Assembly: GCA_013041745.1 (NCBI GenBank)
Contig: JABDRN010000074.1
Coordinates: 1 to 51,813 of the forward strand
Direction: 5' to 3'
DNA length: 51,813 nt
Origin: Gammaproteobacteria bacterium
GTDB lineage: Bacteria; Pseudomonadota; Gammaproteobacteria; SZUA-229
Shown here: positions 1 through 51,813 of the stretch, piece by piece
Layout: each line of letters opens with the position of its first letter
Position numbering within the stretch: position 1 is the first letter of the stretch
Notes under the pieces: generated by a model
Seen by the model: the letters and a program-made list of their open reading frames with translations, nothing else
Told to the model about the DNA's origin: nothing
Database searches by the model: none
Position numbers and translations under genes: made by a program

Positions 1-1358
1 TAAGGTGCAATGATACGGTCAAAACCACCCTGCACCAGCAGGATATCCAGCCTGAAGACTTCACCCTTCTGATTTTTCAGTGCGCCGTCCTGGATCGTCC
101 AGCCAGCGTCGGCGAGCAGGTCACGAGCCTCGATCAGGTTCTTTCGTAAACTGTGAGGTGCTACCGTGGTAGCCGGCTGCCATTGCTCGGTAAACAGCTG
201 TGCAGGTAATTGATCACGATACTTCTCCAGCAGCGCAAGCTCTTTGCCTTGCGGTACACCACGGGCTGCCAGTTCGCTGTTGCTGAAATAGCTGTCTGCA
301 CGGACATACTGGTTATAGAAAAGTTTGTCATTGGCCCATTCGAAATCGTAGGCCAGGCTGAGGGCACGCCTTACTCGTACATCCTTGAACTTGTCACGGC
401 GTGTATTAAAAGCAAATCCCTGCATACCGGCGTTGTTACTGTGTGTTAACTCAATCTTAACGATTTCACCGGAGTCATAACGCGGGCCATTGTGTGAACG
501 AGCCCAGCGTTTCGAGTAATTCTCAAAGAAGAAGTCAAACTCACCGGCTTTAAACGCCTCTTGCGCGATGGTCGAATCTTTATAGTACTTATATTTGATC
601 CGATCATAATTGAACATGCCTTTTCTCACCGGCAGGTCTTTTGCCCAATAGTCGGAATTTTTTATATAGTCGATCGATTTACCTCGGTCAGACTTTTCAA
701 CCAGATATGGGCCACTGGCTACCGGATCGATATCACTGGTTTCATCAAACGCCAGTCCACCTGCCCATTTTCTGGAGAAAATCGGTATCTCCCCGATGAT
801 CATATGCAACTCACGATTCTTGTTCTTGAAATCGAAACGGATAGTAAGCCGATCGATGACAGTCGCCGAGCTCACGTCTCCATAATAGACACGAAATTGC
901 GGATGAGCAGCTTTACTCATCAGGGTATCAAAAGAATATTTTACGTCTTCAGCGGTGATGGCATCACCATTAGAAAACCTGGCCAGCGGGTTGATGTGAA
1001 AAGTAGCAGACAGGCCATCATCGGCGAGAGAAAAGTCATCTGCGATGAGCCCATATGCACTAAATGGTTCATCCAGGCTCTTTTCCAGTAAGCTCTCGAA
1101 TACCAGTAAACCGAGACCGCCCGCTGAGATGCCTTTCAACAGGTAGGGGTTCAAACTATCGAAGGTACCCAGCCCCATCATCGTCAGGCTTCCACCTTTT
1201 GGTGCCTCAGGATTGACATAATCGAAATGGGCATAGTCGGCAGGATATTTCGGCTCATAACCCATCCCCATCGCTGGAACGGCATGCGAATTTACTGGCA
1301 GACATAGTGAAAGGATGAAGACAAGCTTATAACTTATATCGAATAATCGACTTAGCAT
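1..1358 (-). CDS. ABC transporter substrate-binding protein, family 5 (YejA-like), C-terminus beyond window
   Basis: This is the N-terminal 452 codons of a periplasmic peptide-binding lipocalin-independent solute receptor of the SBP family 5 type; the frame runs off the left edge. Translation from the ATG at 1358 gives a signal peptide ending near VNSHA, then a mature start with YPADYAHFDYVNPEAPKGG, which is typical of YejA/oligopeptide receptors. Further family signatures are DGLSATFHINP, NGDAITAEDVKYSFDTL and NTRRDKFKDVRVRRALSLAYD. YejA-like receptors feed peptides (in Escherichia coli microcin C-type and others) to an ABC permease. No permease genes are visible, as they would lie outside the window. 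The gene is divergent from fabI with 168 bases between the starts. The family call is firm; the substrate is unknown. Confidence 0.9.
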   Translation of the reverse strand, partial: MLSRLFDISYKLVFILSLCLPVNSHAVPAMGMGYEPKYPADYAHFDYVNPEAPKGGSLTMMGLGTFDSLNPYLLKGISAGGLGLLVFESLLEKSLDEPFSAYGLIADDFSLADDGLSATFHINPLARFSNGDAITAEDVKYSFDTLMSKAAHPQFRVYYGDVSSATVIDRLTIRFDFKNKNRELHMIIGEIPIFSRKWAGGLAFDETSDIDPVASGPYLVEKSDRGKSIDYIKNSDYWAKDLPVRKGMFNYDRIKYKYYKDSTIAQEAFKAGEFDFFFENYSKRWARSHNGPRYDSGEIVKIELTHSNNAGMQGFAFNTRRDKFKDVRVRRALSLAYDFEWANDKLFYNQYVRADSYFSNSELAARGVPQGKELALLEKYRDQLPAQLFTEQWQPATTVAPHSLRKNLIEARDLLADAGWTIQDGALKNQKGEVFRLDILLVQGGFDRIIAP

Positions 1359-1526
1359 GGGCGTAACACGAGTTTTTTATTATCTTATTTGCTGTAATAT
1401 GAGTGCGAAATTAGTTGCATTCTCGGGGTTGCATTCACGGGCATAATCCGCCTAACATGTGCTACCGAGTTTACAGTACTGGTCAGCAACAGACCAATAA
1501 TAATAAAATTAATACGAGGGTGAGAT

Positions 1527-2318
1527 ATGGGCTTTTTAACTGGCAAGCGCGCACTGATATTTGGAGTTGCGAGTAATCGCTCGATTGCCTGGGGCATTGC
1601 AAAAGCGATGCACAGAGAAGGAGCCGACCTGGCATTTGCCTATATGGGAGAACGCCTGCGCGAACGAGTCGAAAAACTCGCAGGTGAATGTGATTCTGAT
1701 ATTGTCGTCCCCTGCGACGTCGAAGATGATGAACAGATCGAAGCAGTATTTGAACATCTGGACGATTACTGGGACAGCCTTGATATCATCGTACACTCTG
1801 TAGCATTTGCACCGAAAGAAATGCTGGAAGGTGATTACCTGGACAACATCAGCCGTGATGGATTCAATACTGCTCACGATATCAGCTCATATAGCCTGGC
1901 AGCGATTGCTAAAGCCGGACGTCACATGTTACAGAACCGCGAAGATGCCTCGATCATCACCATGAGTTACCTCGGTGCAGTACGTGCATTCCCCGGCTAT
2001 AACGTGATGGGTCTGGCCAAGGCCAGCCTGGAAGCGAATGTAAGGTACCTCGCTCATTCTCTCGGGCCTGAGGGTATTCGCGTCAACGCCATCTCGGCCG
2101 GTCCGATCAAAACCCTGGCAGCGAAGGGAATCTCAGGATTCAACAAGATCATCGAGCACGTTGAACAGAGCGCACCATTAAGACGTAATGTAACAATCGA
2201 CGAAGTTGGCAATACATCTGCATTCCTCTGTTCCAGCCTGGCTAGCGGTATCACCGGTGAAGTCATCTATGTCGATGCCGGCTACAATACTGCCGGGCTG
2301 ATGGGAGATATTACCTAG
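1527..2318 (+). CDS. fabI: Enoyl-[acyl-carrier-protein] reductase [NADH] FabI
   Basis: FabI performs the last reduction of each fatty-acid elongation cycle (trans-2-enoyl-ACP to acyl-ACP) with NADH in the cytoplasm. The 263 aa match the length of the E. coli enzyme. The N-terminal Rossmann segment shows [11 protein letters not shown] (about residues 13-23). The catalytic region shows MSYLGAV with Tyr148 and GYNVMGLAK with Tyr158 and Lys165, the FabI-type Y-x6-K arrangement. A clear ribosome site (GAGGGTGAG) precedes the ATG. The gene is monocistronic, with a hairpin terminator at 2344-2374. Confidence 0.97.
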
Positions 2319-2343
2319 CTCCAGCAGCGATGCGTTATAACAT

Positions 2344-2374
2344 AAAAGGACAGCTATTCAGCTGTCCTTTTTTT
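2344..2374. terminator. Terminator between convergent fabI and symporter genes
   Basis: The stem AAAAGGACAGCT / AGCTGTCCTTTT has loop ATTC and is followed by more T residues. It serves fabI on the plus strand. The A-run on its left could let it also act on the minus strand for the convergent symporter gene. Confidence 0.85.
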
Positions 2375-2420
2375 AATGTATAAAGATATAAAGCAGAGAC
2401 CAGTCGTTCAGCACTGGCAG

Positions 2421-3689
2421 CTATACTAGACGAGTTTTCTCGCCTTCCAGACGAGCGATGGTTACTGCTGCGCATGAATCACTAAATACGTTTACTGATG
2501 TGCGGCACATGTCCAGTACCCGGTCGACGACAAGAATCAGACCTATAGCTTCCAGAGGCAGGCCGATTGCCGCCAGGATAATAGTGATCGCGACCAGGCT
2601 CGCCGACGGGATTCCCGCTACGCCGATAGAAGTAAGCAGTGCTATCAGCACTATGGTGAACTGGGTACTGACATCAAGTGAAATACCATAAGCCTGAGCG
2701 ATGAACATCGCCGCTACACATTCATATAATGCCGTACCGTCCATGTTGATGGTAGCGCCCAAAGGCAGAGTAAAACCTGTGACCTGGTTAGATACACCCG
2801 CTCTATTTTCTACACAATCCATGGTGATAGGTAACGTGGCAGACGATGAACTGGTGGAGAAAGCAGTTAACAATGCCGGCAACATCGCTTTATAATGCTT
2901 CCCTGGAGATACCCGCGCGAGATATCGCAGTACTGCAGGTAAAAATAATAGCAGGTGCACAGCCAGTGCCAGAATTACTGTGACGAAAAACATCGCCAGC
3001 GGTTTAAATGCATCTATACCCGATATCATTATAACTTTTGCCACCAGCGCATAAACACCGATGGGCGCAAACTTCATTATGAGGTGCGTCATCATCATCA
3101 TGATATCAAGCATGCCCTGCCAGAAATCTTTATGCACCTGAGCAGCCTGACCTTGTAACTTCGATACGAAAAAACCAAAGATCAAACTGAAGAAAATTAG
3201 TCCGAGCATCTGCCCATTAGCTGCAGCGGTAACGATATTAGGCGGCACCATCCGCAGCAGCACCTCGGCGATGTCACCGGCGCCTTTATCACCTACCCTG
3301 CTGACTACTTCATCCGTTTCTGAGGAGAGACCGATTATGTCACGTGCAGGAACACCGTCAACGATACCCGGTTGCAGTAGATTGACAAAGAACAGGCCGA
3401 TAAGTATCGCCACCAGGCTGGTCGATGCATAATACAGGATAGTCTTAGTACCAAGGCGACCGATCGTATCGCCATGAAGCCCCATCATTCCTACGATAAT
3501 CGAAGCCATAACTAATGGCACGATCAGCATTTTCAGGGCATTGAGAAATAGAGTCCCGAAGAAGACAAATATCGAAAGAAATGAGACGCCGAATATCGAG
3601 GATGACTGGTCAAGCAACAGGCCGCTGACCACTGCAAGGCACAAGGCGATGAGGATCTGCCAATGTAGTGCGAGTTTTGTTATTGTCAC
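2421..3689 (-). CDS. Sodium/proton:dicarboxylate (glutamate/aspartate) symporter, DAACS family
   Basis: This is a 422 aa inner-membrane secondary transporter of the SLC1/GltP-DctA fold, importing acidic amino acids or C4-dicarboxylates with cations. Visible signatures are the serine-rich hairpin-1 loop STSSSSATLP, the TM7 motif NMDGTALYE, the hairpin-2 stretch SIGVAGIPSASLVA, and TM8 with DMCRTSVNVFSDS. The Asp, Arg, Asn and Asp of that last motif line up with the substrate- and Na+-binding residues of archaeal GltPh; the Arg is the one that reads an acidic side chain. The start is a GTG at 3689 with a strong AGGGGGCG ribosome site upstream. The gene stands alone and converges on fabI. Aspartate, glutamate, succinate and malate cannot be separated by eye. 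Confidence 0.93.
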   Translation of the reverse strand: MTITKLALHWQILIALCLAVVSGLLLDQSSSIFGVSFLSIFVFFGTLFLNALKMLIVPLVMASIIVGMMGLHGDTIGRLGTKTILYYASTSLVAILIGLFFVNLLQPGIVDGVPARDIIGLSSETDEVVSRVGDKGAGDIAEVLLRMVPPNIVTAAANGQMLGLIFFSLIFGFFVSKLQGQAAQVHKDFWQGMLDIMMMMTHLIMKFAPIGVYALVAKVIMISGIDAFKPLAMFFVTVILALAVHLLLFLPAVLRYLARVSPGKHYKAMLPALLTAFSTSSSSATLPITMDCVENRAGVSNQVTGFTLPLGATINMDGTALYECVAAMFIAQAYGISLDVSTQFTIVLIALLTSIGVAGIPSASLVAITIILAAIGLPLEAIGLILVVDRVLDMCRTSVNVFSDSCAAVTIARLEGEKTRLV

Positions 3690-3767
3690 GACGCGCGCCC
3701 CCTACTATTAACCATGAATCCTGTGATTACGTGCCATTCTCGAAGACAGTGCAAATGAGAGTAGCAA

Positions 3768-5657
3768 TCAGTCGCTTATATTCACCAGCTTCATGTTCCT
3801 GTCTATCTCTGCATCCTCTTTGATGATCAGTAGAGCACTTGAAAAATCACGAATTGCATTTTCTCTTAATACCTCACTTTTAACCAGATCCTGCTGGCCT
3901 TGAGGGATGTCATCAGGCAAGTTAACTTTATCCAACACCACCAGCGCAACATCTCCCGACATCAGGTCTACTGCTTCTACCGATGGTTTTTTATCCTGTG
4001 TCAGGACCATATCGAAAGCATTTTGTAATATCGAAGGATCGCTTACCTTTGTATTATCTCTACGACCAATTGACTTGATAACATCAACTGCAACACCTTC
4101 AGATTCGAGCTCAGCAACTGAAGTACCCGCTTCGATCTTTGCTTTCACATCCATCGCGGCGGCCATAGTCTGCTTGTGGCCAGCCTGAACCTTTAGGATA
4201 TTTTCAATTTTAGAGCGTACATCTGCCAGTGGTATCGCAGTCGCCGGCACATGTTCATTCATTCGTATAACGACTACATGCGTCGGACTTATCTCGATGA
4301 TATCGCTATTACTGCCCTCTTCCATCACTAATGGGGAGAAAGCGACATTTCTTACCTTCTCATTCTCAGCGATGTCCTGGCCCTGGAAGCGGGTAAAATA
4401 ATCACTACTATTTAGCTTGAGACCCAGCTCTTCAACGACGATATCGAGGCTGTCAGGATTCTCATAGGCTATAGATGCAAGACGTTCGCTGAGGTCATAA
4501 AACATCGATGCAACGCTGTCTGCTTTTATCTCGTCTTCAAACTCATAACGTTTAACACCGAACGGTACGACAGGCTCACTCCTGACATCAACCAGCTTTA
4601 TCAGATGGTAGCCAAACTGAGTTTCTACAACATCACTGACCGCACCTTTTTCTAATGCGAACAATGCTTTTTCAAACGGTTTGACCATTTCACCGAGAGC
4701 TACCCAGTCAAGGTCGCCACCATTAGCAGCAGACCCGGGGTCCTCTGAGTGTTGTTTTGCAAGTTCAGCAAAGTCAGCACCAAGCTCTAATTCTTTCTTC
4801 AACGATTCTATCTTGATCTGAGCAGCAGCTTTATTTTCTGAAGTCTGTATCAATATATGACTAGCCTGACGTTCCTCACGCCCTACTACACTTTTCACAT
4901 AGTCATCATACATCTTCTTTATCTGATCTTCGTCTATCTCGACATTCTCTGACAGAGTATCAGAAGTGATCTCAACGTAATCGACTTTTATTTTTTCCGG
5001 CACCATGAACTGTGACAGATTCGCTTGATAATATTGCTTGATCTCTTCATCTGTTGCCTTTGCCGCAGTAGAGAAGTGGTCGACATTGAATGTGAGCACA
5101 CTTATATCACGAGTCTGCTCGCTGAGTTTAGCCAGGTCACTTACTTCCTGTCTGGTGACAAAAGCCGAGTTAGCGATACCTGACTGCAACTGCTGCAGCC
5201 TCAGTTCATTACGCAATGCATTTTCATACATCGGTATATTCATACCTATTGAGGCAACAGTGGCTTCAAAGCGCTGCCTGTCAAATTCGCCGTCTACAGT
5301 AAATAACTGCTTGATCCTTTGACTCAAAACAGCATCAGATATCCTGTAGCCGTTTTCATAGGTGACACCTTCCAGCAAGCGCTGATTGATCATCTGGCTT
5401 AGTGTGCGCTCACGCAATACATTTTCTTCTATGGGGAGCTTACCGCCATTCTGCTGCATCATGGACTGACGTTGCATAGAGACAGAACGCTCAAACTCAC
5501 TTGCAGATATTTCTGAGTCATTCACTTTAGCTGCATAGCGAGGTCCGGCATCATCAAAATATGACTGGATACCCCATAATGCGAAAGGCAGGCCGATCAA
5601 CACAACAATAACGATACCTAACCAGCCTTTAATACGATCATTGATAGCTTGTAACAT
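3768..5657 (-). CDS. ppiD: Periplasmic folding chaperone PpiD (SurA-N/parvulin)
   Basis: This is a membrane-anchored periplasmic chaperone for newly exported outer-membrane proteins. The 629 aa start with a short cytoplasmic segment and one transmembrane helix (about residues 12-29). A SurA_N-like chaperone region follows, rich in Q/R. A parvulin domain (about 262-356) reads ERQASHILIQ ... GGDLDWVALGEMVKPFEKALF ... QFGYHLIKLVDVR, and a long C-terminal chaperone region closes the protein. In E. coli PpiD the parvulin domain has little or no isomerase activity; whether this one is active cannot be seen. Position downstream of hupB is conserved in gammaproteobacteria, although here two tRNA genes separate them. 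Confidence 0.94.
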   Translation of the reverse strand: MLQAINDRIKGWLGIVIVVLIGLPFALWGIQSYFDDAGPRYAAKVNDSEISASEFERSVSMQRQSMMQQNGGKLPIEENVLRERTLSQMINQRLLEGVTYENGYRISDAVLSQRIKQLFTVDGEFDRQRFEATVASIGMNIPMYENALRNELRLQQLQSGIANSAFVTRQEVSDLAKLSEQTRDISVLTFNVDHFSTAAKATDEEIKQYYQANLSQFMVPEKIKVDYVEITSDTLSENVEIDEDQIKKMYDDYVKSVVGREERQASHILIQTSENKAAAQIKIESLKKELELGADFAELAKQHSEDPGSAANGGDLDWVALGEMVKPFEKALFALEKGAVSDVVETQFGYHLIKLVDVRSEPVVPFGVKRYEFEDEIKADSVASMFYDLSERLASIAYENPDSLDIVVEELGLKLNSSDYFTRFQGQDIAENEKVRNVAFSPLVMEEGSNSDIIEISPTHVVVIRMNEHVPATAIPLADVRSKIENILKVQAGHKQTMAAAMDVKAKIEAGTSVAELESEGVAVDVIKSIGRRDNTKVSDPSILQNAFDMVLTQDKKPSVEAVDLMSGDVALVVLDKVNLPDDIPQGQQDLVKSEVLRENAIRDFSSALLIIKEDAEIDRNMKLVNISD

Positions 5658-5855
5658 AATCTTTCTTTATTTGTTTATAACGTAATGTGCTGCAAGATTA
5701 TACCTAAATCACAGCCCTTATATGGCGCATGATAAAAATAATTCTGAGATTTATATTGCAACTTCAACTAACAATATTGAAAACAATAGATGAACCAGTA
5801 CTGATAAATACAAAAAGTTTCAGGACATAGTGATATAGAGGATATTTATGACCAG

Positions 5856-5898
5856 TGCCGTACGAAATTAATCTTTCTAGATTAACCTCGGTACGGCA
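5856..5898. repeat. Long bipartite inverted repeat below tRNA-Asp
   Basis: The outer arms TGCCGTAC / GTACGGCA (5856-5863 and 5891-5898) enclose the inner arms TTAATCT / AGATTAA (5868-5874 and 5879-5885) around loop TTCT. It lies 12 bases beyond the tRNA-Asp 3' end on the transcribed strand. There is no clear U-run after it on that strand, so it may be a processing or stability structure rather than a classical terminator. Confidence 0.6.
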
Positions 5899-5910
5899 GA
5901 GTCTTAAAAA

Positions 5911-5987
5911 TGGCGGACCGGACGGGATTCGAACCCGCGACCTCCGGCGTGACAGGCCGGCATTCTAACCAGCTGAACTACCGGTCC
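5911..5987 (-). tRNA. tRNA-Asp (GTC)
   Basis: A full cloverleaf reads on the minus strand: acceptor GGACCGG / CCGGTCC, anticodon loop CTGTCAC with anticodon GTC, T-arm GGGTTCGAATCCC, and an encoded CCA. It is 77 nt long. It lies 5 bases below tRNA-Val and is probably co-transcribed with it. Confidence 0.98.
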
Positions 5988-5992
5988 GAACT

Positions 5993-6068
5993 TGGTGGGT
6001 GCTGAGGGAGTCGAACCCCCGACATTCGCCTTGTAAGGGCGACGCTCTACCAGCTGAGCTAAGCACCC
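5993..6068 (-). tRNA. tRNA-Val (TAC)
   Basis: This is a 76 nt cloverleaf with acceptor GGGTGCT / AGCACCC, anticodon loop CTTACAA (TAC), T-arm GGGGGTTCGACTCCC and an encoded CCA. It starts 31 bases below the hupB stop, so hupB readthrough may transcribe both tRNAs. Confidence 0.98.
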
Positions 6069-6099
6069 CTAGCTGTATACCCCCCTTGCGGAAGGCGCG

Positions 6100-6372
6100 C
6101 TAGTTTACTGCATCTTTTAATGCTTTACCAGGCTTAAATGCAGGAACTTTTGCTGCTGCAATCTGGATCTCTGCACCAGTCTGTGGATTACGTCCAGTGC
6201 GAGCAGCACGGTCACGTACGAGGAAGGTTCCAAAGCCAACGACACCGACCTGCTCGCCTTTTGCAAGTGCGTCTGTAATCGTACCAAGCACTGAGTCTAC
6301 TGCACGTGTAGCATCAGCTTTAGTCATACCTGTTGATTCCGCAACAGCATCTGTAAGTTCTGTTTTATTCAT
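6100..6372 (-). CDS. hupB: DNA-binding protein HU-beta
   Basis: This is a 90 aa histone-like nucleoid protein that bends and compacts DNA as a dimer. It has the family start [12 protein letters not shown], the core [12 protein letters not shown], the beta-arm signature [12 protein letters not shown], and the C-terminus [14 protein letters not shown], typical of HU-beta and not IHF. The ribosome site GGGAG precedes the ATG. The order lon-hupB-ppiD is the usual gammaproteobacterial context. Confidence 0.97.
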
Positions 6373-6687
6373 TGATTGCTCCCATGATCAGGTGATTTTT
6401 TTAATAGACAAACGATGTAGAAATTATTATTTTAATTGTGGTTCCCGAGCATGATTATCAGGAACCAGACAAAGATTACTACCAAAGTTTTACTAGACCG
6501 GATTTATACAGTGAGTTACTTAGCGTGTCAATGACAAACCGGCAAAAACGCTGGTATTTTAAGGTTATTTAATGTTATTTCATAAATAGAAAAGCCAATG
6601 CATTGATAAAATGCATTGGCCTAACTTTAAAGCATATCTAAATTAACGAGTTATAAAATTAGCAAGTACTGCTGTTACTTCCACAGA
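6373..6687 (-). promoter_or_regulatory. hupB: lon-hupB intergenic region
   Basis: This 315-base AT-rich gap holds the lon terminator (6585-6620) and the presumed hupB promoter region. An inverted pair GTTCC / GGAAC lies about 70-95 bases upstream of hupB on the minus strand. I see no good -35/-10 pair and no extra gene. Confidence 0.5.
6585..6620 (-). terminator. Terminator of lon
   Basis: A perfect 11-bp stem, GCCAATGCATT / AATGCATTGGC (6594-6604 and 6610-6620), has a 5-base loop. On the minus strand it is followed by TTTTCTATTT. It lies about 70 bases below the lon stop codon. Confidence 0.88.
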
Positions 6688-9126
6688 TTAATGCCTTAAG
6701 GCACTTTCTGTTTTTTTGTTTTTAGCTGAACTTGATGACTTTTTTCCGTTATTATCAATGTCTTTCAAGGGTTCAGGCATCTCAGTCAATGCCAGCTCCA
6801 GGACTTCGTCGATCCAGCGAACAGGTTTCACATCAAGCTTGCTTAGAATATTTTTCGGTATCTCGACAAGATCCTTTTCATTTTCCTGCGGTATTAATAC
6901 CGTTTTGATTCCAGCACGATGTGCAGCCAGTAACTTTTCTTTGAGGCCGCCAATAGGCAGAACTTCACCACGTAATGTAATCTCACCTGTCATCGCCACA
7001 TTCGCATTGACCGGTTTTTTAGTGATGGAAGATGCCAGTGCTGTGCACATACCAACACCTGCGCTCGGTCCGTCTTTTGGTGTTGCACCCTCGGGTACAT
7101 GGACATGTATATCGATGCTATCCTGAAAACCTGATTCGAGTCCCAGGGTTGCTGCACGACTGCGTATCACGGTCATCGCTGCCTGAATCGATTCCTGCAT
7201 AACATCACCGAGCTGACCAGTATAGGAAAGCTTTCCTTTACCCGGCATTACCGCTGATTCGATAGTGAGCAACTCGCCACCGACCTCAGTCCATGCCAGA
7301 CCATTGACCTGGCCTATCTGGTCATTATCCTCAGCAACACCATATCGGAAGCGTTTCACACCCAGATATTTCTCCAGTGTCTTCGGCGTCACCTTGGTCG
7401 CAGTGTCTGATTTTTTCTTGTTCAGCACCACTTCCTTGACAACCTTACGACAGATCTTGGCAATCTCTCGCTCGATGCTGCGCACACCGGCTTCACGTGT
7501 GTAATAACGAACTATGTCACGCAGTGCAGCGTCGGTTACCAGTAGTTCATCTTCTTTTAAACCGTTATTTTTCTGCTGCTTGGGCAATAAGTAATTCTTC
7601 GCAATCTCAACCTTTTCATCTTCTGTGTATCCTGGCAGGCGGATTACTTCCATACGGTCCAGTAATGGGCCCGGGATGTTCATGCTGTTTGCAGTCGCGA
7701 CAAACATGACATCAGAAAGGTCAAAATCGACTTCCAGGTAATGATCAGCGAAGGTATGATTCTGCTCGGGATCTAAAACTTCCAGCAAGGCAGATGCCGG
7801 ATCACCACGAAAATCAGCCGCCATCTTGTCTATCTCATCGAGCAGGAATAGTGGATTGCGTGTACCCACCTTGCTCAGGTTCTGGATAATCTTGCCAGGA
7901 AGAGAACCTATATAAGTACGACGGTGGCCACGGATCTCTGATTCATCACGCACACCACCAAGCGCCATACGTGTATATTTACGATTGGTTGCCCTGGCTA
8001 TAGAACGCCCAAGTGAGGTCTTACCGACACCGGGAGGACCTACCAGACATAAGATAGGACCTTTAAGCTTTTTCACTCTCTGCTGGACTGCAAGATATTC
8101 AAGGATTCGTTCTTTGACCTTATCCAGCCCGTAATGATCATCATTCAGCACATCTTCTGCACCGGCGAGGTCGTTGCGGATTTTAGATTTTTTCTTCCAG
8201 GGACAGTCGACCAGCCAGTCGATATAATTGCGCACGACTGTCGCTTCAGCAGACATTGGCGACATCATCTTCAGCTTGCTTAACTCTGCATCCGCTTTTT
8301 TTCTGGCCTCTTTACTCATGCCAGATTTTTCGATCTTCTGCTCCAGCTCTTCTACTTCATTGGGCGCATCTTCCATATCACCTAGTTCTTTCTGAATAGC
8401 TTTCATCTGCTCATTCAGATAGTACTCGCGCTGGCTCTTTTCCATCTGCTGTTTAACACGGCCACGGATACGTTTCTCGATCTGCAGCATATCGATTTCA
8501 CCATCGATGAGTTTCATGATGTACTCAAGGCGTTCCTGCACACTGGAGATCTCCAGGATTTTTTGTTTCTCTTCCAGTTTCAAGGACATATGAGCTGCGA
8601 TGGTATCGGAGAGACGAGATGGCTCATCAATGCCTGCAAGAGAAGTCAGAACTTCCGCTGGTACTTTTTTGTTTAACTTTACATACTGATCAAAAACGCT
8701 CAAGGTCGAGCGAGACAGCACCTCAAGCTCCTGGTCGTCTCGAGGAGCATCATCAGATAACAGGTGATAACCTGCCACATAGAACGCGCCACTCTCCTTG
8801 ATGCCTTCGATACGGGCACGCTGGGAACCTTCGACAAGCACTTTGATAGTTCCGTCAGGTAGTTTCAACAATTGCAATATTGTTGCCAGAGTACCTATAT
8901 CATGAACATCCTCGATTGCAGGATCATCGATATCTGCACTTTTCTGTGCCACCAGCAAAATTTGCTTGTTATCCTGCATAGCAGCGTCAAGCGCCTGGAT
9001 AGATTTTTCTCGACCGACGAAGAGAGGAATAACCATGTGTGGATAAACCACGACATCACGTAAGGGTAAAACTGGTACTTCTGTAGATTGTGATATGTTC
9101 GCTTCCGGATCTTTATTGCTAGCCAT
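6688..9126 (-). CDS. lon: ATP-dependent protease Lon
   Basis: Lon is the cytoplasmic AAA+ serine protease that removes misfolded and selected regulatory proteins. The 812 aa contain an N-terminal substrate-binding domain, then Walker A GPPGVGKT (363-370) and Walker B FLLDEID (427-433). The protease domain follows, with the Ser-Lys dyad at Ser688 in [10 protein letters not shown] and Lys731 in [12 protein letters not shown]. The C-terminal tail is unusually rich in K/S/N ([13 protein letters not shown]), a little longer than the E. coli end. The ATG follows AGAGG. The gap to clpX (160 bases) carries its own promoter-like and palindromic sequences, so lon is probably transcribed separately as well as from upstream. 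Confidence 0.98.
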
Positions 9127-9173
9127 GGCTACCTCTATTTATAAGTTGTTCTTAGTAAGTGTAGACAAACGCG

Positions 9174-9206
9174 AAGCTTTTCAAGTGACTTGTTTAAGAA
9201 AAGCTT
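9174..9206 (-). promoter_or_regulatory. lon: Nested palindrome in the lon promoter region
   Basis: The outer arms AAGCTTTTC (9174-9182) and GAAAAGCTT (9198-9206) enclose the inner palindrome CAAGTGACTTG (9182-9192). On the minus strand the same stretch offers -35-like TTGAAA and, 15 bases on, -10-like TACACT. Two CTTGAA hexamers resemble the -35 of heat-shock sigma-32 promoters, but no matching CCCCAT-type -10 is seen. Regulator unknown. Confidence 0.4.
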
Positions 9207-9286
9207 ATAATTATTTCAAGCCACTATGATTTGTTTATATGCCCCTGTTTTTAAAGACACATAATACCCTGCGAATTATAGATGTA

Positions 9287-10567
9287 TTAGCTTTCCTGGC
9301 TTAATTTCTGGGAATCGCCACCTTCATAGACCAGGTATGGTTCATTACTGCCCTCGACCACACTTTCATCGATAACGACTTTTGAGACGCCTTCCAGTGA
9401 TGGCAGCTCGTACATGGTATCGAGCAGAATATTTTCCAGTATGGTGCGTAATCCGCGGGCACCAGTTTTTCTTTCCATCGCTTTTTTAGCGATGGCATGG
9501 AGCGCCTCATCACGCAACTCCAGTTCACTGCCTTCCATCTCGATCATCTTGCCGTATTGTTTGCTCAGTGCATTCTTCGGCTGAGTGAGAATAGTGACCA
9601 GGGCGTCCTCATCGAGCTCTTCCAGAGTCGCTACCACAGGCAGGCGACCGACAAATTCAGGAATAAGACCATAGGTGATCAGATCGTCCGCTTCCAGCTC
9701 ATCGATTATCTCATGTGCCTTACGTACCTCTTCCTTGGTCTTAACTTCGGCGCCAAAACCGATACCGCCTTTTTCAGAGCGATTTCGTATCACTTTATCG
9801 AGCCCTGCAAACGCACCGCCACAAATAAACAGGATGTTGGCAGTATCTACCTGCAGAAACTCCTGCTGGGGATGCTTGCGTCCACCCTGCGGGGGGACAG
9901 AGGCAACCGTACCTTCGATGAGTTTTAACAGGGCCTGCTGTACACCTTCCCCGGAGACATCACGTGTTATGGAGGGATTGTCCGATTTACGGGAAATCTT
10001 GTCGATCTCGTCGATATATACGATGCCTGTCTGTGCTTTATCGACGTCGTAATCACACTTCTGCAATAACTTTTGAATAATATTCTCAACATCTTCACCG
10101 ACATATCCCGCCTCGGTGAGCGTTGTAGCATCGGCGATAGTGAAAGGCACATCGAGCAACCTGGCCAGTGTTTCCGCCAGCAAGGTCTTACCCGAGCCCG
10201 TTGGACCGATCATCAAGATGTTACTTTTAGATAACTCGATATCGTCTTTTTTGTGTTTTACTTCGAGGCGCTTATAGTGGTTGTAAACTGCGACAGACAG
10301 GATTTTCTTGGCGCGAGCCTGACCGATAACATAGTCATCAAGAGTGGTGTTGATCTCACGTGGCGTGGGTAACTTCTTGATTGCACTACTGGTCTCGTCC
10401 TCCAGCTCTTCCAGGATGATATCATTGCATAGCTCAACGCACTCATCACAGACATATACCGATGGTCCTGCGATCAGTTTTTTAACTTCGTGCTGGCTCT
10501 TGCCGCAAAAAGAACAATATAGAAGTTTTTCTGAATCATTGCCGTTGCTGGTTCTATCGTCGCTCAT
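9287..10567 (-). CDS. clpX: ClpXP protease ATPase subunit ClpX
   Basis: ClpX is the AAA+ unfoldase that feeds tagged proteins into ClpP. The 426 aa show an N-terminal zinc-binding domain (Cys18, Cys21, Cys40, Cys43) and Walker A GPTGSGKT (121-128). The pore loop GYVG is at 154-157, Walker B IVYIDEID at about 182-189, and the RKH pore loop at 230-232. The IGF loop (269-271) docks on ClpP. The ribosome site GAGAGAG precedes the ATG. It lies 262 bases below clpP, with a hairpin between, so partial uncoupling from clpP is likely. Confidence 0.98.
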
Positions 10568-10775
10568 AACTCTCTCTCAACACATAGTGACACGTATGTT
10601 GGCCTTTACCTTGCCAATTAGTGAGCAATCTTTCAAGTAAATCTTGCATCAAACATCAAAAATATAATTATTTACACTAGACCATAGCGCAAAGACAAAA
10701 TTCATGCAGGAATTAGGCAAAGGTTTCAAAAAAAATTGATGTATTTGCCCTTATTTCGGCCGATTTCAGCTAAAA

Positions 10776-10790
10776 CAGGGCGAAACCCTG
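10776..10790. terminator. Weak hairpin below clpP
   Basis: CAGGG / CCCTG with a 5-base loop sits in an A-run on the left and CTTTTT on the right. It gives short U-tracts on either strand. It is 40 bases below the clpP stop and is probably an attenuator or partial terminator before clpX. Confidence 0.5.
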
Positions 10791-10829
10791 CTTTTTGAAT
10801 CAAAAAGGAAGATCAAAAGCTTGAATTGA

Positions 10830-11456
10830 CTATTTTCGTATTTTTAACACTTCGTCGATAAGGCCATATTCGGCTGCGGTTTCCGCACCCATGAAATTAT
10901 CCCGTTCGGTGTCATTATCAATCGTCTCAATACTCTGGCCGGTATGATGAGCCAGTAATTGATTCAGTTGTTCACGGATCTTTAAGATCTCTTTCGCATG
11001 GATATCGATATCCGACGCCTGCCCCTGAAAGCCGCCTAATGGCTGGTGGATCATGACGCGAGAATGCGGCAAAGAAAAACGCTTACCCTTTTCACCCGCC
11101 GCCAGTAGAACCGCACCCATACTTGCAGCCTGGCCGACACATAGAGTACTGATATGCGGCTTGATAAATTGCATGGTATCGTAGATCGCCAGTCCCGCGG
11201 TTACCGAGCCGCCCGGCGAATTTATGTACAGAGAAATGTCTTTATCAGGGTTCTCCGACTCCAGAAACAGCAGCTGCGCAACGACCAGGTTAGCCATATG
11301 ATCTTCGATTGGACCCACGATAAATATCACACGTTCTTTGAGCAAGCGTGAGTAGATATCGAATGAGCGTTCACCGCGCGGTGTCTGCTCGATAACCATC
11401 GGTACCAGGTTTAATGACTGCGTATCTAATGCACCGTTAGAATTATTATTGATCAT
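10830..11456 (-). CDS. clpP: ATP-dependent Clp protease proteolytic subunit ClpP
   Basis: ClpP is the 14-mer serine peptidase partnered by ClpX. It is 208 aa long. The catalytic triad is Ser112 ([11 protein letters not shown]), His137 (SRVMIHQP) and Asp186 (TERDNFM). The N-terminus [24 protein letters not shown] is the usual propeptide-containing form. It follows tig by 78 bases in the same direction, the conserved tig-clpP-clpX order. Confidence 0.98.
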
Positions 11457-11534
11457 AGTTTTTCAGCCGTTGTGTTTATAACCGTTGATAATGGAATTTG
11501 AAGTATAGCCTTATTTACCAGATAACAGGCTAGA

Positions 11535-12821
11535 TTATTTTGATTCCGGGTTCATGACTTCATCAAAAGTACTGCTATTGACAGCCACTTTAGCCTGATC
11601 CACTATCCAGTCGACCACTTTATCTTCCATGACCAATGTTTGAACGCCACTCAACAGTTCCTGGTTACCCATATAATAACGGACAAATTCATCAGGATCA
11701 TCGTAATCCTGCGCCATTTCTTCGATACGCGCTTTTATCATGTCCGCATCGATATTGAGTGATGACATCTTGGCGACTTCCGCCAGGATAAGACCGAGCT
11801 GAACACGGCGTTTTGCATCATCCATAAAAGCATCGACGGTCAGGGTACTGCCGGGGGTCTGCACTTCGGTCTGTTTTTTCAGCGTCTCAGCTTCCTGTGT
11901 GACTACTGCTGCAGGCACATCGATCGGGTTAGCCGCAATCAGTGCATCCATGACATTTGTCTTCAGTACAGAACTTAGTTTCCTGCCCAGTTCACGTTCC
12001 ATATTAGCCTTGATGTCAGTCATCAACTGCTCGGTATCACCACTTTCCACACCGAACGCTTTTGCAAACTCTTCATCGATCTCAGGCAGTTTTGGTTCTT
12101 CCACTTTTTTCACGGTAACCGCGAATTCTGCTTCTTTACCCGCTAGCTCTTTAGCTGCGTAGTCTTCCGGGAAAGGGACTTTAAAAGTCGTTTCATCAGA
12201 TGCTTTCAAGCCGGTCAGCTTTTCTTCAAAGCCAGGAATCATCTGGCCGGCACCAAGAACCATTGGCATATCATTCGCACTTCCGCCATCGAACTTTTCG
12301 CCATCAACTGTGCCGATAAAATCGATACTTATCCGGTCGCCATCAGTAGACGCACGGTCAACCTCTGTCCAGTCCATCTTTTGTTTACGCAGGATATCGA
12401 TCATCTTGTCAACATCAGCGTCCTCAACCGCAGCCTCAATCTTCTCGATGGCCAGATCGCTGATCGGGCTCAGCGCAACTTCAGGATAAACCTCAAAAGT
12501 CGCTGTATATTCCATCACCTGGCCAAGCACCAGGTCCTCAGCGTGTATTACCGGATCACCCGCCGGGTTCAGGTTTTCCTGGGTAAGTGCTTCGCGAAAT
12601 GAACTCTGCATTAATTCGCCAGCAACTTCCTGCAATACTGTTCCAGAATATTTTTGCTTGACGACTTTAAGGGGAACCTTACCAGGACGAAAACCATCCA
12701 TCTTGACTGTATTTTTTATCGAATTCAGTCGATTGTTCACTTCCATCTCGACGGTCTCTGCAGGTACCTGAATGGTCAACTTACGCTCTAAACCCTCACC
12801 TGCTTCAACTGAAACTTGCAT
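11535..12821 (-). CDS. tig: Trigger factor (ribosome-associated chaperone)
   Basis: Trigger factor is the first chaperone met by nascent chains at the ribosome exit. The 428 aa begin with the ribosome-binding domain carrying the signature GFRPGKVPLKVVKQKY. An FKBP-type peptidyl-prolyl isomerase domain (about residues 160-245) reads DRISIDFIGTVDGEKFDGG ... MIPGFEEKL. A C-terminal helical chaperone domain follows. A GAGG ribosome site precedes the ATG. It heads the tig-clpP-clpX-lon block. Confidence 0.97.
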   Translation of the reverse strand: MQVSVEAGEGLERKLTIQVPAETVEMEVNNRLNSIKNTVKMDGFRPGKVPLKVVKQKYSGTVLQEVAGELMQSSFREALTQENLNPAGDPVIHAEDLVLGQVMEYTATFEVYPEVALSPISDLAIEKIEAAVEDADVDKMIDILRKQKMDWTEVDRASTDGDRISIDFIGTVDGEKFDGGSANDMPMVLGAGQMIPGFEEKLTGLKASDETTFKVPFPEDYAAKELAGKEAEFAVTVKKVEEPKLPEIDEEFAKAFGVESGDTEQLMTDIKANMERELGRKLSSVLKTNVMDALIAANPIDVPAAVVTQEAETLKKQTEVQTPGSTLTVDAFMDDAKRRVQLGLILAEVAKMSSLNIDADMIKARIEEMAQDYDDPDEFVRYYMGNQELLSGVQTLVMEDKVVDWIVDQAKVAVNSSTFDEVMNPESK

Positions 12822-12875
12822 AATTACCTCGGTAAATAGATCTTTTTTGAGTTCTCATAACTCGTAGAAAAAAAC

Positions 12876-12960
<85 letters not shown>

Positions 12961-13130
12961 ATAAGATGTTGATATTAACAAAAATATGCCGATTAAGCCT
13001 GCAAAACCTGTCTCCACTATGGTTTTGCAACCAAACATATATTGTTAAGCAGGAGCTTTCAGCCCCTGTAATAGCAATCGAGCGAACAGCTACTCGCTGT
13101 CCGCTCTTCAGAGAACCTCGTTCTCATGTA

Positions 13131-13207
13131 TGGGGTGGACGATGGGGCTCGAACCCACGACGACCGGAATCACAATCCGGGACTCTACCAACTGAGCTAC
13201 GTCCACC
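13131..13207 (-). tRNA. tRNA-His (GTG)
   Basis: The acceptor GGTGGAC with CCACC gives the histidine-type extra G-C pair. The anticodon region GATTGTGATTC holds GTG, the T-arm is GTGGGTTCGAGCCCC, and CCA is encoded. It is 77 nt long. Confidence 0.98.
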
Positions 13208-13235
13208 ATAATTCTTTCATATGCTGGCGCTTGTT

Positions 13236-13312
13236 TGGTACGCCTGGCAGGATTCGAACCTGCTACCCTCGGCTTAGAAGGCCGATGCTCTATCCAAGTG
13301 AGCTACAGGCGC
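13236..13312 (-). tRNA. tRNA-Arg (TCT)
   Basis: The acceptor GCGCCTG / CAGGCGT closes with a G-U first pair. The anticodon loop CTTCTAA holds TCT, the T-arm is GCAGGTTCGAATCCTGC, and CCA is encoded. It is 77 nt long. Confidence 0.97.
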
Positions 13313-13378
13313 AGAATTTTAAACCTGAAACATATATTCTCATCAGTATCAGAAATACCACTGATGATACAAATAAAA

Positions 13379-13619
13379 TGGTCGGGGTAGAGAGATTACT
13401 CCGGGCTTCCTCGGCAATTGCTCCTGCATTGCTCTACTGCCTACATCCATGTAGGCATGCCCTGCGCCCTTCGGGCCACGCTTTGCACGTTCAAAATCAC
13501 TCCTGGTGATTTTGAACTCCGGGCTCCTGCCCTACGCCCTTCCGGCCGCGCTTTGCACGTTCAAAACCGCTCCCGGCGATTTTGTCGAACTCAACCGTTC
13601 AAATCTCTCTCCCTGACTA
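13379..13619. repeat. Palindrome-rich repeat element bounded by tRNA-Pro 3'-end copies
   Basis: The left boundary (13379-13397) is an exact 19-base copy of the 3' end of the tRNA-Pro gene at 13678-13754, in the same orientation. The right boundary (about 13598-13619) resembles the same tRNA end in the opposite orientation (AATCTCTCTCCCTGACTA), so the element has imperfect terminal inverted repeats. Inside are the hairpin TGCCTACAT-CC-ATGTAGGCA (13438-13457) and two imperfect tandem units beginning near 13459 and 13530. Each unit holds a CGCCCTTCGGGCC-like hairpin, CGCTTTGCACGTTCAAAA, and a second hairpin; in unit 1 that is a perfect 12-bp stem (13489-13500 / 13506-13517). No transposase is encoded. 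Confidence 0.75.
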
Positions 13620-13677
13620 GCACCACGGTATGATGCCACATATTAGCCACACTTCCATGGTAACCATTTGTAATATT

Positions 13678-13754
13678 TGGTCGGGGTAGAGAGATTCGAA
13701 CTCCCGACATCCTGCTCCCAAAGCAGGCGCGCTACCAGACTGCGCTATACCCCG
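13678..13754 (-). tRNA. tRNA-Pro (TGG)
   Basis: The acceptor is CGGGGTA / TACCCCG, the anticodon loop TTTGGGA (TGG), the T-arm GGGAGTTCGAATCTCTC, and CCA is encoded. It is 77 nt long. Its last 19 bases are duplicated at 13379-13397. Confidence 0.98.
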
Positions 13755-13902
13755 ACACTCCTGAGCCACACGAATCAAGAGGCGGGGAATATTACGCGTT
13801 GCTTAAGCGATGGTCAAGACGCCCGACAGACTATTTGCAGCTTGTGGTAACAGTATTTCGCATGCGAAAATCACGCTCTTTAAGAATAACCGATTATCAG
13901 AT

Positions 13903-14790
13903 ATGTCAGCACAGATCATAGATGGCAAAGCCATAGCCGCAGATGTCAGAAACCAGGTACGACTGGATATCGAGGAACGTCTCAAAAACAAGCAACGTGC
14001 ACCCGGTCTGGCTGTAATACTGGTCGGCCTGGACCCTGCCTCACAGGTCTATGTCAGAAAGAAACGCGAAGCCTGTGATGAAGCCGGCCTTATCTCAAAG
14101 TCGTATGACCTGGATGAGAACACCGACCAGCAAACATTGATGCAACTGATCGAAGAACTGAATAATGATGCCAGCATCGATGGCATCCTGGTCCAGTTAC
14201 CACTACCGGGGCATATCGACGACACGTTGGTGTTAGAGGCGATCCACCCTGATAAGGATGTCGACGGCTTCCATCCCTATAATATCGGACGCCTGGCGCA
14301 GCGCATGCCCGAACTGCGCCCTTGCACGCCGCACGGCGTCATCCATATGCTGGAAACTATCGGTGAAACCTTCAAAGGCAGACATGCGGTCGTCGTTGGC
14401 GCCTCTAATATCGTAGGGCGGCCGATGAACCTGGAATTACTGCTGGCAGGAGCAACGGTTACCGTTACTCACCGCTTCACCAAAGACCTGGAGTCATATG
14501 TAGCCGATGCAGACATCCTCATCGTTGCCGTCGGTAAACCAGGTATCGTAAAAGGGGAATGGGTAAAACCGGGAGCGACTGTGATCGACGTCGGCATCAA
14601 TCGGCTGCCAAACGGCAAACTCACCGGTGATGTAGATTTTGAAGCTGCGGCTGAACGTGCAGCATGGATCACACCTGTGCCCGGCGGGGTCGGCCCGATG
14701 ACCGTCGCCATGCTGATACGCAACACCTTGCAGTCAGCAGAGAAACATGACCTGAATGCTGCCTACCTTGCGGATGAGACTACAGCTTAA
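13903..14790 (+). CDS. folD: Bifunctional methylenetetrahydrofolate dehydrogenase/cyclohydrolase FolD
   Basis: FolD interconverts 5,10-methylene-, methenyl- and 10-formyl-tetrahydrofolate using NADP(H) in the cytoplasm. From the ATG at 13903 it is 295 aa, starting [16 protein letters not shown] as in other FolD proteins. An upstream in-frame ATG at 13810 would add 31 residues with no family match, so I reject it. Signatures are [14 protein letters not shown] with the catalytic Lys, [21 protein letters not shown], the Rossmann motif [13 protein letters not shown], and [12 protein letters not shown]. No strong ribosome site is visible at the chosen start. Its stop overlaps the convergent CBS gene by four bases. 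Confidence 0.95.
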
Positions 14791-15194
14791 AAGTGAACCA
14801 GGCCCTTCAGGACCATATCGGTATAACTGATAATACCGATCACCTTCCTGTTTTCCATGACAGGCGCACGTGAGAGGTGGAATTTTTCAAAATACCGTGC
14901 GCAATAACGTATATCCATATCTGGATCGACCGTCAACAGTGGTTTTGACATGATCTCGTAAACGTTCACCCGATCAGGGGAACGATCTTTTGCCAGTACA
15001 TCTCTGGCGATATCCGAGATCAGCACCATACCGTACTCGTCATCATCATGTCTTTTATCGACGATCAATGATTTGGTTTCGACATGTCGCATGGTGCGCA
15101 AGGCTTCCATCACCGTCACGCGTCCATCGATCATATCGAACTCCGTTTTCATCACATCACGTGCGCGTATAACTTTTCTTTCTGTGCTCATCAT
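14787..15194 (-). CDS. CBS-domain pair protein
   Basis: This is a 135 aa soluble protein made of two CBS motifs (about residues 8-65 and 78-135), forming one Bateman module with no catalytic domain. Motifs include [32 protein letters not shown] and [23 protein letters not shown]. Such modules usually sense adenine nucleotides or S-adenosyl ligands and regulate partners. The start codon overlaps the stop of the PII-like gene by four bases, so the two are translationally coupled. It is the last gene of a run with two DUF1538 membrane proteins, which suggests it modulates them; that is inference. Confidence 0.88.
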
Positions 15195-15541
15195 AATTCA
15201 GTCTCCACTACGTCAACTAATTTTTCTATCTGGTGCGCCACACCAACGGCATCTTCTACATCTATCTGAATCGCAATACCCGTTCCCGGCCGCTCTTCAA
15301 ACTCACCTACCTCGGCAATCTTTTCGATGATATGCCGGCTTAGATGCTCTTCGACCAAGAACAGGAGAACATCACGCTGGGTTTCCAGGGAAAGGCCAAA
15401 GAAGGTTTTTTTCTGTGCCAGGCCTTCGCCACGCGCATTATTTATTACAGTTGCCCCGGTCGCACCCTCTTCTCTAGCCGCATCCATAACAGCCGCCGTT
15501 TTTGAATCCTCTACAAAGGTAAGAATCAATTTAAAATGCAT
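15191..15541 (-). CDS. PII-like signalling protein
   Basis: This 116 aa protein has the ferredoxin-like PII fold pattern. It begins with beta strand MHFKLILTFVED, then helix KTAAVMDAAREEGATGATV. A T-loop region GEGLAQKKTFFGLSLE lacks the usual uridylylated Tyr51. The strand DVLLFLVEE leads to a helix and then the B-loop-like RPGTGIAIQIDVEDAVGV. Canonical PII proteins bind ATP/ADP and 2-oxoglutarate; PII-like proteins such as SbtB control a co-encoded transporter. The ribosome site GGAG precedes the ATG. It lies between two DUF1538 genes (54 bases away) and the CBS gene, with which it overlaps. Confidence 0.85.
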   Translation of the reverse strand: MHFKLILTFVEDSKTAAVMDAAREEGATGATVINNARGEGLAQKKTFFGLSLETQRDVLLFLVEEHLSRHIIEKIAEVGEFEERPGTGIAIQIDVEDAVGVAHQIEKLVDVVETEL

Positions 15542-15595
15542 AATGCATGCTCCTGAACATTTTTACAGATAGTCTATTCATAAGATTTAATATCG

Positions 15596-16441
15596 CTATT
15601 TTGGTTTCACACCTTTTTCACTTTTGGTGTTTGCCGCTTTTTTCTTTACATAATATTCGTCTTTCAATTCTTTCTTTAAGGCACGTGCATCTTTATATTC
15701 AGACAGTTGTGCATAGGCCATAACAGAAATAATCGGGCCTAAACATGTAAATGCAATCAAACCAAAACCATCAAGCAAAGGGCTACGTCCCGGTACTGTT
15801 TCAGCCAGTCCCAACCCTAATGCAGTCACAAGAGGCACTGTAACGGTTGACGTTGTTACACCACCGGAATCATATGCCAGCGGTACAATTGACTTCGGTG
15901 AAAGAAACGTCTGTATAACAACGATAATATAACCAGCAATAATAAAATAATGCATTGGTGCACCAATAACGATTCGATAACAGCCCAAAGACAGGCCAAC
16001 AGCAGCACCGATTGCCACCGCTACTCGTAATCCCCATACACTAATCACACCACCTGAAACTTCATTGGCTTTCATCGCCACGGCAATTAATGCCGGTTCT
16101 GCAATCGCGGTACCCGCACCGACAGCAAACGCAAAAATATAGACCCAGTAATAGTCCTGCCAGTGCAGCTCTCCGACCGTTATGCGTACGCTCTGTAAAA
16201 ATTCCGGGTTGGTTAGTTGCTCGGCCATACTGCGACCGATAGGAAACAGCGCCTGTTCCAGTCCCAACAGAAAAAAAGTGATGCCGACCAGCACATAAAC
16301 CATGCCGGTTAATACTTTCTTCAGGTTTGTTATCCGCTTTCTGATGATCAGGAACTGAAAGCCAAAGATGATGACAGCGATCGGCAAAATATCAAAAAAC
16401 GTCGCCACCAACAGCCCGGGGAAGTCATGTAAGAACTGCAT
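15596..16441 (-). CDS. DUF1538 membrane protein, second subunit (UmpB-like)
   Basis: This is a 281 aa polytopic inner-membrane protein with about seven hydrophobic segments and a basic C-terminal tail (EYYVKKKAANTKSEKG). It shares with its neighbour the motifs AEPALIAVA and [19 protein letters not shown], and LFPIGRSMA matches LFPIGESMA. From memory, a DUF1538 pair from a halophilic Halomonas was reported as a two-component Na+/H+ antiporter (UmpAB); I use that only as a guide. Its ATG overlaps the stop of the upstream paralogue as TGATG, strong evidence that the two are made together and probably form a heteromer. Confidence 0.85.
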   Translation of the reverse strand: MQFLHDFPGLLVATFFDILPIAVIIFGFQFLIIRKRITNLKKVLTGMVYVLVGITFFLLGLEQALFPIGRSMAEQLTNPEFLQSVRITVGELHWQDYYWVYIFAFAVGAGTAIAEPALIAVAMKANEVSGGVISVWGLRVAVAIGAAVGLSLGCYRIVIGAPMHYFIIAGYIIVVIQTFLSPKSIVPLAYDSGGVTTSTVTVPLVTALGLGLAETVPGRSPLLDGFGLIAFTCLGPIISVMAYAQLSEYKDARALKKELKDEYYVKKKAANTKSEKGVKPK

Positions 16442-17175
16442 CAGAGCATCATCCCGTAACCTAGAACGAATACGATGGGAAACAATGAGGCAAAAGCGAT
16501 CAGGCCAAAACCATCCAGCATCGGGTTTCGTCCACTGATGGCTGAAGCCAGGCCAATACCCAGCGCGGTGACCAGCGGTACTGTAATCGTAGAGGTAGTG
16601 ACACCACCTGAATCATAGGCAATACCGATTATCTCATCGGGTGCAAAACTTGTCATCACGATGACCAGTACATAACCGATCATGATGATGTACTGGATAG
16701 ACCAGTTAAGCAGTATACGCAATACCCCCAGCGTTATGGCAAAACCGACAGATAGCGCAACTGTAATCCGCAGGCCATCCGCATAGCGCTCCATGGCATC
16801 TTCACTGGCCTCGATCAGTCCGGCTTCTGCCACCACCTCAGAAGCTTCGTCTGCGACTGCGATAAGTGCCGGTTCTGCGATGGTGGTACCAAAACCGAGT
16901 GCAAATGCGAAGGCCAGCAGCCAGAATACGCTGCCTTTATTGGCAAAGGCATGCGCCATGGACTCACCGATCGGGAACAGCCCCTGTTCCAGGCCAAAGA
17001 TAAAGAAGGTGAGGCCGAGAACGACAAATAACAGACCGGTAAATATCTGCAACAGATTTTCCGGAGCTTCCTGCAAAACCACGATCTGGAAGAAGGCGAT
17101 AACCAGCACGATCGGCAACAGGTCTCTCATACTACCCAGCAACGAGTTCATAAAAAGGCGAAGCGTCTGTTTCAA
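16441..17175 (-). CDS. DUF1538 membrane protein, first subunit (UmpA-like)
   Basis: This is a 244 aa polytopic membrane protein paralogous to its downstream neighbour. It carries [26 protein letters not shown] and [18 protein letters not shown]. An acidic insert ([18 protein letters not shown]) follows the first AEPAL motif and is absent from the partner. The start is uncertain: the frame opens with TTG at 17175 without a clear ribosome site, and the next option is ATG at 17151. It begins 32 bases below tatD, so one transcript may run tatD - DUF1538 - DUF1538 - PII-like - CBS. The likely role is cation or proton transport. Confidence 0.83.
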
Positions 17176-17207
17176 ATCAGGTATCTATTTCATATAGAGG
17201 CTGACTA

Positions 17208-18002
17208 TCAGCCAAGATTAAAGAATTCACAGCTATTATTGTAGGCCGCGGTTATTAATTGTTTTTCTTCTATTCCCATATGACGAGCAACAGCGCTGGC
17301 GATATGAGGCAGGTAGCAGGGCTCATTTCGATTCTTCGCCACCGGTTTTTCCTGCAGATCACGCGGCAATAAGTATGGTGCATCCGACTCGATCATTATC
17401 CTGTCCATCGGTATATGTTTCACTGCCTGTTGCAACGACATCCCTCTGCGTTCATCGCAGATCCAGCCGGTCACGCCAATATACATATCTAATGTGACAA
17501 AATCATTAACTTCTTCAATGCTACCAGTAAAACAATGCGCGACCAACTGACCGAGGTCACTGCGGCAGCTTTTTATTATCGAGATAAAATCATCATGCGC
17601 ATCTCGCTGATGCAAGAATACCGGTTTCTGTAGTTCGATGGCAATTTCCAGCTGTGCTTCAAATGCCCGTATCTGTTCCTGCCTGGTTGAAAAATTGCGA
17701 TTAAAATCCAGTCCGCACTCACCGACAGCGACAACGTTTCTATGCCACAGCATCTCACGCATTTCGCTGACAAGATCCTGTGATAGATCACTGGCATGAT
17801 GAGGATGCAGTCCAACTGTCGCATAACAGACCGACTGATACTGCTCAGACAGGGTGATAGCCTGTTCACTATGATAGCTGTCTGTACCTGTCACGATCAG
17901 CTTCTCGACACCTGATTGCTGTGCACGTTCGATAACCTCGGGTAAATCTTTCTTAAACGAGCTGCCTGTTAAATTTACGCCGATATCGATATATTGGGTC
18001 AT
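17208..18002 (-). CDS. tatD: TatD-family metal-dependent 3'-5' exodeoxyribonuclease
   Basis: This is a 264 aa cytoplasmic TIM-barrel hydrolase. It aligns closely with E. coli TatD, a Mg2+-dependent 3'-5' exonuclease implicated in DNA repair and turnover. Motifs in order are YIDIGVNLTGSSFKKD, TVGLHPHHAS, VAVGECGLDFNRNFSTRQEQ, PVFLHQRDAHDDF, VAHCFTGS, GVTGWICDERRG and IMIESDAPYLLPRDL, which include the His, Glu and Asp metal ligands. No Tat translocase genes are nearby. It leads the DUF1538 run on the minus strand. Confidence 0.94.
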   Translation of the reverse strand: MTQYIDIGVNLTGSSFKKDLPEVIERAQQSGVEKLIVTGTDSYHSEQAITLSEQYQSVCYATVGLHPHHASDLSQDLVSEMREMLWHRNVVAVGECGLDFNRNFSTRQEQIRAFEAQLEIAIELQKPVFLHQRDAHDDFISIIKSCRSDLGQLVAHCFTGSIEEVNDFVTLDMYIGVTGWICDERRGMSLQQAVKHIPMDRIMIESDAPYLLPRDLQEKPVAKNRNEPCYLPHIASAVARHMGIEEKQLITAAYNNSCEFFNLG

Positions 18003-18133
18003 ATGAACATTACTGGATATTTTTTCATTTGGAGGAATATAGTAGAAAATTACACATTATGAAAATCTCATATCTATATCGGTTATCATAATCAACGATC
18101 AGCTTTGTAAATGAATCAGCAGAGGTTTTTACG

Positions 18134-18916
18134 ATTTCCAACCAGGTCACTATCGCTGTAGTTTGTTTTTCAAAATTACGCCTGCAGCAGGCGAAAGATC
18201 TCTGTGCTGCAAACGACCTGCCGCTACTGAAAAGCAAAAGCGACTCAGATGACCTGCAATTGATATTCCATGATGACCTGGTCGAATTATATGACCTTCA
18301 GCTTAATACCACTATATCCATCGACTTTCTAAAAGGCGCACTCGCCCATCGCCAGCAGTTTGGTGGCGGCCGAGGCCAGGCGATCGCAAAAGCGATCGGC
18401 ATGAAATCCGGTGTCACACCCAGCGTGCTGGATACCACAGGCGGCATGGCGGGTGACGCTTTTGTTCTCGCCTCGCTTGGTTGCAACATTACGCTGCTGG
18501 AGAGGTCACCGATTATCTTCGCATTGATAGAAGATGCCGTGCAGCGTGCATCATTGAACGAGAGTTTTGCCAGGATACTCGAACAGGGATTCGTTATCGT
18601 TAACCGTGATGCCAGGGAGTACATAAGGGAACAGATAGCAGCAGGAACGCGACAGCCGGATGTGATCTATATCGACCCGATGTATCCGCATAAGAAAAAA
18701 TCCGCACTGGTCAAAAAAGACATGCAGATATTACAGCGCCTGCATGGTGGCGATGACGATGCCGGCGAACTGCTCAATATTGCACTGTCTTATGCAAGAA
18801 AACGTGTCGTGGTAAAACGTCCGATACAGGCGAAGACGATCAGTGAAAAACAACCCAACACCTGCATAAAAAGCAAGAAAACGAGGTTTGATATTTACAC
18901 TATCGAAAAGATGTAA
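18134..18916 (+). CDS. rsmJ: 16S rRNA (guanine1516-N2)-methyltransferase RsmJ, apparent ATT start
   Basis: RsmJ methylates G1516 of 16S rRNA with S-adenosylmethionine. The body carries ALAHRQQFGGGRGQAIAKA, the SAM motif LDTTGGMAGDAFVLASLG, YIDPMYPHKKKSALVKKDM, and KRVVVKRPIQA near the C-terminus. The first conventional start in frame is TTG at 18260, but it would delete about 40 residues that the family has. The frame is open from 18092 and encodes VTIAVVCFSKLRLQQAKDL, which fits the RsmJ N-terminal region. No ATG, GTG or TTG exists between 18092 and 18260. An AGAGG ribosome site at 18121-18125 sits 8 bases before ATT at 18134, giving 260 aa against about 250 in E. coli. Confidence 0.85.
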   Translation: MSNQVTIAVVCFSKLRLQQAKDLCAANDLPLLKSKSDSDDLQLIFHDDLVELYDLQLNTTISIDFLKGALAHRQQFGGGRGQAIAKAIGMKSGVTPSVLDTTGGMAGDAFVLASLGCNITLLERSPIIFALIEDAVQRASLNESFARILEQGFVIVNRDAREYIREQIAAGTRQPDVIYIDPMYPHKKKSALVKKDMQILQRLHGGDDDAGELLNIALSYARKRVVVKRPIQAKTISEKQPNTCIKSKKTRFDIYTIEKM

Positions 18917-19569
18917 CGAAAGCTGAAAATCAAATAATACCTGGCCAGTCGATGCAACAGCAAAAGGATAAAGACGATACCGAATCTCAGAGGGTATCGT
19001 TAGAGGAGTCATCATTAGATAAGCACCACCCTGCCAGCAGGGTGACGTCATCTATGTGCCGAGGACTGTACAACGATATCATGTAGTGCCGGGTATGGCC
19101 GCAGATCAGAAAGCCAATATCGTGCTGGGGGCTTATTTATTTTCATCACGGTCATACGGACCATGCTAAAGAATCACAGCCAGTATGACATCCCCATCTG
19201 GATACTCAGTGTCTTTTTAGCTGTTTCCGCAATAGTCGCTATGCTCGTTATTACCCCGAGGTTTCGCAACCCTGAGCCGGTTTCAGGCCTGCCCAGCAAG
19301 CTGCTGTTCTTTGTAAGTTTCGCCACACTGACATAGAATAAGTATGTTGACGCCCTGAAAGATGCACTACAGAATAACGAGCAGGCCAGATCACTGATCA
19401 TGCGAGATAGCTAGCAGATCGGCAAAGTCCTGGATAAAAAATATTTAAGCCTCAGGCTGAGCTAGCAGTCACTCGGTGCCGGGACAATCATCTCTATAAT
19501 ATTATTCAGCATACAGCACTTTAGCAGCCGTTAAAAATTGCACCATGCCTGATATAAACATGGCGAGTC
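18917..19569. other. 653-base gap without an intact gene
   Basis: Between rsmJ and the convergent yajQ I find no intact gene. A small inverted pair CACCCTGC / GCAGGGTG (19027-19044) lies here, along with the broken reading frame at 19163-19414. The composition looks like decayed coding sequence rather than regulatory DNA. Confidence 0.6.
19163..19414 (+). pseudogene. Possible remnant of a small membrane protein
   Basis: An ATG at 19163 opens a 57-codon frame with a hydrophobic helix (IPIWILSVFLAVSAIVAMLVI), then PRFRNPEPVSG, and stops at TAG (19334-19336). The same frame continues for 25 more codons (KYVDALKDALQNNEQARSL) to the next stop. The ribosome site is weak. It may be a decayed gene or chance; I do not recognise it. 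Confidence 0.25.
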
Positions 19570-20052
19570 CTAATCTCTAAAGTTATTAAACTGTAATGGC
19601 AGGTCGATATCAGATGCTTTTAGAAAAGACATGACCTCTTGCAGCTCGTCACGTTTTTTGCCGGTAACACGGACCTGCTCTCCCTGGATCGCAGCCTGTA
19701 CCTTGAATTTTTTTTCTTTGATCATCTTGGTGATCTTTTTCGCATCTTCCTTATCGATGCCGTGCTTGACAGTGATCGTCTGGTAGGCACGCAATCCTCT
19801 CTCGTCTACCTTACCGCGATCGAGACAGCGGTTATCGATGCCACGCTTGGATAATTTATTTACCATGATGTCGCGCATCTGCTTTAACTGAAAATCACTG
19901 GCAGCTTCAAAATTCATCTCGTAATCTTTCAACGTTATCCTGGCATCACTGCCCTTAAAATCAAAACGGTTTGAAATCTCACGATTCATCTGGTCGACCG
20001 CATTGGTTAATTCATGACCGTCGACTTCAGCAACAATATCAAAAGATGGCAT
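19570..20052 (-). CDS. yajQ: YajQ-family nucleotide-binding protein
   Basis: This is a 160 aa cytoplasmic protein with two ferredoxin-like RNP domains. The signature N-terminus is [38 protein letters not shown] and the C-terminal [30 protein letters not shown] region are near invariant in the family. Members bind tRNA/GTP or, in Xanthomonas and Pseudomonas, cyclic di-GMP and act as regulators. A REC-GGDEF-EAL protein lies elsewhere in this window (46402-48135) but is not linked. The ribosome site GGAGAA precedes the ATG. Confidence 0.94.
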   Translation of the reverse strand: [160 protein letters not shown]

Positions 20053-20197
20053 GCAAATTCTCCATTAACTGATTAGAATAAATCGTCAGCAACGATTTAT
20101 CACGTAAGCCCCAGAGGGGGTGAGTATCACATTGATACAAAAAAACTTGTCGAAGTATATTACTATTTGAAGATTTTAAAAATGGAAAGATTTTGAA

Positions 20198-20587
20198 ATG
20201 ATTAGACCAAATCCGATAAACTTGATCATAGCACTCGGTGCATTCAATGCATTTATTGCTGTTGCTGCTGGCGCTTTTGCCGCTCACGGATTAAGAGACA
20301 TATTAAGCAGCGAATACCTGAACACTTTTAATACGGCTGCTGATTACCAGTTGATACACGGCATAGGTCTGGTACTGGTCGGTTTGATCAACAAACAAAA
20401 TACTAACCGCTGCAATACCGCTTCTGCACTATTCATGCTGGCAGGTATCATATTGTTCAGCGGCAGCCTGTACCTGCTGACACTTACCGCTACACCCTGG
20501 CTCGGCATCATCACCCCGTTTGGCGGCGTCTGTTTTCTGATCGCCTGGTTGACCCTGGGTTTTAATTACTTGCTCAGTGATGAGTAA
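20198..20587 (+). CDS. DUF423 small membrane protein
   Basis: This is a 129 aa inner-membrane protein with four hydrophobic helices. Family features are ALGAFNAFIAVAAGAFAAHGL at the start, LIHGIGLVLVG in the middle, and TPFGGVCFLIAWLTLGF at the end. The biochemical function is unknown for the family. The ribosome site GGAAAG lies 7-8 bases before the ATG. The next gene starts 32 bases after its stop, so the two probably form an operon. Confidence 0.9.
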   Translation: MIRPNPINLIIALGAFNAFIAVAAGAFAAHGLRDILSSEYLNTFNTAADYQLIHGIGLVLVGLINKQNTNRCNTASALFMLAGIILFSGSLYLLTLTATPWLGIITPFGGVCFLIAWLTLGFNYLLSDE

Positions 20588-20619
20588 TTCACTTCAATAG
20601 ACCGCCAGGAGAACAAGCC

Positions 20620-21060
20620 ATGGCAGATATCTATCACCAGATCGGCGTTAACGCTGATATAGAAAAAGCCTACCAGGCATTAACCACACTTGAGGGGTTA
20701 AGCGCCTGGTGGAGTAAAACCACTGGCAACACCGTAGAAGGTGGCAAATTAAATTTTCATTTCGATGACATCAACATCGAGATGAGCATTGCCCAGTTGA
20801 TACCGGTAAAAAAGGTGGTATGGCAGTGTGTTGAAAAAGAGGGCGAATGGAAAGACACCGTTATCACCTTCGACCTGGAACAGGCCGAGGGCCAGACCTT
20901 CATTAACTTCTCACATAAAGGCTGGGCGAAACAGACCAGCCTTTGTGCACATTGCAGCACAAAGTGGGCAGTCTTCATGTTAAGTCTTAAAGACTATCTT
21001 GAAACGGGCAAAGGACAGCCATTTCCGAATGATGTGCATGTCAATCACATGGATCATTAA
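20620..21060 (+). CDS. SRPBCC (AHSA1/START-like) domain protein
   Basis: This is a 146 aa soluble protein with the helix-grip fold of the AHSA1 group. It shows YHQIGVNADIEKAYQALTTLEGLSAWWSKTTG at the N-terminus and WQCVEKEGEWKDTVITFDLE in the sheet region. The C-terminal helix carries WAVFMLSLKDYLETGKGQP. These proteins bind hydrophobic ligands or act as co-chaperones; the ligand cannot be told from sequence. A GGAGAA ribosome site precedes the start. It converges on trmJ with a 10-base gap. Confidence 0.85.
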   Translation: MADIYHQIGVNADIEKAYQALTTLEGLSAWWSKTTGNTVEGGKLNFHFDDINIEMSIAQLIPVKKVVWQCVEKEGEWKDTVITFDLEQAEGQTFINFSHKGWAKQTSLCAHCSTKWAVFMLSLKDYLETGKGQPFPNDVHVNHMDH

Positions 21061-21070
21061 CAGCGATCAG

Positions 21071-21835
21071 TTATTGCTTGCGTGGTCGTTTCTTGTCCTG
21101 TATCGCAGAACATATGCCGCGTATGATACTTAGTTCGCGTTGCGTAGTTGCCGCACGGTTAAATAATCCCTTCAGACGCCGCATCACTATATCGGGATTA
21201 TTGGTGCCAAAGAAACCAAGGTAGTCCAGGGCATCATGCAGATGCGCATACATACCATCAAGCTGAGTTGAATCTGCCAGCGCATCAAAGCGATGCTTTT
21301 TTCCCTTATGTTTTTTTATCTTGTTTCCTGCCAGGGCGAGTCGATATTCATAACAGACTATCTGTACTGCAGCTGCTACGTTCAGGGAACTAAAATCAGG
21401 ATTGGTAGGAATATGCAAAAGTGCGTTACACATCTCCATCTCTTCATTCGTCAGACCGCTATTTTCACGCCCGAACACGATAGCAATGTCGCCCTGCCCG
21501 ATATGTTCCAGCGACTGCTGTACACATTCTCCAGGCTCCAGTATCGGCCATTCTATCGTCCTCAGCCGGGCACTGGTACCCGCCACCCAGATGCATCCCG
21601 ATATCGCCTGCTTCAAGTCTTTAACAACCTCAGCATCATCCAGCAGGTCGACAGCACCAACGGACCTGCTTATCGCCTCCAGAGATGGATAATCCTCGGG
21701 ATCGACCAGTGTCAAACGTGACAGCCCCATATTTTTCATCGCTCTCGCAGCAGCGCCGATATTTCCTGGATGCGAGGTATTTACCAGTACTATGCGGATA
21801 TTATTAAAAAGCGTTAGATTTGTTTGCTGTGTCAT
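21071..21835 (-). CDS. trmJ: tRNA (cytidine/uridine-32-2'-O)-methyltransferase TrmJ
   Basis: TrmJ is a SPOUT-class SAM methyltransferase acting on ribose 32 of the tRNA anticodon loop. The 254 aa show NIRIVLVNTSHPGNIGAAARAMKNMG, the catalytic-loop IVFGRENSGLTNEE, and the knot segment LHIPTNPDFSSLNVAAAVQ. Divergent arrangement with suhB is the same as in E. coli; the starts are 75 bases apart. Confidence 0.94.
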   Translation of the reverse strand: MTQQTNLTLFNNIRIVLVNTSHPGNIGAAARAMKNMGLSRLTLVDPEDYPSLEAISRSVGAVDLLDDAEVVKDLKQAISGCIWVAGTSARLRTIEWPILEPGECVQQSLEHIGQGDIAIVFGRENSGLTNEEMEMCNALLHIPTNPDFSSLNVAAAVQIVCYEYRLALAGNKIKKHKGKKHRFDALADSTQLDGMYAHLHDALDYLGFFGTNNPDIVMRRLKGLFNRAATTQRELSIIRGICSAIQDKKRPRKQ

Positions 21836-21910
21836 GGCGCGTATTCTGCTATGCTACGCGCGAAATTAACAGTTACTTTTGTTCAACTCTCGTTCTTTAA
21901 TAATACAGTC

Positions 21911-22717
21911 ATGCAACCAATGGTAAATATAGCGGTACGCGCTGCGCGTGCTGCCGGCGACATCATCGTCCGCAACATGGATCGACTCGATCGTCTCAAA
22001 GTCGTCACCAAGCAGAACAACGACTTCGTCAGCAACGTCGACCAGATGGCAGAACAGACCATCATCGCCACCATCAAAGAGGCTTATCCGGAACATGGCA
22101 TCCTCGCGGAAGAGAGCGGCACACAGGCAGAAGATTCCGAGTTTCAGTGGATCATCGATCCGCTGGATGGCACCACCAATTACCTGCATGGTTTTCCACA
22201 ATTTTCTGTGTCGATCGCACTGAAATACAAGAACAGGCTGGAAGTCGGTGTCATCTATGACCCACTGTCACAGGAACTATTTACTGCTTCACGCGGTAAT
22301 GGCGCAACCCTGAATGACAAGAAGATCCGTGTCACCGGCCATGTAGGACTGAAGAATGCCCTACTCGGTACCGGCTTCCCGTATTACGACCAGAGTTATC
22401 TCGACACCTACCTGGAAACGATGAAAGCGCTGATGAAAAAAACCGCCGGCCTGCGCCGCCCTGGTTCGGCGGCACTTGATCTTGCCTGGCTGGCCGCTGG
22501 CCGCATCGATGGTTTCTGGGAATTCAACCTTAAGGCATGGGATATCGCAGCTGGTGCTCTGATCGTAAGAGAGGCCGGCGGCATCGTCAGTGATTTTGAA
22601 AATAAAGACGGCTACCTGGAGAGCGGAGACATCATCGCCGCTGCACCCAAGGTTTTCCCGGAGATGATGAAGATCATCCAGCAAAAAGTGACTGCTGGCA
22701 ATTATCTCAAAAGATAA
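21911..22717 (+). CDS. suhB: Inositol-1-monophosphatase / Nus accessory factor SuhB
   Basis: SuhB hydrolyses inositol monophosphates in vitro and, in E. coli, mainly helps rRNA transcription antitermination. Starting at ATG 21911 the protein is 268 aa and begins MQPMVNIAVRAARAAG, matching the E. coli N-terminus and length. A frame extension back to 21824 adds unrelated residues and runs into trmJ, so I reject it. Metal-binding motifs are AEESG (about 66-70) and WIIDPLDGTTN (80-90). RPGSAALDLAWLAAGR and WDIAAGALIVREAGG follow. It ends in a small hairpin region that includes a palindromic repeat. Confidence 0.95.
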   Translation: MQPMVNIAVRAARAAGDIIVRNMDRLDRLKVVTKQNNDFVSNVDQMAEQTIIATIKEAYPEHGILAEESGTQAEDSEFQWIIDPLDGTTNYLHGFPQFSVSIALKYKNRLEVGVIYDPLSQELFTASRGNGATLNDKKIRVTGHVGLKNALLGTGFPYYDQSYLDTYLETMKALMKKTAGLRRPGSAALDLAWLAAGRIDGFWEFNLKAWDIAAGALIVREAGGIVSDFENKDGYLESGDIIAAAPKVFPEMMKIIQQKVTAGNYLKR

Positions 22718-22730
22718 GCTGCCAGCAGTC
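22690..22730. repeat. Inverted repeat spanning the suhB stop codon
   Basis: GACTGCTGGCA (22690-22700) and TGCCAGCAGTC (22720-22730) are perfect 11-base complements around the last codons of suhB. There is no T-run, so this may be an mRNA 3'-end structure. It abuts and shares bases with the repeat at 22729-22806. Confidence 0.6.
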
Positions 22731-22806
22731 ATTGCCAGCGAAGCACGACAGTCTCAGTTCAGCGACTCGGTTGCTTATAGAGATTGCCGCGCTTCGCTGG
22801 CAATGA
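22729..22806. repeat. Palindromic intergenic repeat (CATTGCCAGCGAAGC type)
   Basis: This is a 78-base element with 27-base terminal inverted repeats (22729-22755 and 22780-22806) that differ at three positions. The outermost 16 bases, TCATTGCCAGCGAAGC, are perfect. It resembles the widespread bacterial GTCATTGCGAGCGAAGC...GCAATCTC repeats. It separates suhB from the convergent ibaG gene. Confidence 0.75.
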
Positions 22807-22816
22807 CGAGTTGTTG

Positions 22817-23059
22817 TTAAGTGTTCTGCTGTGCCCATTCAGACCTGGTGAATGCCTTGATCGTCAGCGCATGTATTGCACCACTCTGAATATACTCATT
22901 CACTAGCGCGTAGACCATTTTCTGTTCCGCCACCATGGTCTTACCTTCGAACTCATCTGAAACCACGATTGCGGTATACTTGCTGCCATCAGCTGTTACC
23001 ATTGCCTCACAGCCATCGATACCAGCTTCTATAATTTTTTTTACTTCACTTGTTTCCAT
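22817..23059 (-). CDS. ibaG: BolA-family protein IbaG
   Basis: This is an 80 aa BolA/IbaG-like protein. Family members pair with monothiol glutaredoxins to bind or transfer [2Fe-2S] clusters and influence stress or acid responses. The pattern is SEVKKIIEAGI, then DGSKYTAIVVSDEFEGKTMV, VYALVNEYIQSG and AIHALTIKAFTRSEW. The last motif with its invariant His matches IbaG (YrbA) rather than BolA proper. GAGAATG lies just before the ATG. Confidence 0.88.
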   Translation of the reverse strand: METSEVKKIIEAGIDGCEAMVTADGSKYTAIVVSDEFEGKTMVAEQKMVYALVNEYIQSGAIHALTIKAFTRSEWAQQNT

Positions 23060-23147
23060 TTCATTCTCATCACTAAAATAATTTTGCTATGTTACAACGT
23101 CAACAAGTTTTTGACACCCTACTTTCAATGGCAGAATTAGACATATA

Positions 23148-24221
23148 ATGCTTAACCAGTTAACACTATTATGCCGCCCTGGCTTTGAGAAAGAATGTGC
23201 CGGTGAGATACAGGAACTGGCAAACAGGCTCCAGTATCCAGCTTATGTGCAAACAGATGAACAGTCGGGTTATGTTTTTCTGATATGCACAAACGCCGAT
23301 CAGCCCGATGCAGATGGCACCGCTGAGCTGATATCAGAGATAAATTTTCGATCCCTGATCTTTGCCCGACAGTGGTTCGCTTCCAGTAAGAGCGTTGTCA
23401 CCTTACCGGAAAACAACCGGATACCGGACATCCTCGACAATATCAGAGACCTGCATGATACTTTTTATGATATCGAGCTGGATTACCCTGATACCAACGA
23501 AGGCAAATCACTGAGTAAATTCTGCAAGCAGTTTAGACCGCACCTGGTCAAAGCATTAAAAAAGAACAGACTGCTATCAGGCCATTCCAGATGGCGGCTG
23601 CACCTGTTTTTTACCGATTCACTGCATGTCACCATCGGCATCTCACCTGTCGATAACAGCGCTGTCGACGCCATGGGCATACCGAGATTAAAAATGCCAG
23701 CTGCAGCACCCAGCCGGTCCACACTAAAACTGGACGAAGCCATTCAGTGGTTCTTGCCCGTTTCACAGCAAGCAAAATTATTCAAATCCGGCATGACAGC
23801 CGTCGATCTTGGCGCTGCGCCAGGAGGCTGGAGCTGGCAACTGGTGCAACGTGGCTGCCTGGTCACTGCTGTCGATAATGGCCCGATGCAGCAAGAACTG
23901 ATGAAAACAGGCATGGTCGAACACCTCAAAACAGACGCATTTACTTATGCTCCTGATAAGAGCGTCGACTGGTTAGTCTGTGACATGGCAGAACGGCCAC
24001 TGCATGTCAGCCGACTGATCGCCCGCTGGCTCAGTGAAAAACAAAGCAGCAATGCCATCTTCAACCTTAAGCTGCCGATGAAAAAACGCCTCGATAGCGT
24101 ACAGGAATGTCTATCCCTGATCGAACACAAGCTCACCCAGGCCAAAATAGAACACAGCATCCAGGCCAAGCAGCTATATCATGACCGTGAAGAAATAACC
24201 GTGTGTATTGTGTGTTCATAA
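23148..24221 (+). CDS. rlmM: 23S rRNA (cytidine-2498-2'-O)-methyltransferase RlmM
   Basis: RlmM methylates the ribose of C2498 in 23S rRNA. The 357 aa begin with a THUMP-like domain (TLLCRPGFEKECAGEIQ, SLIFARQWF). They continue with GIPRLKMPAAAPSRSTLKL and a Rossmann SAM-binding domain VDLGAAPGGWSWQLVQRG. The catalytic lysine region is FNLKLPMKKR and the end is KQLYHDREEITVCIV. It is close to the E. coli protein along the whole length. The cbbQ-like gene starts 84 bases after its stop. Confidence 0.95.
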   Translation: MLNQLTLLCRPGFEKECAGEIQELANRLQYPAYVQTDEQSGYVFLICTNADQPDADGTAELISEINFRSLIFARQWFASSKSVVTLPENNRIPDILDNIRDLHDTFYDIELDYPDTNEGKSLSKFCKQFRPHLVKALKKNRLLSGHSRWRLHLFFTDSLHVTIGISPVDNSAVDAMGIPRLKMPAAAPSRSTLKLDEAIQWFLPVSQQAKLFKSGMTAVDLGAAPGGWSWQLVQRGCLVTAVDNGPMQQELMKTGMVEHLKTDAFTYAPDKSVDWLVCDMAERPLHVSRLIARWLSEKQSSNAIFNLKLPMKKRLDSVQECLSLIEHKLTQAKIEHSIQAKQLYHDREEITVCIVCS

Positions 24222-24305
24222 GCTTTACAATATCGGTAACATCTGGTCAAAAATCAACACCCAGAAAACAATACAGACTACCCGGATATCCAGATACGAA
24301 AAACT

Positions 24306-25118
24306 ATGCAAAGTAAAGCGCTCAAACCAGAAGAATATTTTATCGAAGATGAACCTTATTACCAGTCTATCGGTGATGAGATTGCGATCTTCGAAGCTGC
24401 CTACAATCAATCATTGCCGGTATTATTAAAAGGCCCGACAGGATGCGGTAAGACACGTTTCATGGAACACATGGCCTGGCGTTTAAAAAGGCCTTTGATC
24501 ACAGTCTCCTGTCACGATGATCTGACTGCTTCTGACCTGGTCGGTCGTTTCCTAATCTCTGGCGGAGAAACTGTCTGGGTCGATGGCCCACTGGCACGCT
24601 CTGTTCGAAATGGTGCCATCTGTTATCTCGACGAGATCGTCGAAGCCAGAAAAGATACCACCGTTGTTATCCACCCGCTGGCCGATGACCGCCGAGTACT
24701 GCCGATGGAAAAAGTGGGCGAGATCATAGAAGCTACGGCTGAGTTCTGCCTGGCCATCTCCTACAACCCAGGCTATCAGAGCGTGATGAAAGACCTGAAA
24801 CAGAGTACTCGACAACGCTTTGTCGCGCTTGAGTTTGACTACCCAGATGCAGCTCTGGAATCTGAAATCATCGTCAAAGAGACCGGCATCGATGCGGCTA
24901 CGGCCAACCTGCTGGTGAAATTTGCACATATGACACGCGACCTCAAAGGCAGCGGCCTTGACGAGGGCGCCTCAACACGACTACTGGTGCATGCCGCCAA
25001 GCTCATTCATGAAGGCATCTCACCGGTGGTCGCCTGCGAAACAGCTATCTCACAGGCCATCACTGATGATGCCGATATGATGGTTGCAATGCATGAATTG
25101 TCGTCATCCCTGTTTTAG
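24306..25118 (+). CDS. CbbQ/NirQ/NorQ-type MoxR AAA+ ATPase
   Basis: This is a 270 aa AAA+ protein of the group that remodels a metabolic enzyme together with a VWA partner. CbbQ-CbbO activates inhibited Rubisco; NorQ-NorD matures nitric oxide reductase. It has Walker A GPTGCGKT (43-50), Walker B AICYLDEIVEA (104-114), a sensor region AISYNPGYQS, and an arginine-rich KQSTRQRFVALEFDYP. The C-terminal lid reads GLDEGASTRLLVHAAKLI. The length fits CbbQ. The partner gene begins 18 bases downstream. Neither Rubisco nor norCB is in the window, so CbbQ versus NorQ remains open; with sulfur-globule-like genes close by I favour CbbQ. Confidence 0.85.
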   Translation: MQSKALKPEEYFIEDEPYYQSIGDEIAIFEAAYNQSLPVLLKGPTGCGKTRFMEHMAWRLKRPLITVSCHDDLTASDLVGRFLISGGETVWVDGPLARSVRNGAICYLDEIVEARKDTTVVIHPLADDRRVLPMEKVGEIIEATAEFCLAISYNPGYQSVMKDLKQSTRQRFVALEFDYPDAALESEIIVKETGIDAATANLLVKFAHMTRDLKGSGLDEGASTRLLVHAAKLIHEGISPVVACETAISQAITDDADMMVAMHELSSSLF

Positions 25119-25136
25119 ATACATTTAGTATTAGAT

Positions 25137-27284
25137 ATGCCACGCCCTGCCCTGACGTTTGAAGAGATCATCGAGCGACTCGATGTCTACTTCGACGTTG
25201 AATTCACCTTTATAAAGAGTGAACAAGCCGCCGAACTCATCGTTCAGCAGACGCGGACTACTCAGGACTTTATCCTGGATCTTAGCAAACGCATCGCTGC
25301 CACCAATGAAGAACTGTCATTCCAGTTCACCCTGAATGCCATTCGGGCACTGGATGCTATGGATCGCCACATGGTCGAAGCCTGGGCCATGACAGCGACT
25401 GACAACTATGATCGCAAGGGGCTGACGCCTGCCATGACAGTGATCCGGGACCTGGACAACTATGTTCATAATGCACATATCAATGCCTGCGGCGCAATAC
25501 TGGAGGAAGAGATATCGGTTCTGCTGCCTTTCCTACAGGGTCTTTCCGGACGCAAGCTCAAGATCGCCGAGTCTGAGGACAATACAGCTTACACCGACAC
25601 GGAAACGATCTATCTACCGGCTATTACCGCACTGCTGGAAGAGTCAAAAGACAATTTTTTGATCTATAAAGCCAGCGTCGCCTTTCTCTGGGCGCAGATA
25701 CAATTTGGCACATTCCGCTTACCGTTCGAGGAGATCCTCGAATGTGATGACCCTGACAGCCAACTGAAAAAGGTAACGACACTCGAAACTATTCGCCTTG
25801 AGGCATGCATCAAACGCGAACTCCCCGGTCTATATCGCGACATGCAGATGCTGAAGAAAAAAACCGGCGATGACCAGGAACACTCATACCCTGATAACTG
25901 GCAGCATATAACAGAACGGTTATCGGCGGACGATGCCGGTATCGAAGACACACTAAACTTCATGGCTTCGATCGATGAGGAAGCGTATGTCGCGCCATGC
26001 TGTTACCACGGAACCTTAAAACTCGACCAGGTTACAGTGGTCATGAGCAAACGCATCGAAAAGGAAAAGGCATATTTTCGCATCGCTCTGAGCGAGCTCG
26101 CTAAAGAATCATTGAAAAAAAATAGCGATGAAACCGATATAGAGCCAGAAGTCGATGCCAGCACGATCTTTAATATAAAGACCAAAGATGAGCAGCAGCA
26201 GATAAACAGCGGCACCATAGAGCTTGAACTCGAAGGCGAACTGATGCCGATACCCGACCATGTCAAAGAACTGATAACGTCCATCATCGTGGATTTTGGT
26301 GAGATCCCGCCCGAGCATCTGCACGCGGCAGGTCCCGGTGAGTATGATCTGAAAAAATACGAAGATGAGATGCCCAACCCTGACGACGTCTGGCAAGGCA
26401 CATACCATGTCGAAGGTGCCGAGCTTTATAATGAGTGGAACTTCAAACGTCAGCATTATCACAAGAACTGGTGCGTATTACGTGAACTCGAAATCGAACC
26501 TGAATATGATGACTTCGTTGATAGAGCACTGGACAAACATAAAGGTTTATTAAAGAGCCTGCGCCATACATTCGAGATACTGCGCGGAGAAGACAAGCTG
26601 CTGAAGAAACAGGTACATGGTGACGATGTCGATATCGATGCCCTGGTCGAAGCCTATGCTGACGTAAAGAGCGGCATGGAGATGACCGACCGCCTGTTCA
26701 CCAAAATGCACAAGGAAGAAAGAAATGTCGCTGTCATATTCATGGTAGACATGAGTGGCTCAACAAAGGGCTGGATCAATGAAGCCGAACGTGAATCTCT
26801 TATCCTGCTTTGCGAAGTCATTCAGATCCTGGGAGATCGTTTCGCGATATATGGATTCTCGGGAATGACCCGCACCCGCTGCGAGTTATTCAAGATCAAA
26901 GCCTTTGATGAAGAATACGACGATGAGATAAAGGGACGCATCTCAAACATTCAACCAAAAGACTACACTCGAATGGGCGTTTTCATCAGGCATATGACAA
27001 GGTTATTCAACGAAATTGAGGCATCGACCAAACTGCTCATCACCATCTCCGATGGTAAACCGGATGACTATGACACCTATCGTGGTGAGTACGGTGTCGA
27101 AGACACACGTCAGGCACTCTATGAAGCACATCGTGATGGCATTCACCCCTACTGTATCACTATCGATGAAGAAGCACGTGAGTACCTGCCCCATATGTAT
27201 GGTGCCGCCAACTATTCGGTGATCGATGACGTCGCGCAGCTGCCGCGCAAGGTCTCTGATATCTATCGCAGGCTGACCACATAA
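25137..27284 (+). CDS. CbbO/NorD-type VWA-domain protein
   Basis: This is a 715 aa partner of the upstream AAA+ ATPase. An N-terminal acidic, mostly helical region of about 520 residues is followed by a C-terminal VWA domain with a MIDAS site, DMSGS (about residue 537). TR and SDGKPDD supply the other metal-ligand motifs, and the end is DDVAQLPRKVSDIYRRLT. In characterised CbbQO complexes the VWA domain recognises Rubisco by an exposed acidic residue while CbbQ hexamers pull on the substrate. It is 18 bases from the ATPase gene and 50 bases from sbcB. Confidence 0.85.
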   Translation: MPRPALTFEEIIERLDVYFDVEFTFIKSEQAAELIVQQTRTTQDFILDLSKRIAATNEELSFQFTLNAIRALDAMDRHMVEAWAMTATDNYDRKGLTPAMTVIRDLDNYVHNAHINACGAILEEEISVLLPFLQGLSGRKLKIAESEDNTAYTDTETIYLPAITALLEESKDNFLIYKASVAFLWAQIQFGTFRLPFEEILECDDPDSQLKKVTTLETIRLEACIKRELPGLYRDMQMLKKKTGDDQEHSYPDNWQHITERLSADDAGIEDTLNFMASIDEEAYVAPCCYHGTLKLDQVTVVMSKRIEKEKAYFRIALSELAKESLKKNSDETDIEPEVDASTIFNIKTKDEQQQINSGTIELELEGELMPIPDHVKELITSIIVDFGEIPPEHLHAAGPGEYDLKKYEDEMPNPDDVWQGTYHVEGAELYNEWNFKRQHYHKNWCVLRELEIEPEYDDFVDRALDKHKGLLKSLRHTFEILRGEDKLLKKQVHGDDVDIDALVEAYADVKSGMEMTDRLFTKMHKEERNVAVIFMVDMSGSTKGWINEAERESLILLCEVIQILGDRFAIYGFSGMTRTRCELFKIKAFDEEYDDEIKGRISNIQPKDYTRMGVFIRHMTRLFNEIEASTKLLITISDGKPDDYDTYRGEYGVEDTRQALYEAHRDGIHPYCITIDEEAREYLPHMYGAANYSVIDDVAQLPRKVSDIYRRLTT

Positions 27285-27334
27285 CAGCGATTATAATCGC
27301 CTTATCTGAGAGAAAAAACGACAGGGAACAGACC

Positions 27335-28765
27335 ATGGCTAATTCAATCTACTGGCACGACTATGAGACATTCGGTATCGATTCTCGTTTCGATCGCCCT
27401 TCTCAGTTTGCCGGGATCCGCACGGATGAGGATCTGAATATCATCAGTGATCCGCTCACCCTATACTGTAAACCCGCCGATGACTGCCTGCCAGATCCCG
27501 GTGCCTGCATGGTCACCGGGATCACTCCACAGAAAGCCCTCGCAGACGGCGTTCCCGAGGCTGAGTTCATCGCTGCTATCCACCATGAGTTCTCCACCCC
27601 TGGCACCTGTATCGCTGGTTATAATAATATCCGCTTCGATGATGAGTTCACCCGTAATACGCTATACCGAAATTTCTATAATGCCTATGCACATGAGTGG
27701 CAACATGGTAATTCACGCTGGGATATCATCGATACAGTAAGGTTGACCCGTGCGCTAAGACCCGAAGGTATCAACTGGCCCGAGCAGGACGGCCGCCCTA
27801 GCATACGCCTTGAGTTGCTCACAGAAGCCAATGACATCACACACGAAGCAGCTCATGATGCCATGTCAGATGTCTATGCCACGATCGCCGTCGCCAAACT
27901 GATCAAAGAGAAACAGCCACGCCTGTATGACTACATATACAAGCTGCGCAAGAAAACTGAAGTCAGTAAGCTCATCAACCTGCGCACACATGAAGCCATC
28001 CTGCATGTATCATCCCGTTATTCAGCACAGCGCGGGGCCATCGCCATGGTGATGCCGATTTGCCAGCATCCGATCAATAAAAACGGATTTATCGTCTACG
28101 ACCTCGAGGTTCATCCAGAAGAGTTTTTTGCGGCCGATGTCGATGAGATGGCTGCCAGGTTATATACCCCTGCAGCTGAACTGCCGGAAGGAATCAAGCG
28201 TATTCCGCTCAAACAGATCCATATTAATAAGTGTCCTGTTATCGTACCAGTCAAAACCATGGACAGTGCTGCGGCGCACAGGCTCAATATAGATGTCGAG
28301 CGTTGCCAGCAACACCGTGAGCTCATACTGCAGAACATAGAAGGATTTGCCAGCAGGACTAGCGCAATATTCCAGAACAGTGAATTTCCGGAAGTCAGTG
28401 ACCCTGATGGCCAGCTTTATTCTGGCGGATTCTTCAGTCGCGATGATAGCCAGCGTATCGATTCCATCAGGAGCACCAGCGCGGGCAAACTTGCCGAACT
28501 GCACTTTAACTTCGATGACCAGCGCCTCGCCGAGATGCTGTTTCGCTACCGAGCCAGAAACTATCCGAATACGCTCAGCGAAAAGGAACTCAAGCAATGG
28601 AATGACTATCGTCACGAAAAATTCACTAATCCAGCGACGTCACACCGCACCATGAACCAGTTTCTGGCAGAAATCGAAGCAATCCAGCAGGCCCCTGACA
28701 CTATCGGTAGCCAGCTCGTTCTACTGGAAGACCTGCTCGAATATGCTGAATCAATAAAAATTTAA
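27335..28765 (+). CDS. sbcB: Exodeoxyribonuclease I
   Basis: This is a 476 aa DEDD-family 3'-5' single-strand DNA exonuclease acting in recombination and mismatch repair. The N-terminal exonuclease domain shows WHDYETFGID with Asp9 and Glu11, then GYNNIRFDDEFTRNTLYRNFYNAY and the AAHDAMSDVYATI motif with catalytic His and Asp. SH3-like and C-terminal helical domains follow (FRYRARNYPNTLSEKE). The start has GGGAAC nearby. The next gene upstream is cbbO-like with a 50-base gap, so co-transcription is possible. Confidence 0.95.
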   Translation: MANSIYWHDYETFGIDSRFDRPSQFAGIRTDEDLNIISDPLTLYCKPADDCLPDPGACMVTGITPQKALADGVPEAEFIAAIHHEFSTPGTCIAGYNNIRFDDEFTRNTLYRNFYNAYAHEWQHGNSRWDIIDTVRLTRALRPEGINWPEQDGRPSIRLELLTEANDITHEAAHDAMSDVYATIAVAKLIKEKQPRLYDYIYKLRKKTEVSKLINLRTHEAILHVSSRYSAQRGAIAMVMPICQHPINKNGFIVYDLEVHPEEFFAADVDEMAARLYTPAAELPEGIKRIPLKQIHINKCPVIVPVKTMDSAAAHRLNIDVERCQQHRELILQNIEGFASRTSAIFQNSEFPEVSDPDGQLYSGGFFSRDDSQRIDSIRSTSAGKLAELHFNFDDQRLAEMLFRYRARNYPNTLSEKELKQWNDYRHEKFTNPATSHRTMNQFLAEIEAIQQAPDTIGSQLVLLEDLLEYAESIKI

Positions 28766-28837
28766 CGACTTCAAATGCAATAAAAAACAAATAAACAACA
28801 AGTTACGATGATTTTGATGATAAATATCAATTAGAAC

Positions 28838-28866
28838 TTGCTTATATTAGAAATCTGTAATATAGT
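28838..28866 (+). promoter_or_regulatory. Promoter of first sulfur-globule-type gene
   Basis: A -35 TTGCTT (28838-28843), a 17-base spacer and a -10 TATAGT (28861-28866) predict transcription starting near 28873, right at the foot of the leader hairpin. Confidence 0.6.
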
Positions 28867-28874
28867 TACGCCAC

Positions 28875-28901
28875 TGGTCGAAATCGGCCACAAGCGCATG
28901 A
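28875..28901 (+). promoter_or_regulatory. Leader hairpin plus CAAGCGCATGA box
   Basis: TGGTCG-AAAT-CGGCCA (28875-28890) folds into a 6-bp stem with one U-G pair. The box CAAGCGCATGA (28891-28901) follows at once. The same hairpin-box arrangement precedes the second and third globule-type genes with different stem sequences. Confidence 0.55.
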
Positions 28902-28942
28902 GCTTAATTTTAATTGCTGTTAAACAAACTTGAGGTTTACAA

Positions 28943-29371
28943 ATGAAAACATTACAAACTATTGCTGCTGCAACTATCTTAGCAACTTCTACTGCTGTTT
29001 CTGCTGATTGGGATATGCCTTTCTTCGATGACAACAACGGTTACAACTCTAACTCAAACAACTCTAACTGGAACAACAACCATTACGGTAACGGTAACGG
29101 TTACAGTGACGGCGAATTCGACGGTGACGGCGAATTTGATAGCTCTTTCTCTTTCGGTATGAAAGCTAAAGGTAAAGGCCGTGGTCGTGGTGAAGGACGT
29201 GGTAACGGTAACTACGATGGTTACTACAACGGTTACAACAACTGGGACAACCGTAATGGTTACTACAACGGTTACGCTCCTTACGGTTATGCTCCAGCTC
29301 CTTATGGTTATGCACCACAAGCTGCTCCAGCTGCACCTGCTCAAGAAGCACCTGCTACTGCCGCTAAATAA
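28943..29371 (+). CDS. Sulfur globule envelope-type protein 1
   Basis: This is a 142 aa secreted low-complexity protein. The signal peptide (MKTLQTIAAATILATSTAVSA, cleavage before DW) leads to an Asn/Tyr/Gly-rich segment (NNSNWNNNHYGNGNGYSDG). An acidic-then-hydrophobic patch follows (EFDGDGEFDSSFSFGMKAK), then a basic Gly/Arg stretch (GRGRGEGRGNGNYDG), Tyr/Asn/Trp repeats, and a PYGYAPAPYGYAPQ tail ending in Ala/Pro. This composition and order match the sulfur globule proteins (Sgp) that coat periplasmic sulfur in Allochromatium. Codons are strongly biased to GGT, AAC, CGT and GCT, as in highly expressed genes. GAGG precedes the ATG, and a terminator follows. Confidence 0.8.
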   Translation: MKTLQTIAAATILATSTAVSADWDMPFFDDNNGYNSNSNNSNWNNNHYGNGNGYSDGEFDGDGEFDSSFSFGMKAKGKGRGRGEGRGNGNYDGYYNGYNNWDNRNGYYNGYAPYGYAPAPYGYAPQAAPAAPAQEAPATAAK

Positions 29372-29392
29372 GTTTTAGCCGCACAAGCATAG

Positions 29393-29428
29393 AAGCCCGG
29401 CGCCTGTATTACAGGCGTTGGGCTTTTT
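29393..29428 (+). terminator. Terminator after globule-type gene 1
   Basis: Stem AAGCCC..CGCCTG / CAGGCG..GGGCTT, with a small internal mismatch and loop TATTA, is followed by TTTTT. Confidence 0.9.
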
Positions 29429-29660
29429 AGTTTCTGGTATTGATAATATATATCTAGCCTGACCAAAAGGTTCTATGCAGGAGATAAGGAAATTGGCCTG
29501 TTAAATGGTCAGTAAATTCACAGATCCATGGCTTTCGATTATAGCGGCTCGCTATAAAAAATTATCAAACTCAAAAGTAGAACCGACACCGCAGATAACA
29601 GCTAACAAGCTCTACCACTATACAAAATAAAAACAGTAACTTAGACAATACATCCATAAT
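29429..29660. other. Spacer between globule-type genes 1 and 2
   Basis: This AT-rich stretch contains no open frame of note and only small inverted pairs (for example AGCGGCTCGCT). The promoter of the second gene begins just downstream. Confidence 0.5.
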
Positions 29661-29666
29661 TAGATA

Positions 29667-29743
29667 TTTATAATATTAGAGATCTATTATATAGTTTTAA
29701 CACTGGTCATAGTGACCAAGGGTCGTAAAGACCAAGCGCATGA
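29667..29743 (+). promoter_or_regulatory. Promoter and leader of globule-type gene 2
   Basis: A weak -35 TTTATA and a -10 TATAGT (29690-29695), 17 bases apart, predict a start near 29702. The leader then opens with TGGTCA-TAG-TGACCA (29704-29718), a perfect 6-bp hairpin. A second small hairpin GGTC-GTAAA-GACC follows, and then the box CAAGCGCATGA (29733-29743). Confidence 0.5.
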
Positions 29744-29780
29744 TTCTTTTAATAAGTAAACTTAAATGAGGGTTTATACA

Positions 29781-30215
29781 ATGAAAACTTTATTAACAAT
29801 TGCTGCTGCATCTATCTTAGCTACTTCTACCGCTGTTTCTGCTGATTGGGATATGCCTTTCTTCGATGACAACGACGGATACAACTCTAACTACAACAAC
29901 TCTAACTGGAACAACAACCATTATGGTAACGGTAACGGTTACAGTGACGGCGAATTCGACGGTGACGGCGAAGTTGACGGTTCTTTCTCTTTCAACATGA
30001 AAGCTAAAGCACGTGGCCGTGGTGAAGGTCGTGGTAACGGTAACTACGATGGTTACTACAACGGTTACAACAACTGGGACAACCGTTGGGACAATCGTAA
30101 TGGTTACTACAACGGTTACTACAATGCTCCTTATGGTTATGCTCCAGCTCCTTATGGTTATGCACCACAAGCTGCTCCAGCTGCACCTGCAACTGAAGCA
30201 CCTGTAGCTAAGTAA
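29781..30215 (+). CDS. Sulfur globule envelope-type protein 2
   Basis: This is a 144 aa paralogue of the preceding protein. I start it at the ATG at 29781 (MKTLLTIAAASILATSTAVSA), since an in-frame ATG at 29766 lies within the ribosome site region (ATGAGGG). The mature protein keeps the same order: acidic DWDMPFFDDNDGYN, Asn-rich, GEFDGDGEVDGSFSFNMKAK, GRGEGRGNG, then repeated NGYNNWDNRWDNRNGYY and PYGYAPAPYGYAPQ. Long stretches are nearly identical at DNA level to gene 1, indicating recent duplication or gene conversion. It is inferred to be a periplasmic coat protein of sulfur globules. Confidence 0.8.
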   Translation: MKTLLTIAAASILATSTAVSADWDMPFFDDNDGYNSNYNNSNWNNNHYGNGNGYSDGEFDGDGEVDGSFSFNMKAKARGRGEGRGNGNYDGYYNGYNNWDNRWDNRNGYYNGYYNAPYGYAPAPYGYAPQAAPAAPATEAPVAK

Positions 30216-30234
30216 GCTTAGCTAAATCGCTTTG

Positions 30235-30275
30235 AAGCCTGACCTCTGGCTCCCCCCAGATGTCAGGCTTTTTTA
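30235..30275 (+). terminator. Terminator after globule-type gene 2
   Basis: A 15-base stem starting AAGCCTGAC and closing with GTCAGGCTT, with one mismatch, is followed by TTTTTT. Confidence 0.92.
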
Positions 30276-30317
30276 ATTAATTCAATGTATATCGCTAGCT
30301 AATAGCAGGTAATTAAT

Positions 30318-31160
30318 ATGAGCACTAAAGACACTGAAAAAACTGAGAGCACTCCAGAAACGCCAAAAAGCGCGTCTAACGACAATAAAAAAGTATTTGG
30401 CCCCCTTGGCAAATACGCTGTAGTTGCTGTCATAATGGTAAGTATTATCGTCACCACAGCGATCATGCTGAATAGGCAGCTGGGTACTGTCGAAGAACAG
30501 CTGGCTGCCATGGAAAGCGAAATTGCTGAAATCAATGATGCCAATACAAACAACCATGAAAGCACACTTGCAAGTGACACAGCAATCGAATCAACAGCTA
30601 CCACAGAAGTTGCTCAGGTAGAGGCACCTATAGTTGCCGAAGCAGCTCAAGTAGAGTCACCCGTAGCTGCTGAAGCAGCTGAGCTTACGACAGTTGAAAC
30701 ACCTGCGGTCACTGAAGAAGCAATTGCTACTGAAACAACTGCAGCTACTGATGATTCAGCCAAGCTAGCTGAAGTTGCCGATTCTGATGTGCAGAACACC
30801 GCGGCTGATGCAACCCCAATAGAGGACGTTAAGGTCGCATCTTCAGCAGAAGTTGAGTCACATGCGTTCGATATGGAGAAAATTGACCAGGAGCGTCAGG
30901 CACGCATCGAAGCTTTTAAAGCTGAACAGAAGCAGCACATGACTGAAATGTTTGCTCGCATCAAAACGCTTGAAGAACAACGGCTGGACGAGTATAAAAC
31001 CAGCCAGGACCAACAGATCGAACGTTTACGTGAGCAGATTGCCAGGCAGGAAGAAGTCATTGAAGCACTGATATTACGTAATAAAGAGTGGATGGATATG
31101 CGTGAAGCACGCATGCAAGAAAGCCAGTCTAAGCGCGAAGAAATGCTTGAACGCATCTGA
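30318..31160 (+). CDS. Membrane-anchored coiled-coil protein CC1 (no known family)
   Basis: This is a 280 aa protein I cannot assign. A short Lys/Thr/Glu-rich N-terminus (about 1-31) precedes one transmembrane helix (about 33-51, YAVVAVIMVSIIVTTAIML). Lysines before and acids after the helix predict N-in with the rest periplasmic. A short coil (TVEEQLAAMESEIAEI) is followed by a 110-residue Ala/Glu/Thr/Val linker with the imperfect repeat VAEAAQVE, and then by a charged coiled coil to the C-terminus. It lies between two globule-type genes but after a strong terminator, so it needs readthrough or its own promoter. Architecture is shared with the genes at 32758 and 33994. A scaffolding or tethering role is inference. 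Confidence 0.7.
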   Translation: MSTKDTEKTESTPETPKSASNDNKKVFGPLGKYAVVAVIMVSIIVTTAIMLNRQLGTVEEQLAAMESEIAEINDANTNNHESTLASDTAIESTATTEVAQVEAPIVAEAAQVESPVAAEAAELTTVETPAVTEEAIATETTAATDDSAKLAEVADSDVQNTAADATPIEDVKVASSAEVESHAFDMEKIDQERQARIEAFKAEQKQHMTEMFARIKTLEEQRLDEYKTSQDQQIERLREQIARQEEVIEALILRNKEWMDMREARMQESQSKREEMLERI

Positions 31161-31189
31161 TGACAAAACGTTAACTCTCGTAAAACCAG

Positions 31190-31220
31190 GAAGCCGGTGT
31201 CAAAAACACCGGCTTCTTTT
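31190..31220 (+). terminator. Terminator after CC1
   Basis: A perfect 11-bp stem GAAGCCGGTGT / ACACCGGCTTC with loop CAAAA is followed by TTTT. Confidence 0.92.
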
Positions 31221-31397
31221 GCGTTATATGACACAGCTTATAACGATATAAAAGGATAGATCCTTCTCATCCAGTACCCACAAAGCTATACACTTTTATC
31301 ATATTTCACTTTCAATATAAACGGTAATTAACTGTTTTATATGGACTAATTGAATCTTGCGATAATTTGAAACCACTTTAAGGATATATTTTAAATA

Positions 31398-31492
31398 TTG
31401 ACTTATATTAATATTTTCTAATATAATAATACTCAACGGTTCTAATCTTTATTGAGCCGGAATAAATGATTCTAACGAATCCAAGCGCATGA
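31398..31492 (+). promoter_or_regulatory. Promoter and leader of globule-type gene 3
   Basis: TTGACT (31398-31403), an 18-base spacer and TATAAT (31422-31427) form a near-consensus promoter. The leader starts near 31434 and contains hairpin CGGTTC / GAGCCG (31437-31459), hairpin GATTC-TAAC-GAATC (31468-31481) and the box CAAGCGCATGA (31482-31492). Together with the AT-rich 31221-31397 this fills the gap after CC1. Confidence 0.6.
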
Positions 31493-31528
31493 TTATTTAA
31501 CAAGTAAACTTAAATGAGGGTTTATAAA

Positions 31529-31933
31529 ATGAAAACTTTATTAACAATTGCTGCCGCAACTATCTTAGCTACTTCAACTGCTGTTTCTGCTGATTGGGGT
31601 AACAACAACTCTAACTGGAACAACAACTCTAACTGGAACAACAACCATTATGGTAATGGTAACGGTTACAGCGACGGTGAATTCGACGGAGACGGCGAAG
31701 TTGATGGTTCTTTCTCTTTCAACATGAAAGCTAAAGGTCGTGGCCGTGGTGAAGGTCGTGGTAACGGTAACTACGATGGTTACTACAATGGCTACAACAA
31801 CTGGGACAACCGTTGGGACAACCGTAACGGCTACTACAATGCTCCTTATGGTTATGCTCCAGCTCCATACGGTTATGCTCCACAGCCTGCTCCAGCAGCA
31901 GCACCTGCAGCACCGGCTACAGAAGCTAAATAA
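31529..31933 (+). CDS. Sulfur globule envelope-type protein 3
   Basis: This is a 134 aa secreted protein and the shortest of the three close paralogues. Its signal peptide is almost identical to that of gene 2 (one residue differs), and the mature part starts DWGNNNSNWNNNSNWNNN. It lacks the DMPFFDDN segment present in copies 1 and 2. Conserved blocks YSDGEFDGDGEVDGSFSFNM, KGRGRGEGRGNG, NNWDNRWDNRNGYY and PYGYAPAPYGYAPQ follow, ending AAPATEAK. The start at ATG 31529 follows GAGGG. Codon bias is again extreme (GGT, AAC, CGT). Inferred as a sulfur globule coat protein. Confidence 0.8.
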   Translation: MKTLLTIAAATILATSTAVSADWGNNNSNWNNNSNWNNNHYGNGNGYSDGEFDGDGEVDGSFSFNMKAKGRGRGEGRGNGNYDGYYNGYNNWDNRWDNRNGYYNAPYGYAPAPYGYAPQPAPAAAPAAPATEAK

Positions 31934-31955
31934 GTTTTATTACAAAACTTGAAAG

Positions 31956-31985
31956 AAGCCGTGTCTTATGACACGGCTTTTTTTT
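31956..31985 (+). terminator. Terminator after globule-type gene 3
   Basis: A perfect 10-bp stem AAGCCGTGTC / GACACGGCTT with loop TTAT is followed by eight T residues. Confidence 0.95.
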
Positions 31986-32169
31986 GCCAGAAATTTTTCA
32001 TAATCATGTAACGCTGCACTCAACTTATTGTTGCAGGTAATAGTCCTCTAATCCGTCATATCTTGTATTAAGTATGGAATATAGTAGTGTTGCCTTATAT
32101 TTTGAGGTGTTAGAATCAGAATCCAAAAGACGCATGAAACACTCTGATAACTGAATTCAGGAGTTAATA

Positions 32170-32604
32170 ATGAAGATTTTCAAGCTACTCACTGCAGCTA
32201 CCATGCTGGCCACATCTACCAGCGCAATGGCATGGCCTGGTCCATTTGACAATGATGACCGTTATGATAACCGCTGGCAGAATAACAACTGGAACAGCAA
32301 TCGCTGGGACAACCGTTGGGACAACAACGCTTTTAGCGACTTGATGAGTGACGTGATGGGTGACATGTCTGGTGATATGGATGTCGAGATCCGTTTTAAA
32401 GTCAGGGGAAAAGGTAAAGGCAAGGGTAAGGGTGATGCTAGAGGTTACGGTTACAATGATAATTACTGGAGGAACACTAATAGGTATTACGGTAATAACC
32501 GTTATCGCAACTACTATGCGCCTTATGGTTATCAACGGCCCTATTACCAGCCGCCTCGCTATGGATATGCGCCATATGGTCGAACACCTGCGCCAGTACG
32601 ATAA
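32170..32604 (+). CDS. Sulfur globule envelope-type protein 4 (divergent)
   Basis: This is a 144 aa secreted protein of the same class but clearly diverged. The signal peptide MKIFKLLTAATMLATSTSAMA is cut before WPGPF. A Trp/Asn/Arg region (NNNWNSNRWDNRWDNN) leads to an amphipathic patch SDLMSDVMGDMSGDMDVEI, then a basic Lys/Gly run (RGKGKGKGKGDARGYGYND) and a Tyr/Arg/Pro tail. The SDLMSDVMGDM block resembles the GDM/GDF region of Allochromatium Sgp proteins more than copies 1-3 do. AGGAG precedes the ATG. The upstream region has a TATAGT -10-like hexamer at 32080-32085 and an AGACGCATGA variant of the shared box. No clear terminator separates it from CC2. Confidence 0.75.
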   Translation: MKIFKLLTAATMLATSTSAMAWPGPFDNDDRYDNRWQNNNWNSNRWDNRWDNNAFSDLMSDVMGDMSGDMDVEIRFKVRGKGKGKGKGDARGYGYNDNYWRNTNRYYGNNRYRNYYAPYGYQRPYYQPPRYGYAPYGRTPAPVR

Positions 32605-32757
32605 TAAAAACAGCCACCTCGCAAAAATCTGATAATCATTTACAGACCACAGAATACTGGACCTGTAATGGCTTTTCTGCTTGTCATACTTTAGCTAAAA
32701 TTGATGCCATATCAGTCATAAAAAAAAGAAATAACATCTACAACCTGGAATACTAAA

Positions 32758-33768
32758 ATGAGTGATACTGAAAATAAAACTGAAGATAAAACTGCCGATA
32801 CTGCCCCCTACCTTAAAAAAGACAAGCAAGCTGCCAAGCAGACTGAATCTGCAAAAAGTAATTTAGTGATCCCACTGGTATTACTACTGGTATCAGCAAT
32901 CGTTATCATTGCGACTTTTTATGAAGACGAGTATAAAGACCTGGTCGCACAGTCAGGCTCAGTATCTGACTCGCTAGAAAATGCTGAAACTGCAGATACT
33001 ACCATCAGTGCTACAGAAGAAACCGCTTCTGATATAAACAACGTTGAAGAAACAGCTTCGACTGAAGCCGCAACTGAAGAGACGGCCTCTGCAAACCCTG
33101 AAACAATAGCAGATGCCAAAACGGATGAAACAGTGGCAGCTGCCGAAGTTACTGAAAAGCAGGCCACCCCTGCTACACCTGTATCTTCATTACTGCCTGC
33201 CGGTGCAGTCACCAAGGTAGCTGGTACGGAGACCAGTAAATCAACATCTGCCGAGAGTGATCCAGCATCAGTAAGCACCATGGATACAAAGCCTTCACAA
33301 AGCCGCTACACACCTGACCAGCGCCCTGCTTATGCAGACAGGGAATCTTATGAGAAAGCACGTCAGGAAGCCATGGCTCGTGCAGAAGCAGAGAGGAAGA
33401 AACATAATGAAATGATGCAGCAACGCCGCCAGGCATATGAGAAAGAGATGCAGCAGCGCCGCGAACAGTTTGAAGCTATGATGAAAGCTTACAAGGAAAA
33501 AAGAGAAAAGTTAACTGAAACGCAAAAAGCCATATATCAGCAGTTTGAGCAAAATCGTACCGAGGCGAAGCAGAAAATGGAGCAGTTGCATAGAGAGATC
33601 TCTGAAATGCAAAGAGAGATGCACCAGATGATGCTCGATTCAGGGCTTCAGATGAAGCGCGCTCCACAGCCACGGGGACAACGTGCGCCAGCACCACGGC
33701 CAGATTTCAGATACAATAGTACGCTACCTTCACAAGTATCTAATACCGAGAAAATGCAGCGTATATAG
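32758..33768 (+). CDS. Membrane-anchored coiled-coil protein CC2 (no known family)
   Basis: This 336 aa protein has no family I recognise. A Lys/Thr/Asp-rich cytoplasmic N-terminus (1-34) precedes a single transmembrane helix (about 35-53, LVIPLVLLLVSAIVIIATF). An acidic Ala/Thr/Glu/Ser linker of about 150 residues (repeats of EETAS and TAEE type) follows. A long Gln/Arg/Met-rich coiled coil (from about 195, with NEMMQQRRQAYEKEMQQRRE) ends in a Pro/Arg tail (RGQRAPAPRPDFRY). Topology by charge is N-in, coil in the periplasm. It has the same design as CC1 and related coil sequence to CC3. It directly follows globule-type gene 4 (153 bases, no strong terminator), so they may share a transcript. 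Confidence 0.7.
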   Translation: MSDTENKTEDKTADTAPYLKKDKQAAKQTESAKSNLVIPLVLLLVSAIVIIATFYEDEYKDLVAQSGSVSDSLENAETADTTISATEETASDINNVEETASTEAATEETASANPETIADAKTDETVAAAEVTEKQATPATPVSSLLPAGAVTKVAGTETSKSTSAESDPASVSTMDTKPSQSRYTPDQRPAYADRESYEKARQEAMARAEAERKKHNEMMQQRRQAYEKEMQQRREQFEAMMKAYKEKREKLTETQKAIYQQFEQNRTEAKQKMEQLHREISEMQREMHQMMLDSGLQMKRAPQPRGQRAPAPRPDFRYNSTLPSQVSNTEKMQRI

Positions 33769-33803
33769 CAGCTGACTTCAAATACTGCTGCATACAGCAC
33801 CAT

Positions 33804-33829
33804 AAGGCGCATACCCATGCGCCTTTTTT
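33804..33829 (+). terminator. Terminator after CC2
   Basis: The 9-bp stem AAGGCGCAT / ATGCGCCTT with loop ACCC is followed by a T-run. Confidence 0.92.
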
Positions 33830-33880
33830 ATTTTCATATATATCCACGATGAAATTACACAGCTACCCGTATATTCGTAT

Positions 33881-33909
33881 TTGACTATATTATTGTGCTC
33901 TAATATAAT
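33881..33909 (+). promoter_or_regulatory. Strong promoter of CC3
   Basis: TTGACT, a 17-base spacer and a perfect TATAAT (33904-33909) precede the gene. The stretch TCTAATATAAT is identical to that at the promoter of globule-type gene 3, which suggests a common origin or shared control. Confidence 0.7.
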
Positions 33910-33993
33910 GGCTGACATTATTTCACGCATACTATATTCCTGGTTACCTAATAAACCCGGCAGATAAGCATTTTATTTAAAACAGGTAGAACG

Positions 33994-34557
33994 ATGAAAG
34001 CTTTTAAATCTTACATGAAATTAACAACACTAGTACTTTCATTCGTTTATACGAATGTCGTTTTTGCTGATGATCCTGTGCAAGAGGCGAGTAATGATAA
34101 CGCCACTGCAGACACTATCAGCAGTACTGCAGCTAATGACGAGTCTAAGAGTAAAACTGCTCCGGCTATTGAAGCACAGACAAAAACTGTGGATAGCGAA
34201 CAGCAAACTGAACAGCCACAGACGATGACAAATGCACAGAGCTATCGTCAGAAGATGGATGAACGTCGCCGTCAGATGCAGCAAGCACAGCTGGAAGCTT
34301 ATAAGCGCCATCTGGAACGCAGAAAGCAGTATTTTGCTAATAACCCTGTTCCAGCATACGGCAACCAAGGGTTTGATAATAATGTTCCCGCTGACATCCA
34401 GCAAAGACGTGACGAATTCATCAAGCAGATGGAAGAACGTCGTGCAATGAACGTTAAAATGATGCAACAACATCGCAAAGAAGCAGAACAGAGAAGAAAA
34501 GCGATGCGGCTAAAGATGCACCAGACATGTACACCTGAGTCATTACAAAAAGCTTAA
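33994..34557 (+). CDS. Secreted coiled-coil protein CC3 (no known family)
   Basis: This is a 187 aa protein with a cleavable-looking signal peptide (hydrophobic LTTLVLSFVYTNVVFA, cut before DD). A low-complexity Asp/Thr/Ala/Ser linker (about 28-80) precedes a Gln/Arg/Met coiled coil (SYRQKMDERRRQMQQAQLEA). A Pro/Asn/Gly break (NPVPAYGNQGFDNNVPAD) and a second coil (QQRRDEFIKQMEERRAMNVK) complete it. A single cysteine sits near the C-terminus (HQTCTPESLQKA). The second coil resembles RREQFEAMMKAYKEKR of CC2, so the two look related. AGGT precedes the ATG. As the exported, unanchored member of the set it could bridge anchored coils and the globule coat; that is inference. Confidence 0.7.
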   Translation: MKAFKSYMKLTTLVLSFVYTNVVFADDPVQEASNDNATADTISSTAANDESKSKTAPAIEAQTKTVDSEQQTEQPQTMTNAQSYRQKMDERRRQMQQAQLEAYKRHLERRKQYFANNPVPAYGNQGFDNNVPADIQQRRDEFIKQMEERRAMNVKMMQQHRKEAEQRRKAMRLKMHQTCTPESLQKA

Positions 34558-34692
34558 TTTGATACTGATATTTGATTCGTAAACTTCGCGCTTAGAGGTG
34601 CGTATATTCGGATCACAGGTAAACCTGAACGTAGTGTGATGGCTAGATCATGCAGTCTGTACATAGTTTATTGAACAGACAACGCAACGAAT

Positions 34693-34742
34693 TAGCAGCA
34701 ATCATGCGCTGCTAGGGCACGTAGGTTTCGGCTTACGTGCCC
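34693..34742. terminator. Hairpins between CC3 and yggS
   Basis: TAGCAGC / GCTGCTA and then GGGCACGTA / TACGTGCCC (34715-34723 and 34734-34742) lie between the convergent genes. Only short T-runs follow, so terminator strength is uncertain. Confidence 0.55.
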
Positions 34743-34762
34743 GCCTTTACTCTGGCTATAAC

Positions 34763-35479
34763 TTATTGACGCGGACCAAATATCGACGTCCCTACCCGCA
34801 CCATCGTTGCACCTTCTTCAATAGCCAGGCAATAGTCACCACTCATCCCCATCGAGAGCTGGTCAAAATCATCCAGCCCGAACGCCTGCTTGCAGGATTC
34901 CTGTAATTCTCTCAACTGCTTAAAGGCATTTCGTGTTTGCTGCTCATCACCCTGAACCCCTATCGTCATCAGACCTCGCCACCTCAGGCATGGTAGCGGT
35001 TGTTCAAGCACTTCGCGCAAGAATGTTTCCACATCAGCTGGCATTAGACCCGATTTGCTCTGCTCACCACTGACATTAACCTGTATAAGACAGTTAAGCT
35101 GCGAATTCTTTGCTTTGTTGATCATAGCGCCAGACAGTTTTCGAGCAAGCTTGAGGCTATCAACCGAATGTATCCACTGGAAGTATCCCGGCAATTTACC
35201 CGCTTTTTTCGATTGCAGGTGACCGATGAAATGCCACTCAGCTGTACAGCTCGTCAAATACGGGATCTTGGTCATCGCATCCTGTATGGTATTTTCACCG
35301 AAGCTGCTCTGCCCGAGTGCAGCTACTGATTTAACTTCATCAAGCGTTCGTGTTTTAGAAACAACAATAAGCCGTATCTCCTCTTTCTCGCGACCTGCCT
35401 TTTGTGCACAGACCTTTATCTGACGCAAAACAGCTGCCAGATTATTAGCAAGCTGATTATCAGTAGCCGTATTCGACAT
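34763..35479 (-). CDS. YggS/PLPBP-family pyridoxal phosphate homeostasis protein
   Basis: This is a 238 aa PLP-binding TIM-barrel protein that keeps vitamin B6 and amino-acid pools in balance; it has no known catalysis. Key features are RLIVVSKTRTLDEV with the PLP lysine (Lys42), FGENTIQDAMTKI, WHFIGHLQSKKAGKL, LIQVNVSGEQSKSG, LMTIGVQG, LSMGMSGDYCLAIEEGATMVRVGTSIFG. I choose ATG 35479. A longer frame back to 35548 would overlap the alaA coding end and adds residues absent from the family. It starts 4 bases below the alaA stop, so the two are an operon. Confidence 0.93.
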   Translation of the reverse strand: MSNTATDNQLANNLAAVLRQIKVCAQKAGREKEEIRLIVVSKTRTLDEVKSVAALGQSSFGENTIQDAMTKIPYLTSCTAEWHFIGHLQSKKAGKLPGYFQWIHSVDSLKLARKLSGAMINKAKNSQLNCLIQVNVSGEQSKSGLMPADVETFLREVLEQPLPCLRWRGLMTIGVQGDEQQTRNAFKQLRELQESCKQAFGLDDFDQLSMGMSGDYCLAIEEGATMVRVGTSIFGPRQ

Positions 35480-35483
35480 AAAA

Positions 35484-36698
35484 TTACTGTTTATAATGCG
35501 AGAAGAAATTGGCGATCGATTTAAAGGCCCTGGTGAGCTCATCGACATGCGGTAAAAAAACTATCCTGAAATGGTCGGTATCCGGCCAATTAAATGCTGA
35601 ACCATGCACTATCAGGATCTTTTCCTGAATCAGTAGATCGAGCACCATTTTTTCATCGTCTGAGATATTGAACCGGGACTGATCCATCTTTGCAAACAGG
35701 TACATCGCACCTTTAGGTTTAACACAGCTTATACCGGGTATGGCGGTAAGCATGTCATGAGCCAGATTTCGCTGTTCGTATAAGCGGCCACCTGGTGCGA
35801 CCAGCTCATTGATGCTCTGATACCCACCAAGCGCAGTTTGAATGGCATGCTGACCGGGAACATTGGAGCATAGGCGCATCGATGCCAGTAGTTCGATGCC
35901 TTCTATATAATCCGTGGCGTTGGATTTATCACCACTGATAATCATCCAGCCAGCACGGAAGCCGGCTACTCGGTAGGCTTTTGACAGCCCGTTATAAGTG
36001 AGACAGAAAACATCCTCGCAAAGCGATGCTGTAGAGATGTGTTTTGCATCATCGTAGACGATCTTGTCATAGATCTCATCAGAGAATATGATCAGATCGT
36101 GCTCTCTTGCGAGTTCGATTATGCTAAGTAAAACTTCTTCTGGATAAACTGCGCCTGTTGGATTATTCGGGTTGATAATGACGATGCCACGCGTATAGTC
36201 AGTTATCCTGGACTTGATATCATCGATATCAGGATACCATTCTGACTCTTCATCACAGAGGTAGTGCACCGGTTTGCCTCCAGAGAGTGAGACCGCGGCA
36301 GTCCATAGTGGATAATCCGGTGCCGGTATCAGTACTTCATCACCATTATTAATCAGTGCCTGCATCGACATGACGATTAGTTCACTGGCGCCGTTACCGA
36401 GGTACACATCATCAATTTCGACGTTAGCAATGCCTTTCTGCTGGCTATATTGCATGACAGCCTTACGTCCCGAAAAAAGCCCTCTGGAATCACTGTAACC
36501 CTGAGAGACGGGAACATTATGTATCATGTCCTGGACGATTTCTTCCGGGGCATCAAAACCAAACGGAGACGGATTACCTATGTTCAGTTTGAGGATCTTG
36601 TGGCCGTCTTCTTCCAGCCGTCGCGCTTCGCGATGTACCGGACCGCGTATGTCATAACAGACAGCATCCAGTTTATGAGACTTTTTCAGTGTTCGCAT
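35484..36698 (-). CDS. alaA: Glutamate-pyruvate (alanine) aminotransferase AlaA
   Basis: This is a 404 aa class I PLP aminotransferase converting pyruvate and glutamate to alanine and 2-oxoglutarate. It aligns along its length with E. coli AlaA. Matches include VCYDIRGPVHREARRLEEDG at the N-terminus, LNIGNPSPFGFDAPEEI, IPAPDYPLWTAAVSLS, IINPNNPTGAVY and DEIYDKIVYDD. The PLP lysine is Lys240 in YNGLSKAYRVAGFRAGW, and FNWPDTDHFRIV is near the end. It is followed immediately by yggS. Confidence 0.94.
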   Translation of the reverse strand: MRTLKKSHKLDAVCYDIRGPVHREARRLEEDGHKILKLNIGNPSPFGFDAPEEIVQDMIHNVPVSQGYSDSRGLFSGRKAVMQYSQQKGIANVEIDDVYLGNGASELIVMSMQALINNGDEVLIPAPDYPLWTAAVSLSGGKPVHYLCDEESEWYPDIDDIKSRITDYTRGIVIINPNNPTGAVYPEEVLLSIIELAREHDLIIFSDEIYDKIVYDDAKHISTASLCEDVFCLTYNGLSKAYRVAGFRAGWMIISGDKSNATDYIEGIELLASMRLCSNVPGQHAIQTALGGYQSINELVAPGGRLYEQRNLAHDMLTAIPGISCVKPKGAMYLFAKMDQSRFNISDDEKMVLDLLIQEKILIVHGSAFNWPDTDHFRIVFLPHVDELTRAFKSIANFFSHYKQ

Positions 36699-36860
36699 TC
36701 TATTGATTTCAGTGACTTAAAATATACATTTCGACTTCAATGAAGTATATATGCTTATCGCGCTGAAATCTTTCAATATATACAAAAAAAGCGTGCGGCA
36801 AACGATACCAGCTCAAGAGACAATATCATGCCGGCTCACTCTTTCCACCGATATCGAGGT
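36699..36860. other. Upstream region of alaA
   Basis: This AT-rich stretch is the presumed alaA promoter region on the minus strand. GAAGTATATATGC and TTTCAATATATAC are candidate -10-type sequences, but no consensus pair stands out. No gene is seen. Confidence 0.4.
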
Positions 36861-36992
36861 AAAAAAAAGCCAACCATCAATGGTCGGCTCAAACGGGTCT
36901 CGCGCTATGAAAAAAACAACTAACTCAATATGATCTCATCTCTTTTTTAAAAGGGGAACTTACAAAGATAATCATTTAAAAGACAAAGTCAA
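36861..36992 (-). ncRNA. Candidate small RNA or long 3' UTR with strong terminator
   Basis: On the minus strand, TTGACT (36987-36992) and TATCTT (36965-36970), 16 bases apart, could start a transcript near 36957. It would end about 97 bases later at the stem AGCCGACCA-TTGA-TGGTTGGCT followed by eight T residues (36861-36868). The stem needs a G-U pair on the minus strand and would have an A-C mismatch on the plus strand, so it is built for minus-strand RNA. It could instead simply terminate the aminopeptidase transcript that ends at 37045. No open frame is visible. Confidence 0.35.
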
Positions 36993-37044
36993 GATAAGAT
37001 ACACGCCTGTAGAATGCCAGGTATATGTCAGTCATAAATTTCAA

Positions 37045-38349
37045 TCATTTATAAAACTGTTTTAATACCCTGTATAGGTAATAGGCATCCCAGCGCCCTG
37101 CCAGTTCTCGTATGGAATGCATGGCAAACGTCGGCACGCCGACATCGACCGTCTTCACCCCAATTTCACCCGCAGTTATCGGTCCGATGGTACTGCCGCA
37201 GGCCATATCTGTACGCACGACAAATGACTGTACAGGAACATCAGCCAGTTCACACAGATGCTTGAATAATGCACCTGTCTGGCTGTTACTGGCATAACGC
37301 TGGTTAGCATTCACTTTGAGGACCGGGCCATCATTGAGTATCGGACCATGATTCTTATCGTGTTTGTCGGCATAATTTGGATGCACACCATGTGCGTTAT
37401 CTGCCGAAATCATGACACTGTTGGCGATCATTCGTGATGTATCTTCATCACCATCGGATAAGCGATCCAGCGCCGATTTCAAAAACGTGCCTTGTGCACC
37501 GGCAGCAGACATGCTGCCCACTTCCTCATGGTCAGTACATACCAGAAGGGTATTCTGTTTACTGTCAGAATTGAGCAATGCCATCAACCCCGTGTAACAG
37601 CTCAAAAGATTATCGAGGCGTGCACTCGCTATGAAATCGTCATGCAGGCCGATAACCGCGGGCGGTTGCACATCATAAAAACTTAACTCGTAGTCCAGCA
37701 CCCTTACGGCCTTACCCGTCAGCATATCTGTATTGATTATCTTTAGCAGTATTTCTTTAAAATCAGCCTTACTTGAACCTTCAGCATCAGTTTCAGGCAT
37801 CTTCATAAGGATGGGAGGAAGATGTGTCTGCTTGTTGATCGAGCGATTTTCGTTTGCTTCCCTGTCGAGATGGATGGCGAGACTGGGTATTATAGCTACC
37901 GGTTTTTTCAGGTTGATCAGCTGGTAATCAATCGCCCCACTCTCATCGAGATAACTAACACGACCAGCTAATGAAAGATCACGGTCAAACCATGGGTTGA
38001 GCAGTGCACCACCATAGACTTCGACACCAAGCTGAAGATAGCTGTTGTTGACGATCTCAGGATTTGGTTTAACCTGTAAACACGGGCTATCGGTATGCGC
38101 CCCGACCATGCAAATACCGTTTTCAGCCAACGGCTGATTGAGTTGAAAGGCGATGATGGAAGAACCATTTCTGATGACGTAATAACGTCCACTCTGCTGC
38201 GCGTTATCTATCGACCATTGATCCGCTTCATCAAGTCTTGTGTAACCATGATGATCAAGCACCTGTGCCATCGATTCGACTGCGTGGAAGGGAGTCGGTG
38301 AATTTTTTATAAAGTCGATCAAGCCATTTACAAATTCTACATCTTGCAT
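37045..38349 (-). CDS. apeB: M18-family aspartyl aminopeptidase
   Basis: This is a 434 aa cytoplasmic zinc aminopeptidase that releases N-terminal acidic residues from peptides. Metal and catalytic motifs are [14 protein letters not shown] (His85), [32 protein letters not shown], and the C-terminal [12 protein letters not shown] and [13 protein letters not shown]. The start region [14 protein letters not shown] is typical of the family. AGGA lies upstream of the ATG. The gene stands alone, about 70 bases below the ATP-NAD-kinase-family gene in the same direction. Confidence 0.93.
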
Positions 38350-38422
38350 CTTAAAAATCCTGTATCTAATTTGCCGCTACTATTTAAACGGGAAATTGTT
38401 GTATTAAAAAACGATATGCTCC

Positions 38423-39547
38423 TCATTTCAATCTATAAAGCGTATGTTGCTGATATCCTGTCACCACGGGATATAGACCTCTAAGTTGCCTGTCTAAATC
38501 GATATCACCGGTATCCGATATCATCGGCCGCTTGTTTAACGAGCGCAGTTTGTCGTTGGTAGCCACGATTATAATATTATCCTGACCGACATGACGAATG
38601 ACATCGGCACTCAATTGCTGGTTGCCCCGTCCGAAAACATGGCCCTGGCCACCGATGACCGTCACTACCATCTTTGCCGGATGATCATCAATAGTTTTTA
38701 AAATAGTCTGCTCATCGACATCACTGGCAAGCAGCTCATGATTGTATACGATGTCGATGCCTAATAATGTATTGTCTAGAGCCATCTGCTTCATTATCTC
38801 TGCCGTTGTCGATCCCGAGCCGATAAGATAAAAGGTGTCAGGTTCCATAGACTCGATGACATCAGCCGCGATGTCCTGTAGCGCGATCTCATGATGGTTT
38901 ATTCCACCCTGTTTGATCAATTGCATGCGGGTATCATCGACGGGCACCGAGAGGTAGCCATAACATCGTGCGATGACTTCGCCTTCACGAAAAGCATCTT
39001 CATCGAGATCCATTACCCGTGCTTCCTGTAAAGACATCGGCTCACCAGAAATCAGCAAGTTGATCAGTTCACCTGCCTGAGAGGGAGTGACTGCATACAC
39101 TGCTGAATGAATTTTTACTCCCGCAGGAATTCCTACCACTGGTATCTCAGATCCGAACTCCTTACTCAGGACATCGAGCACATCTCGCGCAGTACCATCG
39201 CCGCCGGCAAACAGGATAAGGTCAACCTCGTGTTCAACGAACAGGCGAACGGCATTTTTCGTATCGGCTGAGGTAGTATGTTCAGCAGCCGTGTAGACAA
39301 CACGACAGTCCAGTCCATTGGCTGCAAGAACATTTTCTCCCATAGCAGCAGCAGCTGTCACAATCTCCAGTCGCTCATCGGCCGCCAGCCCGGAAAATTC
39401 CTCTACGGCTGCCGAAGCACGTTTTTCGGCTTTTAACGATGCGCCTCGTGACAGGGCGAGTTCGACAATATCACTGCCATCGCTGCCTTTGAGCGCCACA
39501 GGGCCACCGATACCGGCAAGCGGGTTAATCACAAAGCCTAATTTCAT
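38423..39547 (-). CDS. ATP-NAD kinase (NadK/AcoX) family protein
   Basis: This is a 374 aa cytoplasmic protein of the NAD-kinase-like fold. It shows KLGFVINPLAGIGGPVALKGSDG at the N-terminus, the catalytic GGDGTARDV (115-123), VVGIPAGVKIHSAVYA, FYLIGSGSTTAEI and VVTVIGGQGHVFGRGNQQ. These are hallmarks of the AcoX-like branch, distinct from classical NadK. The physiological substrate is not established for most of this branch. The start ATG follows GGTGAT. It is divergent from ispG across about 110 bases. Confidence 0.88.
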   Translation of the reverse strand: MKLGFVINPLAGIGGPVALKGSDGSDIVELALSRGASLKAEKRASAAVEEFSGLAADERLEIVTAAAAMGENVLAANGLDCRVVYTAAEHTTSADTKNAVRLFVEHEVDLILFAGGDGTARDVLDVLSKEFGSEIPVVGIPAGVKIHSAVYAVTPSQAGELINLLISGEPMSLQEARVMDLDEDAFREGEVIARCYGYLSVPVDDTRMQLIKQGGINHHEIALQDIAADVIESMEPDTFYLIGSGSTTAEIMKQMALDNTLLGIDIVYNHELLASDVDEQTILKTIDDHPAKMVVTVIGGQGHVFGRGNQQLSADVIRHVGQDNIIIVATNDKLRSLNKRPMISDTGDIDLDRQLRGLYPVVTGYQQHTLYRLK

Positions 39548-39661
39548 ATCACCAGCTAATTATTACAAAAGCTTGAGTTTATCAGCTTAAGACGACAATC
39601 TTCAGCTGGACAATGCTAAAATTCGCAGCCTGAAAAACACACCACACTATGTTGTATTGAT

Positions 39662-40906
39662 ATGAAAACCACAGACAGCTTCCCAGTTTGCCACAAGCCG
39701 CGTCACCAGACATGCTCAGTCAATGTCGGTGGTATCATAGTGGGTGGTGGTGCACCGGTGGTGGTACAGTCGATGACCAATACACATACCGCAGACGTCG
39801 CAGCCACCACGCATCAGGTCATGCAACTTGCAAATGCCGGTTCAGAACTGGTACGGATCACGGTCAATGATAACGATGCGGCGGCCGCTGTGCCACGTAT
39901 CCGTGAGTCACTGGATGCAAAACAGTGTTTTGTACCACTGGTGGGCGACTTTCATTTCAATGGTCACAGACTCTTAAGCGATCACCCTGATTGTGCCAAA
40001 GCTCTGGCAAAATATCGCATCAACCCCGGCAACGTCGGCAAAGGCAAGAAGCATGATACACAGTTTGCCACCATGGTTGAGCTTGCCTGTAAATACGACA
40101 AGGCGATACGCATCGGGGTTAACTGGGGCAGCATGGACCAGGCATTACTGGCCAGGTTGATGGATGAAAATGCGAAACTTTCAGAACCGCAGGATGCCCA
40201 TGAAGTGATGCTGGAAACTGTCATCCGTTCTGCACTGGATAGTGCAAAGCAGGCTCAAGACTTGGGTCTGGCGAAAGATAAAATCATCCTCTCCTGCAAG
40301 ATGAGCGTGGTACAGGACCTGATCACGGTATACCGCTCACTGTCACAACGTGATAACTATGCACTGCACCTCGGTCTGACCGAAGCCGGTATCGGCTCCA
40401 AGGGCATCGTCGCATCGACAGCCGCCCTCAGTATCCTGTTGCACGATGGCATAGGTGACACCATCCGTATCTCGCTGACACCGGAACCCGGAGCCGCTCG
40501 AGAGAAAGAGGTCATCGTCGCACAGGAAATACTGCAGACCATGGGGCTGCGTTCTTTCGTCCCGCTGGTTACCGCCTGCCCTGGCTGTGGCCGTACTACA
40601 AGCACCTATTTCCAGGAACTGGCCTCACAGGTGCAGAATTACTTGCGTACACAGATGCCAGGCTGGAAAGTAAAATACCAGGGAGTTGAAGACATGTCGG
40701 TAGCGGTGATGGGTTGCGTCGTGAACGGCCCTGGAGAGAGCAAACATGCCAACATCGGCATCAGCCTACCAGGCACTGGCGAGCGTCCGGTTGCACCGGT
40801 TTACGAGGACGGGGAAAAGACTGTGACGTTAAAGGGTGAAAAAATTGCTGATGAATTTGAACAGGTCATCAATGCCTACGTAGAACGCAGTTATAAAACG
40901 AAATAA
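39662..40906 (+). CDS. ispG: 4-hydroxy-3-methylbut-2-en-1-yl diphosphate synthase IspG
   Basis: IspG is the [4Fe-4S] enzyme of the MEP isoprenoid pathway, converting methylerythritol cyclodiphosphate to HMBPP. The 414 aa contain the TIM-barrel part ([37 protein letters not shown]) and the iron-sulfur domain with Cys306 and Cys309 (TACPGCGRT), Cys352 ([12 protein letters not shown]) and Glu359. The length and the insert near residue 240-290 fit the proteobacterial form. The ribosome site before ATG 39662 is weak. Confidence 0.96.
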
Positions 40907-40973
40907 ATGAATAGTTTTTTATTAGGCTTTAACTATTCAATATTAGCTATTAGCTATTAGTTATTCACTGCCA

Positions 40974-42050
40974 CTACGCGCTGGCTTGCTGGGCGTTGAT
41001 ATCGCGGCGTTTGCGCACTGCAGAGGCAAGGTTACGTAAACATATTTCGGTATTTTCCCAGGATATACAGGCATCAGTGATACTCTGCCCGTAGGTTAGC
41101 GGCTGCCCGGCGATAACATCCTGACGGCCTTCCACCAGGTGACTCTCGAGCATCACTCCCATGATACGGTTCTCACCATCAGCTATTTGTGAGGCTACGT
41201 TATCGCAGACATCGATCTGGCGGCGAAAATCTTTCATGCTGTTTGCATGCGAGCAGTCAACCATCATCCGCGGTTTAAGGCCGTATTTCTCCAGCTGCTC
41301 TGCAGCATGCTGAATACTCTGTGCGTCATAGTTTGGCTGTCTGCCACCACGCAGAATGATGTGACAGTCATTGTTTCCTTTGGTCGAGAAGATTGCAGAA
41401 TGCCCATCTTTGGTCAACGACATGAACACATGAGGGTTAGAGGCAGCTTTCACCGCATCGATTGCAATCTTAAAGCCACCATCTGTACTGTTCTTGAAAC
41501 CGACCGGACACGATAAACCTGAGGCAAGTTCACGGTGCCCCTGGCTCTCGGTCGTCCTGGCACCGATCGCCCCCCAGCTAACAAGGTCTGCGACATACTG
41601 CGGACTGATCAGGTCAAGGTATTCGGTTCCGACAGGTACGCCTTCGATTGACAGGTCACGCAGGAGTTGCCTGGCCATGCGCAGCCCTTTATTTATCTTG
41701 AAGCTCTCGTCAAGATCAGGATCGTTGATCAGCCCTTTCCAGCCAACCGTGGTACGTGGTTTTTCGAAATAGACCCTCATGATGATACACAGATCATCTG
41801 CAAGCTCTTCGATTAATAGTTTCAACCTTGAAGCATATTCCCTTGCCGCATCGGGGTCATGCACCGAACAGGGGCCAACGACCACGACCAGGCGATCATC
41901 TTCATCATGCAGGATGTTATGGATAGATTCACGTGCATGATAGACCGTCTCAGATGCTTTCTCATCCAGCGGAAACTCATCGTGAAGCGCCTGCGGTGGC
42001 AGCACCTCCTGAAGGCCGGTTATGCGTACGTCATCGGTCTTGAAAATCAT
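40974..42050 (-). CDS. 3-deoxy-7-phosphoheptulonate synthase (DAHP synthase, class I)
   Basis: This 358 aa protein is the first enzyme of the shikimate pathway, joining phosphoenolpyruvate and erythrose 4-phosphate. It belongs to the AroF/G/H type: VVVVGPCSVHDPDAAREYA, MRVYFEKPRTTVGWKGLINDPDLD, WGAIGARTTESQGHRELASGLSCPVGFKN, MVDCSHANSMKDFRRQ, GVMLESHLVEG. The N-terminal extension (KTDDVRITGLQEVLPPQAL) is the feedback-inhibition region of this class; which aromatic amino acid it senses cannot be read from sequence. It converges on ispG. Confidence 0.94.
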   Translation of the reverse strand: MIFKTDDVRITGLQEVLPPQALHDEFPLDEKASETVYHARESIHNILHDEDDRLVVVVGPCSVHDPDAAREYASRLKLLIEELADDLCIIMRVYFEKPRTTVGWKGLINDPDLDESFKINKGLRMARQLLRDLSIEGVPVGTEYLDLISPQYVADLVSWGAIGARTTESQGHRELASGLSCPVGFKNSTDGGFKIAIDAVKAASNPHVFMSLTKDGHSAIFSTKGNNDCHIILRGGRQPNYDAQSIQHAAEQLEKYGLKPRMMVDCSHANSMKDFRRQIDVCDNVASQIADGENRIMGVMLESHLVEGRQDVIAGQPLTYGQSITDACISWENTEICLRNLASAVRKRRDINAQQASA

Positions 42051-42140
42051 TCGTGTTGCTCGTCAATCAGTATAAATCGTCTAAATAATCGTAAGTTATC
42101 AATTATATAGGAATATCAGACAACTATCACACTGAAATGA

Positions 42141-42842
42141 CTATGTTTGCAGTAGAGCATCGATAATCTGCGGCAACTCATACAGGTCTGATATGACCGC
42201 ATCAGGCTCACAATCCTGCAGCCGCCACTGTTTTTGCTGACGGTTTAACCAGACGGCATGAGCACCAGCCGCTTTTGCACCGGAGACATCATGTTGCGGA
42301 TCATCACCGATATGTACCATCTGCCGAGGATCGATGTCGGTCAGTTTCTGGATTTCCTGGTAAATATCTGGCTCAGATTTTAACTTGCCGACCGATGCCG
42401 AATTAAGTGCGATATCAAACCAGTGATCGACACCGGTTTTCACCGTATCGGCATTGCCGTTGGTCAGGCTCACCAGTTGATAATCTTTGCTCAGCTCATC
42501 GAGTACCGGTTTAACATCATCGAACAGGGTAACCTGCTGTCTTGCCTCGTAGAAAACTTCAAAGGCGGGCTCAATCCAGTCATCAGATAGTGCAAACTCT
42601 TCTGCCAGTAATTCGAAAGATCTTATACGCAGCTTTGTCAGGTCATGTGCCAGCTCAGGGTGCTGTTTGAATAACTCAATTCGCCTGGCACGTAGCTGTT
42701 GCATATCGTAGCTTTGCGTGATCACAGGCACATGATCAGATAACCATTGGTAAAGTAAATCTTCTGCACGTGTAATGGTTGGAAAGCATGGCCACAGGGT
42801 GTCATCAAGATCAAAACTCAATACTTTAATGGCATTTAACAT
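42141..42842 (-). CDS. HAD-superfamily phosphatase
   Basis: This 233 aa cytoplasmic hydrolase has the four HAD motifs: FDLDDTLWPCFP with nucleophile Asp, SLTNGN, a lysine in VGKLKSEPDIYQ, and HIGDDPQHDVSGAKAAGAHAVWLNR. A helical cap lies between the first two motifs. The overall layout resembles the YigB/YjjG group (flavin mononucleotide or nucleotide phosphatases), but the substrate is uncertain. It lies in the same direction as the SPOR gene upstream (63 bases). Confidence 0.88.
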   Translation of the reverse strand: MLNAIKVLSFDLDDTLWPCFPTITRAEDLLYQWLSDHVPVITQSYDMQQLRARRIELFKQHPELAHDLTKLRIRSFELLAEEFALSDDWIEPAFEVFYEARQQVTLFDDVKPVLDELSKDYQLVSLTNGNADTVKTGVDHWFDIALNSASVGKLKSEPDIYQEIQKLTDIDPRQMVHIGDDPQHDVSGAKAAGAHAVWLNRQQKQWRLQDCEPDAVISDLYELPQIIDALLQT

Positions 42843-42905
42843 TTTCGTAAGGTTTGTTGATGAGGTTAAGTAAACTTTACTATTACAAGCTCAAATTCTC
42901 TGCAA

Positions 42906-43832
42906 CTAGTTAGCCTTGATATGTGTATCAGTTAAAACATCTGCCTGAGATATCTTATCTATGGTAGAGGCTGATGGAGTTACAGTGGGCCCAGGTGTTT
43001 TCCCATGGTCTTCGATTTGCACCGCTGGCATGCCTGTTTTTCCGGCATCAGCAAGATTCAATATATTATCAGCTGAAAACTTGACCAGGTATCCATCACC
43101 GTTTTTATCATTCTTGAATTTTTCTAAGGATGCACGCGCAGACTTCTTATCAATGAAGTAACCAAATCTGACATTGTATCTGGTTTCATTCTTCTTATTC
43201 GTATAGTCTGTAATATAAGCTTCATACTCTTCGACACGAAGTGTCTTCATCATATTTTCAGCATTGGTCAGACTACCATACATACCTACCTGGATAGAGT
43301 ATTTGACCATGTTCAGATTATTTGTTCCAGGCGAAGCAACTACTAAAGGGTCATCCATAGCCGACGGTGATGTGGTCACGAGCTGTTCAGCGTCATTCTG
43401 CTCACTACCTTTTATTTTATTTTTAATCGGTAAAGATTCAATTTCGCTTACTGCGATATCGCGATGATTTGTTCTTTTTTTATCGGCCCTGGTTTTAATA
43501 TCTTTACCTAATACAGATTCCCTTTTAGATTCTGACACCATGGTCGATATATCAGGATTCTTCATCGCCGGTGTTGCTGCTGATGCAGGATGGTCTACAT
43601 CGATAAACTCTCCTACAGCGATTTCTGCTGGTTGTTGTGATTCGAATGTGTTTTCAGCAACCTCGACTCTTTCTGGAAGCGGCAATGGCTGGACATCTGA
43701 TCCTGCCTGATAAAATGTTGCTGCCTGCTGATGGCCTAAAAAAACACCGCTGACAAAAACTGTGGTGACGGCCACCACAGAAACAAGGACAAATTTTAAC
43801 AGGTCGCGGCCGTCGATTAATAAAGGTGCCAT
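42906..43832 (-). CDS. SPOR-domain membrane protein
   Basis: This 308 aa protein has a short N-terminus, one transmembrane helix (about 12-32, FVLVSVVAVTTVFVSGVFLG), a long low-complexity periplasmic linker, and a SPOR domain (about 174-255, YSIQVGMYGSLTNAENM ... ETRYNVRFGYFIDKKSA). SPOR domains bind peptidoglycan stripped of stem peptides at division sites. The tail after the domain is Thr/Pro/Ser-rich. It resembles neither FtsN nor DamX closely. It is divergent from the thioredoxin gene. Confidence 0.85.
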   Translation of the reverse strand: MAPLLIDGRDLLKFVLVSVVAVTTVFVSGVFLGHQQAATFYQAGSDVQPLPLPERVEVAENTFESQQPAEIAVGEFIDVDHPASAATPAMKNPDISTMVSESKRESVLGKDIKTRADKKRTNHRDIAVSEIESLPIKNKIKGSEQNDAEQLVTTSPSAMDDPLVVASPGTNNLNMVKYSIQVGMYGSLTNAENMMKTLRVEEYEAYITDYTNKKNETRYNVRFGYFIDKKSARASLEKFKNDKNGDGYLVKFSADNILNLADAGKTGMPAVQIEDHGKTPGPTVTPSASTIDKISQADVLTDTHIKAN

Positions 43833-44228
43833 TTTCTAATATTTAGAGAAAGATATAAAAGGAGAACATGTAAATCTTATTTTAGCTTATGCTTTTACTT
43901 TAAACACAAATGCAGATAAATAAATTAAACACTCAGGCATTAAAATGTTCTTATAAAACCGTGTCGCAGTTTCTATAGCTGCCTGCTATCAAATGCATAG
44001 ATATTGATAATTTTCACTGGTTTTCATCGATTTTTTTCAGCAGAGTGCTATATTAATGATAGTTGTCAAAAAACTTACATTTTTCAATGTTCTCCATTTT
44101 TCTCTCTGGCAACGCATAATTGCTCAAATAAATAAATTCATAAAAGTATGAACTTATATAAATCAATGATTTACATTGATTTATAAGTGTGTGTTTTATT
44201 GTTTTTAATATTTATTTCGGGGTTAATT
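43833..44228. promoter_or_regulatory. Divergent regulatory region with large inverted repeat
   Basis: This is a 396-base AT-rich gap between divergent genes. At 44157-44185 a perfect 12-bp inverted repeat TATAAATCAATG / CATTGATTTATA surrounds ATTTA; it lies about 45 bases before the thioredoxin ATG. It could be an operator for a dimeric regulator or an RNA hairpin. No gene is seen in the rest. Confidence 0.55.
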
Positions 44229-44738
44229 ATGTTTGCATCACTCATTCGAATTTCATTAACCGTACTGACGCTATATGGCTTCTTCGGTAGTGCTAGTGCA
44301 TTTTCCGCATCGGCGCCTGATTTTGAACTTCAGGGTCCGCAAAAACAGGTAAAATTGAGTGATTATAAAGGGCAGATCGTCTATCTGGACTTCTGGGCAT
44401 CATGGTGCCAACCATGTCGCAAATCTTTCACCTGGATGAACAAGATGCAGTCTCTTTATGGAAAAGAAGGTTTCAAGGTCATCGCCATAAATCTCGATGA
44501 ATCAAAACAGAAAGCTGACAAGTTCTTACAGCAGATACCGGCAAATTTCGATGTAGCATATGATCCACGGGGGAATACTGCAGAAACCTATAATGTAAAA
44601 GCCATGCCAAGCTCTTACCTGATCGATAAGAATGGCAATGTGATTCATGCAAACCGCGGTTTCCGCGGCAATGACGAAGAAAAGCTGGAAGCGAAAATAA
44701 GAGATCTCATCCATCGATCAACTGTTGCTAGCCGATAA
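44229..44738 (+). CDS. Periplasmic TlpA/ResA-like thioredoxin
   Basis: This is a 169 aa exported thioredoxin-fold protein from ATG 44229, which has CGGGG upstream; a frame start at 44187 adds a doubtful second hydrophobic stretch. The signal region (SLIRISLTVLTLYGFFGSASAF) precedes the domain APDFELQGPQKQVKLSDYKGQ. The redox site is WCQPC (Cys60, Cys63), and the cis-proline motif is AMPSSYLID. Such proteins reduce disulfides of cytochrome c apoproteins or other periplasmic targets. No cytochrome maturation genes are adjacent. Confidence 0.9.
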   Translation: MFASLIRISLTVLTLYGFFGSASAFSASAPDFELQGPQKQVKLSDYKGQIVYLDFWASWCQPCRKSFTWMNKMQSLYGKEGFKVIAINLDESKQKADKFLQQIPANFDVAYDPRGNTAETYNVKAMPSSYLIDKNGNVIHANRGFRGNDEEKLEAKIRDLIHRSTVASR

Positions 44739-44767
44739 TAACACTCAGAGATACTAAGCTTTTAATT

Positions 44768-45574
44768 TCACTGTTTGCCTATACCTATCCACTCGAACCA
44801 GTAGTTAAATAGAGTTTTATCAAAACAAGCGAGTGCTGACCGACTTTCCAGCTTACCTCTGAAGACACCTTCATTATCGAGAGAGATGGAATGACCACCT
44901 GCTTCAGCAAAAATCAGACTGCCAGCTGCGTAATCCCAGAGTTTCTGACCACCGTTAAGATAGATATCGAAGCGTCCCATAGTCAGCCAGCACCAGTCTA
45001 TCGCCGAGCATCCGATATTTCTCTGTGAAGCATAGATACTCTCTGTTACGAGTCTCACCGCCAGTGCATCGGGAAGCCGCTTGAGATCGATTTCAGCAAC
45101 AACAGGTTTGCCTTTCAAATATCTAATATCATGTTTGTTGATCAGCTGGTCATTTAGATATGCTCCCTGCCCTTTTATAGCAGTAAACATTTCATCGCGT
45201 ATCGGGTCGTAAATGAGGCCGAGATATTGCTGTTGATCGATTATCAATGCCACTGAAACCGCGAAGAAAGGCAAACCGGCAGCATAATTATTGGTACCAT
45301 CGAGCGGATCTATACACCAGTAAGCATCACCCTGTTCGATGACTGCCCGCTGTTCTGTATCCGTCATCTCTTCGCCCAGGACCTGGTATTGTGGCCAATG
45401 CTGTTTTAACTCTTTCTCTAGACGGTCTTGCATCTCGAGGTCCGCCGGTGTCACAACACTGCCATCATCTTTGTATTCGATTTCAGAGTGGCCAAAACTT
45501 TTCAGCAAAATCTCGCACGCGGCCTGTTTTACCAACGACTTTAATATAGCTATATCTATTTCAGGCAATAACAT
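44768..45574 (-). CDS. Inositol monophosphatase-family protein
   Basis: This is a 268 aa Mg2+-dependent phosphatase of the FIG superfamily, distinct from suhB at 21911. It shows SVVTPADLEMQ, VLGEEMTD, WCIDPLDGTNNYAAGLPFFAVSVALI and LWDYAAGSLIFAEAGG. All metal-binding residues of the family appear present. Substrate could be inositol phosphate, histidinol phosphate or 3'-phosphoadenosine 5'-phosphate; sequence alone does not decide. It follows the SDR gene by 17 bases and is likely co-transcribed. Confidence 0.88.
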   Translation of the reverse strand: MLLPEIDIAILKSLVKQAACEILLKSFGHSEIEYKDDGSVVTPADLEMQDRLEKELKQHWPQYQVLGEEMTDTEQRAVIEQGDAYWCIDPLDGTNNYAAGLPFFAVSVALIIDQQQYLGLIYDPIRDEMFTAIKGQGAYLNDQLINKHDIRYLKGKPVVAEIDLKRLPDALAVRLVTESIYASQRNIGCSAIDWCWLTMGRFDIYLNGGQKLWDYAAGSLIFAEAGGHSISLDNEGVFRGKLESRSALACFDKTLFNYWFEWIGIGKQ

Positions 45575-45591
45575 GATTATACAACCGGAGA

Positions 45592-46284
45592 TTACCAGGG
45601 GATATCCGTGCCATCTATATCGATAAAACGACCACTGTCATTTATCGTTAAAGACGATAAGTTTGTAAATATTTGCGCGACACATTCGCTGGTACTTATC
45701 TCGGCATTCGGCCCGCCCATATCTGTCTTCACCCATCCCGGATGCAGTGCTACTGTTATAATTCCTTTTTCTTTTAGATCAATCGATAAGCTCTTCACCA
45801 CAGCATTTAATGCAGCCTTACTGGATCGGTATATATAGCTGTTACCATAGCCATTGTCAGCCATACTACCCATCTTGCTGCTCATACAGGCGACTAGTTT
45901 GCGCTGTCCCATCATGAGTTGTTCAGAAAAAGCCTCGACCATTTTTAATGGCGCTATGCTGTTTACCTGGAAAGTTTGCAGCCAGCTATCTGTATCGACC
46001 ATACCGAAAGTATTTTTATCAGAGCCATATATGCCGGCATTATTGATCAGTATATCGATTGACTCGTTACGAAGTTCATAGGATAAAGCCTGAACAGTAG
46101 CCAGTTCCAGCATGTCTGCGATGTGCACGCTAATCAAGCCATTAGACAGCCTGGCGATATTGAACAGGTTTTCGGCATTATGTGGATTTCTGCAGCAGGC
46201 AAATACTCGCCATCCCTGCTGCTGCGAATACCTGACCATCTCAAGACCAATACCACGATTTGCGCCGGTGATTAGAACATTCAT
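45592..46284 (-). CDS. Short-chain dehydrogenase/reductase (C-factor-like)
   Basis: This is a 230 aa classical SDR with NAD(P)-binding motif VLITGANRGIGLEM (residues 3-16), DILINNAGIYG, Ser in ACMSSKMGSM, and the catalytic Tyr-x3-Lys in YIYRSSKAALNAVVKSL. LHPGWVKTDMGGPNAEIS follows. The sequence resembles the C-factor (CsgA)/sniffer subgroup of SDRs, whose substrates are poorly defined. It heads a two-gene unit with the phosphatase-family gene. Confidence 0.87.
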   Translation of the reverse strand: MNVLITGANRGIGLEMVRYSQQQGWRVFACCRNPHNAENLFNIARLSNGLISVHIADMLELATVQALSYELRNESIDILINNAGIYGSDKNTFGMVDTDSWLQTFQVNSIAPLKMVEAFSEQLMMGQRKLVACMSSKMGSMADNGYGNSYIYRSSKAALNAVVKSLSIDLKEKGIITVALHPGWVKTDMGGPNAEISTSECVAQIFTNLSSLTINDSGRFIDIDGTDIPW

Positions 46285-46339
46285 AAATTTATTTAGGAAA
46301 AAGAAAAGATTTTACAGTAATCGTTTACTATCGATAAGA

Positions 46340-46384
46340 CAAATAAAAAAGCCGCTTAATGATAACCATTAAACGGCTTTTAAC
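46340..46384 (-). terminator. Terminator of the REC-GGDEF-EAL gene
   Basis: AAAAGCCG and TTAATG pair with CATTAA and CGGCTTTT around a short loop, with one internal mismatch. The minus strand then gives TTTTTTATTT. It lies just below the stop at 46402. Confidence 0.82.
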
Positions 46385-46401
46385 TGGATAAGAAGCAGGC
46401 A

Positions 46402-48135
46402 TTAGCCAATATTATAAATCTGATTCATATAGAACTGCTCATACTCATTACCCGGTAGCGGTTTACTCCAGTAGTAGCCCTGCCCAAACTGACAGCCCAA
46501 TCCCTTGAGTACGTTTAACTGGCGCTCATTCTCCACACCTTCGGCATGTAATGCCAGCTTAAGACCTCGGGTCAGCCCTGCTATGGCATCTACGATAGCA
46601 GAGTCGTCCTGATTATCAGGTATACCAGCAATGAACGCGTGATCGATCTTCACTACATCAACAGGGAATTCTTTTAAGTATGCCAGTGATGCATAACCGG
46701 TACCAAAATCATCAAGCAGGATCCTTAGGCCCATGCCACGTAATTTTTTCAATGTTTTTTCTACTTCACCGACGTTATCGATTAATGTGCGTTCTGTAAC
46801 CTCAACAGACAATGAACTGCCATCTATACCATTTTCAGCCAGCGCCTGTGTAAACAGTGTCACCAGGTCTTGCTCTTTGAACTGGCGAGGAGAAAGGTTG
46901 ATAGAAACATTCTGTTTTTCAAGGCCTGCATCATGCCAGAGCTTAACCTGCTTACAGACGCTATGTACCATCCATTCACCGAGCGCGACGATGAGACCGC
47001 AATCTTCTACCACATTGACAAAATCAGATGGCTGGATCATACCTTTCTCAGGATGCTGCCATCGCAGTAAGGCTTCTACACCCACCACTTCATTTTTATG
47101 AATATCGACGACTGGTTGATAGTGAATCAGAAACTCATCATTCTCAAAGGCAGCTTTCAGACTGTTCTCCAGGTCCAGGCGCTCCATAGCACTGACACTC
47201 ATCTCAGGCTTATAGAACTGGAAGCAGTGGCGGCCGCTCTCTTTAGCACGGTACATCGCAGTATCTGCATTTTTCAACAGGGTACGCGCATCTCTACCAT
47301 CACCCGGGTAAACCGCTATACCAATAGAAGCGCTGGTATATGTCTCCTGGTCATCAAGGCGAACGTTATGTTCCAGGATAGTCGTTAGATTGTCGGCTAT
47401 CGAAATGGCATCATCGGGTCCATCGATACCTTCGATTATTACGGCAAACTCGTCACCGCCAAGACGCGCAATAGTATCAGCACGCCGTAATGATTTTGAG
47501 ATCAGGTCACCGACTGCCTTGATCAGCTTGTCACCTGCATCATGGCCAAATGAATCGTTGACCAGTTTAAAATCATCGATATCGATCAGCATCAGGGCCA
47601 TCGAAGTACGGCTGCGTTCAGAGCGTACTACGGCCTGCTCCAGACGATCAGCAAACAACAACCTGTTAGGTAAACTAGTCAGCGTATCCCGGTAAGCCAG
47701 TAACTTAACTTTACGTTCAGCGATAACTTTTGCCACAACCGATTTGACACGATGCTTGAGTACAGCCCATTTGATTGGCTTGGTAATGAAGTCAATAGCG
47801 CCAACCTCATATGCCCTTTCTACGGAAGCATCATCATCGAGGCCAGTGATCATCATAACCGGGATATCAGTATGCCCTTTGTCCTTGATCTGCTGACAGG
47901 TAGTAAATCCATCGATACCCGGCATGACCGCATCGAGCAGAATCAGCGCTGGGTGATGTTTTTCAACTGCCTTGATTGCCTCGAGGCCATCAGATGCTTC
48001 AATGATATCGAAGTCTTCTGACTCCAGTACATGACGCACCATCAAACGAATCGATGGATCATCATCTGCTAAAACTACGACTGGTCTCTCTTCGTATTTT
48101 TGAGTATCACTGAACAGTGAAACGACGTTAGACAT
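46402..48135 (-). CDS. Response regulator with GGDEF and EAL domains (c-di-GMP turnover)
   Basis: This is a 577 aa cytoplasmic regulator. A receiver domain (about 19-135) has phospho-acceptor Asp68 (LLDAVMPG). A GGDEF domain follows with intact GGDEF (226-230) and I-site RRAD (217-220). The EAL domain has EALLRW (354-359), VEVTERTLID, DDFGTGYASLAYL and VVKIDHAFIAG, so both catalytic halves look competent. It could make or degrade cyclic di-GMP depending on phosphorylation. No histidine kinase is adjacent. It is a single-gene unit between convergent neighbours and pepN. Confidence 0.93.
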   Translation of the reverse strand: MSNVVSLFSDTQKYEERPVVVLADDDPSIRLMVRHVLESEDFDIIEASDGLEAIKAVEKHHPALILLDAVMPGIDGFTTCQQIKDKGHTDIPVMMITGLDDDASVERAYEVGAIDFITKPIKWAVLKHRVKSVVAKVIAERKVKLLAYRDTLTSLPNRLLFADRLEQAVVRSERSRTSMALMLIDIDDFKLVNDSFGHDAGDKLIKAVGDLISKSLRRADTIARLGGDEFAVIIEGIDGPDDAISIADNLTTILEHNVRLDDQETYTSASIGIAVYPGDGRDARTLLKNADTAMYRAKESGRHCFQFYKPEMSVSAMERLDLENSLKAAFENDEFLIHYQPVVDIHKNEVVGVEALLRWQHPEKGMIQPSDFVNVVEDCGLIVALGEWMVHSVCKQVKLWHDAGLEKQNVSINLSPRQFKEQDLVTLFTQALAENGIDGSSLSVEVTERTLIDNVGEVEKTLKKLRGMGLRILLDDFGTGYASLAYLKEFPVDVVKIDHAFIAGIPDNQDDSAIVDAIAGLTRGLKLALHAEGVENERQLNVLKGLGCQFGQGYYWSKPLPGNEYEQFYMNQIYNIG

Positions 48136-48610
48136 ATACTAGGGCTCCGGCAAATTTAACTCTTTCATGCATCGAGATCTTCCAATTCTGTTATCTGATC
48201 TACCTTGATCATCTCATTGACACAATTGTAGTCTGAATCACCACATTCGCACTAAATTCACACTAAAAAGATATACTTTCCACCATGAAAATGAAAAAAA
48301 GCCAAAAAGCATAGATAAAAATTTAGTTTTCTATATCTATTAAGTCATTTTTCAAGAAACATGAAATATATAGATAGGTATCATGCGAATAATGTGCCAA
48401 CAATATAACATGATGAATTTCTGAGTATTTTAATGATTGTGTAATGTAGATCTTCGGCAATTGTAAAAATTTATGACGCTGACAGATTTGTGATAAAGCC
48501 CGTTTCTATGATGCATATAATATAATATTGAAAAACAATGATTTAGATGCGTTTCAAATATTATCTAAGTGATTTTTAACGTAAAAAATATGGACACATC
48601 ATAAATTACT
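48136..48610. other. 475-base AT-rich gap between pepN and the regulator gene
   Basis: No open frame, tRNA or strong hairpin is visible. It must hold the promoter of the regulator gene on the minus strand and the 3' end of pepN. There are many A/T runs and a TATAATATAAT stretch near 48518-48528, but no convincing -35 partner. Confidence 0.5.
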
Positions 48611-51250
48611 TTATTTCAGGCTTTTCTCTACCAGCTCGGTTACATCACTGGAAAGTCCAGGTAAAACGATCAGTCGCTGCAACTGCGCCTTCATTAATGA
48701 CTGGCGTACCTCATCGAATCGTTTCCAGCGTGTCAAAGGTCCGCATAGACGAGAGGCGATCTGCGGATTTATCGCATCGAGGGTTTCGATATAACGGCCC
48801 AACAGCTCATAACCAAAACCACTGACATCATGGAAACATACCGGGTTTGCTGAACAGAATGCTCCCAGCAGTGAACGAACCCGATTAGGATTTTTGATAT
48901 CGAAGTCTGTATGTTCGAATAACTCTTCAACCCTGGCCATTGCCGAAACATGCGGTGAGGTCGCCTGAACAGTAAACCACTTATCCAGAACCAGTTGCTC
49001 ACCTCTCCATTGTTGATAGAACTCGCTGATAACCTGTTCAGAATCTGCAGTTTCATGGTGCACCATTGATCTGAATGCCGCCATCTGGTCAGTCATATTC
49101 TCTGCGCCACGGTATTGCTGCAGGGCTAGAGACGCACCCTGTTCATCCAGGTACATCAGGTAAGACAAGGCCTGATTGCGCAAGAACCTCTCAGCCATGG
49201 AAGCTGGTGAAAGGCTAAATGTCTGCTGTAAATTATCCCGGTATACATGTGACAGTTCTTCTTTTAGATTCACTGCCAACTGGGAATAGATGAACTCTCT
49301 TGCCCTGTGGATAGCATCGACATCGATCACCGGCAGCATCTCGCCGATATAGGTCAATGAAGGCAGGGTCAATGCACGTGCTATCAATGCCTTATCAAGG
49401 TCCTGATCCAGTAACGTTTTCCTGCAGGCATCGACATAATAATCAGGAAGCGAGAGGGCCTCACCCTGGTTAATAGGCTCAAGCATCGACAGGATCAGCC
49501 GCGTCGATAACTGCTGACCGGCTTCCCATCGGTTGAAATCATCTGTTTCATGCGCCATGCAGAATGCAAGTTCTTCATCATCACGTTCGAATTTCAGTTT
49601 TACGGGTGCAGAATATCCCTGCAGGATCGATAGAACTGGTTTCTCTTCTACATTAAAAAAGTCGAACCGTTGTTGTTGTTCTATGAGATTCAATACCGCC
49701 GTCTTTTCTGTATGACCCATATCAGCGTCAAGCTGTAATGCAAGAAGGTTCGCGTCCTTATCAAGCAGGCTGACTTTTACCGGTATGTGAAATGGCAGCT
49801 TCTTATCCTGGCCGGCAGTCGCTGGTGTATTTTGGGATAGCGTCAGAGCATATATCTTATTAGCAGAATCAAAACCTTCTTCTACCACGATCTCTGGTGT
49901 ACCTGCCTGCTTGTACCAGCGCCTGAACTGCTTTAAATCCACACCGCTGGCATCTTCCATGGCACTCACGAACTCTTCTGTGGTCACCGCCTGACCGTCA
50001 TGGCGCTCGAAGTATAAATCCATCCCCATGCGGAACTTCTCTTTCCCCAACAGGGTATGGATCATACGGATGACTTCAGCGCCCTTGTTATACACGGTAA
50101 CAGTATAAAAATTATTGATCTCCTGGTAGGCATCAGGTTGAATCGGATGGGACATCGGGCCGGCATCTTCTGCGAACTGTGCGGTACGCAGGATATTGAC
50201 ATCATCTATCCTCTTAGGCGCTTCCGCATTCATATCTGCAGTGAATTGCTGGTCACGAAACACCGTCAGGCCTTCTTTCAATGTCAGCTGGAACCAGTCA
50301 CGGCAGGTGACCCGGTTTCCGCTCCAGTTATGAAAATATTCATGACCGATAACGCCTTCTATACCGATGAAGTCGGTATCGGTTGCTGTATCCTGTTTCG
50401 CCAGAACATATTTTGAATTGAAGACATTCAGGCCCTTGTTCTCCATCGCACCCATATTAAAGTCGTCTACCGCTACGATATTGTAAACATCCAGATCGTA
50501 TTCTCTGCCGTAGGTATCCTCGTCCCACTTCATCGACTTTTTAAGCGATTCCATCGCATGATCACACTGGTCTATATTGTGGTGCTGCACATAGATACGG
50601 CACAGTACATCACGACCGCTGGTCGTCGTATAATGGTCTTCGATATAAGACAGGTCACCCGCTACCAGTGCAAACAGATAACTTGGCTTTTTGAATGGAT
50701 CAAGCCATTTGGCCCAGTGCCGCCCATCTTCCAGCTCACCCGAATCTTCCGGATTACCGTTAGATAACAGCACCGGATATTTTTCTCTGTCGGCGATAAT
50801 CGTGGTAGTGAACAATACCATCACATCAGGACGATCCAGAAAATAAGTGATCTTCCTGAAACCTTCGGCTTCGCATTGTGTACAGAAATTTCCACTGGAT
50901 TTATACAGTCCTTCCAGTGAATAATTTTCCTGCGGTTTGATAAAAGTTTCCAGCTCAAGAGTAAACCTGTCGGGTACATCGAATACTGATAAGGTAGTGT
51001 CAGTTACTTCATAAGCTTCACTATCTAGCAAGCTGCCATCGACTTTTACGCTGCCTAATTCGAGGGATTCTCCCATTAAAACAAGTGAGCCTGGTTCACT
51101 TGCCATGTTCCTGTTTAGTTGCATCACGGAGACGACACGTGTCTGCTCTTCGTCAAGCTCAAATGTGAGTTCAACATGATCAATGAAATAATCAGGCTGT
51201 TGATAGTCCTTAAGGTAGATCGATTTTGACTGCTGGTCGATGTCTTTCAT
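48611..51250 (-). CDS. pepN: Aminopeptidase N (M1 family)
   Basis: This is an 879 aa cytoplasmic zinc aminopeptidase that removes N-terminal residues in peptide turnover. It has the substrate-recognition motif GAMEN (267-271), the zinc motif [11 protein letters not shown] (His303, His307) and the distal Glu325 in [11 protein letters not shown]. The length and N-terminal [18 protein letters not shown] match the E. coli PepN class (about 870 aa). The ATG at 51250 is the first in frame; no strong ribosome site is seen. Confidence 0.97.
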
Positions 51251-51295
51251 TTATAACGCTGCTGTGGTGAATATAAAAATAAAAGAATAACATAA

Positions 51296-51520
51296 ATAAA
51301 GCAGTGCTATCGATGCGGCCGTATATGTCTTGAGGGAAGAAAGATTAATCTAAGTACCGTGTTTGCGGGACAATTTGTGGGTATCCGTGAAGTCAGCGAC
51401 AAGATTTGGCTTGTCAGCTTCATGGATTATGATTTAGGCTTCTTTGACGAGGAGTCAAAGAAAGTAGATCCTGCCGAGAACCCGTTTATGGCAAAACTGT
51501 TACCTATGTCTTCGGTATAA
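51296..51520 (+). pseudogene. 3' remnant of an IS-type transposase
   Basis: An open frame without start encodes RKINLSTVFAGQFVGIREV, then DKIWLVSFMDYDLGFFDEES and ends NPFMAKLLPMSSV. This is the C-terminus of a DDE/integrase-core transposase type I know from many proteobacteria. The following bases (TGTTACCTATGTTCCCGG, and an internal TGTTACCTATGTC) look like the terminal repeat zone of such elements. The upstream two-thirds of the transposase is missing. Confidence 0.7.
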
Positions 51521-51547
51521 AGTGTTACCTATGTTCCCGGGCAGGAC

Positions 51548-51577
51548 CTTATTTATTTGGTCGGGATAGCAGGATTT
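51548..51577. repeat. Direct repeat copy of tRNA-Pro(GGG) 3' end
   Basis: This 30-base stretch is identical to 51731-51760, which covers the last 20 bases of tRNA-Pro(GGG) plus 10 bases beyond its 3' end. The two copies are 183 bases apart. The copy is followed by the hairpin TGAAATACAT-CC-ATGTATTTCA (51579-51600), then CCCTTCGGGCC and GGCTTT, the same order as in the element at 13379. Confidence 0.85.
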
Positions 51578-51710
51578 ATGAAATACATCCATGTATTTCA
51601 CCCTTCGGGCCGGCTTTCTCAAAAACAGAAACCCGTTAAAAATGGCATCATGCCATTATTCATGAACCTGTACGCTTTAACGAACAAGTCCTTCCAGACA
51701 ACTAAATAAG

Positions 51711-51735
51711 CCACCTCGTTTTTGAGGTGGCTTAT
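51711..51735 (-). terminator. Terminator-like hairpin of tRNA-Pro(GGG)
   Basis: An AATAAGCCACCTC / GAGGTGGCTTATT stem with a 6-base loop (GTTTTT) lies just beyond the tRNA 3' end on the transcribed strand. The T-run after it is short on the minus strand. Confidence 0.6.
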
Positions 51736-51740
51736 TTATT

Positions 51741-51813
51741 TGGTCGGGATAGCAGGATTTGAACCTGCGACCACTACACCCCCAGTGTAGTGCGCTACCA
51801 GACTGCGCTATAT
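51741..51813 (-). tRNA. tRNA-Pro (GGG), 5' end beyond window
   Basis: 73 bases of a cloverleaf are visible: anticodon loop CTGGGGG (GGG), T-arm GCAGGTTCAAATCCTGC, 3' acceptor strand ATCCCGA and encoded CCA. The first four bases of the acceptor (expected CGGG) lie outside the window. Confidence 0.95.

Follow-up and report, generated by a model that had tools for sequence, protein, structure and literature searches.

The window analysed here, a stretch of 51,813 nucleotides, carries seven genes on the same (+) strand between sbcB (27335-28765) and yggS (34763-35548). Four of them encode sulfur globule proteins (S1 to S4) and three encode helical proteins (C1 to C3), in the order S S C S S C C. 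An earlier note on this DNA had described the two kinds of gene as alternating; they are interspersed, but the order fits that word only loosely. The names sbcB and yggS, like sat, apr and similar names used below, were assigned from translations rather than by profile search. The seven open reading frames are as follows.

28943..29371, + strand: S1, exported Gly/Asn/Tyr-rich sulfur globule protein of 142 aa (Pfam SGP PF17228, 43.0 bits, E 8.6e-11; signal sequence by eye)
29781..30215, + strand: S2, sulfur globule protein of 144 aa (Pfam SGP, 36.6 bits; blastp)
30318..31160, + strand: C1, predicted single-pass inner-membrane protein of 280 aa (alignment of 16, topology, AlphaFold2, profile search)
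31529..31933, + strand: S3, sulfur globule protein of 134 aa (Pfam SGP, 48.5 bits)
32170..32604, + strand: S4, divergent sulfur globule protein of 144 aa (Pfam SGP, 33.0 bits)
32758..33768, + strand: C2, predicted single-pass inner-membrane protein of 336 aa with the C1 design (alignment of 15, AlphaFold2, searches)
33994..34557, + strand: C3, secreted Gln/Arg/Met-rich helical protein of 187 aa (alignment, architecture table)

All four S proteins scored above the curated cut-off of Pfam PF17228 (33.0-48.5 bits against 26.7 bits), and the SGP profile had no match in any of 14 control genomes. S1 to S3 are 76-88% alike, with S1 and S2 about 84-88% identical by blastp; S4 is divergent and has an acidic, Met-rich middle. 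For S2, an alternative ATG at 29766 would give a protein of 149 aa. A positively charged start, a hydrophobic stretch and an Ala-X-Ala type end could be read by eye in the export signals of all four. The earlier description of four exported Gly/Asn/Tyr-rich proteins resembling sulfur globule proteins is thereby borne out, and S1 to S4, members of the family by profile match, probably form the Sec-exported coat of periplasmic sulfur globules.

The window's assembly (2.97 Mb, 138 contigs, 96% complete) contains seven SGP matches, four in the array and three on other contigs; one of the latter adjoins sat and lies near aprBA. No dsrA, a gene typical of globule users, was found in this assembly, where aprBA and sat are present; the absence may be due to a gap or to another sulfur route. 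Matrix proteins, too, can be of low complexity and rich in Gly and Tyr, which together with the missing dsrA would suit a reading of the Gly/Asn/Tyr proteins as an extracellular or surface matrix rather than a globule coat, with the membrane-bound helices acting in export or display. The curated SGP scores with their blank controls, the sgp copy beside sat and aprBA, and the presence of dsrA in most sgp-bearing relatives all argue against a matrix, which we regard as very improbable. The coat identity proposed in the earlier note is instead backed by the curated family, the sat/aprBA neighbourhood of an sgp copy and the co-occurrence described below, and it is highly probable that the proteins of the array associate with sulfur globules.

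The helical proteins C1, C2 and C3 matched no curated family, and profile searches of the PDB returned designed helices or short coils only. C1 and C2 are predicted to share a common plan, in which a cytoplasmic N-terminus leads into a single membrane helix, then a disordered Ala/Thr/Glu linker and finally a straight helix of about 105 residues. The membrane helix starts at residue 33-36 and is of the uncleaved type, and the positive-inside charge pattern, present in 16 of 16 C1 homologues, places the N-terminus inside and the C-terminus outside. AlphaFold2 models C1 as a membrane helix (24-83), a disordered stretch (84-175) and a high-confidence helix (176-279), and C2 as a helix (37-72) followed by disorder and a 105-residue helix (195-299). 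The linkers are acidic and Ala/Thr-rich, with net charges of -18 in C1 and -16 in C2, and the C-terminal helices of 104-105 residues would span about 15.6 nm if straight. Across the 16 C1 homologues the linker varies while the membrane segment and the rod are conserved, as is the end of the rod, an Ile that is usually preceded by Arg; the window's C1 ends in RI. Sequence similarity between C1 and C2 is weak, and the 85% probability reached in the rod perhaps reflects composition. C3 has a cleavable-type signal sequence and no further membrane segment. The design given in the earlier note thus stands as to the membrane anchor (C1, C2) or signal peptide (C3) and the Ala/Thr/Glu linker (C1, C2), but not as to a proven coiled coil: the hydrophobic periodicity of C1 and C2 is 3.6 residues, which is significant and not diagnostic of heptads, so that 'long amphipathic helix' is the safer term.

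A secreted helical globule protein is known from Allochromatium vinosum. Its SgpD, possibly coiled-coil, has a Pro-spaced core and is predicted to form two helices; it is the most abundant globule protein and was found to co-localise with globules, while a deletion mutant showed no visible effect (PMC10386293). The published Pro spacing led to likely SgpD orthologues in Chromatiaceae, exact in A. palmeri and nearly so in two others. The A. palmeri candidate also has an RND exporter as its neighbour, in agreement with the published account (PMC10386293). The published sgpD terminator was found neither in the families of genomes G087 and G292 nor in eight Chromatiaceae genomes. An SgpD profile was built from three of these likely orthologues, and only single-round profiles were taken as evidence because fusion proteins lead iterated SgpD or C3 searches astray into the sgp family. 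This profile matched proteins at the array ends in three genomes (G053, G042 and G029; loci L048, L096 and L029) with E values of 1e-9 to 5e-11, against 7e-4 for the best reversed decoy. In the G053 protein a complete sgp domain precedes SgpD-like helices. C3 occupies the array position that SgpD-like genes hold in related genera. Direct homology of C1, C2 or C3 with SgpD was nevertheless unsupported, as the SgpD profile matched none of the three and hhalign detected no match for C1 (5%) or C3 (18%) and a weak one for C2 (28%). The earlier note knew of no described partner of this kind for globule proteins, which is only partly right: SgpD is a described helical partner and has homologues in the arrays of related genera, but for the membrane-anchored C1/C2 type no described counterpart was found, and these membrane-anchored versions appear to be undescribed.

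In one alternative, C1 to C3 belong to the coat itself or to a globule-shaping scaffold, such as a membrane-assembled cage or nucleation site, and work as abundant structural helices of the envelope, like SgpD, rather than as tethers. SgpD-like and coat-helix fusion proteins at the terminal position of the array are in line with a scaffold, as is the role of SgpD as a bulk globule protein and not a linker (PMC10386293). The conserved, uncleaved-type membrane helix of C1 and C2, needless for a free coat protein, argues the other way, and so does the distribution of the leader element described below.

The association of C1 with coat genes was examined in 96 genomes comprising relatives and members of the class. 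Genes for sgp were present in 44 and C1 in 17, all of them sgp-bearing (hypergeometric p 2e-7 over all 96 genomes and 1e-3 within the family), and the distance from C1 to a scored sgp gene had a median of 157 bases and never exceeded 1,008. The earlier note had proposed comparing genomes with and without sgp genes, and its reading was not refuted by the outcome, with C1 confined to sgp-bearing genomes and close to sgp genes. C1 was not found in dsrA-bearing genomes that lack sgp genes (for example G009, G022, G028 and G041) and therefore tracks the coat genes and not sulfur oxidation in itself.

Gene order is also conserved. The arrangement sbcB / sgp-C1-sgp-sgp-C2-(C3 or SgpD-like) / yggS recurs in several genera with some variation, and this conservation in many relatives marks the array as more than a chance assembly. 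In four relatives that share these flanks, the slot is filled by unrelated genes, with no sgp and no coil gene among them. A shorter module, composed of sgp, a membrane helix protein and an sgp/helix fusion, lies elsewhere in the genome in another four genera (g4, g5, g7 and g10), where the weaker matches rest partly on composition. Proteins that fuse an sgp domain with a helix recur within the window's family as well as in further families of the class. Among 369 genomes of the class, 55 (about 15%) carried sgp genes, and the C2 profile matched in only two genomes, both of the window's family. C2 was not found in the sampled sgp-bearing genomes of other families, nor C1 in the few tested; globules hence do not need C1 or C2, and the confinement of C2 to the window's family makes the membrane-anchored proteins a lineage-specific addition to a widespread coat. 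Weak C2 matches in two genomes (G003:C117 and G024:C226) were set aside since their neighbours are unrelated genes.

TolA/TonB-type proteins are inner-membrane anchors with periplasmic rods. The design of C1 and C2 resembles them, and solo C2-like genes exist away from sgp arrays, one of them in the window's genome, which would fit general envelope spacers that run from the inner membrane to peptidoglycan or the outer membrane and are linked to sgp only incidentally. Such spacers would hardly be expected never to occur without sgp genes, as C1 does in the 96 genomes, to be missing together with sgp from the same slot in the four relatives, or to be fused to coat domains; we consider an envelope role distinctly improbable. 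The array is a genuine conserved module in which a variant sulfur globule coat is joined by a leader RNA and two membrane-anchored helical families, these last three being undescribed.

The signals for expression of the seven genes, including this leader RNA, were located as follows.

28862..28905, + strand: leader RNA element of S1, hairpin plus GCGCAUGA (covariance model R1, E 3.2e-8; covariation)
29391..29427, + strand: terminator hairpin behind S1 (fold)
29707..29747, + strand: leader RNA element of S2 (R1, E 3.7e-7)
30232..30280, + strand: terminator hairpin between S2 and C1 (fold -23.8 kcal/mol plus T run)
31186..31225, + strand: terminator hairpin behind C1 (fold)
31398..31427, + strand: near-consensus sigma-70 promoter of S3 (TTGACT-18-TATAAT, 11 of 12)
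31454..31496, + strand: leader RNA element of S3 (R1, E 4.7e-6)
31952..31990, + strand: terminator hairpin behind S3 (fold)
33804..33825, + strand: terminator hairpin behind C2 (fold)
33881..33909, + strand: near-consensus sigma-70 promoter of C3 (TTGACT-17-TATAAT, 11 of 12)
34708..34752, + strand: hairpin behind C3, possible terminator (fold)

The independent strong promoters and terminators of the earlier note are thus recovered in part. Hairpins follow S1, S2, C1, S3, C2 and C3 and two promoters are near consensus, but folding gave no terminator hairpin behind S4, with C2 starting 153 bases on, and promoter-like sites overall did not exceed those in shuffled sequence (9 against 13).

Most sgp genes of the arrays carry a leader element made up of a covarying hairpin and the invariant GCGCAUGA. 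Of 123 array genes, 43 have the octamer GCGCATGA in the leader, compared with 0 of 206 neighbouring genes, and these are chiefly sgp and SgpD-like genes (C1, 1 of 16; C2, 0 of 21). A hairpin of five pairs precedes the octamer. In the 43 of 46 leaders used for counting covariation, three without a clear hairpin having been left out, all five pairs showed changes on both sides, and 93% of the hairpin cells were pairing as compared with 26-43% in slid controls. Frequent G-U pairs together with the compensatory changes favour an RNA over a DNA operator. The stem mostly starts 10-13 bases past the presumed -10 box, which puts it near the 5' end of the mRNA. Covariance model R1 recovered the three window copies as well as two loci from outside the set it was built on (L140 and L144), each next to sbcB on the downstream side; it found none at sgp genes elsewhere in the window's genome or in other families. 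No Rfam family reached its cut-off for the element, the sub-threshold matches being implausible, and this leader RNA tied to coat genes is undescribed. We read it as a 5'-terminal hairpin that would stabilise abundant coat mRNAs. The scarcity of the element at C1 and C2 suggests lower expression than that of the coat genes, which speaks against the scaffold of abundant structural helices outlined above, and such a role for C1 to C3 seems unlikely to us.

We know of no mechanism for how globules are placed, retained close to the enzymes by which they are filled and emptied, or shared between daughter cells. Tethering appears to be the best mechanism for the array, and we give slightly better than even chances to its being a sulfur globule coat locus, belonging to an uncultured gammaproteobacterial lineage, in which the C1 and C2 rods hold globules at the inner membrane. 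According to this model, C1 and C2 would be anchored in the inner membrane, and a flexible acidic linker of 90-120 residues is predicted to carry a helical rod of about 15 nm into the periplasm. The rods would bind the coat through Gln/Glu/Met-rich helices, most likely by pairing with like helices on the globule surface, those of C3 or, in relatives, of SgpD-like proteins and coat-helix fusions. A growing globule could then be held at the inner membrane, near the sulfide-oxidising enzymes and the route back to the cytoplasm, and membrane attachment may help in sharing globules at division. S1 to S3 have their own leaders, and the tethers C1 and C2 would be made in smaller amounts than the coat, as C1 is preceded by the S2 terminator, and C2 comes after S4 and has no clear promoter itself. 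Somewhat more tentatively, C1 and C2 could be the first tethers to link a bacterial sulfur store to a membrane, as inner-membrane rods docking on a periplasmic globule coat, in a module whose shared leader RNA (a 5' hairpin followed by GCGCAUGA) would keep coat expression well above that of the tether. The array is a testable candidate for the means by which sulfur stores are attached to the bacterial membrane, the conserved module of coat and membrane-anchored rod supplies named genes to test, and globule coats emerge as having lineage-specific accessory parts.

Compared with known systems, C1 and C2 are like TolA/TonB-type inner-membrane rods in architecture only, sharing the N-terminal anchor and the long extended periplasmic part, and differ from them in having neither a C-terminal globular domain nor a family match. 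The SgpD of A. vinosum has Gln/Glu/Met-rich helices and is found on globules. C3 is like it in being secreted and helical, in its general design and in holding the same array position as SgpD homologues, but does not have the Pro-spaced core, whereas C1 and C2 depart from SgpD through the membrane anchor in place of a cleaved signal peptide, the long linker and the single long rod. S1 to S4 correspond to SgpA, SgpB and SgpC of A. vinosum, being likewise exported, Gly/Asn/Tyr-rich and above the Pfam family cut-off. In A. vinosum the locus tags of sgpA, sgpB, sgpC and sgpD are far apart (PMC10386293); in the window, unlike in that organism, four sgp copies stand in one array together with membrane-anchored helical proteins.

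The leaders of three sgp genes in the array carry an RNA element:

28862-28905, leader RNA element of S1
29707-29747, leader RNA element of S2
31454-31496, leader RNA element of S3

Beyond these copies, the element is present in 43 array leaders of relatives. It consists of a covarying 5-pair hairpin followed by the invariant GCGCAUGA, lies 20-66 bases upstream of the start codon of array sgp or SgpD-like genes, and matched no family in an Rfam search.

A C2-like membrane protein is also encoded apart from sgp genes on contig C61 of the same assembly:

L238:4732-5559, minus strand, solo C2-like membrane protein

Its long cytoplasmic tail is Lys/Ala/Pro-rich and histone-H1-like. Similar proteins occur in loci L084, L088 and L089, and such tails are also found on array C2 in genomes G006 and G011. 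Both aprBA and sat are present in this 96%-complete assembly, along with seven hits for sgp; no dsrA scored above the cut-off anywhere in it, nor in G029 or G037 in the same search.

At two loci an sgp gene follows the genes for an RND exporter and for a pair of small secreted proteins rich in Pro:

L014:1163-7338, exporter, Pro-rich proteins, sgp
L109:64-5706, exporter, Pro-rich proteins, sgp

The two loci share this order and come from unrelated families. In A. palmeri, sgpD also adjoins an RND exporter.

Several families within the class fuse the sgp domain to a Gln/Glu/Met-rich helical tail:

L111:1874-2554, fusion
L112:763-1368, fusion
L108:5499-5984, fusion
L078:9287-10372, fusion

These fusions may represent the evolutionary link of Sgp with SgpD, the secreted helical globule protein of Allochromatium vinosum.
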